A stretch of 43,665 nucleotides of DNA from the NCBI GenBank assembly GCA_017535865.1, contig JAFXTM010000097.1, positions 1 through 43,665 on the forward strand, read 5' to 3'. Source of the DNA: Oscillospiraceae bacterium (GTDB taxonomy: Bacteria; Bacillota; Clostridia; Oscillospirales; Oscillospiraceae). Position 1 is the first letter of the stretch, and the number at the start of each line of letters is the position of its first letter. Below are positions 1 through 43,665 of the stretch, in pieces. The position numbers and the translations under genes were made by a program. The notes beneath the pieces are model-generated. The model saw only the letters and a list, made by a program, of their open reading frames with translations. It made no database searches and had not been told where the DNA came from.

Positions 1-39
1 ATGTGGGCGATGATGGAGAAATTGCGGATGTGCCGCTGG

Positions 40-357
40 TCAATCATGCGCGCTGCCTCCCATCTTCTCAAGCGCGTGCTCGCCGCGATCGGCCAGCGCG
101 CGCAGGCTGCTCAAAAAATCCCGCGCCGTCTCTGGCGCCAGACTGACGGGGTTCTCGCTGCGGCCGAGCAGGTAGTCCGCCGTGACCCCGTAATAGTCGC
201 ATACGCGGCAGACAAAGCCCAGTCCGGGCTCACGCGCGCCGTTCTCGTAATGGCTCAGCAGCGCCTGGCTGATGCCGAGATCCGCCGCCACCTGCCGCTG
301 ACTGACGCCGCGCGCCCGGCGCAGCCGGGCCAGTGTCTCGTGAAAGCTTCGTTCCAT
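40..357 (-). CDS. XRE-family HTH transcriptional regulator
   Basis: A 105-residue protein with an N-terminal Cro/C1-type helix-turn-helix at about residues 5-60; the recognition part reads VSQRQVAADLGISQALLSHYENG and the helices that follow end in YYGVTADYLLGRSE, typical of small XRE repressors. The frame stays open upstream to 552, but that extension is hydrophobic, low-quality sequence and overlaps the promoter. I chose the ATG at 357, preceded by AAAAGGCGTGGGG. The gene is divergent from pta, with both promoters in the 160-nt gap, so it could regulate itself or pta; that is inference. No effector domain is visible, only about 45 C-terminal residues. Confidence 0.85.
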   Translation of the reverse strand: MERSFHETLARLRRARGVSQRQVAADLGISQALLSHYENGAREPGLGFVCRVCDYYGVTADYLLGRSENPVSLAPETARDFLSSLRALADRGEHALEKMGGSAHD

Positions 358-400
358 GTCCCCACGCCTTTTCAGAAAATAACAAAAGATAACAGAGAGT

Positions 401-429
401 ATTATATCGGATGAAAAGCACTTTGTAAA
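401..429 (-). promoter_or_regulatory. Sigma-A type promoter of the XRE regulator
   Basis: Read on the minus strand: TTTACA, 17-nt spacer, TATAAT. It lies 44 nt upstream of the chosen ATG at 357, which supports the short start. Confidence 0.75.
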
Positions 430-449
430 CAGAAAAAACGATTCCAATA

Positions 450-478
450 TTGAAAAAAACGCGGGGGAGTGGTAAAAT
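450..478 (+). promoter_or_regulatory. Sigma-A type promoter of pta
   Basis: TTGAAA, 17-nt spacer, TAAAAT, 40 nt upstream of the pta start. It is back to back with the regulator promoter, 20 nt apart. Confidence 0.7.
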
Positions 479-518
479 ATATCTGTTAGGCAAATAAACA
501 ACCGGGAGGTAAAAATCC

Positions 519-1523
519 ATGTTTGAGAACTTAGTCGAGATCCTGAAAGCAAATCCCCGCAAGATCGTCTACACCGAGGGCGCCGACGCGCGCATCCTCG
601 AGTCCGCCGCCCGCCTGAAGAAGGACGGTTTCCTGACCCCCGTGCTCGTCGGCAACGTCGAGGCCGTGAAGGCCGCCGCCGAGAAGGGCGGCTTCGACAT
701 CGAGGGCCTCGAGATCCTCGATCCCGCCACCTATGAGCGTATGGACGAGATGGTCGAGACCATGGTCGAGCTCCGCAAGGGCAAGATGACCGCCGAGGAG
801 TGCCGCGCGGCGCTCTCGAAGGGCAACTACTTCGGCACCATGCTTGTGAAGATGGGCGTGGCCGACGCTCTGTTGGGCGGCGCCACCTACTCCACCGCCG
901 ACACCGTGCGTCCCGCGCTGCAGCTCGTGAAGACCCGCAAGGGTGCGAACCTCGTGTCCTCCTGCTTCATCATGGTCCCGAGCGACGGGCGCGAGATGCT
1001 CTGCATGGGCGACTGCGCCATCAATATCTCCTATGAGGACAAGCTGGACAAGGACGGCAACGTGAAGCTCTCCGCCGCCCAGCAGCTCGCCGAGGTCGCC
1101 GTGGAGACGGCGCGGACCGCGAAGGTCTTCGGCATGGAGCCGAAGGTCGCCATGCTCTCCTACTCCACCAAGGGCTCCGGCAAGGGCGCCAACGTCGATC
1201 TCGTGCGCAACGCCACCGCCATCGCCAAGGAGATGGCGCCGGAGTTCGCCATCGACGGCGAGATGCAGTTCGACGCGGCCGTGTCCCCCGTTGTCGGCCA
1301 GCTCAAGTTCCCGGGAAGCAAGGTCGCCGGCTACGCCAACACCTTCATCTTCCCGGAGATCCAGTCCGGCAACATCGGCTATAAGATCGCCCAGCGTCTG
1401 GGCGGCTACGCGGCCTTCGGCCCCATCCTGCAGGGCCTGAACGCCCCCATCAACGACCTGAGCCGCGGCTGCGACGCGGAAGAGGTCTATCAGATGTCCA
1501 TCATCACCGCCGCGCTGGCGTAA
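519..1523 (+). CDS. pta: Phosphate acetyltransferase
   Basis: A 334-residue protein matching the length and sequence of the short (single PTA_PTB domain) phosphotransacetylases of Firmicutes. It interconverts acetyl-CoA + phosphate and acetyl phosphate + CoA, the first step of acetate formation with ATP yield in fermenters. Recognisable blocks include KIVYTEGADARILESAA near the N-terminus, the GGATYSTADTVRPALQ block at about 119-134, and GEMQFDAAVSP and NTFIFPEIQSGNIGYKI in the C-terminal half. The start is fixed by GGAGGT at 505-510. No acetate kinase gene is adjacent; a strong hairpin ends the unit directly after the stop, so pta appears monocistronic. Confidence 0.96.
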   Translation: MFENLVEILKANPRKIVYTEGADARILESAARLKKDGFLTPVLVGNVEAVKAAAEKGGFDIEGLEILDPATYERMDEMVETMVELRKGKMTAEECRAALSKGNYFGTMLVKMGVADALLGGATYSTADTVRPALQLVKTRKGANLVSSCFIMVPSDGREMLCMGDCAINISYEDKLDKDGNVKLSAAQQLAEVAVETARTAKVFGMEPKVAMLSYSTKGSGKGANVDLVRNATAIAKEMAPEFAIDGEMQFDAAVSPVVGQLKFPGSKVAGYANTFIFPEIQSGNIGYKIAQRLGGYAAFGPILQGLNAPINDLSRGCDAEEVYQMSIITAALA

Positions 1524-1541
1524 CACATCTGTCCGCAGCCG

Positions 1542-1571
1542 ACAAGAGGGCGCCCTTCGGCGCCCTCTTGT
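1542..1571 (+). terminator. Hairpin terminator after pta
   Basis: A perfect 13-bp GC-rich stem with a 4-nt CTTC loop lies 18 nt after the pta stop. The trailing T run is short (TTCT), so it may attenuate rather than stop transcription into tadA, whose start is only 17 nt away. Confidence 0.6.
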
Positions 1572-1588
1572 TCTGAAAAGGAGACTCT

Positions 1589-2035
1589 ATGGAACGGGAA
1601 GAGTATATGCGCCTGGCGCTCGCGCTTGCGCGCGAGGCTGCGGAGCACGGCGAGGTGCCGGTGGGCTGCGTGATCGCGGGGCCGGACGGGACCGTGATCG
1701 GCCGCGGCCGCAACCGCCGCGAGGAGAGCGGGGACGCCACCGCCCACGCCGAGATCGAGGCGATCCGCGAGGCCTGCGCCGCCCGCGGCGGCTGGCGGCT
1801 GGACGGCTGCGCGCTCTATGTCACGCTCGAGCCCTGCCCCATGTGCACCGGCGCGATCATCAACGCGCGCGTCCCGACGCTCGTTTTCGGTGCGCGGGAG
1901 GCGCTCAGCGGCTCCTGCGGCAGCGTGATCGACCTGTTCCAGGAGCGCTACGGCCATCGACCGGCGGTCTACGCCGGCGTGCTGGCCGAGGACTGCGCGC
2001 AGCTCCTGCGCGACTTCTTCCGGGAGATGCGCTGA
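1589..2035 (+). CDS. tadA: tRNA-specific adenosine deaminase
   Basis: A 148-residue cytidine/deoxycytidylate-deaminase-fold enzyme. The zinc site is visible as HAEIEAI (His and catalytic Glu, about residue 53-55) and PCPMC (two Cys, about 83-87). The N-terminal EVPVGCVI block and overall length match TadA, which converts A34 to inosine in tRNA-Arg(ACG) so that one tRNA reads the CGN codons. AAAAGGAG sits 6-13 nt before the ATG. It lies downstream of pta beyond the hairpin and ends against a strong bidirectional terminator facing the GNAT gene. Confidence 0.95.
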   Translation: MEREEYMRLALALAREAAEHGEVPVGCVIAGPDGTVIGRGRNRREESGDATAHAEIEAIREACAARGGWRLDGCALYVTLEPCPMCTGAIINARVPTLVFGAREALSGSCGSVIDLFQERYGHRPAVYAGVLAEDCAQLLRDFFREMR

Positions 2036-2050
2036 AAAACAGATAAAAGC

Positions 2051-2089
2051 AAAGCGGCCGGGAGCGGATTATCCGCTCCCGGCCGCTTT
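2051..2089. terminator. Bidirectional terminator between tadA and the GNAT gene
   Basis: An 18-bp perfect stem (2051-2068 with 2072-2089) begins with AAAGCGG and ends with CCGCTTT, with a 3-nt loop. The A and T flanks let it serve tadA (plus) and the converging cca operon (minus). Confidence 0.9.
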
Positions 2090-2093
2090 TGGT

Positions 2094-2870
2094 TCAGTCG
2101 AAGGCAAGGTTCCAGACCGTGCCCGGGGGAAAGGGCCGGTCGGCGGCAAGAAAGGGCGCGCCCTCACCGGCGCAGGTAAGCAGCTGCACACGCTCACAGC
2201 CGAGCCGGGCGCCGACCGCGGCGGCGATCTCCTCCGGCGCGGAGCCGAGGGCCTCGCGGACCAGCGCGATCCCGTCTTCCCTGTACGCCGCGGCGATCCC
2301 ATCGCCCACGGCAAAGAGATCCCCGCCGAAGCTGCGGCAGTTCGCCGCCTCGTAAGCCATGGCCTCCGGCGTACAGCGCAGATGCGGAAATACGCCGAGC
2401 AGGGTTTCCCGTCGCTCGGCGTATTCCGCCGGACCGATCGGCCGCGCGGGGAGACCGTCCCGGGCGGCGAGCTCCGTGCTCTGCCGGTACAGCGCGGGCT
2501 TCAGGCCGAGGATGCGCTCGTACCAGCCGAAGAGCGAGGGTTCGGCCGGCACGGTGCAGCGGTAGGCGGCGCCGCGTCTTTTCCCCTCCTCAAAGCAGGC
2601 CCGGCTCAGCGCCGCGCCGAGACCGCGCCCGCGATACTCCGGGTAAACGGCGACAGCGTAGAGGTAGCCGCATTTCTCTCCGGCGAGCTCCAGCCCGTCG
2701 AGCCAGTAGGCCGCGCCGAGGAGCTTTTCGTTCTCCACGGCCGCGAAGCCGCAGCCGAAGGCGGGCAGCTCCCGCAGCAGAGCCTCCGCCAGCGCGGGCG
2801 GGTCGCCGAAGACGCCGTGCCAGAGCGCGGCGAGATCTCTCGCATCGACCGAAAAAACACTCTCAATCAT
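2094..2870 (-). CDS. GNAT family N-acetyltransferase
   Basis: A 258-residue protein. The acetyl-CoA binding motif A is clear at about residues 71-90: VAVYPEYRGRGLGAALSRAC (Q/RxxGxG/A type). The N-terminal half (about 1-150) holds the GNAT fold; the C-terminal 110 residues (AANCRSFGGDLFAV onward) look like a second, degenerate GNAT-like or accessory domain. The substrate cannot be told from sequence. It is last in the cca operon: its ATG overlaps the end of the preceding DUF2156-like gene by 8 nt, which suggests translational coupling. Both of these last two genes are GNAT-fold type, so they may act on related substrates (inference). Confidence 0.88.
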   Translation of the reverse strand: MIESVFSVDARDLAALWHGVFGDPPALAEALLRELPAFGCGFAAVENEKLLGAAYWLDGLELAGEKCGYLYAVAVYPEYRGRGLGAALSRACFEEGKRRGAAYRCTVPAEPSLFGWYERILGLKPALYRQSTELAARDGLPARPIGPAEYAERRETLLGVFPHLRCTPEAMAYEAANCRSFGGDLFAVGDGIAAAYREDGIALVREALGSAPEEIAAAVGARLGCERVQLLTCAGEGAPFLAADRPFPPGTVWNLAFD

Positions 2871-3765
2871 CGTTCCACCTGGCGATATACTTCTCCACCA
2901 TCCCGATCGGCTTGTACGACTGTTTGGACTGGCGCAGGGATTCGAGCCCCATGTCGTCCTCGCGGTTGATGTAGACGAGCCCCGGATGCCGCGCCATCAG
3001 CATACGGGTGAGCTCGCGGCAGACCATCGGATAGGCTCCGTTGAGGTCGATCTGCGCCTTTTCGAAGTGCACGTCGAAGGTGTCGGCGCTGCACATCTCC
3101 CCGAGCGAGAAACCCACGATCTTCCCGTCGGCAAAGAGGACGCCGCCCTCGAGCCCCAGCCACTCGTAGGCGGCGAAGGCGCGCACGATCGCGTCGTGCT
3201 CAAAGGCCACACTCTTGTCGAGGCGCTCGCTGTTCTCCTCGCTCCAGACGTCGAGCATATCGAGGCAGCCGGGGATCAGCTCATAGCTCAGGGGCCGGAA
3301 TTCCCATTCGTTTTCCGCCTCAAAGCGGTTGCAGTGGTTTTTCTTCCCGTGCAGGGCTTTGCCGGCATAGCTTGCGAGCTTTTCGGCGAGATAGAGATAG
3401 TCCCAGTTGTCCCGTTCCGGCGCGAAGCGGAAGCGATCGGGATACTCCGCGTTGAGATGCAGCATATGCGCGGGCGTGACGCCGCGAAGCACGAGCGGGT
3501 AGCCCCGCTCCGCGGCAAAGGCGCGCAGCGCCTCGATCGCCGGGCGCAGGGGACCTGAGCCGATGGGGAAGACAAAGGCCGGCTGTCCTTCGTAGCGAAG
3601 CTTGGTCAGCATCCGGTCGCCGCAGCGGGCGATCAGCTGGCGGTAGTGCTTGTCCCAGATATAGATATTGCCGAAGTTATAGTCCGCGCTGGGACTGTTC
3701 TCCGCAAAGACGAGCTCATCCACCCAGGGCTTGTCGCAGAGCGTGACGGTCTTAAAGGGAATCAT
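2863..3765 (-). CDS. DUF2156 domain-containing (GNAT-fold) protein
   Basis: A 300-residue protein resembling the DUF2156 family, related to the C-terminal aminoacyl-transferase domain of lysyl-phosphatidylglycerol synthase (MprF). Family-like blocks include SPSADYNFGNIYIWDKHYRQLIA at the N-terminus, GKKNHCNRFEAENEWEFRPLS in the middle and YINREDDMGLESLRQSKQSYKP at the end. The isolated soluble domain has no MprF membrane part, so its acceptor is unknown. I chose ATG 3765; the frame stays open further upstream, but that stretch lies inside the glycosylase gene. The only clear Shine-Dalgarno (AAAGGAGA) is about 34 nt upstream, with a small hairpin (3782-3796) in between, so the start is less certain than the gene. 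Confidence 0.85.
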   Translation of the reverse strand: MIPFKTVTLCDKPWVDELVFAENSPSADYNFGNIYIWDKHYRQLIARCGDRMLTKLRYEGQPAFVFPIGSGPLRPAIEALRAFAAERGYPLVLRGVTPAHMLHLNAEYPDRFRFAPERDNWDYLYLAEKLASYAGKALHGKKNHCNRFEAENEWEFRPLSYELIPGCLDMLDVWSEENSERLDKSVAFEHDAIVRAFAAYEWLGLEGGVLFADGKIVGFSLGEMCSADTFDVHFEKAQIDLNGAYPMVCRELTRMLMARHPGLVYINREDDMGLESLRQSKQSYKPIGMVEKYIARWNDD

Positions 3766-3805
3766 AGCGTATGTCTGTGTTCGGGCAGCGAGCCCGGATC
3801 TCCTT

Positions 3806-4339
3806 TCACAGTTCGCGCAGATCCATGAAGGCCTCCGGGCGCTTGCCGGGATCCCGCAGCAGCGCGGAGGGGTGATAGGTCGCCATGATTCGCCGTCCGT
3901 CCCGCTCAAACCACTGTCCGTGCTCGCGGGTGATGCGAAAGCCCGGATCGATCAGCGCCATGGCAGCGATGCGTCCGAGACAGACGATGAGCTTCGGCCG
4001 AATCAGCGCGATCTGGCGGTCCAGCCAGCCGCGGCAGGCCGCCTGCTCGTTCGGCTGCGGGTCGCGGTTGTGGGGCGGACGGCATTTGACGACGTTGGCA
4101 ATGTAGACGCGGCTGCGGTCCAGACCGATCATGGCGAGCATGTCGTCCAGGAGCTTCCCGGCTGCCCCGACGAAGGGCTCGCCCTGCAGATCCTCCTGCT
4201 CGCCGGGGCCCTCCCCGACGAAGAGGACCTCCGCGTCCTCGCACCCCACGCCGAAGACCAGCTTTGTGCGCGTCTCGCCGAGCGGGCAGGCGTGACAGCC
4301 GGCGCAGTCCCGTTTCAGCTCTTCCCAGGCTTCGCTCAT
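3806..4339 (-). CDS. Type-4 (Fe-S) uracil-DNA glycosylase
   Basis: A 177-residue family-4 UDG that removes uracil from DNA in base-excision repair. The four likely [4Fe-4S] ligands are Cys15, Cys18, Cys86 and Cys102, the spacing known for the Thermus/Thermotoga enzymes. Active-site motif A is GEGPGEQED (42-50) and the second motif is HPSALLR (156-162). The open frame extends to 4630 but the true start is ATG 4339, whose ATGA overlaps the cca stop. It is second in the cca operon; the repair and tRNA-maturation genes share no obvious pathway. Confidence 0.93.
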   Translation of the reverse strand: MSEAWEELKRDCAGCHACPLGETRTKLVFGVGCEDAEVLFVGEGPGEQEDLQGEPFVGAAGKLLDDMLAMIGLDRSRVYIANVVKCRPPHNRDPQPNEQAACRGWLDRQIALIRPKLIVCLGRIAAMALIDPGFRITREHGQWFERDGRRIMATYHPSALLRDPGKRPEAFMDLREL

Positions 4340-5529
4340 TCCTCGCTCCCCCCTCCGGCCAGGCTCAGCAGCATGTCCCGGCGGTTGTTCTCCGGATATT
4401 CCATCACATATTCCAGAAGGAAATTCAGCATGTCTCCGAGATCCCGACCGCGGAGACCCAGGCTCAGCAGGTCGTCCCCCGTGACGGCGAGATGCTTGAG
4501 GGAGAAGCACTCCCCGCTGCGCAGCACCGCGCGCAGGGCTTTCGCGCTCTGCCCGCCGTAAAGCGCGTCGCTCACCTCGGCGGCGCAGCTTACGCAGGGG
4601 ACGTCCCGGGCGCGCAGCGCACGCTTCCACGCCAGCGGCGTCTCCGGCAGCGGCGCGCGCAGCAGCTCCTCCGCGCCCGTGCAGATGCGGATGCTGCGCG
4701 TATCGAGCCGCAGAGCATGCAGAAAGCTCTCCACGGAGTCGATGCAGCCCAGGCGCTTCAGCAGCACGGCGAAGCCCGCCCAGCGATAGAGCGGCCGCCG
4801 CGGCAGGCGGCTCAGCCGCCGCCAGATCCCGCCGCCGACGGGGCGGTCCAGCAGATAGGCGTCCAGCAGGCCCATCTCCATCAGCGGGTGGACCGTCTCC
4901 GGCGCGTCGGTGAGCAGCAGCTTTTCCAGCTCCTCGCGCACGCGCTCTGCGGCAAGCGTCGCCGCAAGCGGCGCTTTCTCCTGAATGGCGAGGAGGGTGT
5001 TGATTTCGATGGTGAAGCCGAGCTTCGCGGAAAAACGCAGCGCGCGCAGCATCCGCAGCGCGTCCTCCTCAAAGCGCAGCGCGGGTTCTCCCACGCAGCG
5101 GATGCGCTTGTCACGGATGTCCTCCACGCCGCCGAAGGGGTCGGCCAACAGACCGTCCGCCGCCAGGGCGATGGCGTTCATCGTAAAGTCGCGCCGGCTC
5201 AGATCCTCCGTGAGTTCGCCGACAAAGGCGACCCGGTCCGGATGCCGGTGATCGGCATAGGTTCCCTCCGTGCGAAAGGTCGTCACTTCCACATGCCGGG
5301 AGCCGAGCACGACCGTGACGGTCCCGTGCTGAAGACCCGTGGGACGGGAGCCCGGGAACAGCGACAGCACCTGCTCCGGCCGGGCGGCCGTGCAGATGTC
5401 CCAGTCGTGAGGACGCTTTTCCAGCAGCATATCGCGGACACAGCCGCCGACCAGATAGGCCGGGTATCCGTGGCCTTGCAGCGTGAACAGGATCTGCCGG
5501 ACATATTTTGGCGGGGTAATGGCTGCCAT
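4336..5529 (-). CDS. cca: CCA tRNA nucleotidyltransferase
   Basis: A 397-residue class II nucleotidyltransferase of the poly(A) polymerase/CCA-adding superfamily, which adds or repairs the 3' CCA of tRNA. Visible motifs: GGCVRD (28-33), the metal-binding pair HDWDI (41-45), RRDFTMNAIA (motif B) and the conserved block EDALRMLRALRFSAKLGF. No HD phosphohydrolase domain is seen at the C-terminus, as in the shorter Gram-positive enzymes. An AGGAG lies 6-10 nt before the ATG. It is the first gene of a four-gene minus-strand operon (glycosylase, DUF2156-like, GNAT), all overlapping or closely spaced. It diverges from murC. Confidence 0.95.
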   Translation of the reverse strand: MAAITPPKYVRQILFTLQGHGYPAYLVGGCVRDMLLEKRPHDWDICTAARPEQVLSLFPGSRPTGLQHGTVTVVLGSRHVEVTTFRTEGTYADHRHPDRVAFVGELTEDLSRRDFTMNAIALAADGLLADPFGGVEDIRDKRIRCVGEPALRFEEDALRMLRALRFSAKLGFTIEINTLLAIQEKAPLAATLAAERVREELEKLLLTDAPETVHPLMEMGLLDAYLLDRPVGGGIWRRLSRLPRRPLYRWAGFAVLLKRLGCIDSVESFLHALRLDTRSIRICTGAEELLRAPLPETPLAWKRALRARDVPCVSCAAEVSDALYGGQSAKALRAVLRSGECFSLKHLAVTGDDLLSLGLRGRDLGDMLNFLLEYVMEYPENNRRDMLLSLAGGGSEE

Positions 5530-5586
5530 AACACAGCTCCTCGCTTCTTCTCATAGAATGTGAGGCCCGCGAAAAAGAGAATTTCC

Positions 5587-5615
5587 TTGCAATCAGGGCC
5601 TACCTATTGTATAAT
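5587..5615 (+). promoter_or_regulatory. Sigma-A promoter of murC
   Basis: TTGCAA, 17-nt spacer, perfect TATAAT. It implies a murC leader of roughly 90 nt; no clear leader structure was seen. Confidence 0.8.
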
Positions 5616-5710
5616 CTGCTTTAAGTTGTCCTTTATCTTGTATTGTACCATCTCTCTTCTGCGAGTTCAAGTAGAATCGCCCACCGGGCGGGTTCTGTGG
5701 AGGGAATGAA

Positions 5711-7078
<1,368 letters not shown>

Positions 7079-7080
7079 AA

Positions 7081-7122
7081 AAAGCCGTGGAAGGCGACGC
7101 CTTTCACGGCTTTCTCTTTTTC
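7081..7122 (+). terminator. Terminator of murC
   Basis: A 15-bp stem with one G-U pair (7081-7095 with 7099-7113), loop GAC, followed by TCTCTTTTTC. Confidence 0.85.
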
Positions 7123-7124
7123 CC

Positions 7125-7823
7125 TCAGGCGGTCAGCACCTTGCCCAGCACGCGCAGAGGCAGGGCGTCGGAGATCGGGATATCCGGGTAATGCGGGTTC
7201 AGCGAATGGAGCGCCACATGCCCGTCGCGTGCAACGAGCTGCTTGAGATAGGCATTCCCGTCGTAAAGGAAAATGCCGATTTCCCCGGTCATAAGGCTGC
7301 GCTGCTGCCGGACCCACACAGTCTGCCCGTCGTGGAAGCGGGGCTCCATGCTGTCGCCGGTGACGCGCACGCCAAAGTTGGAGCCGTCGGGCACCTCTGC
7401 GCCGACCTCCACCATCTCGTAATCCTCTCCGTCCAGAAACTGGCCCGTGCCGGCGGACACCGGCAGGGTATAGAGCGGCAGCCGCCGCAGCGGCTCCGCC
7501 GCGCGCAGTACGGGCTGCAGCGCGTAGCGGCCGCTCTCCCTCAGGAGCTGGATGTAGTCCTGTGCGCGGCGGCGGCCCTCCTGGTTGAGTCCGGACAGGA
7601 GCCCGGCCCGTCCCTCGGAAAACTCGCCCCGGACGTCCGCGATCTCCAGCGCTTCGCAGAGCGCCAGAAACTGCCGCGCGTTCGGCAGCGTCATGCTTTT
7701 CTCCCACTTGCTGACGGCCTGGTTGCTCACCTCACAGCCGCGCGCGGTGAGCGCCTGCGCCAGCTCCATCTGACTCAGCCCCCGCTCTTTCCGGCGGGCG
7801 GCGAGGATCTCTCCGATCTGCAT
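7125..7823 (-). CDS. HTH-S24 (LexA/CI-like) self-cleaving repressor
   Basis: A 232-residue protein. An XRE helix-turn-helix (about 5-60, with SNQAVSKWEK) is joined by a linker to an S24 peptidase-like domain. The probable autocleavage site is Ala124-Gly125 in PVSAGTG; the catalytic Ser158 lies in TGDSMEP and the general base Lys194 in AYLKQL, so all elements of LexA/CI-type self-cleavage are present. By family knowledge, RecA filaments after DNA damage could trigger it. It stands alone, not in a phage, so it may be a housekeeping or stress regulator. AAGGAGGT precedes the ATG. Targets are not visible; self-regulation is plausible. Confidence 0.92.
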   Translation of the reverse strand: MQIGEILAARRKERGLSQMELAQALTARGCEVSNQAVSKWEKSMTLPNARQFLALCEALEIADVRGEFSEGRAGLLSGLNQEGRRRAQDYIQLLRESGRYALQPVLRAAEPLRRLPLYTLPVSAGTGQFLDGEDYEMVEVGAEVPDGSNFGVRVTGDSMEPRFHDGQTVWVRQQRSLMTGEIGIFLYDGNAYLKQLVARDGHVALHSLNPHYPDIPISDALPLRVLGKVLTA

Positions 7824-7854
7824 GGGACGACCTCCTTTTTATCTCTTTAAGAAA

Positions 7855-7883
7855 ATTATAGCACAATTATTCTCTGATTACAA
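7855..7883 (-). promoter_or_regulatory. Sigma-A promoter of the S24 repressor
   Basis: Read on minus: TTGTAA, 17-nt spacer, perfect TATAAT. The spacer and -10 contain ATAATT repeated at 11-nt spacing, an AT-rich patch that could serve as an operator; that is only a suggestion. Confidence 0.75.
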
Positions 7884-7949
7884 GAGTTTCCCCGCCTGGT
7901 TTCCTGCTTCAAATATTTCTCCGGATTTTCGGTCCAAAGATATGGCATT

Positions 7950-7977
7950 TTGACGGGATTCTGTTATACTGTATATA
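7950..7977 (+). promoter_or_regulatory. Promoter of the secreted anchored protein
   Basis: TTGACG, 16-nt spacer, TATATA, 33 nt upstream of the ATG at 8011. Confidence 0.65.
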
Positions 7978-8010
7978 CAAGCGACTGAACGAAAGGAAGT
8001 GCCTTTCTCC

Positions 8011-8547
8011 ATGAAAAAGACAGCCAAGTATATTTTTCCGCCTCTGCGCGTGTTCGCGCTGGCCCTGACGCTGCTGCTGGTTTTCGGCGCGGTCTGCCCT
8101 GCCGCTTGCGCGGAGGGCTTTTCGTTCCCCGCCCGGGAGGAGATCGTGAACGCGCTTGAAACGGTCTGCTCAGAGCTGGAAGAGAATCTCCCGCCGGCGC
8201 GGGAGAAGATCGAGGCTGCGTGGAAGGCGAGCTCCGGGGAGCTCGGCTCCGCCCTGAGCGGGCTGTCGGAGCTGGAGATCACCGACGCGATCAAGGGTGT
8301 TGTCGATATCGACCTGTCCGACGACGTTGCGGTCACCGTGAACGCAAATATCTCTCTGGGCGGGTCCAGCCCCGCCCCTTCGGGCAAGACGCCGAGCGGG
8401 ACGCCCTCGGACCCCGGCGGTGTTTCCACCGCGCCGAAGACAGGCGATGTAAACAACCTTGTGCTCTGGATCGCGATCGTGGCAGTGAGCGCCCTCGCGC
8501 TCGCCGCTGCGCTCTTCTTCCTGCTGCGCCGGAGAAAAAGAAAATAA
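8011..8547 (+). CDS. Small secreted protein with sortase-like C-terminal anchor
   Basis: A 178-residue protein with a signal peptide (MKKTAKYIF, a hydrophobic stretch, then ACA-E as a likely cleavage site near residue 34). A helical region of about 80 residues and a Gly/Ser/Pro/Thr-rich linker (about 115-140) follow. The C-terminus has APKTGD, a 21-residue hydrophobic helix and RRRKRK, the layout of an LPxTG sorting signal with Ala in place of Leu; alternatively it is simply a membrane anchor. GAAAGGAAG sits before ATG 8011; a GTG at 7999 is less likely. It has its own promoter and terminator. I do not recognise the family and no sortase gene is in the window. Confidence 0.8.
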   Translation: MKKTAKYIFPPLRVFALALTLLLVFGAVCPAACAEGFSFPAREEIVNALETVCSELEENLPPAREKIEAAWKASSGELGSALSGLSELEITDAIKGVVDIDLSDDVAVTVNANISLGGSSPAPSGKTPSGTPSDPGGVSTAPKTGDVNNLVLWIAIVAVSALALAAALFFLLRRRKRK

Positions 8548-8561
8548 GATACGGATCACGG

Positions 8562-8602
8562 AAAAACGGAGAGAGAAACCTTGGTTTCTCTCTCCGTTTT
8601 TT
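8562..8602. terminator. Bidirectional terminator between the secreted protein and CLC genes
   Basis: A 19-bp self-complementary stem (8562-8580 with 8583-8601), A run on the left and T run on the right, so it works in both directions. Confidence 0.9.
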
Positions 8603-8632
8603 ATGTTGGAGCGGGCGCGCTCCCGGCCGGGA

Positions 8633-9901
8633 TCATTTTGCGTGGATGTTGATGAACTCGGCCTTGAGCTTGGAATACAGGATCTTCTGGCTCGAATAGA
8701 GGCCAAAGTAGCCCGAGAGCATGTAGGCGATGCCGCAGGCGAGGGCGAAGTACACGAGCTCTGTCGAGCCGAAGAGCTCCACGCTCAGCAGGATCGAGGC
8801 CAGCGGGCAGTTGACCGCGCCGCAGAACACGGCCACCAGACCGATCGCCGCGGCAAAACCGGCCGGGATGCCGAGCAGGGAGCCCAGCACGCAGCCGAAG
8901 GTGGCGCCGACAAAGAAACAGGGGACCACCTCGCCGCCCTTATAGCCGGTGCCAAGGGTCAGCGCCGTGAACAGCAGCTTCCAGAAAAACGCGTCGGGGC
9001 GCGCCGAGCCCTTCTCAATAGCGCGGGTGATGACCTCCATGCCTGCGCCGTTGTAGTCGTTCGTCCCGAGCAGCAGGGTCAGCGCCACGATCACGGCGCC
9101 GCCCGCGAGCACGCGCACAAAGTCGTTGGGGATCTTCTTGACGAGCAGGTGCTCGGTGCCGTGCATGGCGAGGCAGAACAGGATGCTTACCACGGCGCAG
9201 CCTACCGCGAGGACGGCGACCTTCATGACCATCACCGCATGCACCGGATAGACCGTCACGAGGAAGCGTGTCGGCGCGATGCCGAAAAAGACCGAGATCT
9301 GCAGGGCGATGAGCGAGGCTGCCAGACAGGGGACCAGGGCGGAATAGTAGATGACGCCGACGGAGATGACCTCCAGCGCGAAAACCGTCGCGGTCAGCGG
9401 CGTACCGAAGAGCGCCGAAAAGACTGCGCTCATGCCCGAGAGGGTCGCGACGCGCCTGTCCTTGTCGTCGAGCCGGAAGATCCGGCCCGCGTAATTTCCG
9501 AGACTTCCGCCGATCTGCAGGGCAGCGCCCTCGCGTCCGGCGCTTCCGCCGAAGAGGTGCGTGATGACCGTGGCCAGGTAGATGGTCGGCAGGAGGCTGA
9601 GCGGAACGCGGTCCCCAAAGTGGATGGAGTCGATGATCGTGTTGGTGTTTTTGTTCTCCGTCTTGAACAGATGATAGACGAGGCCGATCAGACAGCCCGC
9701 CGCGGGCAGCAGCCAGAGCAGCCAGGGATGGGCCGCGCGAAAGCCCGCCGCCCAGCTCACGCTCAAATGAAAGGCGGAGCCCACCAGACCGCCGGCCGTC
9801 CCAGTGACGGCAGCGATCCAGAGCCATTTGAGAAAGCTGCGCAGATACTGCAGGATCTCTTTGGATTCCCGTTCGACCGTGTTCACCCAGATAGCCTCCA
9901 A
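8633..9901 (-). CDS. CLC family anion transporter, fluoride-type (CLC-F) motifs
   Basis: A 422-residue polytopic CLC protein. The selectivity glutamate motif is GREGA (122-126) in THLFGGSAGREGAALQIGG. The first selectivity loop lacks the GSGIP of chloride CLCs and instead reads NTNTIIDSIH (85-94), and the later block reads GTGYKGGEVVPCFFVGATFG (317-336). To my knowledge the Asn-rich first loop and the GYKGGE block are hallmarks of the fluoride/proton antiporters (CLC-F). The likely role is fluoride export at the cell membrane, but chloride transport is not excluded. It lies 29 nt downstream of the EFR1 gene and is probably cotranscribed with it. No fluoride riboswitch was seen upstream. Confidence 0.85.
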   Translation of the reverse strand: MEAIWVNTVERESKEILQYLRSFLKWLWIAAVTGTAGGLVGSAFHLSVSWAAGFRAAHPWLLWLLPAAGCLIGLVYHLFKTENKNTNTIIDSIHFGDRVPLSLLPTIYLATVITHLFGGSAGREGAALQIGGSLGNYAGRIFRLDDKDRRVATLSGMSAVFSALFGTPLTATVFALEVISVGVIYYSALVPCLAASLIALQISVFFGIAPTRFLVTVYPVHAVMVMKVAVLAVGCAVVSILFCLAMHGTEHLLVKKIPNDFVRVLAGGAVIVALTLLLGTNDYNGAGMEVITRAIEKGSARPDAFFWKLLFTALTLGTGYKGGEVVPCFFVGATFGCVLGSLLGIPAGFAAAIGLVAVFCGAVNCPLASILLSVELFGSTELVYFALACGIAYMLSGYFGLYSSQKILYSKLKAEFINIHAK

Positions 9902-9930
9902 AAGCTCAAAGTCTTACGCTGTGCGGCGCG

Positions 9931-10713
9931 TCAGGAGATGGAGATGATCTTTTCGCAGAGCTCCTCCGCGCTGACGTTCGGATTGTGATAGTGCTCCCGC
10001 TTGTCCGTGATCTTGCCGAGCGAGATCGCCTTCTGCGGGCAGTACTGCAGGCAGCCCAGACACTGGATGCAGTCGCGGCCGATCACGGCCCGACCGTATT
10101 CCACCCGGATGTTGCCGCGCGGGCACAGGCGCGCGCACTGGCCGCAGCCGATGCAGCTCGCGCTGACCTTGAAGGCGGCGGCTTTTTTCTTGGCGATCAG
10201 CGGCCAGGCCTTGTTTTCTGCCGCGTTCAGCGCGTTTTTCGGCGGGGCCTTCGGGCTCAGCCTCCGCGCCAGGACATCCTGCGCGATCTCCCGGGCGAGC
10301 TTTTCGCTGCGCTTCTGCGCCTTCTCCGGGCTGAGCGGCGGGATCATCAAGGTGTGGGGGAAGAGCCAGATGCAGCTGCACTGATGCGTGACCGCCCGCC
10401 AGTAGCGGAGCGGGATCACGTCGTTGAGCGCCGCGAGGCCGGTGCCGGCGTAACTGGAGGACTGGCTGATGCCGAAGGTGTAGGCGTCGGGGCTGACCTG
10501 GATCGTCTTCGCAAAGCGCAGCACGTCCTCCGGCGCGCCGCCGCCGTAGCACGGAAAGACGAAGCCGACGCACCGGGCGTCCCGCGCGTCCGTATCGACG
10601 GGCGCAGAGCGCATCATGACGATGTCGGCGCCGCCGATATGCCGCGCGATGTTTTTGGCCAGGTCGAGACAGTTGCCGGTGCCTGAAAAACAGTAGATCC
10701 GATTCTTGTTCAA
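9931..10713 (-). CDS. EFR1-type flavodoxin/ferredoxin fusion protein
   Basis: A 260-residue protein joining an N-terminal flavodoxin-like domain (phosphate loop FSGTGNC, 9-15) to a C-terminal bacterial 2[4Fe-4S] ferredoxin (CIGCGQCARLCPRG and CIQCLGCLQYCPQ). This is the EFR1 family layout, a cytoplasmic electron carrier of unknown partner in anaerobes. The start is TTG at 10713: AAGGAGGT lies 6 nt before it and no ATG fits. A CLC transporter gene follows closely. Whether the two cooperate is unknown. Confidence 0.88.
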   Translation of the reverse strand: MNKNRIYCFSGTGNCLDLAKNIARHIGGADIVMMRSAPVDTDARDARCVGFVFPCYGGGAPEDVLRFAKTIQVSPDAYTFGISQSSSYAGTGLAALNDVIPLRYWRAVTHQCSCIWLFPHTLMIPPLSPEKAQKRSEKLAREIAQDVLARRLSPKAPPKNALNAAENKAWPLIAKKKAAAFKVSASCIGCGQCARLCPRGNIRVEYGRAVIGRDCIQCLGCLQYCPQKAISLGKITDKREHYHNPNVSAEELCEKIISIS

Positions 10714-10788
10714 GAGAAGACCTCCTTTTCTGTATGATGTTTCTTGCCCCGGATGGATGTGTTTTGGAGCCGCGGCGCGCCGCCGCGC

Positions 10789-11562
10789 TTATTCCAGACC
10801 GAAAAAGGCGACCGTGCGCGCAATGGCGAGATCCATCGTGCCCGGGGCGAGAAAGCGGTGGTCGGCTCCGTCCACGGGGACAAAGGCGATCCCGTTTTTC
10901 TCCGCAAAGGCTTTCACCGCCGCAAAGGGCACGATCTCATCCTCCGTGCCGTGCAGGATCAGCATGTCGGCCGCGAGCGGCGAATAGTCCCGCGCGGACA
11001 GCTCCGCCGCGCGCAGGCTCTCGAGAAAGCCGCGGTCGATCCCGACTTTCCGATCAAAGCCGACGAGCGCGGGCGTCCCATTCTCGACGCTCTCCAGGAG
11101 GCCGTTCGGCATGATGGCCCGGGTGAGCACCTCATACATGGGGATCGCCGGGCAGCGGAAGACCAGCTTGCGAAACGGATTGTCGTGCCCGGCGAGATAC
11201 AGCAGATACAAGTAGCCGCCAAAGCTCGTCGCGCAGCCGTACAGCGTCTCCGGCGAGAAGCGGGCCTGCGTGTCGGCGATCAGCAGCTCAAGATAGCGCA
11301 TGCAGTCGTCCAGCCGGAGCGTCTGCCGCTCGTCGTCGCCGTGGCAGGGCCAGTTGAACACGACGAGCGCGGCGTCCGGGTTTTTCTCCCGCACGCGCCG
11401 GGCAAGCTTTTCCGCCGCCCGATTATCCTTGTGCCCGCCAAAGCCGTGTCCGAACAGGATCAGCGTTTTCACGGCGCCGGCATCCGGGCCGTAGAGCTTG
11501 CAGCGGATACGGCAGTCCTCCGCCTCGACGGTGTAATAGCGAAAAGCAGTCAGAGCAGCCAT
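10789..11562 (-). CDS. Alpha/beta hydrolase (serine hydrolase fold)
   Basis: A 257-residue alpha/beta hydrolase. FGHGFGGHKD gives the oxyanion region, the nucleophile elbow is CATSFGG (with Thr before the Ser in place of the more common variable residue), the acid is in HGTEDEIVP and the histidine in DGADHRF, giving a complete Ser-Asp-His set. The substrate is unknown; similar proteins are annotated as acyl hydrolases or dienelactone-hydrolase-like. It starts 30 nt after the ogt stop and is probably the third gene of the alkyltransferase operon. Confidence 0.85.
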   Translation of the reverse strand: MAALTAFRYYTVEAEDCRIRCKLYGPDAGAVKTLILFGHGFGGHKDNRAAEKLARRVREKNPDAALVVFNWPCHGDDERQTLRLDDCMRYLELLIADTQARFSPETLYGCATSFGGYLYLLYLAGHDNPFRKLVFRCPAIPMYEVLTRAIMPNGLLESVENGTPALVGFDRKVGIDRGFLESLRAAELSARDYSPLAADMLILHGTEDEIVPFAAVKAFAEKNGIAFVPVDGADHRFLAPGTMDLAIARTVAFFGLE

Positions 11563-11592
11563 AGGTGTTTGTCTGGTTCCTTTCCTTTCGGT

Positions 11593-12105
11593 TTACCGGG
11601 CGCTGTCCGCCAAACAGACGCCCTCCAGCGCCAGCAGCCAGCGCTTCTTTTCGATCCCGGCGGCATAGCCGGTGAGGCTCCCGTCCGCGCCAACGACCCG
11701 GTGGCAGGGGATGACCAGCGAGATGGCGTTATGCCCCACCGCGCCGCCGACTGCCTGGGCGGACAGATGCGGCGGGCAGCGCTCCGCGGCGAGGCGCGCG
11801 GCGATCTGGCCATAGCTTACGGTCTCGCCGTAGGGGATCGTTATCAGGATCTCCCACACAGCCTTGCGGAAGGGCGTCGCCTTCATCCGCAGCGGCGGCG
11901 TGAAGTCCGGCTTCCGACCGCTGAAGTAGAGATCGAGCCAGCGCGCGGCCTCGTCAAAGACGGGCAGCGCCCGCGCCTCGTGCTCTGCGGCAAGCGTGGC
12001 GGCATAGTATTTTTGGCCCTCGAACCAGAGCCCGGTCAGAGCCTCGCCGTCGGAGGCGAGGGTAATCCCGCCCAGCGGGGACAGATAGCAGTTGGTGTAT
12101 TCCAA
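11593..12105 (-). CDS. ogt: Methylated-DNA--[protein]-cysteine S-methyltransferase
   Basis: A 170-residue O6-alkylguanine-DNA alkyltransferase. The C-terminal domain has the helix-turn-helix block VSYGQIAARL, the acceptor-cysteine motif IPCHRVVG and the binding-channel segment GYAAGIEKKRWLL. The N-terminal beta domain (LSPLGGITLASDGEALTGLWF) is complete. It repairs O6-methylguanine by irreversible transfer to its own Cys. It lies 3 nt after the stop of a second, shorter alkyltransferase-like gene, so the two are cotranscribed. Confidence 0.95.
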   Translation of the reverse strand: MEYTNCYLSPLGGITLASDGEALTGLWFEGQKYYAATLAAEHEARALPVFDEAARWLDLYFSGRKPDFTPPLRMKATPFRKAVWEILITIPYGETVSYGQIAARLAAERCPPHLSAQAVGGAVGHNAISLVIPCHRVVGADGSLTGYAAGIEKKRWLLALEGVCLADSAR

Positions 12106-12108
12106 AAC

Positions 12109-12417
12109 TCATACCTTCAATTGGTGCCGGCGCATGTCCACCGTACCGTTTTCCCGGAAGCACACGCCCTCTTCGCAGAGCCGGGCACGCTGCTCCGGAA
12201 AATGCGGCGCGAGCCGGCCTGCGTGGTTGACCACGCGGTGGCAGGGATAGTCCCCGTAGAGATGCGCCATGCTCAGGATCTTTCCCACAAGGCGGGCGTT
12301 CGCATCAAGCCCGATCAAGCGTGCGATCTGCCCATACGTAGCTACCGAACCAGCAGGGATCTCCTCCACGACCGAGAGCACCTCGTAGATCCGTTCCTCC
12401 GTTGCAACTGTTGCCAT
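12109..12417 (-). CDS. Small MGMT-family (alkyltransferase-like) protein that keeps the acceptor Cys
   Basis: A 102-residue protein made only of the C-terminal DNA-binding domain of alkylguanine transferases: SVATYGQIARLIGL (helix-turn-helix) and YPCHRVVNHAGRLAPHF. Alkyltransferase-like (ATL) proteins of this size often have Trp in place of the Cys and only flag lesions; here the Cys is kept, so it may be catalytic. The ATG at 12417 is preceded by AAGGAG and the longer frame to 12486 runs into the promoter. It leads an operon with ogt and a hydrolase. Confidence 0.88.
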   Translation of the reverse strand: MATVATEERIYEVLSVVEEIPAGSVATYGQIARLIGLDANARLVGKILSMAHLYGDYPCHRVVNHAGRLAPHFPEQRARLCEEGVCFRENGTVDMRRHQLKV

Positions 12418-12465
12418 GCTGCGCTCCTTGCTGTCCCGCGGGAGGCCCCGCCGGGGTGATGCTTC

Positions 12466-12494
12466 ATTATACGCGTTTTTTCCCACGGTTTCAA
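12466..12494 (-). promoter_or_regulatory. Sigma-A promoter of the alkyltransferase operon
   Basis: Read on minus: TTGAAA, 17-nt spacer, perfect TATAAT, 49 nt upstream of the ATG at 12417. It shares the gap with the divergent PARG-like promoter. Confidence 0.8.
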
Positions 12495-12518
12495 CCGGGG
12501 ATGTGAGGTTTGCGCTCC

Positions 12519-12547
12519 TTTACAAAGACACCGCGGTATGTTAAAAT
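12519..12547 (+). promoter_or_regulatory. Sigma-A promoter of the PARG-like gene
   Basis: TTTACA, 17-nt spacer, TAAAAT, 40 nt upstream of the ATG at 12587. Confidence 0.7.
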
Positions 12548-12586
12548 TTTTAAACAAGCCTGAACCGGAGAAGGGAGAATAAGCAG

Positions 12587-13426
12587 ATGAGTTCGTACCG
12601 AGACAATATCCACGTTTTTGAGGACACCTTTTCCATGGCGCGCGGCCCGGCCCTGCGGGAGCAGACAGACCGCATGGTATTGGGGACCCGCGTGTATCAA
12701 GAAGGGTTTCGCGCCCCTTCGCGTCCCGCGGCATATTCGGCCGAACTGCGGCTCCTGCCTCTTCCCACCCTGAAAGCGGCGCGGCTGCTTGCCCGTCGGC
12801 GCGCTTCCGAGACGGAACGCATAGCGGTTTTGAATTTTGCAAATCCCCGGGAACCGGGCGGCGGTGTCCGGCGCGGCGCCCGTGCGCAGGAGGAGAGCCT
12901 CTGTCGCAGCAGCAATCTGTATTGCGGCCTGCTGGCCGAAAATGCCGAGCGGGATTACTACGCCTTCCACCGAGAGCAAGACGATTACCGCTTCTCCGAC
13001 CGGATCGTTTTTTGCCCCGGCGTGTGCGTATATAAAACGGATGATGATCCGCCGGCGCCGCTCGACCGGCAGGATTGGTATGAGATCGACGTCCTCACCT
13101 GCGCCGCGCCCTATATTCCCTGTCTGCGCCGCGTCGGGGAGGAGGAACTGTTCGCCCTCTGCAAGCAGCGCGTTACCAATATCTTTGAGGTCGCCCTGGC
13201 GGAAAACACGGCCCACCTGATCCTCGGCGCGTTCGGCTGCGGCGTGTTCTGCAATCCGCCCGAACAAATGAGCCGGGCTTTTCTGGAGGCCATAAAGGAA
13301 AACGGGTATGAGAAGAACTTCCGCTCGATCGTATTTGCCATCCCCTCTTCGCCGACGGCGCCGTCTCCAAACATGCTCGCTTTTGAACAGACCTTTCAGC
13401 AGCGGGCCGAACAGCCGACCGACTGA
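12587..13426 (+). CDS. TIGR02452-type protein with bacterial PARG-like macrodomain
   Basis: A 279-residue protein. The central block LNFANPREPGGGVRRGARAQEESLCRSSNLY has the PARG signature GGG-X7-QEE (GGG 91-93, QEE 101-103; the two Glu bind the ribose and catalyse). An N-terminal helical region (1-75) and a C-terminal ILGAFGCGVFCNPP block match the microbial PARG (TIGR02452) family, which cleaves poly- or mono-ADP-ribose. No ADP-ribosyltransferase gene is seen in the window. It diverges from the alkylation-repair operon, so a link to DNA damage is possible but is inference. Confidence 0.88.
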   Translation: MSSYRDNIHVFEDTFSMARGPALREQTDRMVLGTRVYQEGFRAPSRPAAYSAELRLLPLPTLKAARLLARRRASETERIAVLNFANPREPGGGVRRGARAQEESLCRSSNLYCGLLAENAERDYYAFHREQDDYRFSDRIVFCPGVCVYKTDDDPPAPLDRQDWYEIDVLTCAAPYIPCLRRVGEEELFALCKQRVTNIFEVALAENTAHLILGAFGCGVFCNPPEQMSRAFLEAIKENGYEKNFRSIVFAIPSSPTAPSPNMLAFEQTFQQRAEQPTD

Positions 13427-13452
13427 AAACCGCCGCTGCTTTACTGCGTTGT

Positions 13453-13498
13453 ATATCAGAAACCATCCCGCAAAAACTATCCGTGACAACGGGTGAAG
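13453..13498 (+). repeat. Copy A of a 46-nt element shared with the spoVT leader
   Basis: 35 of 46 positions are identical to 14696-14741, including ACTATCCGTG without change. Inside it ATCCGT (13479-13484) can pair with ACGGGT (13489-13494) around a GACA loop. Function unknown. Confidence 0.65.
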
Positions 13499-13520
13499 CG
13501 AGCCGGTAAAACGAAAACAA

Positions 13521-13571
13521 AAAATCCCCTTGATGCAGGAAAACAGACGTACTGCACTTCAAGGGGATTTT
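13521..13571. terminator. Hairpin, likely terminator of the PARG-like gene
   Basis: AAAATCCCCTTGA (13521-13533) pairs with TCAAGGGGATTTT (13559-13571); an inner TGCAG/CTGCA extends the stem. A run left and T run right suggest a bidirectional terminator. Its 3' arm also carries AAGGGG placed like a Shine-Dalgarno before ATG 13575. Confidence 0.7.
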
Positions 13572-13574
13572 ATT

Positions 13575-13673
13575 ATGGCGGATATGCCGACATACGCAAG
13601 AATTGCCGGCGAAAAAGGAATACCTCGTAAAAGGCATAACAAGAAACCCCCTCTTCCTCAGTACGGCGCTTGA
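13575..13673 (+). CDS. Possible 32-residue basic peptide (uncertain)
   Basis: A short open frame starting ATG 13575, 8 nt after AAGGGG, encodes a basic peptide with IPRKRHNKK in its second half. The layout (46-nt element, hairpin with the Shine-Dalgarno in its 3' arm, T-rich spacer, ATG) mirrors the spoVT leader, which is the main reason to list it. There is no domain, and the AAGGGG is also part of a terminator-like hairpin, so it may be non-coding or a remnant. Confidence 0.2.
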   Translation: MADMPTYARIAGEKGIPRKRHNKKPPLPQYGA

Positions 13674-13777
13674 ACACTTGCTTCCCCTTGCTGGAGCATG
13701 ACAGAACATGTTCGGCAGATTGTTAAGGAAGAGTGGGCTTGAACACTTTTTGCGGATTTCAAAAAAAGCTTGATCTT

Positions 13778-14569
13778 TCAGGTAAGACGCTTTGCCATTT
13801 CAAGGAGACTTTTGATCTGGTACTGAAGCAGCCAGGCAGCGTTGTTGTATTCCGGGCAATTTCTGACGGCCCGCAGGAGCGCGGGATAGTAGGCTTCCGT
13901 TTCTTTTACATATTTCTCGATCCGGTTGGTTGAAAAGCCAACGGACATGCTGCTCAGATTGTTGCAGCGGTCGATGCACTTGACAAGACTTGCTTTCGGA
14001 TTCCCGGCGATGGCGTCATAGTAGGCCTTCTCATCGAAAGCCGTCTTCGGTTTTGTGACTAGAGCGACCAGCCTTTGCACGGTCGGCGAAAACGGAAGCT
14101 CTTCCGCCGTGACGCCGCAGTCCTCGGCAACGTCATGCAGCAGGAGCGCGGCGATCAGTTCGTCGTCCTCCAGACCCAGCGCAAGCGCATGGCAGGCCAT
14201 GGTAAGCGGGTGGTTTATAAAAGGGACCCCCGCTTCCGCCGGTTTGCGGAACATTCCCTCGTGCTTGCTTTTCGCATAGCTGAGAGCTCGCAGCGCCTCC
14301 GGCAGCTCGCAGGTATTCAGCTTCTCTTTCAGAAAAGCGAACATGTGGTCCTCGTCGAACAGCCGATGGTTCCGCAGTTCTCCGTTCTTGTCAAAGGATG
14401 CCAGTCCAAGCAAATCCTCCAGGAGGCGCAGCTTTTCCTTGCTCGGTTTACAGGCGTTTGCCTCCCATTTGCTGACGGCCCCTGTGCTGACGTCGAGTTT
14501 CTCGGCCAATGCCGTCTGACTCAGGCCCTTTGCTTTTCTTGCGTTCGCAATCTGTTCACCAAGACCCAT
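13778..14569 (-). CDS. HTH-HD fusion, putative (p)ppGpp hydrolase-like regulator
   Basis: A 263-residue protein. Residues 1-55 are an XRE helix-turn-helix (LSQTALAEKLDVSTGAVSKWE). Residues about 95-235 resemble the HD hydrolase domain of RelA/SpoT and Mesh1: His120 in INHPL, His145-Asp146 in LLHDVAED, and Asp200 in KCIDRCNNL, the four metal ligands of that family, with the ED and RxxN residues. It could thus cleave (p)ppGpp or a similar nucleotide and couple this to DNA binding. The last 30 residues are helical. AAGGAGG sits 10 nt before the ATG. It diverges from spoVT. Confidence 0.85.
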   Translation of the reverse strand: MGLGEQIANARKAKGLSQTALAEKLDVSTGAVSKWEANACKPSKEKLRLLEDLLGLASFDKNGELRNHRLFDEDHMFAFLKEKLNTCELPEALRALSYAKSKHEGMFRKPAEAGVPFINHPLTMACHALALGLEDDELIAALLLHDVAEDCGVTAEELPFSPTVQRLVALVTKPKTAFDEKAYYDAIAGNPKASLVKCIDRCNNLSSMSVGFSTNRIEKYVKETEAYYPALLRAVRNCPEYNNAAWLLQYQIKSLLEMAKRLT

Positions 14570-14695
14570 ATAAAACGCCTCCTTGTTGTTTTGTTAATAT
14601 ATCATATCCCGCCCGGAAATAATAGCCCGGATGAAATCCGCTTTTCCGTAAATAACGGCCTCGAAAAGGAAGCAGAGTCATTTCATACTCACCGC

Positions 14696-14741
14696 ATAAC
14701 GGAAACCCTCCTGCAAATACTATCCGTGTCAACAGATAGAA
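14696..14741 (+). repeat. Copy B of the 46-nt element, in the spoVT leader
   Basis: 35/46 match to 13453-13498. The inner hairpin is kept (CTATC/GATAG around CGTGTCAACA); the base pair at element positions 28/41 is T-G in copy A and T-A in copy B, so pairing is preserved despite the change. Confidence 0.65.
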
Positions 14742-14757
14742 ATACAGGAGGGTTTTT
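14703..14757 (+). promoter_or_regulatory. spoVT leader hairpin that contains the Shine-Dalgarno
   Basis: AAACCCTCCTG (14703-14713) is perfectly complementary to CAGGAGGGTTT (14745-14755). The 3' arm is the spoVT Shine-Dalgarno (AGGAGGG), and TTTTT follows, so the same stem could block ribosome access or end transcription. An inner hairpin lies in the 31-nt loop. Confidence 0.7.
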
Positions 14758-14760
14758 CAT

Positions 14761-15300
14761 ATGAAAGCAACCGGTATCGTGCGGCGGATCGACGATCTTG
14801 GCCGGGTCGTGATCCCCAAGGAGATCCGCCGCACCATGCGCATCCGCGAGGGTGACCCGCTGGAGATATTCACGGACAAGGACGGGGAGCTGATTTTCAA
14901 GAAATACTCCCCGATCGGGGAACTGACGGACTTTGCGGCGCAGATCTGCGACAGCCTGCGGCGCACGACGGACGGGATCGCCGCGGTCTGCGACCGGGAC
15001 GCGGTGATCGCTGTATCCGGCGGAGCAAAAAAAGAGCTGCTGGAGAAGCCCATCAGCGCCCAGCTCGCGGAGATCATGGAGGGCCGCGCGGCCTACCGCA
15101 GCAGCGGAGGCGGCGGGATCCCGGCGTCCCCGGCGGACGAGCGCTACTGTCTCGCCGTCGCGGCGCCGATTCTGACCGAGGGGGACGTGATGGGCTGTGT
15201 GCTTTTTCTCGCGCCGCCGGGCAGCCCGCCGGCCACCGAGGTGGAATTCAAGCTGGCGCAGACAGCCGCCCTGTTCCTCGGAAAACAGATGGAGAGCTGA
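14761..15300 (+). CDS. spoVT: Stage V sporulation protein T (AbrB-type regulator)
   Basis: A 179-residue protein of SpoVT length. The N-terminal 50 residues are an AbrB swapped-hairpin DNA-binding domain (MKATGIVRRIDDLGRVVIPK, then RTMRIREGDPLEIF); residues about 55-178 are a GAF-like sensor domain with FAAQICDSLRR and DGIAAVCDRDAVIAVSGG. In Bacillus, SpoVT tunes forespore genes late in sporulation. The start is fixed by AGGAGGG 8 nt upstream, itself inside a hairpin. A weak sigma-G-like pair (GCAGA near 14672, CATAACG near 14695, 18 nt apart) is suggestive only. It is one gene with its own terminator. Confidence 0.93.
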   Translation: MKATGIVRRIDDLGRVVIPKEIRRTMRIREGDPLEIFTDKDGELIFKKYSPIGELTDFAAQICDSLRRTTDGIAAVCDRDAVIAVSGGAKKELLEKPISAQLAEIMEGRAAYRSSGGGGIPASPADERYCLAVAAPILTEGDVMGCVLFLAPPGSPPATEVEFKLAQTAALFLGKQMES

Positions 15301-15332
15301 AAAAAACCGGAAGCCTTTGCTTCCGGTTTTTT
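15301..15332. terminator. Bidirectional terminator between spoVT and prfB
   Basis: A 14-bp stem (15301-15314 with 15319-15332), loop CTTT, six A on one side and six T on the other. It serves both converging genes. Confidence 0.92.
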
Positions 15333-15347
15333 CAACTCTCCATGTGC

Positions 15348-16454
15348 TCAGGATGCGGCGCGCATGGAGAGAAAGGCGTTGATGAAACCGTCGAGATCCC
15401 CGTCCATCACGTTCTGGATATTGCCGTTTTCGTATTCGGTGCGGTGGTCCTTGACCAACTGATAGGGCATGAACACATAGGAGCGGATCTGGCTGCCCCA
15501 CTCGATCTTCATCTGGACGCCCTTGATGTCGCTGATCTTTTCCAGGTGCTCACGCTCCTTGATCTCAGCCAGGCGCGCGCGGAGCATGTTCTTGCAGTTC
15601 TCGAGGTTCTGGAAGTGGCTTCGCTCCACCTGACTCGACACCACGATCCCGGTGGGGATATGGGTCAGACGCACCGCCGAGGAGGTCTTGTTGACCTTCT
15701 GGCCGCCGGCGCCTGAGGAGCGGTAGACGTCCATCTTGATATCCTCGTCGCGCAGCTCGATCTCGTTGTCGTTGGAGATCTCGGGCATGACCTCGACCGC
15801 CGCGAAGGAGGTGTGCCGCCGGCCGGCTGCGTCGAAGGGGGAGACCCGGACCAGGCGGTGGATACCGTGCTCGCTCTTGAGGAAGCCGTAAGCGTTCTCG
15901 CCCTCGATCATGATCGTGGCGCTCTTGAGCCCGGCCTCGTCGCCGTCCAGATAGTCCATGACCTTCACCTTGTAGCCGTGACGGTCGGCCCACATGTTGT
16001 ACATACGGTAGAGCATGGAGGCCCAGTCCTGCGCCTCGGTCCCGCCGGCGCCGGCGTGGAAGGTGAGGATGGCGTTATTGGCGTCGTATTCCCCGGTGAG
16101 AAGCGTGCTTAGGCGCGTGGCTTCCACCTTTTCGGAGAAAGCCTTGAACTCGCTCTGCAGTTCGGGCAGCATGGAGTCGTCGCCCTCTTCGATGGCCATC
16201 TCGCACATGACGAGCATATCGTCCCAAGCGGCGCAGAGCTTTTCATAGTTTTCCACCTTGCTCTTGAGCGCCTTCAAACGCTTTTGCACGCGCTGGGAAT
16301 TCTCCACGTCGTTCCAAAAGCCGTCGCGCTCGCTGGCGGCCTCGAGCTCCTCGATTTCTTTCTGCGCAGCTTCCAGCTTCAGCGCGCCGCGCAGCACCTC
16401 CAGATCAGGTTTGGCGGCGTTCAGTTTGGCCTTGTATTCTTCAAATTCGAGCAT
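15348..16454 (-). CDS. prfB: Peptide chain release factor 2, without programmed frameshift
   Basis: A 368-residue RF2 that ends translation at UGA and UAA. The GGQ loop is SSGAGGQKVNK; the tripeptide reading SPF (in VRVSPFDAAGRRHTSFA) marks RF2 rather than RF1. In many bacteria the prfB frame is broken by an in-frame UGA near codon 25 after VLRG; here the matching region reads VLRGALKLEAA and is open without a shift, so the autoregulatory frameshift is absent. AGGAG sits 9 nt before the ATG. It has its own promoter and a leader hairpin. Confidence 0.96.
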   Translation of the reverse strand: MLEFEEYKAKLNAAKPDLEVLRGALKLEAAQKEIEELEAASERDGFWNDVENSQRVQKRLKALKSKVENYEKLCAAWDDMLVMCEMAIEEGDDSMLPELQSEFKAFSEKVEATRLSTLLTGEYDANNAILTFHAGAGGTEAQDWASMLYRMYNMWADRHGYKVKVMDYLDGDEAGLKSATIMIEGENAYGFLKSEHGIHRLVRVSPFDAAGRRHTSFAAVEVMPEISNDNEIELRDEDIKMDVYRSSGAGGQKVNKTSSAVRLTHIPTGIVVSSQVERSHFQNLENCKNMLRARLAEIKEREHLEKISDIKGVQMKIEWGSQIRSYVFMPYQLVKDHRTEYENGNIQNVMDGDLDGFINAFLSMRAAS

Positions 16455-16502
16455 ATTTCCGTACTCCTCGGCAGATTCTTTTCAGACAGCATCATGAGCA
16501 TC

Positions 16503-16527
16503 CGGCAAAACAGCCGTGGTTTTGCCG
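16503..16527 (-). other. Hairpin in the prfB leader
   Basis: A 9-bp perfect stem CGGCAAAAC/GTTTTGCCG with a 7-nt loop lies between the prfB promoter and its ribosome binding site. No T run follows, so it is not a simple attenuator. Function unknown. Confidence 0.5.
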
Positions 16528-16537
16528 TTAGATAATC

Positions 16538-16566
16538 ATTATAAACAAAAAAGCGCCGCTTGTAAA
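16538..16566 (-). promoter_or_regulatory. Sigma-A promoter of prfB
   Basis: Read on minus: TTTACA, 17-nt spacer, perfect TATAAT. The leader would be about 77 nt. Confidence 0.8.
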
Positions 16567-16613
16567 TCGCTTTTTTTATCGCCATTTTTTTGGGAGAAAA
16601 ACCGCGCGGACCC

Positions 16614-16642
16614 TTTTCAAGCTACGGGTGATGTGTTACAAT
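16614..16642 (+). promoter_or_regulatory. Probable promoter of prs-pth
   Basis: TTTTCA, 17-nt spacer, TACAAT. The -35 is weak; leader about 75 nt. Confidence 0.5.
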
Positions 16643-16723
16643 GATAAACGTGAAAGACTGAGTTTTCAGAAACCGGCATACAGAAACAAGAATCAGGGAA
16701 TTAACGGAGGATAAAGAAAATAC

Positions 16724-17734
16724 ATGATTGCACACGGCAAAGAGATCCGGGTGTTCACCGGCAATTCCAACCCCGCCTTGGCGCAGAGCATCTGCCAAGA
16801 GCTGTACATGAGCCTGGGGAACGCGTCCGTCTCGCAGTTTGCGGACGGCGAATGCTCCATTTCCGTATTTGAACCCGTCCGGGGCAAGGACGTGTTTATC
16901 GTCCAGTCCACCTGCAAATCTCCCGCCCGTGAAAAGAAGTCGGAGTCGGACAACAATTTTGAGACCGTCAACGACAATCTGATGGAACTGCTCATCATGA
17001 TCGACGCGATGCGCCGCGCCTCCGCGGGCCGTATCACCGCCGTCATCCCCTATTTCGGCTACGCCCGGCAGGACCGCAAGGCCAAGAGCCGCGATCCCAT
17101 CTCTGCCAAGCTTGTCGCGAACCTCATCACGGCCGCCGGCGCCGACCGCGTCCTGACCATGGACCTGCACGCCGCGCAGATCCAGGGTTTCTTTGATATC
17201 CCGGTTGACAATCTCATGGGCGGCAACCTCTTCGTCAAGCACTATCAGCGCCGCTTCGGCAAGGGCAACGAGGACGTGATGGTCGTCTCGCCCGACGTGG
17301 GCAGCACCGCACGCGCCCGTGCCTTTTCCATGAAGCTCGGCCTCAACATGGCTATCGTCGACAAGCGCCGTGAGCGCGCCAACCAGTCCGAGGTCATGAA
17401 CATCATCGGCAACGTCGAGGGCAAGACCTGTATCCTGCTCGACGATATCGTGGACACCGCGGGTTCTCTCTGCGGGGCCGCCAAGGCCATCAAGGAGATC
17501 GGCGGCGCCAGGGAGGTCTACGCCTGCGCCACGCACGGCGTGCTCTCCGGCCCGGCTATCGAGCGCATCCAGGACAGCTGCATCCAGGAGCTGCTCTTCC
17601 TCGACACGATCCCCTATCCCGCCGACAAGCCGCCCTGCGAAAAGATCCAGTATCTGACCACGGCCTCCGTGTTTGCCGAGGCGATCCGCCGCATTTACGA
17701 AGAAGTCTCCATCGCGAACATGTTCGAGAACTGA
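16724..17734 (+). CDS. prs: Ribose-phosphate diphosphokinase with a short insertion
   Basis: A 336-residue PRPP synthetase that makes PRPP from ribose-5-phosphate and ATP for nucleotide, His and Trp synthesis. Recognised blocks: FADGECSI, YFGYARQDRKAKSRDPI, DLHAAQIQGFFDIPVDN and the PRPP loop ILLDDIVDTAGSL. The usual STxxPVNDNLMELL segment is interrupted here: after QSTC (61-64) about 16 extra residues (KSPAREKKSESDNNFE) precede TVNDNLMELL, a charged surface insertion. GGAGG lies 13 nt before the ATG, a rather long spacing. pth starts one base after the stop, so the two genes form an operon. Confidence 0.95.
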   Translation: MIAHGKEIRVFTGNSNPALAQSICQELYMSLGNASVSQFADGECSISVFEPVRGKDVFIVQSTCKSPAREKKSESDNNFETVNDNLMELLIMIDAMRRASAGRITAVIPYFGYARQDRKAKSRDPISAKLVANLITAAGADRVLTMDLHAAQIQGFFDIPVDNLMGGNLFVKHYQRRFGKGNEDVMVVSPDVGSTARARAFSMKLGLNMAIVDKRRERANQSEVMNIIGNVEGKTCILLDDIVDTAGSLCGAAKAIKEIGGAREVYACATHGVLSGPAIERIQDSCIQELLFLDTIPYPADKPPCEKIQYLTTASVFAEAIRRIYEEVSIANMFEN

Positions 17735-17735
17735 C

Positions 17736-18326
17736 ATGATTTTTTCCAAGCCCTCGGGCGTGACCTGGCTGGTGGTCTTCCTCGGCAATCCCGGGCTCAA
17801 ATACGAGGGGACGCGGCACAACGCCGGCTTTATGACGGCCGACGCCTTCGCGAAGGCCCATGATCTGAATATCAACCGCGCCCGCTTCCGCGCTCTGACC
17901 GCGACCTGCGAGCTGGGAGGGGAGAAGCTGCTGCTGATGAAGCCGCAGACCTATATGAACCTCTCCGGCGAGGCGGCGGCTCAGGCGGTCCGCTTCTATA
18001 AGATCCCGCCGCAGCACGTGCTGGTGGTCTCGGATGAGGCGGCGCTGCCGATCGGAAAGATCCGCATCCGCACCCGCGGTTCGGCCGGCGGGCACAACGG
18101 CCTCAAAAACCTGATCGCCTGTCTGGGGACCGAGGATTTCCCCCGGATCCGGCTGGGCGTGGGCGCCCCGCCCCATCCGGACTACGACATGATGGACTGG
18201 GTGCTCTCCAGCTTCAAAAACCAGGACGCCGAGGACATAGCGAAGGCGGCGGAGCGCGCGGCCGAAGCGGTCGAGTGCTTCATTCTCCACGGCCCGGAGA
18301 AGGCCATGAATCTTTACAACGGCTGA
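17736..18326 (+). CDS. pth: Peptidyl-tRNA hydrolase
   Basis: A 196-residue Pth that frees tRNA from stalled peptidyl-tRNA. Catalytic residues of the family are present: Asn in GNPG, His in TRHNAGF, Asp in SDEAALPIGKIRIR, and the SAGGHNGLKNLI block. The open frame starts at 17673 inside prs; ATG 17736, one base after the prs stop, is the sensible start, though its first 10 residues (IFSKPSGVTW) are an unusual extension before VVFLGNPG. It is coupled to prs. Confidence 0.94.
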   Translation: MIFSKPSGVTWLVVFLGNPGLKYEGTRHNAGFMTADAFAKAHDLNINRARFRALTATCELGGEKLLLMKPQTYMNLSGEAAAQAVRFYKIPPQHVLVVSDEAALPIGKIRIRTRGSAGGHNGLKNLIACLGTEDFPRIRLGVGAPPHPDYDMMDWVLSSFKNQDAEDIAKAAERAAEAVECFILHGPEKAMNLYNG

Positions 18327-18393
18327 ACCCTTTTTCGTACGTTTGCGGGGAACCCCGCCGGAATACAAAAATATTTAGAAGAGGAGGCTGCAT

Positions 18394-19587
18394 ATGAAGA
18401 AAAGCTGTATAGCGATGCTTCTTGCAGGCGGACAGGGCTCCCGTCTTTACGCCCTGACGCAAAACGTGGCAAAGCCCAGCGTACCCTTTGGCGGAAAGTA
18501 TCGTATCATCGACTTTCCGCTGTCCAACTGCGCAAACTCCGGGATCGACACCGTCGGTGTCCTGACCCAATACAGACCCCTTCAGCTCAACAGCTACATC
18601 GGCAACGGCCAGCCCTGGGATCTGGATTCCTCCGACGGCGGCGTCTATATCCTGCCGCCCTACCTCGGCGCGGGGGAAAAGGGCTCCTGGTTCACCGGCA
18701 CCGCCAACGCGATCTACCAAAACCTCGGCTTCATCGAGAACTATGATCCCGAGAACGTCCTGATCCTCTCCGGCGACCACATTTACAAGATGGACTACGC
18801 CAAGATGCTCAAGGAGCATCTGGAAAAAGATGCGGCGCTCACCATCGCCGTGCAGCAGGTCTCCATGGAAGAGGCCACCCGCATGGGCATCCTCAATCCC
18901 GGCCCCGACGGCTATGTGGAGCAGTTTGAGGAGAAGCCCAAGCATCCGAAGAGCGACCTGGCCTCGATGGGCATTTACATCTTCAACTGGCCGAAGCTGC
19001 GCCAGGCCCTGATCGAGGACGAAAACGACCCGAACTCCCACAAGGACTTCGGCAAGGACATCATTCCCAAGATGCTCGCCGCAGGCGAGAAGATATGGCC
19101 CTATCGCTTCGAGGGATATTGGCGTGACGTCGGCACCATCACCTCCCTCTGGGACGCGAACATGGACATGCTCTCGACCACGCTCATCAACCTCTACGAT
19201 CCCGAGTGGCCCATCGCGGCGCGCAGCCCGGTCTGCCCGCCCCATTACGCCGGCCCCTCCGCACAGATCAATCATTCCATCATCACCGAGGGCTGTGAGG
19301 TCTATGGCCATGTCGAAAACTCGGTGCTCTCTCCCGAGGTCGTCGTGGAGCCGGGCGCCAAGGTTCTGTACAGCGTGCTGATGCCCGGCGCCGTCGTCAA
19401 AAAGGGCGCCGTGGTCGAATACGCCATCGTGGGCGAGCACACCGTCATCGAGGAGGACGCCCATGTGGGCGGCGCTCCCGACGGCACGGATGCCTGGGGC
19501 GTCGCCACCTGCGGCCCCGACATCACCATCCGCAGCGGCGCCGTGGTCCCGGCCGGGGCCATGATCTACACGGGCGAGGAGGTTTGA
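18394..19587 (+). CDS. glgC: Glucose-1-phosphate adenylyltransferase catalytic subunit
   Basis: A 397-residue ADP-glucose pyrophosphorylase. The nucleotide loop is [14 protein letters not shown] (9-22), followed by [38 protein letters not shown], and a C-terminal left-handed beta-helix of hexapeptide repeats. It makes ADP-glucose from glucose-1-phosphate and ATP for glycogen. GAGGAGG sits just before the ATG. glgD follows 3 nt after the stop. A small GC stem (18346-18359) separates it from pth; no clear promoter was found in the 67-nt gap. Confidence 0.96.
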
Positions 19588-19590
19588 GCC

Positions 19591-20697
19591 ATGAGAAACT
19601 ATCAGGGTATTATCTTTGCCTATCGTGAGGAGCCTGAACTGCGCGAACTGACCGCGAACCGCACGGCTGCCTCGCTGCCCTTCTGCGGGCGTTACCGCCT
19701 GATCGACTTCCCGCTCTCGTCCCTGCGCAACGCCGGCGTTCTGGATGTGGGCGTCATCATGCAGCGCGACTATCAGTCCCTGCTGGACCACATCGGCAGC
19801 GGCAAGGCCTGGGACATGGCCCTGCGCAGCGGCGGCCTGCGCATGCTGCCCCCCTTCGGTCTGCCCCAGTACCACAACGGCAACTACAACGGCACCATGG
19901 AAGCGCTGAACGCAGTCGGCGCCTATCTGCGTGACAACAGCGCCGAAAACGTGATCATGATGCTGGGCAACACCGCCGCCAACGTCGACCTCTCCGCGGC
20001 CATTCGCCGCTATGAGGAGTCCGGCGCCGAGGCGCTGGCCATCTGTATGGACCACATCCCCATGGGTGTGCACCACCGCTACCTGACGGACGGCGAGGGC
20101 TTTGTGACCGGGTTGAGTCTCTACCGCCACGGCGAGGGCGAGGGCTTCCCCTCCATGGAGGCCTACATCTTCCGCAAGGACGTCCTGCTGAACCTGATGG
20201 ACCTCTGCCGCGCCAACAACCAGTATCTGTTCCACCGCGACGCCATTACCCGCTTCCTCAACGACGGCGGCAGGATGGCCGTCTATGTGCACGAGGGCTA
20301 TGCCAACAGCGTGCGCAGCGTGGAGGAGTATTACGACATCAGCCGCGACATGCTCAAGCCCGAGATCCGGCACCAGCTTTTCTGCCGCCCGGTGCGCGCC
20401 AAGACGCACGAGGACGTGAGCACCTACTACGGCGAGAACTCCCGCTCGGTCAACAGCCTGGTGGGCGACAACTGCATCATCGAGGGCGACGTGGAGAACT
20501 GCATCATCTTCTCCGGCGTCCATGTAGCGGCCGGCGCGAGACTGCGCGACTGCATCATCATGAAGGGCTGCGAGGTCGGCGCCGGCGTGGAGCTGAACTG
20601 CGTGATCGCCGACAAGGCCTGCAAATTCTCCCCCGGTTCCGTACTGGTCGGCAGCCCGAAGCTGCCCACCGTCGTGCCCAAGGGGACCGAGATCTAA
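19591..20697 (+). CDS. glgD: GlgD, regulatory-type ADP-glucose pyrophosphorylase subunit
   Basis: A 368-residue paralogue of GlgC. The nucleotide-loop GGxGxRL is replaced by FAYREEPELRELTANRTAAS, so it is probably not catalytic, but the CGRYRLIDFPLSSLRNAG block and the C-terminal beta-helix (DNCIIEGDVENCIIFSGVHV) are kept. In Firmicutes GlgC and GlgD form a hetero-oligomer with changed activity. It is 3 nt after glgC and ends in a strong terminator. Confidence 0.94.
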   Translation: MRNYQGIIFAYREEPELRELTANRTAASLPFCGRYRLIDFPLSSLRNAGVLDVGVIMQRDYQSLLDHIGSGKAWDMALRSGGLRMLPPFGLPQYHNGNYNGTMEALNAVGAYLRDNSAENVIMMLGNTAANVDLSAAIRRYEESGAEALAICMDHIPMGVHHRYLTDGEGFVTGLSLYRHGEGEGFPSMEAYIFRKDVLLNLMDLCRANNQYLFHRDAITRFLNDGGRMAVYVHEGYANSVRSVEEYYDISRDMLKPEIRHQLFCRPVRAKTHEDVSTYYGENSRSVNSLVGDNCIIEGDVENCIIFSGVHVAAGARLRDCIIMKGCEVGAGVELNCVIADKACKFSPGSVLVGSPKLPTVVPKGTEI

Positions 20698-20707
20698 GCG
20701 CTGTCGA

Positions 20708-20743
20708 AAGGCGGCCTGACCTTTTCAGGCCGCCTTATTCTTT
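20708..20743 (+). terminator. Terminator of glgCD
   Basis: A 12-bp stem AAGGCGGCCTGA/TCAGGCCGCCTT, loop CCTTT, then ATTCTTT. Confidence 0.88.
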
Positions 20744-20779
20744 GCGGAGGAGCGCATCGTAAAAAAGTACTTCCCGCAC

Positions 20780-20808
20780 TTGATTTCGCCGGTAATTTGC
20801 GGTATGCT
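20780..20808 (+). promoter_or_regulatory. Probable promoter of glgP
   Basis: TTGATT, 17-nt spacer, TATGCT. An alternative TTGCAT with TATATA (20822-20849) lies nearer the gene. Confidence 0.5.
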
Positions 20809-20881
20809 ATCACCCTGTCGATTGCATTCGCATTGTCAACATATATATAGAGAGAGAACGATTACGGAGGTACACCCTTAT

Positions 20882-23284
20882 ATGACTGCTGAAATTTCCC
20901 GCGACGAAGTACGCAGCGCGATCGAAGACAAGCTCTGTGCGTATTTTGCCACGACCAGCCAGGCCGCGACCAAAGACCAGGTGTTCCAGGCCTCGGCCAT
21001 GGTCATCCGCGAGATCATGAGCCGCTTCCTGGCGGCCCAGAACCCGCACCACGCCGAGAAGGAAATCCACTATATGTCCATGGAGTTCCTGATGGGCCGG
21101 AGCCTGATGAAAAACGCCTACAACCTGGGGATCGGTCCCGCCCTCTGCGGCGCGCTGAACGACTTGGGCTACAAGGCCTCGGATATTTTTGAAGAGGAGC
21201 CGGACGCCGGCCTCGGCAACGGCGGCCTCGGCCGTCTCGCTGCCTGCTATATGGACAGCATGGCCACGCTGGGCCTGGAGGCTACCGGCTATTCCATCTG
21301 CTACGAGCTCGGCATCTTCCGCCAGAAGTTCCGCGAAGGCAAACAGACCGAGGTCGCCGACAACTGGAGCATCGCGTCGCACAGCTGGCTTGTCCCCCGC
21401 ATGGAGGATGCGGTCGAGGTCCGCTTCGGCGGCCAGATCTCGCCCCACTGGGACGCCAACGGCCGCTACTACGCCGAACACACCGGCTACACCGCCGTCA
21501 CCGCGGTGCCCTGCGATATGCTGATCGCCGGTTACGGCGGCAAGGAGATCAATACCCTGCGTCTCTGGGAGGCCCACAGCACCAACGCCCTGGACATGTA
21601 TCTCTTCTCGGAGGGAGAATACGTGAAGAGCCTCGAGCAGCGCACCATGGCCGAGGTCATCACCAAGGTCCTCTACCCGGCGGACGACCACACCGAGGGC
21701 AAGCTCCTGCGCCTGAAGCAGCAGTATTTCTTTGTCTCCGCTTCCGCGCAGGACATCGTGCGCAAACACGTCCGGAAGTGGGGCGACATCCACAGCTTCG
21801 CCCAGCACCACACCATCCAGATCAACGACACCCATCCTGCCATGATCATCCCCGAACTCATGCGGATTTTCATGGACGGATACGGCCTCGGCTGGGATGA
21901 GAGCTGGGAGATCGTGCGCAAGAGCGTCGCCTACACCAACCACACCGTCATGAGCGAAGCGCTTGAAAAATGGCCCCAGGAGCTGGTGCAGCAGCTGCTG
22001 CCGCGCCTCTGGGAGATCATGTGTGAAATCAACCGCCGCTGGTGCGACTATCTGATCGCGAGCTTCGGCCACGGCGATGCGCGCGTGGGCCGCAACCTGG
22101 TGATCGCCAACGGCAAGGTGCACATGGCAAACCTGTGTCTGGCCACCTGCTACAAGGTCAACGGCGTTTCCCGCCTGCACGGCGAGATCCTGAAGGACGA
22201 TCTCTTCCACGACATCTACACGCTGCGCCCCGAGCGCTTCACCCATGTGACCAACGGCATCGATCACCGCCGCTGGCTCGCGCAGATCAACCCCGGTCTG
22301 CACGAACTCGTCGCTGAGTGCCTGGGCGGCGACGAGTATCTGGTCCGGCCCGAGGAGCTGATCCGCTTCAAGGACTTCGCCGACGACAGCGAGGTCCGCG
22401 CCCGCATGAACGCGATCAAAAAGCAGAACAAAGAGCGGCTGGCCGCTTTTGCCATGCGCAACGACGGCTTCGCCCTGAACACCGAGGCTCTGATCGACGT
22501 GCAGGTCAAGCGCCTGCATGAGTATAAGCGTCAGCTCCTTTGCGCGATGCGCATCGCCTCTCTGCAGCTGCAGCTGCACGATGACCCCAATATGGACTTT
22601 GCTCCGCGCAGCTTCGTGTTCGGCGCGAAGGCCGCCGCGGGTTACCGCGTCGCCAAGCGCATCATCGAGCTGCTGCTGTCGATGATGGAAGACATCAACA
22701 ACGACCCCGTCTGCAAGGACAGGCTGCAGCTCCTCTTTGTGGAGAATTACCGCGTCTCCGCGGCTGAGGCCATCGTGCCCGCCGCCCAGATCTCCGAGCA
22801 GATCTCTACGGCCGGCAAGGAGGCATCCGGCACCGGCTGCATGAAGCTGATGATGAACGGCGCCGTGACGATCGGCACGCTCGACGGCGCGAACGTCGAG
22901 ATGTACGAGCGGCTGGGCGACGAGAACATGTTCCTCTTCGGCCTGCATACCGACGAGATCGCCCGCATTCGGAAGCAGGGTTACGATCCTTTCTCCGCTT
23001 CCCGCGCCGACGGGGAGATCCAGCGCGTCCTGGACCGCTTCTCACAGGGCTTCTCCGACGGCAAGAGCTACTCCGATCTGGTTTCCGGCCTGCTTTACGG
23101 AGGCGACCCCTACATGGTCATCGCCGACTACCGCGCCTATGCCGACTGCCAGAGCAGGCTGTACGCGCGCATCGCGGACGATGAGGAGCGCGCGCGGATC
23201 GCCATCGTGAACACGGCTGAGAGCGGCTACTTTGCCGCTGACCGCGCGATCATGGAGTACGCGAAGAACATCTGGAAAGTATGA
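20882..23284 (+). CDS. glgP: Glycogen/maltodextrin phosphorylase
   Basis: An 800-residue GT35 phosphorylase that releases glucose-1-phosphate from alpha-1,4-glucan using PLP. Key blocks: IHYMSMEFLMGRSL, EPDAGLGNGGLGRLAACY, QINDTHPAM, VTNGIDHRRWL, VQVKRLHEYKRQLL and the PLP-lysine region GTGCMKLMMNGAVTIGTLDGANVE; a Cys stands where most family members have Asn (GTGNMK). I chose the ATG at 20882 (GGAGG 11 nt upstream); the upstream extension lies over the promoter. The next gene overlaps its stop (ATGA). Confidence 0.96.
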   Translation: MTAEISRDEVRSAIEDKLCAYFATTSQAATKDQVFQASAMVIREIMSRFLAAQNPHHAEKEIHYMSMEFLMGRSLMKNAYNLGIGPALCGALNDLGYKASDIFEEEPDAGLGNGGLGRLAACYMDSMATLGLEATGYSICYELGIFRQKFREGKQTEVADNWSIASHSWLVPRMEDAVEVRFGGQISPHWDANGRYYAEHTGYTAVTAVPCDMLIAGYGGKEINTLRLWEAHSTNALDMYLFSEGEYVKSLEQRTMAEVITKVLYPADDHTEGKLLRLKQQYFFVSASAQDIVRKHVRKWGDIHSFAQHHTIQINDTHPAMIIPELMRIFMDGYGLGWDESWEIVRKSVAYTNHTVMSEALEKWPQELVQQLLPRLWEIMCEINRRWCDYLIASFGHGDARVGRNLVIANGKVHMANLCLATCYKVNGVSRLHGEILKDDLFHDIYTLRPERFTHVTNGIDHRRWLAQINPGLHELVAECLGGDEYLVRPEELIRFKDFADDSEVRARMNAIKKQNKERLAAFAMRNDGFALNTEALIDVQVKRLHEYKRQLLCAMRIASLQLQLHDDPNMDFAPRSFVFGAKAAAGYRVAKRIIELLLSMMEDINNDPVCKDRLQLLFVENYRVSAAEAIVPAAQISEQISTAGKEASGTGCMKLMMNGAVTIGTLDGANVEMYERLGDENMFLFGLHTDEIARIRKQGYDPFSASRADGEIQRVLDRFSQGFSDGKSYSDLVSGLLYGGDPYMVIADYRAYADCQSRLYARIADDEERARIAIVNTAESGYFAADRAIMEYAKNIWKV

Positions 23285-24171
23285 AACGCACCGTCACCGT
23301 AATCGGCGGGGCTAATGTTGACATCGGCGGCCGCTCTGCGGCCGCCCTTGCTCTGCGCGATTCCAACCCCGGCTTCGTCAGCCAGCGCTACGGCGGCGTC
23401 GGGCGCAACATCGCCCACGATCTCTGCCTGCTGGGCGAACGCGTGCGTTTCATCACCGCCCTCGGCGGCGACCTGTACGGCGCCGGCCTGCGCGAGCACT
23501 GCCGCGCGCTGGGGATGGACCTTGCCCATGCGCTGATCCTGCCGGACGAGCGCAGCTCCAGCTATCTCTACGTAACCGACGAAAACGGGGACATGCTTGT
23601 CGGCATTTCCGATATGGAGATCACGCGCCGCCTGAGCCCAGCGGCGCTCGCGGGCGCGCTGGACGCGATCAACGCCTCCGACGCCGTGGTCGTGGACGCA
23701 AACCTCGAAGAGGAGACCCTTGCCTGGCTCGCGGAGCGCTGCGCCGTGCCGCTCTACGCCGACCCCGTCTCGACCGCAAAGGCGCCCCGCCTGCGGCCGC
23801 TGCTCGGGAAGCTGCGCGCGCTCAAGCCCAACGCGCTCGAGGCCGCGGCCCTGACCGGGGAGGCCGAGCCGGAGGCGGCGCTGGACGCATTGGTCCGCTG
23901 CGGCGCAGAGCGCGTGTTTCTCAGTCTCGGCAGCCGCGGCATGCTGGCGGCGGAAGGGGAGACACGCCTCGCGTTCCCCTGCGAGCCGATGCCGATCGTC
24001 AACACCACCGGCGCGGGCGACGCCGCCCTCGCGGCGCTCGTCTGGATGGATCTGCGGGGTCGGAGCCTCGCGGACTGTGCCAGGGCCGCCCTGCACGCCG
24101 GAGCCGTTACGAGCGCCTGCGAGGAGGCCAACCAACCGGACCTGGCGAAACAGATGGAGAGTTTTGTATGA
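23281..24171 (+). CDS. PfkB-family sugar kinase, pseudouridine kinase-like
   Basis: A 296-residue ribokinase-family enzyme. The N-terminus GGANVDIGGRSAAALALRDSNPG plus GGVGRNIAHDLCLLG resembles pseudouridine kinase (PsuK/YeiC), which phosphorylates pseudouridine. The catalytic anion hole is NTTGAGDAALAAL near residues 241-253. No psuG glycosidase gene is adjacent. Its ATG overlaps the glgP stop by 4 nt and its own stop overlaps the next start, so it is translated from the glgP message, an odd partner for glycogen breakdown. Another sugar or nucleoside substrate is possible. Confidence 0.85.
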   Translation: MKRTVTVIGGANVDIGGRSAAALALRDSNPGFVSQRYGGVGRNIAHDLCLLGERVRFITALGGDLYGAGLREHCRALGMDLAHALILPDERSSSYLYVTDENGDMLVGISDMEITRRLSPAALAGALDAINASDAVVVDANLEEETLAWLAERCAVPLYADPVSTAKAPRLRPLLGKLRALKPNALEAAALTGEAEPEAALDALVRCGAERVFLSLGSRGMLAAEGETRLAFPCEPMPIVNTTGAGDAALAALVWMDLRGRSLADCARAALHAGAVTSACEEANQPDLAKQMESFV

Positions 24172-25499
24172 AAAAGATCCTGAGAAAAGGCTTCGGCGGC
24201 TTTGTCGGCGCGCTGCTGCTCGCCGCGGAGCTGGCCGTCCTGGCAGACTGGATCGCGGTCGGCTTCGGGCATCCGCTGCCGCGGACACTCTGGCTGACCG
24301 GCGCCGGCGTCCTCTTTCTGCTGCTGGCGCTGCTGCCCTTCCGCCGCCACCGGCTCTCGGACAGCGCAGTCAAGATCCTGCTCCTCTTTCTCGTCGTGCT
24401 GCTCGGCTCGAAGGGCCTGCTTGTGTATCTGCGGCGCAGCGGCGCCTACACCGCGCCGGACGCCGGAAAAAGCGCGCTCTGCGCCGACCGCCGCGTCCTC
24501 GTGACCGTACCGGAGCCCGGCGATGAGACGGTGCTGGCCGGCGGTGTGATTGAACTCTACCTCCGCTACGGGGGCGAAGTCTCGCTGCTCTATACCGGCG
24601 AGGCTACGCTTGAGCAGGCGCGGACCGCGGCCCGGAGCCACGGCGTCCCGGAGGCGCTCGCCTTCGTCCGGGGGGACCGGACGGGGGAGGAGGCGCTGCA
24701 CATCTTTCTGTCGGAGCGACAGCCCGACGTCGTGCTGGCCGCCGCGGCGGAAAAAGGCGTCGAGGTCCCCGATCTCGCGGCGCTGCTGGACGCGCTGAAG
24801 AAGGAGCTGCCGGACTATGAGCCGCTCGTGCTTCAGAGCTTTCTGCGCGCCCTCGGCACGGAGGCGCCCGCGGACTTCTATGCGAGCCCCTGTATCCGCT
24901 CCACACAGGAGCCGTCCCGGGCGCTGAAGGGCTATGCCTGGGACCGACGGCTGCGCCTTCCGGTGGACACCGCGACGCTCTCGCATTCGCTGCCGGTCGA
25001 CGGGGCATACGCCGGACTGACGGCGGAGGCGGCGGAGCGGATCGTGAGCGGCGACCGCGTCTTCTGGCAGCTCGGTACCACGGCGGCAAACCGGCCTTCT
25101 TTTGTCAAGCTCCAGAACGCACAGGGGGATTTCCTCTACGATTACTACATCGATCCGCTGGGAAAGGAGACCTTTTCGCTCTATACCGTCGGGGATGCGG
25201 ACCAGCCCTATTCCGTGAGCGTGCAGGGCGACAAGTGTTCGGCCAGGATCGGGCTGGAGCGGACGCTGACGGTCACCTGCCCGAAGAATCAGCGCTGCAT
25301 CGTCACGGTCACGAGCGGCGACGGCAAGTACTGGGACACGGTCCTGATCACGAACCCCGGGCGCTTTTCCCGTGAGACGGCCCAGAGCCTGGAGCGCGAG
25401 TTCCGGCATTTCTGGTCAGATATCGTCGCGCCGAGCAACAGCGGACAGCTTGCCGCACATGCCTGGGACCGGCTGCGGGCGCGGCTTCCGGCGGCCTGA
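24168..25499 (+). CDS. Membrane protein with degenerate PIG-L (LmbE) deacetylase-like domain
   Basis: A 443-residue protein with three hydrophobic helices in the first 90 residues (about 10-33, 42-57, 67-85), then a domain that follows the PIG-L/LmbE pattern: RRVLVTVPEPGDETVLAGGVIE, LLYTGEATLEQAR, PDVVLAAAAEKG. The zinc and catalytic motif PHPDDE reads PEPGDE here, with His and the catalytic Asp lost, and the later HPDH-like stretch has no His. The C-terminal part (about 300-400) looks beta-rich. It is probably an inactive, membrane-held binding domain. Its start overlaps the kinase stop (ATGA), so glgP, kinase and this gene form one unit. Confidence 0.75.
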   Translation: MKKILRKGFGGFVGALLLAAELAVLADWIAVGFGHPLPRTLWLTGAGVLFLLLALLPFRRHRLSDSAVKILLLFLVVLLGSKGLLVYLRRSGAYTAPDAGKSALCADRRVLVTVPEPGDETVLAGGVIELYLRYGGEVSLLYTGEATLEQARTAARSHGVPEALAFVRGDRTGEEALHIFLSERQPDVVLAAAAEKGVEVPDLAALLDALKKELPDYEPLVLQSFLRALGTEAPADFYASPCIRSTQEPSRALKGYAWDRRLRLPVDTATLSHSLPVDGAYAGLTAEAAERIVSGDRVFWQLGTTAANRPSFVKLQNAQGDFLYDYYIDPLGKETFSLYTVGDADQPYSVSVQGDKCSARIGLERTLTVTCPKNQRCIVTVTSGDGKYWDTVLITNPGRFSRETAQSLEREFRHFWSDIVAPSNSGQLAAHAWDRLRARLPAA

Positions 25500-25508
25500 A
25501 AGAACATA

Positions 25509-25542
25509 AAAAAACTGCTGTCCGAGCGGACAGCAGTTTTTT
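25509..25542. terminator. Bidirectional terminator between the PIG-L-like gene and rplL
   Basis: AAAAAACTGCTGTCCG (25509-25524) pairs with its complement at 25527-25542. A and T runs flank both sides. Confidence 0.92.
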
Positions 25543-25555
25543 GATATGAAATCGC

Positions 25556-25927
25556 TTACTTGAGCTCGACGGTAGCGCCGACAGCCTCGAGCTGAGCCTT
25601 GAGGGCCTCGGCGTCTTCCTTGGAGATGCCTTCCTTGATCTTGGCGGGCACGCCCTCGACCAGGGCCTTCGCCTCGGCCAGGCCGGCACCGGTGATGGCG
25701 CGGACTTCCTTGATGACCTTGATCTTCTCGGCGCCAAAGCTGGTCATGACGACGTCGAACTCGGTCTTCTCCTCGACGGGAGCAGCGGCGGCACCGGCGG
25801 CGGGGCCGGCGGCGACGGCGGCGGCGGAAACGCCGAAGGTGTCCTCAAGGGCATGGACGAGCTCGCTGAGCTCGAGAACGGAAAGGGCCTTGATCTCTTC
25901 GATCATGGCGGCGATTTTTTCACTCAT
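25556..25927 (-). CDS. rplL: Ribosomal protein bL12 (L7/L12)
   Basis: A 123-residue stalk protein. The N-terminal dimerisation helices ([29 protein letters not shown]), an Ala-rich hinge, and the C-terminal factor-binding domain ([25 protein letters not shown]) are complete. It binds uL10 and recruits translation GTPases. It follows rplJ by 39 nt and ends in a strong terminator, so rpoB is not cotranscribed as in many bacteria. Confidence 0.98.
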
Positions 25928-25966
25928 TGTAATGTTCCTCCAGTTAAGATTTTTGTATGCGCTGAC

Positions 25967-26500
25967 TTATTCAGCGGCTTCGGGAGCGGCGGACTCGATA
26001 GAGCCGCCCTTCTGCTCCAGGATCTGGCCCAGGCAGACAGCCAGGCCGGTGATGGGCGCGATCATGGTGCCCAGGACCTTGGCGTACAGAGCGTCCTTCG
26101 AGGGCAGCTCTGCCATCTCGGCGATCTCGGACTCGCTCAGCACCTTGCCCTCCATAAAGGCGGCCTTGATGTTGAAGCGTTCGCCCAGCTTCTTGCTGTA
26201 ATCGCTGAGAATGCGGAAAGGCGCGATGGGATCATTCTCGGTGGTGGCCAGAGAGGTGGTGCCGCTGAGGACGGAGTCGAGCTCGTTCATCCCCAGCTTG
26301 TCGAGAGCCTTCCTGGTCAGGGTGTTCTTGACGACGGTGTAATCCACGCCATCCTTGCGCAGCTCGGTACGCAGAGCGGTATCCTCGGCCACGGTAATAC
26401 CCTTGTAGTCGACGAGGACGCCGGCACCGGCGTTCTGAATGCGCTGGGCGAGGGCTTCCACGATCGCCTGCTTCTCGCTGAGAACTTTTGCGTTAGGCAT
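25967..26500 (-). CDS. rplJ: Ribosomal protein uL10
   Basis: A 177-residue protein; blocks include SEKQAIVEALAQRI, VDYKGITVAEDTALR, YTVVKNTLTRKAL and APITGLAVCLGQIL, with an acidic C-terminal helix that binds L12. The start is ATG 26500 with GGAGGTGA 10 nt upstream; the longer frame to 26581 lies in the leader. An L10 leader precedes it. rplK and rplA are not upstream. Confidence 0.97.
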   Translation of the reverse strand: MPNAKVLSEKQAIVEALAQRIQNAGAGVLVDYKGITVAEDTALRTELRKDGVDYTVVKNTLTRKALDKLGMNELDSVLSGTTSLATTENDPIAPFRILSDYSKKLGERFNIKAAFMEGKVLSESEIAEMAELPSKDALYAKVLGTMIAPITGLAVCLGQILEQKGGSIESAAPEAAE

Positions 26501-26536
26501 GTTGGTTGTTTCACCTCCGACGATGGAATCACGCTC

Positions 26537-26645
26537 AAAAAGAAAGCCTCTGCATCCGTAGACGCAAAGGCACAAAAACAATCAAAACGATGTTGATGTC
26601 CTCGGCAGGATTTACGGCTTACGCCACCTGCTGTCTTCGGAGCGC
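26537..26645 (-). promoter_or_regulatory. Ribosomal protein L10 leader with attenuator
   Basis: On the minus strand the leader has the L10-binding region near 26600-26640 (CCGAAGACAGCAGG, then CCTGCCGAGG, which pair through CAGCAGG/CCTGC-type stems), followed by a hairpin at 26545-26571 and a T run (26537-26544). This matches the known autoregulatory L10-leader of Firmicutes, where the L10-L12 complex promotes termination. Confidence 0.8.
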
Positions 26646-26651
26646 TCGTTT

Positions 26652-26680
26652 AATATACCGGATTCTCCCGGACATGTCAA
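26652..26680 (-). promoter_or_regulatory. Strong sigma-A promoter of rplJL
   Basis: Read on minus: TTGACA, 17-nt spacer, TATATT. Confidence 0.85.
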
Positions 26681-26739
26681 GTCTTTTTTTCACTTTTTCC
26701 GCCCGTTTTTTCCTTCCCGGCGGGCATGTCGGACGGCAC

Positions 26740-26768
26740 TTGCGCACGCCGCGGAAATCTGATAAAAT
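26740..26768 (+). promoter_or_regulatory. Promoter of the membrane protein/Hsp70-like unit
   Basis: TTGCGC, 17-nt spacer, TAAAAT, 37 nt before the ATG at 26806. Confidence 0.6.
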
Positions 26769-26805
26769 TCAAGAAAGAATCCATCCGGGAAAAGAGGCTG
26801 ACGCC

Positions 26806-27636
26806 ATGGAACAAACACGGATACTGGAGCTGCTTCAGGCGGACGAGGACGCGCTGCGCAGCACGCTGCGCGCCAACCGCAGCGTGGACAAGAGCCGGGA
26901 GGCCTGCGCCGAGACCCTTCGCGAGGAACTCGGGACGCTGCTGCTTCGCTATAACGCCGCCTGTGCGAACGACCGCACGCGGCAGGCCGTGGCCGACGGG
27001 CTGACCGCTACGGCTCGGGACGCACTGGACCTGCTGCTGGCCGGCGAGGTCGAACAGGAAACGCCGCGCCGCCGTGTAAACGCCTGGGCGGTCGTACTGC
27101 TGCTCGCGGCACTGCTGTGCGGGGCAGGCGCATGGCTGCCTGTCGCTCGGCAGGTCGTACACGCCTGCTTTGTCGGAACGCTCCTCTTCGGCTTCCTCGC
27201 CGGACGCTTCTGGTTCACGGCTCAGAAGCCCGGCGTGCGCGCGGTCGTCGATCCCGAGGCCGCGTGGTTTGCACTCAAAAAGACTGCCGAGACCATGGAC
27301 CGGAAGCTCGACGAGATCGCAGCCGTCGAGCGGGAGCAGGCGGGAAAGGGCGCGGCGGGCGCTTCGGCGGACCCGCTGAGCCGCGAGGAGCTCGCGCTCT
27401 TCAGCGATCTGCTGGAGGCGCTCTACGCCGGGAGCGGACCCTTTGCCCTGCGGCAGCTCGCCAAGATACCCGCTTTTCTGGAAAAACAGGGCGTGGAGCT
27501 CGCCGATTACGGAGACGACACGGCAGAGATGTTCGAGCTGCTGCCCAGCCGGAACCCTGCCATGACCCAGCGCCCCGCGCTGCTCGCGGGAGACAGGCTG
27601 CTGGTAAGCGGAAAGGCTACCGAACAGGTCAACTGA
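26806..27636 (+). CDS. Two-helix membrane protein paired with Hsp70-like ATPase
   Basis: A 276-residue protein I cannot assign to a family. Residues 1-85 are helical and charged; two membrane helices follow (about 91-110 and 117-137); residues 150-230 are helical and acidic/basic, and the C-terminus ends RPALLAGDRLLVSGKA, a short beta-like segment. The start is ATG 26806 with AGAGG upstream; the longer open frame lies over the rplJ leader. It is 22 nt before the Hsp70-like gene and surely cotranscribed. A role as nucleotide-exchange or membrane partner of that ATPase is a guess. Confidence 0.75.
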   Translation: MEQTRILELLQADEDALRSTLRANRSVDKSREACAETLREELGTLLLRYNAACANDRTRQAVADGLTATARDALDLLLAGEVEQETPRRRVNAWAVVLLLAALLCGAGAWLPVARQVVHACFVGTLLFGFLAGRFWFTAQKPGVRAVVDPEAAWFALKKTAETMDRKLDEIAAVEREQAGKGAAGASADPLSREELALFSDLLEALYAGSGPFALRQLAKIPAFLEKQGVELADYGDDTAEMFELLPSRNPAMTQRPALLAGDRLLVSGKATEQVN

Positions 27637-27658
27637 TCGGCGGCGGAAAGGCAGAGAT

Positions 27659-29737
27659 ATGCTGTATTGGGGATTTGACCTGGGCGACGGGGAGAGCGCC
27701 GTCGCCCGTGTGAGCGGCGAGGGCCTGGCCGCGCCCGAGATCGTGGAGATCGACGGCAGACGCGTCGTGATCACCGCCTGGGCGGTGATGAAAAACGGCG
27801 AGGTCCGTATCGGCGAGAGCGCGGCCCGCTCAGCCTCGGCGGCCATCCGCAGCGCGGCCCGCTTCAAGAGCCGCTATCTGGACCCGAGGACCGACAGCGG
27901 CGGCCTCATCCGCGATTTTTCCGCAAAGCTGCTCGAGATGCTGCGCCGCGAGGGAACGCTGGTCGGCGGCGACAAGAGCAATTCCTTCTATATCGGCTGC
28001 CCCGCGGGCTGGGACAAGGACGTCCGCGCGCAGTATCAGATCCTGTTCGAGAATCTGGGCGTGCCCTCCCCGCGGGTGATTTCAGAGTCCCGCGCCGTCA
28101 TGGTCGGTGCGATCCAGTCCAACTCTCTGCGGGACTACGTGGACCTGCGCACCAAATCCGTGCTCGTGATCGACATCGGCTCCTCCACGACGGATTTCGC
28201 CTATGTCACCGGCGGCCGGGAGGCGGAGATCCGCACAGGCGGCGAGGTCCGGCTCGGCGGCGGTGTAATGGACGAGGTGCTGCTGGAGAGCTGCGTGGCC
28301 GCCTCGCCGGACGCAAAGGCGATCCGCGAGGTCTTCGCCGCGAGCGAGAGCTGGCGCGTCGACTGCGAGCTGCACGCGCGCGCGCTGAAGGAGCGTTATT
28401 ACAGCGAGACGGAGGAATTCTGGCAGCGGCACCGCTGCGCCGACTCGCTGCTCATCACCTACGACAAGCCCCTGGTGCTGGACCTTTTCGTGGACGAAAA
28501 GATGGCACGGCGTCTCACAGACCAGCCATGCGCCCAGCTCGGCGGCCGCTCCTTCCGCGAGGTGTTCTGCGGCGGCCTGCGCGAGGTGCGCGACAGCATT
28601 GCCGACGACCCGCCGGAGCTGCTGTTCCTCACGGGCGGCGTCTCCCGCATGGCGCAGGTGAGCGCCTGGTGCCGGGAGATCTTTCCCGAGGCCGTGATAT
28701 ACTCCGACCGGGAACCCGAGTTCAGCGTTGCGCGCGGCCTTGCCTGGTGCGGCCGCATCGACGACGAGCTTGGTCGTTTCCGCGAGGAGGTGGACCGTCT
28801 CATCCACTCCTCGACGGTCGAGCTCATCGTGGCCGAGCATCTGCCGGCACTGTATCAGGATCTGCTTGACAAGCTCCTGGACCCGATCCTCGAGCATGCC
28901 GTGCAGCCCGCGCTCCTCGACTGGCGCGAGGGGCGGATCGGCACGCTCGCCGAGACCGAGACGGCCCTGCAGGAAAAGATCAAGCTCTATCTCTACTCGA
29001 AGGACGCCAAGGAACAGCTCCTCGGCCCGGTCGACGCCTTCCTGCGCCGGGTCTCCGAAGACCTGCAGAAGTACAGCTCCCCGATCTGCCGCAAATACCG
29101 CGTGCCGGACCATTCGCTGGAGATATCCTCCCGCCTCGCCGCAAGCGATCTGAGCGTGCTGGAAAAGCTCGACACCCGGGACGTCATGTCCGGCTCGACG
29201 CTCACGGGCGCGGCGGTCTTTGCCGAGTCCATCGTCTCGGTGCTGATCGGTCTGATGTGCGGCGGCAGCGGCGTCGTGCTCATCACGGAGGGGCCTGTGG
29301 GCATTGCGATCGGGATCATCTCCTCTCTGCTGCTTTTCGCGGTTGCGCATGTGCTGGGCAAGGAGGCCGTCGATCAGAAGATCCGCGAGGCCGATCTGCC
29401 GCTCTTCGTACGGCGCCTGGCGCTGGCCAAGCCCCTGCCGAAGCTGGAGATGCCAGGGATCTCACTGCCAAACCCGCTCAAGCGCGGGGAGGATGGCGAA
29501 AAGAAAGGTGTAAAGCTGCGGCTGCTGCCGAAGCTCAAGCCCTCGGAGGACGGCGCCATCCCCGCGCGGCGGCTGCGTGCGATCCGCAACCGGGTCCGTG
29601 CCGGCTATGACCGCGCCCTGCAGGAGGGCGACGGGAAAGAGCTGGTCGAGCTCAACGACCGGCTCTGCCGGGAGATCACCGAACAGATCGAACAGCGCCT
29701 GCGCGAGCTCTCCGAGCAGGTGGAGATCCCGCTGTAA
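27659..29737 (+). CDS. Hsp70/actin-fold ATPase with C-terminal membrane segments
   Basis: A 692-residue protein. The ATPase core (1-370) has phosphate-1 FDLGDGES (6-13), phosphate-2 DIGSSTTDF (172-180) and the adenosine motif LTGGVSRM (324-331), as in Hsp70. The usual Hsp70 substrate-binding domain is absent. Residues 370-510 are helical; 515-570 hold two hydrophobic segments (GAAVFAESIVSVLIGLMCGG and GIAIGIISSLLLFAVAHVLG); a basic and then helical tail (600-692) follows. It therefore looks like a membrane-linked Hsp70-like machine. It forms a two-gene unit with the preceding membrane protein and ends in a terminator. Confidence 0.85.
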   Translation: MLYWGFDLGDGESAVARVSGEGLAAPEIVEIDGRRVVITAWAVMKNGEVRIGESAARSASAAIRSAARFKSRYLDPRTDSGGLIRDFSAKLLEMLRREGTLVGGDKSNSFYIGCPAGWDKDVRAQYQILFENLGVPSPRVISESRAVMVGAIQSNSLRDYVDLRTKSVLVIDIGSSTTDFAYVTGGREAEIRTGGEVRLGGGVMDEVLLESCVAASPDAKAIREVFAASESWRVDCELHARALKERYYSETEEFWQRHRCADSLLITYDKPLVLDLFVDEKMARRLTDQPCAQLGGRSFREVFCGGLREVRDSIADDPPELLFLTGGVSRMAQVSAWCREIFPEAVIYSDREPEFSVARGLAWCGRIDDELGRFREEVDRLIHSSTVELIVAEHLPALYQDLLDKLLDPILEHAVQPALLDWREGRIGTLAETETALQEKIKLYLYSKDAKEQLLGPVDAFLRRVSEDLQKYSSPICRKYRVPDHSLEISSRLAASDLSVLEKLDTRDVMSGSTLTGAAVFAESIVSVLIGLMCGGSGVVLITEGPVGIAIGIISSLLLFAVAHVLGKEAVDQKIREADLPLFVRRLALAKPLPKLEMPGISLPNPLKRGEDGEKKGVKLRLLPKLKPSEDGAIPARRLRAIRNRVRAGYDRALQEGDGKELVELNDRLCREITEQIEQRLRELSEQVEIPL

Positions 29738-29749
29738 GGGAAAAGACAG

Positions 29750-29781
29750 GGAAGCGCCCCGCTTTTTGGCGGGGCGCTTCC
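29750..29781. terminator. Terminator after the Hsp70-like gene
   Basis: A 13-bp GC-rich stem (29750-29762 with 29769-29781) with a TTTTTG loop. It lies between converging genes. Confidence 0.8.
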
Positions 29782-29794
29782 GTATACGCTTTTC

Positions 29795-30481
29795 TCACAG
29801 CAGCCTTTTCAGCAGATAAATGAGCAGCAGATGGCCCGGATAAAACAGGTAAAACAGCCACTTCAGACCCGGGCCCCGTTTTCCGTTGTACAGGAAGATC
29901 GGGATAAAGCCCAGCAGCCCAAACCAATAGAGTCCCACATTCCGCAGCAGGGCGTGGTAAGCCATGCCCGCCAGGCACCTCACCGGGATCGGGTTTTGCC
30001 GGAGCAGATAGAAGAGAAACACCAACCCGACTGCCAGCAGATTGTAATCCATGCCGAGCACGACGGACCCGAGCCCGGCGGCGAGCAGGACCAGGCAGCC
30101 GAGCGCAAGCTGTCCCTTCGACGCTTTCCCCGCCGTGATCCGCTCATAACAGAGCAGCGCGAGGATCGCCCAGAAGAAGGTCAGCATGATGTTCTGATGG
30201 GAAAACTCCAGCGGCTCTCCCGCGGTCACCAGATCGAAGGGAATCTCGCTTATGAGCGCAAAGAGGCCCAGACGCAGCAGGTACCGCCCTTTGTTCCGGG
30301 TATGGCAGAAGCCCTCCGCGACACAGAAGGCGAAGAGCGGCATGGCGGCCCGGCCGAGCACACGCATCCAGATCTGCCCCGGAAAGAAATTGTCCCCCAC
30401 ATGGTCGAGCACCATGCTCGCCAGCGCAATGAGCTTCAGCGCCGTGCCGTCCAGCACGGCAAATTTCTTTTTCTTTTCCAT
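29795..30481 (-). CDS. TraX-family membrane protein
   Basis: A 228-residue polytopic protein with six or seven hydrophobic helices. The start TALKLIALASMVLDHVGDNFFP and the block LGRAAMPLFAFCVAEGFCHTRNKGRYLLRL are typical of the TraX family. TraX of the F plasmid acetylates the pilin N-terminus; chromosomal relatives in Firmicutes have unknown acyltransferase-like roles. No conjugation genes are nearby. It starts 17 nt after a 60-aa gene and may be cotranscribed with the kinase unit. Confidence 0.9.
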   Translation of the reverse strand: MEKKKKFAVLDGTALKLIALASMVLDHVGDNFFPGQIWMRVLGRAAMPLFAFCVAEGFCHTRNKGRYLLRLGLFALISEIPFDLVTAGEPLEFSHQNIMLTFFWAILALLCYERITAGKASKGQLALGCLVLLAAGLGSVVLGMDYNLLAVGLVFLFYLLRQNPIPVRCLAGMAYHALLRNVGLYWFGLLGFIPIFLYNGKRGPGLKWLFYLFYPGHLLLIYLLKRLL

Positions 30482-30498
30482 CGCATCCGCCCATTCTG

Positions 30499-30681
30499 TC
30501 AGTCGATCCGGTATTTCCGGAGGTCGATCCCCCAGCGCCGGGCCATGTCGATCAGTTCCTCCGGGCTCGCCCGGTCCGCGTCAAAGGCATCCAGCAGTGC
30601 CGGGCCGATCCCGCCGCCGAAAAAGGCGGCGCCGCATTCGTTCCGCACGGCTTCCCGCAGCGCGTCCACATCGATCGTCAT
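30499..30681 (-). CDS. 60-residue protein of unknown function
   Basis: A small acidic protein, MTIDVDALREAVRNECGAAF at its start and a predicted helical end (SPEELIDMARRWGIDLRKYR). Its ATG overlaps the kinase-fold gene stop (ATGA) and GAGGAA lies upstream, which supports translation. The helical end resembles short helix-hairpin segments of partner proteins, but no family is recognised. A function with the kinase-fold protein is likely from the coupling. Confidence 0.7.
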   Translation of the reverse strand: MTIDVDALREAVRNECGAAFFGGGIGPALLDAFDADRASPEELIDMARRWGIDLRKYRID

Positions 30682-31232
30682 ATCTGTTCCTCACTTTCTT
30701 CGCGTTGCTTCCGATACGCCTCGAACGCCGGGGTGCGGGACCAGTACTGCAGCCCCCAGTTTTCAAGGCTCCACTCGTCCATATAGTCGTTGCATTCGTA
30801 ATCGACGTAATAGAGCAGACCGTCCCGCACGATGAAATTCGTCGGGAAATAGTCCAGATTCAGGCCGACGGCCTTCGCCTGCTCCGCCATCTGCCGGACC
30901 TGCGCGAGATACGGCGCCGTCAGCTTCCTGTCGCACACGAGCTCGAACACGCTCGTTCCCTCGATATACTCCTTCACGATCCGCTCCGTCTCCGCGTCAA
31001 TGTCCAGCATCTCCGGGATCCGGATCCCGGCCGCCTTCAGGCGTGTGTAATCCCGGCGCTCCGCCTCGATTTTGTTTCCGAATGTGTAATAAGCGCAGGG
31101 CTCGTGGTGGATCTGCTTGAGCACCACCGGCCGCCCCTCCCGCAGGGCGAGGTAGGAGTAGCCGCCCTTGCCGTGGCCGAGCAGCCGGAGGAGCTCGTAT
31201 TCCTTTCCGTTCACCGTCCGTGTTTCGCCCAT
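30678..31232 (-). CDS. Small kinase-fold protein
   Basis: A 184-residue protein with a minimal protein-kinase-like fold: a glycine-rich start LLGHGKGGYSYLALREG, the ATP lysine in PVVLKQIHHE, a catalytic-loop-like LDYFPTNFIVRDGLLYYVDYE, in which DYFPTNF takes the place of HxDxxxxN and VDYE that of DFG. It is shorter than true Ser/Thr kinases and lacks the C-lobe helices, more like RIO/aminoglycoside-kinase relatives. The start is ATG 31232, after GGGAGAG; the frame upstream belongs to the adjacent permease region. It is cotranscribed with the 60-aa gene. Confidence 0.75.
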   Translation of the reverse strand: MGETRTVNGKEYELLRLLGHGKGGYSYLALREGRPVVLKQIHHEPCAYYTFGNKIEAERRDYTRLKAAGIRIPEMLDIDAETERIVKEYIEGTSVFELVCDRKLTAPYLAQVRQMAEQAKAVGLNLDYFPTNFIVRDGLLYYVDYECNDYMDEWSLENWGLQYWSRTPAFEAYRKQREESEEQI

Positions 31233-31267
31233 GTGCACAGCTCTCCCGTTCCCGTTTCTCTGTCTTG

Positions 31268-31296
31268 GGTATACCACGAACCCACGGATAAAGCAA
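31268..31296 (-). promoter_or_regulatory. Promoter of the kinase-fold/60-aa/TraX unit
   Basis: Read on minus: TTGCTT, 17-nt spacer, TATACC, 36 nt upstream of the ATG. Confidence 0.55.
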
Positions 31297-31335
31297 GCCC
31301 GGGCGTCTGGACGCCGATCTGTCGCAGCCGCTTTT

Positions 31336-32934
31336 TTACAGCGCCGCGAAAGCGGCCGAGCCTTTGGTGTCCAGCCAGCGAAGCAGCAGCAGCGCCGCAG
31401 CGGCCAGCAGAAGCGTCCAGGACAGCAGGTAGAGCGCCGCGCCGATCCGGTATGCGATGAACAGATACAGTCCGGCAAAGACCGTGCAGAACGCCCAGCT
31501 TCCGAAGAGCGCAATGGCGACCGCGGCGCTCTGCTTGATGGGTGCGAGCTCGTTCGTCCAGCTCAGGACCGGCATCCGCAGGCCGATAAACGTGCCGAAC
31601 AGGGCGGAAAAGACCGCATAAGCCAGCGGCGCCGCAACGAGCAGCATCCGGACGGAAAGCGAGGCGTCGATAACGAGGGCGGCGCAGACCGAGGCAAACA
31701 GCATGGGCAGCCCGCTCAGGATCACCTGAACGGCCGTCTTGGCGCGCAGCACCGTTTTCGGCTCGACCGGCATAGACTGCGGGATCCAGAGGCTTTTCCC
31801 CTCCAGCGAGACCGAGGGGGCCGCCATGTCGTTCATGGACAGGAGCAGAAAAAGCATGGCGGCGAGGAGCACGGCAGCGCAGCCCGGCCGACTCGCGAAG
31901 ACCTCGCCGATCATCCCGGTGACGGACCGTCCTTTCAGAAGGAGCAGCACGCCGCAGGCAGGGATCAGCAGTACGCCAAGGCCACAGTTGAGCATATAGT
32001 TCGGGCTCGCGGTGAAGCGGCCGAATTCCTTGGCGAGCAGCGCGCCGAACGCGGTCTTCTCTTTGACCGCTTTTTCGGTGTAGCGCGGCTTTGACGTACT
32101 TCCGCCTGCCGTAGCGACAGACAGAAAGCTGCGCTGCAGGATGTGCCAGACCAGAGCGGCGAGCAGCGCCGTGACGACGGTGAAAAGCGCGGCGGCCAGC
32201 CAGTCGCCCTCCCCGATCCGGCCGAAGAGATAGAGCCCGAAAGCCGAGCCCCGGATCTTTTCGCCGTAAACGTCGGCGTTGAGCAGCATGGTCGTGATAA
32301 AACTGTTCGCCTTGAAGTAGAAGAAATAATAGCCGCCGACAAACAGCAGCGAGATCAGCACGGTGATAAAGCTCCGGTTTTTCAGCTTCAGGCTGATCCG
32401 GGCGACCACCCAGCCCAGCAGGCAGGACAGAAGCAGCACCATGACCGTGGCGATCAGCAGCAGTGCGAGCCCGCAGATCACCCGGGCGGCCGTCGCCCCC
32501 GCCACAGCCCAGTAGACGATCAGCGCCGGGAGCAGCACGGTCGCAGCGTACATGGCGCCCATCAGATAGACGTTGATGAGCCGGGCGGCTACGATCGTCC
32601 GGACCGGGATCGGCAAAGACAGAAGCAGTTCGTTGTCTTTGGAAAGATAGAGCCCGGAATACGTGTTGAAGACGCTGCCGAAAGCGCCGAGCAGGATCGC
32701 GATGCCGCTCATCAGCAGAAAGTAGAGCCAGCCCATCCCGATTGCCGTCAGCCCGCCGCAGAGCTGGAGCGACAGCGCGGTGAAGATGCCGCCGAGAAAG
32801 CCGACCATGATGACGAAAAAGAAGAGAAACCACGCGGCGATCGCCCACTTGGAGCGCATCCGGTTTTTCTTCGCGTCATAAAAGTAGCTCTTGAATACCT
32901 CCGCGAGCTGTTTTTTCACAAGAACTCCCAGCAT
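31336..32934 (-). CDS. ABC transporter permease (ABC-2-like exporter)
   Basis: A 532-residue polytopic protein with about 12 hydrophobic segments arranged as two similar halves separated by a soluble loop (about 285-310). KDNELLLSLPIPVRTIVAARLINVY is the family-typical cytoplasmic loop in the first half; GKSLWIPQSMPVEPKTVLRAKTAVQ is its counterpart in the second. It begins immediately after the ATPase stop (TAAATG). Substrate unknown. Confidence 0.88.
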   Translation of the reverse strand: MLGVLVKKQLAEVFKSYFYDAKKNRMRSKWAIAAWFLFFFVIMVGFLGGIFTALSLQLCGGLTAIGMGWLYFLLMSGIAILLGAFGSVFNTYSGLYLSKDNELLLSLPIPVRTIVAARLINVYLMGAMYAATVLLPALIVYWAVAGATAARVICGLALLLIATVMVLLLSCLLGWVVARISLKLKNRSFITVLISLLFVGGYYFFYFKANSFITTMLLNADVYGEKIRGSAFGLYLFGRIGEGDWLAAALFTVVTALLAALVWHILQRSFLSVATAGGSTSKPRYTEKAVKEKTAFGALLAKEFGRFTASPNYMLNCGLGVLLIPACGVLLLLKGRSVTGMIGEVFASRPGCAAVLLAAMLFLLLSMNDMAAPSVSLEGKSLWIPQSMPVEPKTVLRAKTAVQVILSGLPMLFASVCAALVIDASLSVRMLLVAAPLAYAVFSALFGTFIGLRMPVLSWTNELAPIKQSAAVAIALFGSWAFCTVFAGLYLFIAYRIGAALYLLSWTLLLAAAALLLLRWLDTKGSAAFAAL

Positions 32935-33642
32935 TTATTCCGCCTCCAGTTCCAGGAACACCTCTTCGAGGCTGTCGTCGCCCTTGACCTCCTCCATCGT
33001 CCCGGTCCGGATGAGCCGGCCGCGCTTGATGATGGCGATCTTGTCGCAGAGTTTTTCCGCGACCTCGAGCACATGGGTGGAAAAAAAGATCGCGCCGCCC
33101 TTGTCGCAGTGTTCGCGCATCATCTCTTTGAGCAGATGGGAGGCCTTCGGGTCGAGGCCGACAAAGGGCTCGTCCATCACGATCAGCTTCGGATCGTGCA
33201 GCCAGGCCGCCAGGATCTCCAGCTTCTGTTTCATACCGTGTGAATAGGCGGAGATCGGTTGGACAAGGTCGTCGGTCAGCTCAAAGAGCGCGGCGTAGCG
33301 GCGGATCCGCTCCAGCCGCACCGCGGCCGGGATGGCGAAGATATCCGCAACGAAGTTCAGATACTGAATGCCGCTCATAAAATCGTAGAGGTCCGGATTG
33401 TCCGGAATGAAAGCCAGGTCCCGCTTGCAGGCCACCGGCTCGTCCAGGAGGGAGCGGCCGTTGATCGTGATCCTGCCCGCATCAAACTGCAGGATGCCGA
33501 CCGCGCTTTTGATCGTGGTGCTTTTTCCTGCGCCGTTGTGCCCGATAAAGCCGAAGATCTCGCCCGGCAGAATGTGCAGGGACAGATCGTCCACCGCCGT
33601 CTTTTCGCCGTAGCGCTTGGTCAGGTGTTCAATACACAGCAT
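32935..33642 (-). CDS. ABC transporter ATP-binding protein
   Basis: A 235-residue ATPase. Walker A is GHNGAGKST (34-42), the signature is YSHGMKQKL (a divergent LSGGQ), Walker B LIVMDEPFVGLD, and the H-loop STHVLE. Together with the next gene it forms a one-ATPase, one-permease exporter. It lies 3 nt after the TetR gene. Confidence 0.95.
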   Translation of the reverse strand: MLCIEHLTKRYGEKTAVDDLSLHILPGEIFGFIGHNGAGKSTTIKSAVGILQFDAGRITINGRSLLDEPVACKRDLAFIPDNPDLYDFMSGIQYLNFVADIFAIPAAVRLERIRRYAALFELTDDLVQPISAYSHGMKQKLEILAAWLHDPKLIVMDEPFVGLDPKASHLLKEMMREHCDKGGAIFFSTHVLEVAEKLCDKIAIIKRGRLIRTGTMEEVKGDDSLEEVFLELEAE

Positions 33643-33645
33643 CGT

Positions 33646-34287
33646 TCAGTCTCCTTTTTCACATCCGGTTTCCACCAGGCTGCGGAAGACCGCATCCCGG
33701 TCATAGTTGCCCTCCGACAGGCCCGGCACTTCTTTGTACGCCTTGCAGACGGCGAGGCTGATCTCCGTCCCCACCGCCAGCATCTCCTCGTCCGTATAGG
33801 GGCAGTCGTCCATCACGATCAGCGTCGCAAAGCTGAAGGCCGCCAGCCACAAGTCGCGGAAATACTTGTCCGCGGTGTCCGCGTCCATGTGATATATCCG
33901 CATGATCGAAGGCCGCACCAGTTCCCGGGAAAAGCGCATGGCTGCCGTCGCGCCGTCGGAGCCGGTCCCGGGGCGGGTGAGGAAAAGCAGCTTGTACAGC
34001 TCCGGCTCCTCTTTCGCGAAGCGGATGTACTGCCGACACACGCCCAGGAAGGGGACAGGCTCGGCAAGCCCGCGCTCGATATATTCCCGGTAGCGCTCCT
34101 TGGCCTGCTGATAGACCGCCGCTTTGAGCTGATCCATCGTTTCAAACCAGGTGAAGATGGGCCCGACCGAAACGCCCAGTTCTTTGGCGACCTCCCGTGC
34201 CGAGACCGCGTCGATCCCGCTTCGGGCAACAACACGCAGCGCGGCGGCGACGACCTCTTGCTTCTGAAACTTTACTTTTGGCGGCAT
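33646..34287 (-). CDS. TetR-family regulator of the ABC exporter
   Basis: A 213-residue protein. The N-terminal helix-turn-helix is KQEVVAAALRVVARSGIDAVSAREVAKELGVSVGPIFTWF (about 8-47); the rest is the helical ligand-binding and dimer domain, with an ending like the WHG/TetR_C family. It is the first gene of the exporter operon, which implies that it represses its own operon until a ligand, possibly the exported compound, binds (inference). ATG 34287 follows AAGGAAG; the upstream open frame is not used. Confidence 0.9.
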   Translation of the reverse strand: MPPKVKFQKQEVVAAALRVVARSGIDAVSAREVAKELGVSVGPIFTWFETMDQLKAAVYQQAKERYREYIERGLAEPVPFLGVCRQYIRFAKEEPELYKLLFLTRPGTGSDGATAAMRFSRELVRPSIMRIYHMDADTADKYFRDLWLAAFSFATLIVMDDCPYTDEEMLAVGTEISLAVCKAYKEVPGLSEGNYDRDAVFRSLVETGCEKGD

Positions 34288-34318
34288 AGGGCACTTCCTT
34301 TCCGTACACTTGATAAAT

Positions 34319-34343
34319 AACAGCTGTTTTCTAACGACCGTTA
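34319..34343. promoter_or_regulatory. Two dyads, likely TetR operator
   Basis: AACAGCTGTT (34319-34328) is a perfect palindrome, and TAACGACCGTTA (34332-34343) is TAACG-N2-CGTTA. They lie just downstream of and touching the -10 of the TetR promoter, as expected of an autorepressor site. Confidence 0.6.
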
Positions 34344-34371
34344 TTATATTCCGCCCGCTTCGGTCTGTCAA
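34343..34371 (-). promoter_or_regulatory. Consensus sigma-A promoter of the TetR-ABC operon
   Basis: Read on minus: TTGACA, 17-nt spacer, TATAAT, a perfect consensus. Such strength suggests control by repression. Confidence 0.9.
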
Positions 34372-34452
34372 GGGCTCTTTGTGATCTTTATTCTTTTTTG
34401 GGGAAAAAGCGCACGGAAAACAGCGGGGTCTTTCCGATAGACCATAAGCTGA

Positions 34453-34496
34453 GGCAAAAAGAACAGACAGGCGATCCGACGAAGATCGCCTGTCTG
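34453..34496 (-). terminator. Terminator of rsgA
   Basis: A 13-bp stem CAGACAGGCGATC/GATCGCCTGTCTG (34464-34476 with 34484-34496), followed on minus by TTCTTTTTG. Confidence 0.88.
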
Positions 34497-34555
34497 GTAT
34501 CCGGGTACATAGGGGGGGGACGTCTGCTGCCTCCCCGGAGAGGTCGGGGACGCGG

Positions 34556-35599
34556 TCATGTCCCATCCGTCTTTCGGGCCTTTTTCAGCAGCTTGTTGCT
34601 TTTGGCGACGCCCTTGCTCCACTCGCGCTTGCGGCGCAGCATGTCTTCCCAGTCCTGCGCCTGCGCCTGCAGCTTTTTGTAGCTTTCCCAGCGCGCCGCA
34701 TCCAGCTCGCCCGACGCGATCGCCGCGCGTATGGCGCAGCCGGGCTCGCGCTCGTGGCGACAGTCGGAGAAGCGGCACTTCTTCAAAAGGGCCTCCACAT
34801 CCGCAAAGGTGGTCTCCAGACCCTCCGAGGTCTCGACCATCCCAAGCTCGCGCATGCCCGGGGTGTCGATGATCAGCACACCGCTGCTCAAACGGATGAG
34901 CTGGCGGCGGGTCGTGGTGTGGCGGCCGCGGCCGTCCGTCTCGCGGATGCTCGCGGTCTCCATGATTTTCTCCCCGGCCAGCGCGTTGACCAGGCTGGAT
35001 TTGCCGACGCCGGAGGAACCGAGAAACACCAGCGTTTTCCCCGGCTGCAGATAAGGCGCGAGCGCGTCCATCCCGTCGCCGGTCCGGGCGCTGACCGCGT
35101 ACGCGGCCACCCCGGGTGCGACGCGCTCCGCCTGTGCGAGAAAGGCTGCGGGCTCCTCCGCCAGATCGGCCTTGGTCAGCACGATCACCGGAGAAGCCCC
35201 GGACTGCCACGCGAGGGCAAGATAGCGCTCCAAGCGGCGGAGGTTAAAGTTTTGGTTCATCGACTGCAGGATGAAGACGGCGTCAAAATTGGCGGCGATC
35301 GCCTGCTCCCGCTGCAGGAAAGGGTCGCGGCGGACAAAGAGGGATCGGGGCGGCAGGGTGCTCAGGATCTGGCTGTCTCCGTTTTCGACCGCTTTCACCA
35401 TCACGTAGTCTCCCACGGTGGGAAAGCGCTCTTCACCCGCGTAGTACGCGCCGGGTTTCAGCCGGGCAAAGGCAAAGCCCCTGGAAGAGACGATCTCGTA
35501 GCGCTCCTTGTGCTGGGTGAGGATCCGCGCCGGAACGCCCGCAAGTCCTTCCGTGTCCGGTATCGGGCCGTAGTCATATATGGTTGGGTTTTCGATCAA
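34556..35599 (-). CDS. rsgA: Ribosome small subunit-dependent GTPase RsgA
   Basis: A 347-residue circularly permuted GTPase that helps 30S maturation. Motif order is G4 LTKADL (141-146), G1 GSSGVGKSS (194-202), G3 DTPG (245-248), with an N-terminal OB domain (to about 95) and a C-terminal zinc knuckle (Cys275, Cys280, His282, Cys288). The start is TTG at 35599 with AGGAGG 9 nt upstream; no ATG suits. It lies 78 nt downstream of the five-gene AAA operon on the same strand. Confidence 0.94.
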   Translation of the reverse strand: MIENPTIYDYGPIPDTEGLAGVPARILTQHKERYEIVSSRGFAFARLKPGAYYAGEERFPTVGDYVMVKAVENGDSQILSTLPPRSLFVRRDPFLQREQAIAANFDAVFILQSMNQNFNLRRLERYLALAWQSGASPVIVLTKADLAEEPAAFLAQAERVAPGVAAYAVSARTGDGMDALAPYLQPGKTLVFLGSSGVGKSSLVNALAGEKIMETASIRETDGRGRHTTTRRQLIRLSSGVLIIDTPGMRELGMVETSEGLETTFADVEALLKKCRFSDCRHEREPGCAIRAAIASGELDAARWESYKKLQAQAQDWEDMLRRKREWSKGVAKSNKLLKKARKTDGT

Positions 35600-35677
35600 T
35601 CGACAATTCCTCCTGCGCGATCATATGATGGCGTTTCGTCCTGCCTTTCGGGACGGGCTTGCTTCCCGGCGCCGTAT

Positions 35678-38485
35678 TCAGATGTCCTCCTCCAGGAAGG
35701 TCATCAGTTCCTCCACGGAGGGATCTTCCAGAGGCGAAAGCCGCTCTGCCTGCTTTCGAATCATACCCTCGAGCAGCCTCTCGATATAGCGCGCATTCCC
35801 GAAGGAGGAAGATTTTACGCCCTTCGCCGCTTCGATGTGCTCCCGGGCGCGCTGCCGTGTCCCCTCCGTCATCCGATACCCCCTTTTCCTGCACATGCGC
35901 TCCAGGATGGTGCAGAGCTCGTCGAGGGTATAATCCGGAAACATGATCTTATCGCTGAAGCGAGATTCCAGGCCGGGATTAGAATCGATAAGCTTTTGGA
36001 TCGGCTTGGGATAGCCGGCCAGGATCACCACCAGATCGTCCCGATGGTCCTCCATGGCTTTGAGGAGCGTATCGATCGCTTCCCTGCCAAAGCTGTCGCC
36101 TGGACCTTGGTCCAGGGAGTAGGCCTCGTCGATAAATAAAACGCCGCCCATGGCACGGTCGATCAGCTTCTGAGTCTTGAGCGCCGTGTCCCCTACATGG
36201 TTCGAGACAAGAGCTTTGCGGTCCGCCTCAACCAACTGGCCGCCGGGGAGGACGCCGATCGACCGGTATATTTTGCCGATCAGGCGCGCCACCGTGGTTT
36301 TGCCCGTACCGGGGTTCCCGACAAAGGCCATGTGCATGCGGACCGGGTCTGCCGGCAAGTTTTTCTTCCGGCGAATAAGCGATAGACGATACACATCGGC
36401 GAGGGTTTTTATCTCATTCTTTATCTTGTCAAGGCCGACCATATCGTTGAGTTCGCCCATCAGTTCCTCAAAAGTCGCGTTTTCTTTCGGCAGATTCTGG
36501 ACGTGCGCCTCCGGGATATCCTCCGCCCGGAGCTCGGAGAGCTCCTCTCTTGTTGACGAGGAGGACGCAGCCAGGCGCAGAGACTGTCTTCTGATGATAT
36601 CCTCAAACAGCGTACGCACGTAGCGCCCGTTTCCGAAGTCCTTTGGGTTTGCGCTCTTTCCCTGCTGGATGATCCGGCGGCAGAGTGTCTTCGCCTCGTC
36701 CGTCATAGTGTACTCGTATTTTTTCAGCAGCCTGTCCAAAATAGTGCAAAGCTCGTCGAGCGAATAGTCCGGAAACCGAATCTCTTTGCTGAAGCGGGAT
36801 TTCAGGCCGACGTTGGACTCGATAAACGCTCTCATCGGCTCGGGATAGCCGGCCACGATCACCACCAGATCGTCCCGGTGGTCCTCCATGGCTTTGAGGA
36901 TGGTTTCGATCGCTTCATGGCCGAAGTCGTTTTCATCTCCGCGCAGCGAATAGGCCTCGTCAACGAACAGCACCCCGCCCAGGGCCCGGTCGATCTGCTC
37001 CTGCGTCTTGATGGCTGTCTGCCCCACATAGCCCGCCACAAGCTTTCCGCGGTCCACTTCGATCGTCTGACCGCGTGGGAGGACGCCGATCGCCCGGTAG
37101 AGTTTTCCGATCAGGCGCGCCACCGTGGTTTTGCCCGTGCCGGGATTGCCGACGAAAGAAAGGTGCAGGCTTAACGGGTGTACCGTCATTCCTTCCGCTT
37201 TTCGCCGCTGAGCGGCCTGGATAAAGCTGATGAGTTCGCTGACTTCCCTTTTCACTTCGTCGAGGCCGACCATGTCGTTCAGCTCGGCAAGCGCGCTCTC
37301 CAGATCGGGCTCCTCCGTTTCAAGCTCCTCGATCGAGGCCCGTGCCACGGTCCAATCCGGCTTTTCGCGGGGAAGCGCCGCCTCGGTTTTGCGCTTGTCG
37401 GCTTTTTTCGCAGCTTTCCTCGGCTTTTTCTTTTTCGACGGGAGCTCCCAGATCTCGTCCACGGTCTCCACTGTCAGAGGAATGACCTTCTCTTCACGCT
37501 CGTCCAGGAAGTCGCAGAGCCGTTCCATGATCGTTCCCATGGACTCGCCTGCTTCCGTGTCGCAGACGCCGCCGCCTTTTCGCCTTGCGGTACACTCGAT
37601 GATCTCCCGGACAAGCTCGTCAAGCTCCTCGTACGGAAAAAGGATCCTGTGGTGTTTGCCCTCCGTCCCGACGATGCGGAGACGCCGAAGCAGGTTTTTG
37701 ATCTCGTCCGCCCGGGGGCGACCGATACGCAGACAGGTCTTCGGATTCAGCTCGACAGAATCGCGAGTCGGATAAACGACAAACTTGGATGCCAAAGGAG
37801 TACTGCTCAGTATGCGGATCAGCTCCTGCGGGTTGGATCCAGTGTCCGGAGCCAGAAAGAGGCAGAGGTTCGGCACGCCGTCAAAGTCCTTTTCTGCGTC
37901 CCAGGTGAGCACCTCGTCGAGGAACGGCCGGTTGGAAAACAGATTGGTGGTGACGATGTTGTAGAAGACCACCGCCATATTGCTTTTTTTGTCCAGCATC
38001 AGGGGATGGAGCATGGTATAGAACGGCTCGAGCATCATACCTCGGCGCGCGTACCGGACTTTCTGCGGCCCCTCTCCTTTCTCTTCGGAAACCGCCTCCT
38101 TTTTATCTCCTGAAGCGCGGCCGCTTTTGAACTGTTGGTCAAACTCATCCATCACCGAAAGCTTGCGCTTTTTGCTCCGGGAGAGCGGATCCCCGGGCAC
38201 CGGTTCAACCGCGCCGCTTTCCGTTTCCCCCGGGAGAACGACCGGAAGGCCGCGATTCTCCGGGAAGAAAAAGCGTGCGCTCTTCGAGTCCCGGCAGTAA
38301 GCGCCGCGAATTCCGGTATCCCCGTAGAAAACGATATGCTCATAGCCTCTCTTTCGGAGATACTTTACCAGGTATTCTTCAAAGGAACGCACCACCAGAT
38401 CGCCGCAGACGATCGGATCGTTCAGATCTCCGTAAAGGATGAGAGTCCTGGAATCATAATCGTAGGAATCCAGAAATGATTTCAT
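35678..38485 (-). CDS. Tandem CbxX/CfxQ-type AAA+ ATPase
   Basis: A 935-residue protein. Residues 1-345 are a divergent region without a Walker A motif; the segment LCLFLAPDTGSNPQELIRIL through PRADEIKNLLRRLRI resembles the end of an AAA domain, so it may be a degenerate module. A Lys-rich linker (about 350-375) leads to module 1 (about 395-660; Walker A GNPGTGKT 446-453, Walker B LFVDEAYSL) and module 2 (about 672-935; Walker A GNPGTGKT 723-730, Walker B LFIDEAYSL). Both have GYPxPMRAFI/GYPKPIQKLI segments and the CbxX fold of SpoVK and rubisco activase. It is the last gene of the operon; TGGAGG precedes the ATG. The partners are unknown. Confidence 0.9.
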   Translation of the reverse strand: MKSFLDSYDYDSRTLILYGDLNDPIVCGDLVVRSFEEYLVKYLRKRGYEHIVFYGDTGIRGAYCRDSKSARFFFPENRGLPVVLPGETESGAVEPVPGDPLSRSKKRKLSVMDEFDQQFKSGRASGDKKEAVSEEKGEGPQKVRYARRGMMLEPFYTMLHPLMLDKKSNMAVVFYNIVTTNLFSNRPFLDEVLTWDAEKDFDGVPNLCLFLAPDTGSNPQELIRILSSTPLASKFVVYPTRDSVELNPKTCLRIGRPRADEIKNLLRRLRIVGTEGKHHRILFPYEELDELVREIIECTARRKGGGVCDTEAGESMGTIMERLCDFLDEREEKVIPLTVETVDEIWELPSKKKKPRKAAKKADKRKTEAALPREKPDWTVARASIEELETEEPDLESALAELNDMVGLDEVKREVSELISFIQAAQRRKAEGMTVHPLSLHLSFVGNPGTGKTTVARLIGKLYRAIGVLPRGQTIEVDRGKLVAGYVGQTAIKTQEQIDRALGGVLFVDEAYSLRGDENDFGHEAIETILKAMEDHRDDLVVIVAGYPEPMRAFIESNVGLKSRFSKEIRFPDYSLDELCTILDRLLKKYEYTMTDEAKTLCRRIIQQGKSANPKDFGNGRYVRTLFEDIIRRQSLRLAASSSSTREELSELRAEDIPEAHVQNLPKENATFEELMGELNDMVGLDKIKNEIKTLADVYRLSLIRRKKNLPADPVRMHMAFVGNPGTGKTTVARLIGKIYRSIGVLPGGQLVEADRKALVSNHVGDTALKTQKLIDRAMGGVLFIDEAYSLDQGPGDSFGREAIDTLLKAMEDHRDDLVVILAGYPKPIQKLIDSNPGLESRFSDKIMFPDYTLDELCTILERMCRKRGYRMTEGTRQRAREHIEAAKGVKSSSFGNARYIERLLEGMIRKQAERLSPLEDPSVEELMTFLEEDI

Positions 38486-38513
38486 AGTTCGGCCTCCAGC
38501 AAAGCATGCCCGA

Positions 38514-40004
38514 TCATACGGTGACCTTCTTCTTGACCGGCGTTGTTCTTACCGCATCTTTCGTCTTCAAACTCTGGTCAGCCGCTTCTCTGCCGACGCT
38601 GCCCGTGCAGCACAGCCTGCCCGTCAGCCCTGCCGCGCGAAGCGCTTCTTCCATGCTGCTGCGAACTTTTTGCTTTTCTTCCTCGGTGACTTCGCGATCG
38701 CTGTAGTAGAAGTTGATCTTCATTGCCATGCTTCCCAGATCCTCTGTCGACTCGTCCTCATCCAGCGCGACGCTGATCGAGTTTCCGCTGACCGGCTCGA
38801 CAAAACTGATAACCGTTTTCTGCGTGGGATCGTCTCCGGGCATTGCGCTCCAATCCATCTGATATCCGTTATCCAGCATGTGATCGGAGAGCACCTGCAG
38901 GGCATGTACACGCTCAAAAAACTGCAGCAGTCTCTTATGTCCTTCCGCCACAAGCCTGTCGGCACGCGGGACAAGCTCGTCCTCCACGTGAGACAAGATC
39001 GCCATTGCTTCCGCCGGACTGAAGGCGGAGGCGTCGGCGGACTGGATTCGGTCCAGCAGCTGCCGGACTTCGTCCTCCAGCCTGGCGAATTCCCCCTGCG
39101 TATAGATGTCGAGATCCACCTCGCGTTCGCCGAAGAGTTCGTCCTCCAGCGTGAAATGACGTGCTTTTTCCAGTTCCCCGAGAAGACCCTCGAGCCTCGC
39201 TTCGACTGCGATCAGCCTCTCGTCTCTGTCCATCATGTCCTTTTCATGCTCGACGGCGAGGCTCGCGCTGCGGGTGATGACGGTTTCGGCCTGGGCAACC
39301 GAGGACTCGAAGAAGCCGTTCTTCAACTGCTCCTCCGCAGCACGGCATCTCTCTTCCATGATCGCCACGTTGTTCTTAAAGGCAATATCGGACGGATCGC
39401 TGGCGGAAAGGCTCTGCAGCAGCGTGATCGACGCCCGGGCGTCCCGGAGGCGTTCCTCGGCCGCGACTCTCTGCTGATTTCTTGCGGCGGCCGTGCTTGC
39501 CTTCCAGTCGACGAGCTCCGTCGCGGTCTTCTGGATCTTTTTCATCTCATCCATGAGCGCCCGCTCGGTCTCCTCAGTTTCGGCGCGGATGCGGCGCATC
39601 TCTTTTTCCCGGGTCTCCTTCATCGCGCGAGAGCCGGCGGTTTTTACTTTTTCGGCTTCCCCGGCGATAAACTCCGTGTCCGGCGTGGCTTCGGCGGTGA
39701 GACGAATATCCTCCGCCAGACCTTTCATCTCTTCTTCCAGGCCTCGATAAAAAGCGTCTCTCTCCGCACGCTCCTTTTTCATGGCCTCGTCCAGACGGCT
39801 GTAAACGCCGGACAGCTCCGCACTGCATCGTGAGACCTTCAGCTCGGTCTCGCGATGACGTCTCTCCGCTGCCTTTACGGCGGCACCTCCCAGTTTCACG
39901 AGTCCGTACACGCCGGCCGCCACCGCACCCGCACCCAAAATGTAAGGAAGCGCTCCGAGTAAAATGACCGCTCCGATTACGGCGCCTCCGCCTTCTCCGC
40001 TCAT
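38514..40004 (-). CDS. Membrane-anchored coiled-coil protein of the AAA operon
   Basis: A 496-residue protein of no family I recognise. It starts with a Gly/Ala-rich hydrophobic stretch (about 8-45, IGAVILLGALPYILGAGAVAAGVYGL) that gives one or two membrane helices, then a long coiled coil (about 48-215, rich in E, K, R and A), a helical middle (NGFFESSVAQAETVI) and a compact C-terminal alpha-beta domain (about 385-480, VISFVEPVSGNSISVALDED). The C-terminal half resembles the next upstream gene product. AAGGAGGATC precedes the ATG. It lies 28 nt from the AAA gene. Confidence 0.85.
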   Translation of the reverse strand: MSGEGGGAVIGAVILLGALPYILGAGAVAAGVYGLVKLGGAAVKAAERRHRETELKVSRCSAELSGVYSRLDEAMKKERAERDAFYRGLEEEMKGLAEDIRLTAEATPDTEFIAGEAEKVKTAGSRAMKETREKEMRRIRAETEETERALMDEMKKIQKTATELVDWKASTAAARNQQRVAAEERLRDARASITLLQSLSASDPSDIAFKNNVAIMEERCRAAEEQLKNGFFESSVAQAETVITRSASLAVEHEKDMMDRDERLIAVEARLEGLLGELEKARHFTLEDELFGEREVDLDIYTQGEFARLEDEVRQLLDRIQSADASAFSPAEAMAILSHVEDELVPRADRLVAEGHKRLLQFFERVHALQVLSDHMLDNGYQMDWSAMPGDDPTQKTVISFVEPVSGNSISVALDEDESTEDLGSMAMKINFYYSDREVTEEEKQKVRSSMEEALRAAGLTGRLCCTGSVGREAADQSLKTKDAVRTTPVKKKVTV

Positions 40005-40018
40005 AGTGATCCTCCTTT

Positions 40019-41389
40019 TTATCCTTGTTTTCTTTCTCTTTTTCTTTCAAAACGCCTGACATCCGGAGGCTGCTTCCGGCTTTTCTCCAGCGCGTCGGCC
40101 GAACACGTATCCAGACAGGCTTCGATGGGGACCTTGTGTTCAGCATATGCAGCATAAAGAGAGTCGACGACAGCCATCGCCGTTTTCTGCAGAAAACCGG
40201 GCTCCGGCGTTGTCCGGTTGCCCACACTGACAAGGCACAATACGCCGTTTGTCACGCCGTCGTGCCGCCGCGGGACGAGTGAGACCTGTACGGTGTCCGC
40301 TCCGTTTGCGGAGGCGACGACGTCGAAAGTCTCCAGCGGATCGCTGTCACGGAAGCCGCTGTCCAGGATCGTATATCCCATACTGCCGAGCTGCTCCGCC
40401 GCATAGTCGGCGAGTGCGCGGCGCAGGGAAGAGAAAAACACCTCGTTTTCGATGCATTCCGCAACGGCGGAGAAATGATCCGTCAGTTTTTTGATCTCCG
40501 GGAGTATCTCAAGGATGATCAGATCCTGCTTCGGGGCGTCCCCGCTGCTCAGATAGGCCGTGATCCCGCCCGCTTCATCGACGGCGCGGACAAGGGCAAT
40601 GTTTTTTTCGATCTTTGCCTTGAGCCTGCCGTATTCGCCTCCGCTGAAATGCTCGCGAAGCCTTTCGGTCAGTTCGATCATTCCGCCTGCGACGGGCACG
40701 GGCGTTTTTTCAAAGCTCTCGAGCTGACTGTGCAGGGATTGGGCAAGCGCGGCGAAGCGGGAAAAACACGCTTCCCACTGATTTTGCATATCGAGGATCC
40801 GGAGCTTGATGATCTGCAGCTCCATAATGGCCGCGTCGGCGACCGCGCTCGCCGCTTCATACAGCCCCTTTTTGATCCACGCGTCGGCGGTTTCGACGTG
40901 CGCCTGAAACAGCTCCAGTTGATGAGGCAGAAAAAACTCATGCGGCAGAGCGCCGACTTCGGCCGCCCGGCCCTCCGCCTCCGCTTTTTTCTCCCTGGCG
41001 ATCGCCTTTCCGGTCTCGCTTCGCCTGTGCTCCTCCTCGCGGAGCTTCTGCACCTCGCGCGCAAGCTCCTCCTCGGCGCGGCTCAGCTCCTCGAGCTTCG
41101 CCCGAACCCGTTCCCTGGCCTTCTCATCCGCGCGCCTTAGCTCCTCCGCATAGCGCAGCATCTCGCACTGCAGTTCATCGCGCAGCTTATGTACGACCTC
41201 AAGATACGCCGCATCCATCCGACGCTTGTTTTCCTCGAGCGCGCGCGCCTGCGCTTCTTTCAGCCGCTTCAGATTGTCCCGGTTTTCTTCTTCTATTCTT
41301 CTCCGCTCACTGGCGGCTTCGCTCGACAGGCTTTCGATCTCGTCACTCAGGTCACGGATCTTTTTCTTCAGGGCCGCTTCCGACGCCAT
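40019..41389 (-). CDS. Coiled-coil protein of the AAA operon
   Basis: A 456-residue soluble protein. A long charged coiled coil (about 5-150) is followed by a helical segment with KKGLYEAASAVADAAIMELQII, which aligns with LKNGFFESSVAQAETVITRS of the neighbouring membrane-anchored protein; both have a C-terminal alpha-beta domain (FDVVASANGADTVQVSLVP here). This suggests a paralogous pair. The start ATG 41389 lies inside the end of the preceding gene (38-nt overlap) with a weak GGGGGAAA site, so translation is probably coupled. Function unknown. Confidence 0.82.
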   Translation of the reverse strand: MASEAALKKKIRDLSDEIESLSSEAASERRRIEEENRDNLKRLKEAQARALEENKRRMDAAYLEVVHKLRDELQCEMLRYAEELRRADEKARERVRAKLEELSRAEEELAREVQKLREEEHRRSETGKAIAREKKAEAEGRAAEVGALPHEFFLPHQLELFQAHVETADAWIKKGLYEAASAVADAAIMELQIIKLRILDMQNQWEACFSRFAALAQSLHSQLESFEKTPVPVAGGMIELTERLREHFSGGEYGRLKAKIEKNIALVRAVDEAGGITAYLSSGDAPKQDLIILEILPEIKKLTDHFSAVAECIENEVFFSSLRRALADYAAEQLGSMGYTILDSGFRDSDPLETFDVVASANGADTVQVSLVPRRHDGVTNGVLCLVSVGNRTTPEPGFLQKTAMAVVDSLYAAYAEHKVPIEACLDTCSADALEKSRKQPPDVRRFERKRERKQG

Positions 41390-42452
41390 CTTTGTTTCCC
41401 CCAAGTTCTTCCGCAAGCGGGATCGTACCGTCCGTCCCCTGCAGGACAACGCGCTGGATCCTCTCGTCGATCGCCTCGCGCCAGCGCAGGATTTGACCGA
41501 TGGTCTTCTCCGCCGCATCAAGCTCTTTTTCCACATTTTCCAGCTTTTTGGAGACCGATTGCCCTTTCAGGAAGGGCTCCTCCTGCATCAGGATCAGGGT
41601 GGCCTGGTCATCTCCAAACTGCGCGCGGAGCGCGGCGAGCTTCCGCTCCGCGTCCTCACAGTCCATCGTACGGATCTCCTCCAGCTTCTTTGCCTCCTCA
41701 AGCGCTTTGCCCAGCTCGGCTTTCTTTTTTTCCGCATCGAGGATCGACGCCTGCGTGCGGTCAAGTTCCCCTTTGACCGACTCCAGTTCACCCAGCTTTT
41801 TTTTGAGCTCGCTGCAGAGAGAAGCAAGACCGGACGACAGCTCCAGCAGCAGACCGTCCACGTTGGCGGCGGCGATCCTTTCCAGCAAACCATTTTCGGC
41901 ACGGGCTGTTTCCAGATCCCTCAAGGTGACCTCTCCGGCCTCCGCGGCCGCCTTCAGCGCCTCTGCCTGAGCCAAAGCGGCGTCTCGCTCTTCCGTTGCC
42001 TTCCGGAGCTTTTCCTCCAAGGCTCTTTTTTCTTCCTCAAAACCGACGTCGTCCGCATCGGGAGTTTCGGTCGTCGGTCCGTCAGGATCCGTGACGCTGA
42101 TGCTCTGATTCGGAACGATCCGGATCTCCCTCACGTTGGAGAAGGATCTGACCTCGCCGCCAAGCGAAGGGATCGCGATCGTCACCTCGGCGAGCGTGCC
42201 TTCCTGAAAGCTGATCGTCAAACTGTCTTTCGCGGGCAGATCTCGCGTTAGGGTGAGTTTACAGGTTTTTGAGGTCGGATTGGAGGCTATCTTCCAGAGC
42301 CCGACGTCGGCATCGGCGTGTTTCCATTTTTGAACAGCAAGAAACTGTTGATTGTTCTTGCTGTCCTTGAACTGGATCCCCTGCGTTTGCCTGCAGAGGA
42401 TCTCATAAACGGCCTGGCCTGTGAGACCGTTATGTTTCCACGTTTGTGTCAT
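41352..42452 (-). CDS. Beta-rich/coiled-coil protein of the AAA operon
   Basis: A 366-residue protein with no recognised family. Residues 1-120 look beta-rich (WKHNGLTGQAVYEILCR, then KTCKLTLTRDLPAKDSLTISF and EVRSFSNVREIRIVPNQSI), after which an acidic linker (about 121-135) leads to a coiled coil (about 138-345) of the same kind as in the next two genes. The opening has an adhesion- or ligand-binding look but this is only shape. It overlaps the radical SAM gene by 23 nt and the following gene by 38 nt. Confidence 0.82.
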   Translation of the reverse strand: MTQTWKHNGLTGQAVYEILCRQTQGIQFKDSKNNQQFLAVQKWKHADADVGLWKIASNPTSKTCKLTLTRDLPAKDSLTISFQEGTLAEVTIAIPSLGGEVRSFSNVREIRIVPNQSISVTDPDGPTTETPDADDVGFEEEKRALEEKLRKATEERDAALAQAEALKAAAEAGEVTLRDLETARAENGLLERIAAANVDGLLLELSSGLASLCSELKKKLGELESVKGELDRTQASILDAEKKKAELGKALEEAKKLEEIRTMDCEDAERKLAALRAQFGDDQATLILMQEEPFLKGQSVSKKLENVEKELDAAEKTIGQILRWREAIDERIQRVVLQGTDGTIPLAEELGGNKDGVGSGPEEKDP

Positions 42453-43128
42453 TGAGCTTTTTCACCCTTCTCCATATTTCTCTCTGATCCTGTCCGGGCA
42501 CGCCCACAAGCAGGGTCGTTTTTTCCGAAAGACGGATCTCCACTTTCCGGCCGACGGCTTCGGTATAATATGACATCTGACCGGCATACCGGTTCGTCAG
42601 GGGCAGCAGCCGCTGGTTATCCGAACCCACATAGGGTTGGTTGTGATCTCTTTCCTGCAGATACGGCCCGTCGATCAGCAGATCGATGTTGTTCAAAAAA
42701 CGCCGAACGGCGCTCTCCTGCTTTGCACGGTCAAGAAGCTCTTCATAGAGGTAGCCTGTATAGACGATCACGCCCGCGTCTTTCTCCCGCCGGATGATCT
42801 CTGTCAGCTCGGCAAGGGCCTCCGCCTGCTCAAACGGCTCGCCGCCGCTGATCGTGATGCCTTCCGCATCCTGAGCCAGATACCATTCAGCCATCTCCTG
42901 CACGGTGGTCTCCCGGGGCGTGCCTTCCCGAAAGCTCTTTGCGATGCAGCCCGGACAGTCCCGCGGACAGCCAAACACCCACAGGACAGCTCTGTTTCCC
43001 GGGCCGAGGACTTTACAGCCCGCGATCCTTGCGCCGTACAGCAAGCGGCTCACACGTTTCACCCCGCCATTTTTCAAAATGATCCCTGTACGAAGAGACG
43101 GCTCGTCTGCTGTGTTTTTCCGGAGCAT
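42430..43128 (-). CDS. Radical-SAM activase-like [4Fe-4S] protein
   Basis: A 232-residue protein of the NrdG/PflA-like radical SAM group. The cluster motif is CX3CX2C (Cys54, Cys58, Cys61 in GCPRDCPGC), the SAM-binding GGEP is at 96-99, and VIVYTGYLYEEL and LLIDGPYLQERDHNQPYVGSDNQR match anaerobic ribonucleotide reductase activators. No NrdD or glycyl-radical enzyme gene is nearby, so its target is unknown. It is the first gene of the five-gene operon. The ATG at 43128 is preceded only by CGGAAGAG, and the promoter lies so near that the leader would be about 10 nt; a later start such as GTG at codon 23 or 26 is possible. Confidence 0.88.
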   Translation of the reverse strand: MLRKNTADEPSLRTGIILKNGGVKRVSRLLYGARIAGCKVLGPGNRAVLWVFGCPRDCPGCIAKSFREGTPRETTVQEMAEWYLAQDAEGITISGGEPFEQAEALAELTEIIRREKDAGVIVYTGYLYEELLDRAKQESAVRRFLNNIDLLIDGPYLQERDHNQPYVGSDNQRLLPLTNRYAGQMSYYTEAVGRKVEIRLSEKTTLLVGVPGQDQREIWRRVKKLNDTNVET

Positions 43129-43144
43129 ACTCTTCCGAAAAATA

Positions 43145-43173
43145 ACTATATCATAGCAGTCGCCCGTTCACAA
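43145..43173 (-). promoter_or_regulatory. Promoter of the five-gene AAA operon
   Basis: Read on minus: TTGTGA, 17-nt spacer, TATAGT. The -10 lies only 16 nt from the ATG, so the message would be almost leaderless. Confidence 0.6.
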
Positions 43174-43305
43174 GAAGTTTGTCGGCTTCTGACTGCAAAG
43201 AGGTTGTGGGGATTACCGTGGTCATGAGTATTGGATGGCAAAACGCGGAAAAAGTTTCACAAAATGATTAGCCTCTGTGAAAAAAACTCGTTTCGGGCAA
43301 AAAGG

Positions 43306-43340
43306 AAAGGCAGGTAATTCTAACAAAATTACCTGCCTTT
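43306..43340 (-). terminator. Terminator, best read on minus
   Basis: A 14-bp stem AAAGGCAGGTAATT/AATTACCTGCCTTT, followed on the minus strand by CCTTTTTTG. It would end the membrane-protein transcript from the right edge. Confidence 0.85.
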
Positions 43341-43409
43341 TATGCGTTAGGACACCAGTATTCATACAATTCGGCGTTTCTTACCTCCAAGCGGAGGTGG
43401 GTGCAATTC

Positions 43410-43493
43410 ATGTTATGTAAACCGCCATGCGCCTTTCTTTTTTGCCTAGTACATCCAATTGGACGTTGTGGTATTGAAGATGTCTATGTATAA
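43410..43493 (+). CDS. Possible 27-residue Cys-rich peptide (uncertain)
   Basis: ATG 43410 opens a 27-codon frame with four cysteines. GGAGGT (43393-43398) lies 11 nt upstream but inside a hairpin (ACCTCC-AAGC-GGAGGT). The SD in a hairpin recalls type I toxin messages, but the peptide does not have a clear toxin shape, so this is weak. Confidence 0.2.
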   Translation: MLCKPPCAFLFCLVHPIGRCGIEDVYV

Positions 43494-43530
43494 TTATTTT
43501 GTAATTATTTAGGTGAAGAGTGGTTTTTCA

Positions 43531-43665
43531 TTACCAAAGCCACGCACTTGTGCTAAGGAAGATCAGGTTGATTCCCGCTGTGATCATGCCACAGCCCACA
43601 ACCACGCCGATTACACCAAGCCCCAGCAGCGGATTCAATATTACGATCACGCCCAGAACGCCAAG
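43531..43665 (-). CDS. C-terminal fragment of a membrane protein (HdeD/DUF308-like)
   Basis: The last 44 codons of a protein that enters from the right edge, ending TAA at 43533-43531. It has two hydrophobic segments: LGVLGVIVILNPLLGLGVIG and VVVGCGMITAGINLIFL. The NPLLG turn between helices and the final ITAGINLI helix fit the HdeD/DUF308 family of membrane proteins. Too short for certainty. Confidence 0.55.
   Translation of the reverse strand, partial: LGVLGVIVILNPLLGLGVIGVVVGCGMITAGINLIFLSTSAWLW

Follow-up and report, generated by a model that had tools for sequence, protein, structure and literature searches.

The window analysed here, that is, the whole stretch of 43,665 nt from the Oscillospiraceae contig, carries five minus-strand genes for a radical-SAM protein (rSAM), the coiled-coil proteins B, C and D, and an AAA+ protein (Table 1). 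In the junction check, rSAM and B overlapped by 23 nt, and the gaps between C and D and between D and the AAA+ gene were 14 and 28 nt, respectively. The overlap between C and B was 185 nt with the listed start of C and 38 nt with the ATG at 41389. Because Bacillota C relatives begin at this ATG in the comparison of C proteins, the overlap is only 38 nt and a purine-rich stretch lies upstream of it, the true C gene is probably the shorter version; C proteins from other phyla have a longer N-terminus than those of Bacillota, which keeps this start likely, not certain. One promoter-like site, TTGTGA-17-TATAGT, lies ahead of the first gene, and a terminator-like hairpin farther out would shield the operon from its upstream neighbour; these are consensus matches only, the upstream stretch holding 2 promoter-like sites (0.7 in shuffles) and 3 terminator-like sites (1.0 in shuffles). 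The presence of the five genes is confirmed, and they look like one operon; the ORFs, junctions and promoter-like site agree with the first-pass annotation, which had described five minus-strand genes with overlaps or gaps of 14–28 nt behind one promoter. The housekeeping gene rsgA is a neighbour on the same contig.

Table 1. Positions of the operon genes, AAA+ domains and upstream signals in the window
Feature	Position	Strand	Remarks
rSAM (gene 1), 232 aa	42430-43128	-	ORF; Pfam Fer4_12
B (gene 2), 366 aa	41352-42452	-	ORF; coiled-coil-like region at end
C (gene 3)	40019-41536 as listed; probable 40019-41389	-	ORF; start from comparison with relatives
D (gene 4)	38514-40004	-	ORF; C paralogue (profile alignment) with hydrophobic N-terminal segment
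AAA+ protein (gene 5)	35678-38485	-	ORF; N-domain and two CbxX modules
AAA+ N-domain, residues 1-392, plus linker	37310-38485	-	Predicted degenerate AAA+ domain without P-loop
CbxX module 1	36503-37309	-	Both Walker motifs (A and B); pore-loop position YVG
CbxX module 2	35681-36478	-	Both Walker motifs (A and B); pore-loop position HVG
Promoter-like site, TTGTGA-17-TATAGT	43173-43145	-	TG ahead of second hexamer; consensus match only
Terminator-like hairpin, 16 pairs	43340-43306	-	Consensus match only

The rSAM protein matched Fer4_12 in Pfam (2.9e-28), and its best solved relative was the pyruvate formate-lyase activating enzyme 3c8f (3.8e-20). The CX3CX2C and GGEP motifs read from it earlier were both present, and CX3CX2C and GG[ED]P were found in 94 of 94 non-NrdG rows of the rSAM alignment. 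It also has a short C-terminal segment that is common to its AAA+-associated relatives. Many of its plasmid relatives are filed merely as '4Fe-4S single cluster domain' protein.

None of B, C and D matched a Pfam family above its cut-off. Profiles built without the window recovered C at 141.8 bits and D at 77.8 bits, and the C and D family profiles aligned with each other at 99.4 and 99.9% probability; on this profile evidence C and D are paralogues, D being the one with the hydrophobic N-terminus. The first-pass annotation does not mention this paralogy. The best 19-residue hydropathy was 0.98–2.83 in 15 D rows versus at most 0.55 in 30 C rows, and in the D protein of the window the peak stretch of this length begins at residue 7, with a mean hydropathy of 2.09. 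This segment is a putative membrane anchor, and the 'membrane-anchored' coiled coil described before fits D. The structure model of C (mean pLDDT 77.7) shows a helical middle and a small beta-sheet C-terminal domain. A B profile built without the window from 12 positional equivalents found B at E 0.0021 in a 5-protein set and through its coil segment only; B is matched to its relatives by position alone.

The AAA+ protein matched Pfam AAA (1.6e-32) and AAA_lid_6 (1.5e-34) in two stretches each. The structure model of its N-domain shows an AAA+ fold; this part is a third, dead AAA+ domain that lacks a P-loop. The former label 'double CbxX-type AAA+ protein' is right about the two CbxX modules with their Walker motifs and missed this predicted third domain. 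Relatives usually carry two to four CbxX matches in tandem behind the dead N-domain, with one in locus L115. Against the SpoVK model, which has 261 positions and does not cover the N-domain, the whole protein scored 595 bits (cut-off 422.95) because the scores of the two modules, 315 and 288.5 when taken alone, add up. The CbbX and EccA models gave 438.1 (cut-off 459.25) and 465.2 (cut-off 466.65) for the whole protein and less for single modules, and each module is below the cut-offs of all three models. In PADLOC 2023, the protein matched IetA/DolB/TRIP13 models via its AAA region. That gene 5 is SpoVK, a sporulation protein with incidental neighbours, is hardly credible: the whole-protein score does exceed the cut-off of about 423, but neither module reaches it, the N-domain lies outside the model, and operon relatives occur in cyanobacteria, Chloroflexota and Pseudomonadota, which are not known to make endospores.

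The recurrence of the gene set was evaluated in the best 80 of at least 503 rSAM relatives, with loci picked by the rSAM protein alone; the counts out of 80 below all refer to this set. The order rSAM-B-C-D-AAA+ was found in 13 loci (B by position), in line with the one system that had been claimed. An AAA+ gene was present in 56 loci (51 of them with the gene no more than 6 kb away on the same strand), and in 36 of the 41 loci flanked by 8 kb or more on each side, while the next profile-labelled same-strand gene after rSAM belonged to the C family in 47. CbxX-type operons occurred in at least six phyla among these loci. Pairwise distances in 24 operons correlated at 0.71 (rSAM-C), 0.71 (rSAM-N) and 0.87 (C-N), with none of 2000 permutations reaching the observed value for any pair; the rSAM-C value does not separate a substrate from a companion. 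With profiles built without the window, the window was found to encode rSAM, a C-family coil and an N-domain AAA+ protein together, the N-domain being recovered at E 4.3e-42 in a one-sequence search. Locus L065, which contains unread letters (X), was left out of structure-prediction alignments A4 and A5 and kept in A3 and the profiles. These comparisons show that rSAM, the C/D coils and the AAA+ protein with its predicted dead N-domain have been kept together across distant phyla.

Among 300 family genomes, five passed E 0.001 with the C profile: the window's own genome, G861 (1.3e-54), whose locus reads rSAM-C-AAA+, and, left uncounted, three weak matches to coils (1.7e-4 to 8.4e-4). Among 391 class genomes 17 passed, of which only the own genome was strong, the other 16 being short stretches (best 4.4e-8). 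The C query found one plasmid record, Calothrix pCAL6303.02 (E 1e-3, 21.8% identity), which is also among the best plasmid matches of rSAM. Single-sequence searches returned only the window's own genome for D (147 order and 200 family genomes), and the own genome plus one match at 7.9e-4 for the AAA+ N-terminus (299 phylum genomes). Since profiles and rSAM-selected loci did reveal relatives, both divergence and rarity lie behind these empty results.

Gene 1, annotated at first pass as an activase, shares the Fer4_12 family, CX3CX2C and GGEP with NrdG and pyruvate-formate-lyase activase. NrdG was indeed its top NCBIfam model (3.3e-27), and the cysteine motif is canonical, but the 95.3 bits fall short of the cut-off of 126.1. 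A constant glycyl-radical partner elsewhere had been named as the case against one system; NrdD was found in 0 of 80 loci, while class-wide rSAM matches without an AAA link had NrdD in the short flanks of 19 of 26 loci. In the tree, all 19 NrdD-linked rows lie on one side of a branch (support 96/95) and the window rSAM lies elsewhere, in a 14-row clade (support 100/92) of 11 CbxX-linked rows, 2 with no motor seen and 1 with the N-domain only. Control loci without NrdD in their short flanks (L012, L014, L017, L023, L026, L028, L034) and loci whose proteins were already in under other names (L008, L010, L036) were left out of this tree. A Ycf46-linked Treponema row with a long branch fell on the NrdG side of the midpoint root. 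The strict glycyl-radical motif was absent from each of the 86 B, C, D and AAA+ proteins checked, and the loose motif, present in the NrdD control, was not above shuffles in any partner family. On these results the activase label does not hold, and it is very unlikely that gene 1 is an ordinary NrdG lying by chance upstream of unrelated genes, a reading largely refuted by the absence of NrdD and the tree position.

The N-domain is common to CbxX and ClpB-type motors (profile alignment probability 99.0, E 3.5e-18), and C-like coils accompany it there as well: a mostly Clp-linked coil set aligned with C of other phyla (97.7%) and with D (95.1%). At the level of profiles and gene neighbourhoods, the motor is shown to be exchanged, with CbxX modules in some operons and one of ClpB-D2 type in others; the N-domain, the C-like coil and rSAM stay. 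The wide spread and the two motor kinds are absent from the first-pass annotation. Ycf46-type AAA+ proteins were paired with the rSAM family in 9 of 80 loci; no C-family gene was seen in 7 of these 9 locus maps, and one was present in L083 and L090.

As for neighbouring genes, TerD lay upstream in 7 of 80 loci, with a cation P-type ATPase ahead of the TerD genes in L057; Hsp70 was near 22, and STK/PP2C genes were near at least 11, a count that omits at least L057, whose kinase was found by Pfam alone. Of the 80, only L077 and L109 had a match to a DO-GTPase-like profile. The window genome has one TerD match, on another contig (C21), and none on the window contig (C24). The module might instead serve anti-phage defence proper, not metal or envelope stress, as kin of Clp-type operons, found on plasmids, in which a Mokosh-like helicase and a PIN-domain gene are present. 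A Polaromonas Clp-type cousin has a helicase matching MkoA at 7.6e-102, L162 is a full TerD-linked operon copy on a contig filed as viral, beside a ResIII-like ORF (read by eye), and the distribution is patchy (strong C-profile matches in 2 of 300 family genomes, own included). The window operon, however, has no recognised nuclease or toxin-like part, its PADLOC matches are generic AAA or coiled-coil ones only, and rsgA sits nearby on its contig; we hold a purely antiviral role to be possible, with the balance tilted against it.

The reading we prefer, with a probability of roughly 55%, is one dedicated machine consisting of a membrane-tethered coiled-coil scaffold, an AAA+ motor and a dedicated radical-SAM maturase, acting in the response to stress or phage conflict. 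What is shown here is gene order, homology and the predicted fold of the N-domain; the chemistry, the remodelling and the trigger are inferred. D would anchor a C/D coiled-coil scaffold at the membrane, onto which the dead N-domain would dock the motor. CbbX acts on rubisco by pulling a tail; on this model, the CbxX ring may pull a tail of C or D, so that the assembly is dismantled or activated. The maturase would license the machine by modifying an operon protein, most likely C/D. The TerD, Hsp70 and kinase/phosphatase genes adjoining its relatives suggest that the module may be part of an inducible response to stress or phage conflict.

Alternatively, in the same machine, rSAM could make or alter a small molecule or an outside target, and this signal would switch the AAA+/coil part. 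Viperin-type rSAM enzymes, which produce antiviral nucleotides, are a precedent; the window genes overlap or are at most 28 nt apart, too close for a hidden peptide gene to fit between them; and the Ycf46-type pairing, mostly with no C-family gene seen, also fits. Against this, the sole viperin-model match among those listed was weak (pVip 7.2e-6, in one relative), the window rSAM matched no PADLOC 2023 model at E up to 1, and rSAM and C distances correlate, although with the limit given above. We consider a small-molecule or outside target unlikely. The further proposal, that a radical-SAM maturase licensing a membrane-tethered coiled-coil scaffold, with an AAA+ motor, interchangeable between CbxX and ClpB type, that docks via a dead AAA+ domain, defines a new class of immune/stress machine, is tentative and may well prove wrong; we know of no precedent for an AAA+ remodelling system controlled by a radical enzyme.

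Gene 1 differs from NrdG in that its relatives in the set of 80 have no adjoining NrdD, in its place outside the NrdD-linked clade and in the extra C-terminal segment. Like CbbX, SpoVK and EccA, the two AAA+ modules are members of the CbxX group; they differ in standing in tandem behind a predicted dead N-domain and below all three cut-offs. TerD upstream of 7 module relatives recalls Ter neighbourhoods, whereas the window has no TerD match, and neither have 73 of the 80 relatives in the flanking DNA examined. An MkoA-like helicase in one Clp-type relative is the likeness to Mokosh; the window operon has no helicase, and Mokosh is not known to include rSAM, PIN, coil or AAA+ genes. PADLOC 2023 gave weak matches only for B, C and D (best 0.00078) and no specific model for the operon proteins. 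The GTPase/Hsp70 and MoxR-vWA conflict systems of PMC7159879 resemble the module in their NTP-driven core, and Hsp70, kinase/PP2C or DO-GTPase genes adjoin some module relatives, whereas the module AAA+ is of CbxX or ClpB type; that paper names radical SAM once, for FtsH ternary systems. Pfam gave no vWA for rSAM, B, C and D at E up to 1 and none among the best 25 of 38 families for the AAA+ protein, and listed no DO-GTPase for rSAM, B, C or D. No description of this five-gene module was found in the literature searched; it is conserved but apparently undescribed.

The coils of the module have no family model above cut-off, and the motor passes that of SpoVK only by summing its modules. Under one name, entries now scattered as 'hypothetical protein' and 'AAA family ATPase' become a single system that can be tested. 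If it is true that rSAM modifies the substrate of the motor, radical protein chemistry would be linked to AAA+ remodelling, and TerD neighbourhoods, for which no clear mechanism has long been known, could gain a concrete machine.

All five minus-strand genes claimed by the first-pass annotation were present as described, judging from ORF and family matches: a radical-SAM protein (rSAM), three coiled-coil proteins (B, C and D) and an AAA+ protein, which starts with a degenerate AAA+ domain without P-loop (N-domain) followed by two CbxX modules. The rSAM and B genes overlap by 23 nt, and gaps of 14 and 28 nt separate C from D and D from the AAA+ gene, respectively. From its listed start C would overlap B by 185 nt, but alignment with Bacillota relatives suggests a later ATG as the likelier start, the longest-ORF start being probably 49 codons too early. 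Since there is one promoter-like site with a terminator-like hairpin before it, a single transcript is plausible.

Coordinates of features in the window and at related loci
Feature	Sequence	Coordinates	Strand	Remark
Terminator-like hairpin	window	43340-43306	minus	ahead of promoter-like site; consensus match only
Promoter-like site	window	43173-43145	minus	consensus match only
C, longest ORF	window	40019-41536	minus	listed start 41536
C, likelier start	window	41389	minus	ATG
Double-CbxX protein	window	35678-38485	minus	
Further CbxX protein	L043 (G000:C87)	6667-8154	minus	window's own genome
rSAM and Ycf46-type AAA+	L053 (Treponema succinifaciens pTRESU01)	9992-12147		
rSAM and paralogues	L048 (Geminocystis)	10960-16675		

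Loci of relatives were selected by the radical-SAM protein alone, using an alignment (A1) of the window, Calothrix and Geminocystis proteins, and the best 80 of at least 503 relatives were analyzed. An AAA+ gene was found within the available flanks at 56 of them (CbxX 30, ClpB-D2-type 19, Ycf46-type 9, two kinds at three loci; L068, with its N-domain truncated at the contig end, is included), and at 51 it lay on the same strand as rSAM and no more than 6 kb away. The order rSAM-B-C-D-AAA+, with B assigned by position, recurred at 13/80 loci (L057, L058, L059, L062, L064, L065, L066, L067, L068, L069, L077, L095 and L109; the AAA+ gene is split at L066 and truncated at L068), in agreement with the earlier claim of one system. 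L094 and L096 had this order minus B, and a shorter order of labelled genes, rSAM-C-AAA+, with an extra gene in some, was seen at 11/80. The rSAM-AAA+ linkage is not universal, because five of the 24 loci lacking an AAA+ gene in the available flanks had at least 8 kb on each side (L102, L105, L124, L126 and L133, all cyanobacterial); parts of the system may be scattered there. All of these except L105 have a common local gene order including an ORF resembling a Calothrix TPR protein. Over 300 genomes of the family, the C profile gave one strong match besides the window's own genome, G861, in which rSAM and an N-domain AAA+ gene sit on either side of C; a fragment upstream looked Hsp70-like by eye and gave no match in the profile search. 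The C query against plasmids (E up to 0.01) returned one record, Calothrix pCAL6303.02 (E 1e-3), where C is flanked by rSAM and a double-CbxX protein.

Profiles from which the window sequences were left out, run against the five window proteins, recovered C (505 aa; 141.8 bits, E 6.8e-45) and D (496 aa; 77.8 bits, E 1.9e-25), and the corresponding N-domain profile matched the AAA+ protein (E 4.3e-42 in a one-sequence search). C and D aligned with each other at 99.4% probability within Bacillota and 99.9% for C of other phyla versus D. What sets D apart is a hydrophobic N-terminus: the most hydrophobic 19-residue stretch has a mean hydropathy of 0.98 to 2.83 across 15 D proteins, against no more than 0.55 across 30 C proteins. 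The B profile matched at E 0.0021 through the coil segment alone, and B is equivalent to the relatives' genes by position only. Distances of rSAM, C and N-domain were correlated across 24 operons (0.71 to 0.87) and within 17 Bacillota (0.75 to 0.93), with 0/2000 permutations as high in each test; species descent contributes to these correlations.

The label 'activase' had to be given up, as the tree, the absence of NrdD and the absence of the strict motif make a glycyl-radical activase very unlikely. Of the 113 radical-SAM proteins in the tree, the 19 linked to NrdD are split from all others by a single branch (96/95; found in 94% of the bootstrap trees), and the window rSAM falls outside this group, in a 14-row clade (CbxX 11, none 2, N 1; support 100/92). 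Constant company of a glycyl-radical enzyme would have spoken against one system, and NrdD was found at 0/80 rSAM-selected loci; among class-wide rSAM matches, 3/29 loci were AAA-linked and NrdD occurred in the short flanks of 19 of the 26 others. The strict glycyl-radical motif, carried by the NrdD control, occurred in 0/86 partner proteins, and the loose motif was not clearly above shuffles (Bacillota C, 1/17 versus 0.79; elsewhere 0 or below the shuffled mean).

N-domains of CbxX-type proteins and of Clp-type relatives, which bear a ClpB-D2-type motor instead, were homologous (hhalign probability 99.0, E 3.5e-18, 269 columns), 13/20 Clp-type N regions matching individually at E 1e-3. Iterating the C profile gathered a mostly Clp-linked coil family (11/14 members adjoin a Clp-type motor), whose alignment probability was 97.7% (E 2.4e-12) against C from other phyla, 95.1% against D and, more weakly, 77.4% against Bacillota C. 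In our reading of these alignments, an exchange of the motor left rSAM, the coil and the dead AAA+ domain in place; being kept through this exchange, these three are the likely functional core. Only the sum of its two modules takes the double-CbxX protein past the SpoVK equivalog cut-off, and automatic annotation may label such proteins SpoVK. The window's genome encodes another CbxX protein, about 496 aa long, that resembles the window AAA+ (2e-94).

Clp-type cousins on Photobacterium, Leisingera and Polaromonas plasmids lie in helicase-PIN-coil-AAA+-rSAM operons (PIN or PIN-like; L050, L054 and L055 on plasmids, and L037). The Polaromonas helicase matched MkoA of Mokosh (7.6e-102), and these operons are candidates for a separate defence system. 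Plasmid loci L049 and L052 combine the same rSAM type with a Ycf46-type AAA+ and a DUF2997 gene, DUF1257 being annotated in one. Among 80 rSAM loci from viral-filed contigs, 21 had a Ycf46-type AAA+ (e.g. L167, L184, L186 and L200) and 18 had NrdD. The Treponema pair lies among contractile-injection-system genes. In Geminocystis, rSAM is followed by three paralogues resembling P-loop GTPases by eye and two of unknown family, with a C-like coil further along.

TerD genes occurred at 7/80 rSAM-selected loci, all of five-gene type or a cut form of it (L060), Hsp70-profile matches at 22/80, and STK or PP2C genes at at least 11/80. Genes for TerD (1e-74), a cation P-type ATPase (Cation_ATPase_C 4.1e-33) and a protein kinase (2.5e-10) flank the L057 operon; at L077 Pfam confirmed the Hsp70 assignment (1.6e-52), and DO-GTPase2 matched at its cut-off. 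Aristaeella and two other genomes hold FHA, rSAM, AAA+, PP2C and kinase genes together. L162 (IMGVR_UViG_3300019373_000210) alone among the 80 viral-filed loci combines TerD genes, four in number, with the complete operon. No TerD, Hsp70 or kinase/phosphatase-type neighbour was seen beside the window copy, and the single TerD match in its genome is on a different contig. We read a signalled stress or conflict response as the common denominator that these neighbourhoods suggest.

What the analysis shows is the gene set, the homology, a hydrophobic end on D and, as a prediction, the dead domain. The mechanism that we favour goes further, and we consider it slightly better than even (roughly 0.55), the rSAM target being its largest doubt. 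In it, D would be the membrane tether of a coiled-coil assembly of C and D, the hexameric motor would dock through the dead AAA+ domain, and rSAM would modify an operon protein to make the system competent. CbbX threads the rubisco large-subunit tail; by analogy, upon a trigger that we likewise infer, the CbxX modules may thread a C/D tail, so that the assembly is dismantled or switched on. The parts fall within known superfamilies. The C/D family had no match above cut-off in the family and defence-model libraries used, and the combination of rSAM, coil and AAA+ was not described in the open-access literature searched. Given this scope, we do not regard the combination as categorically new and place it among the NTP-driven stress or conflict systems.
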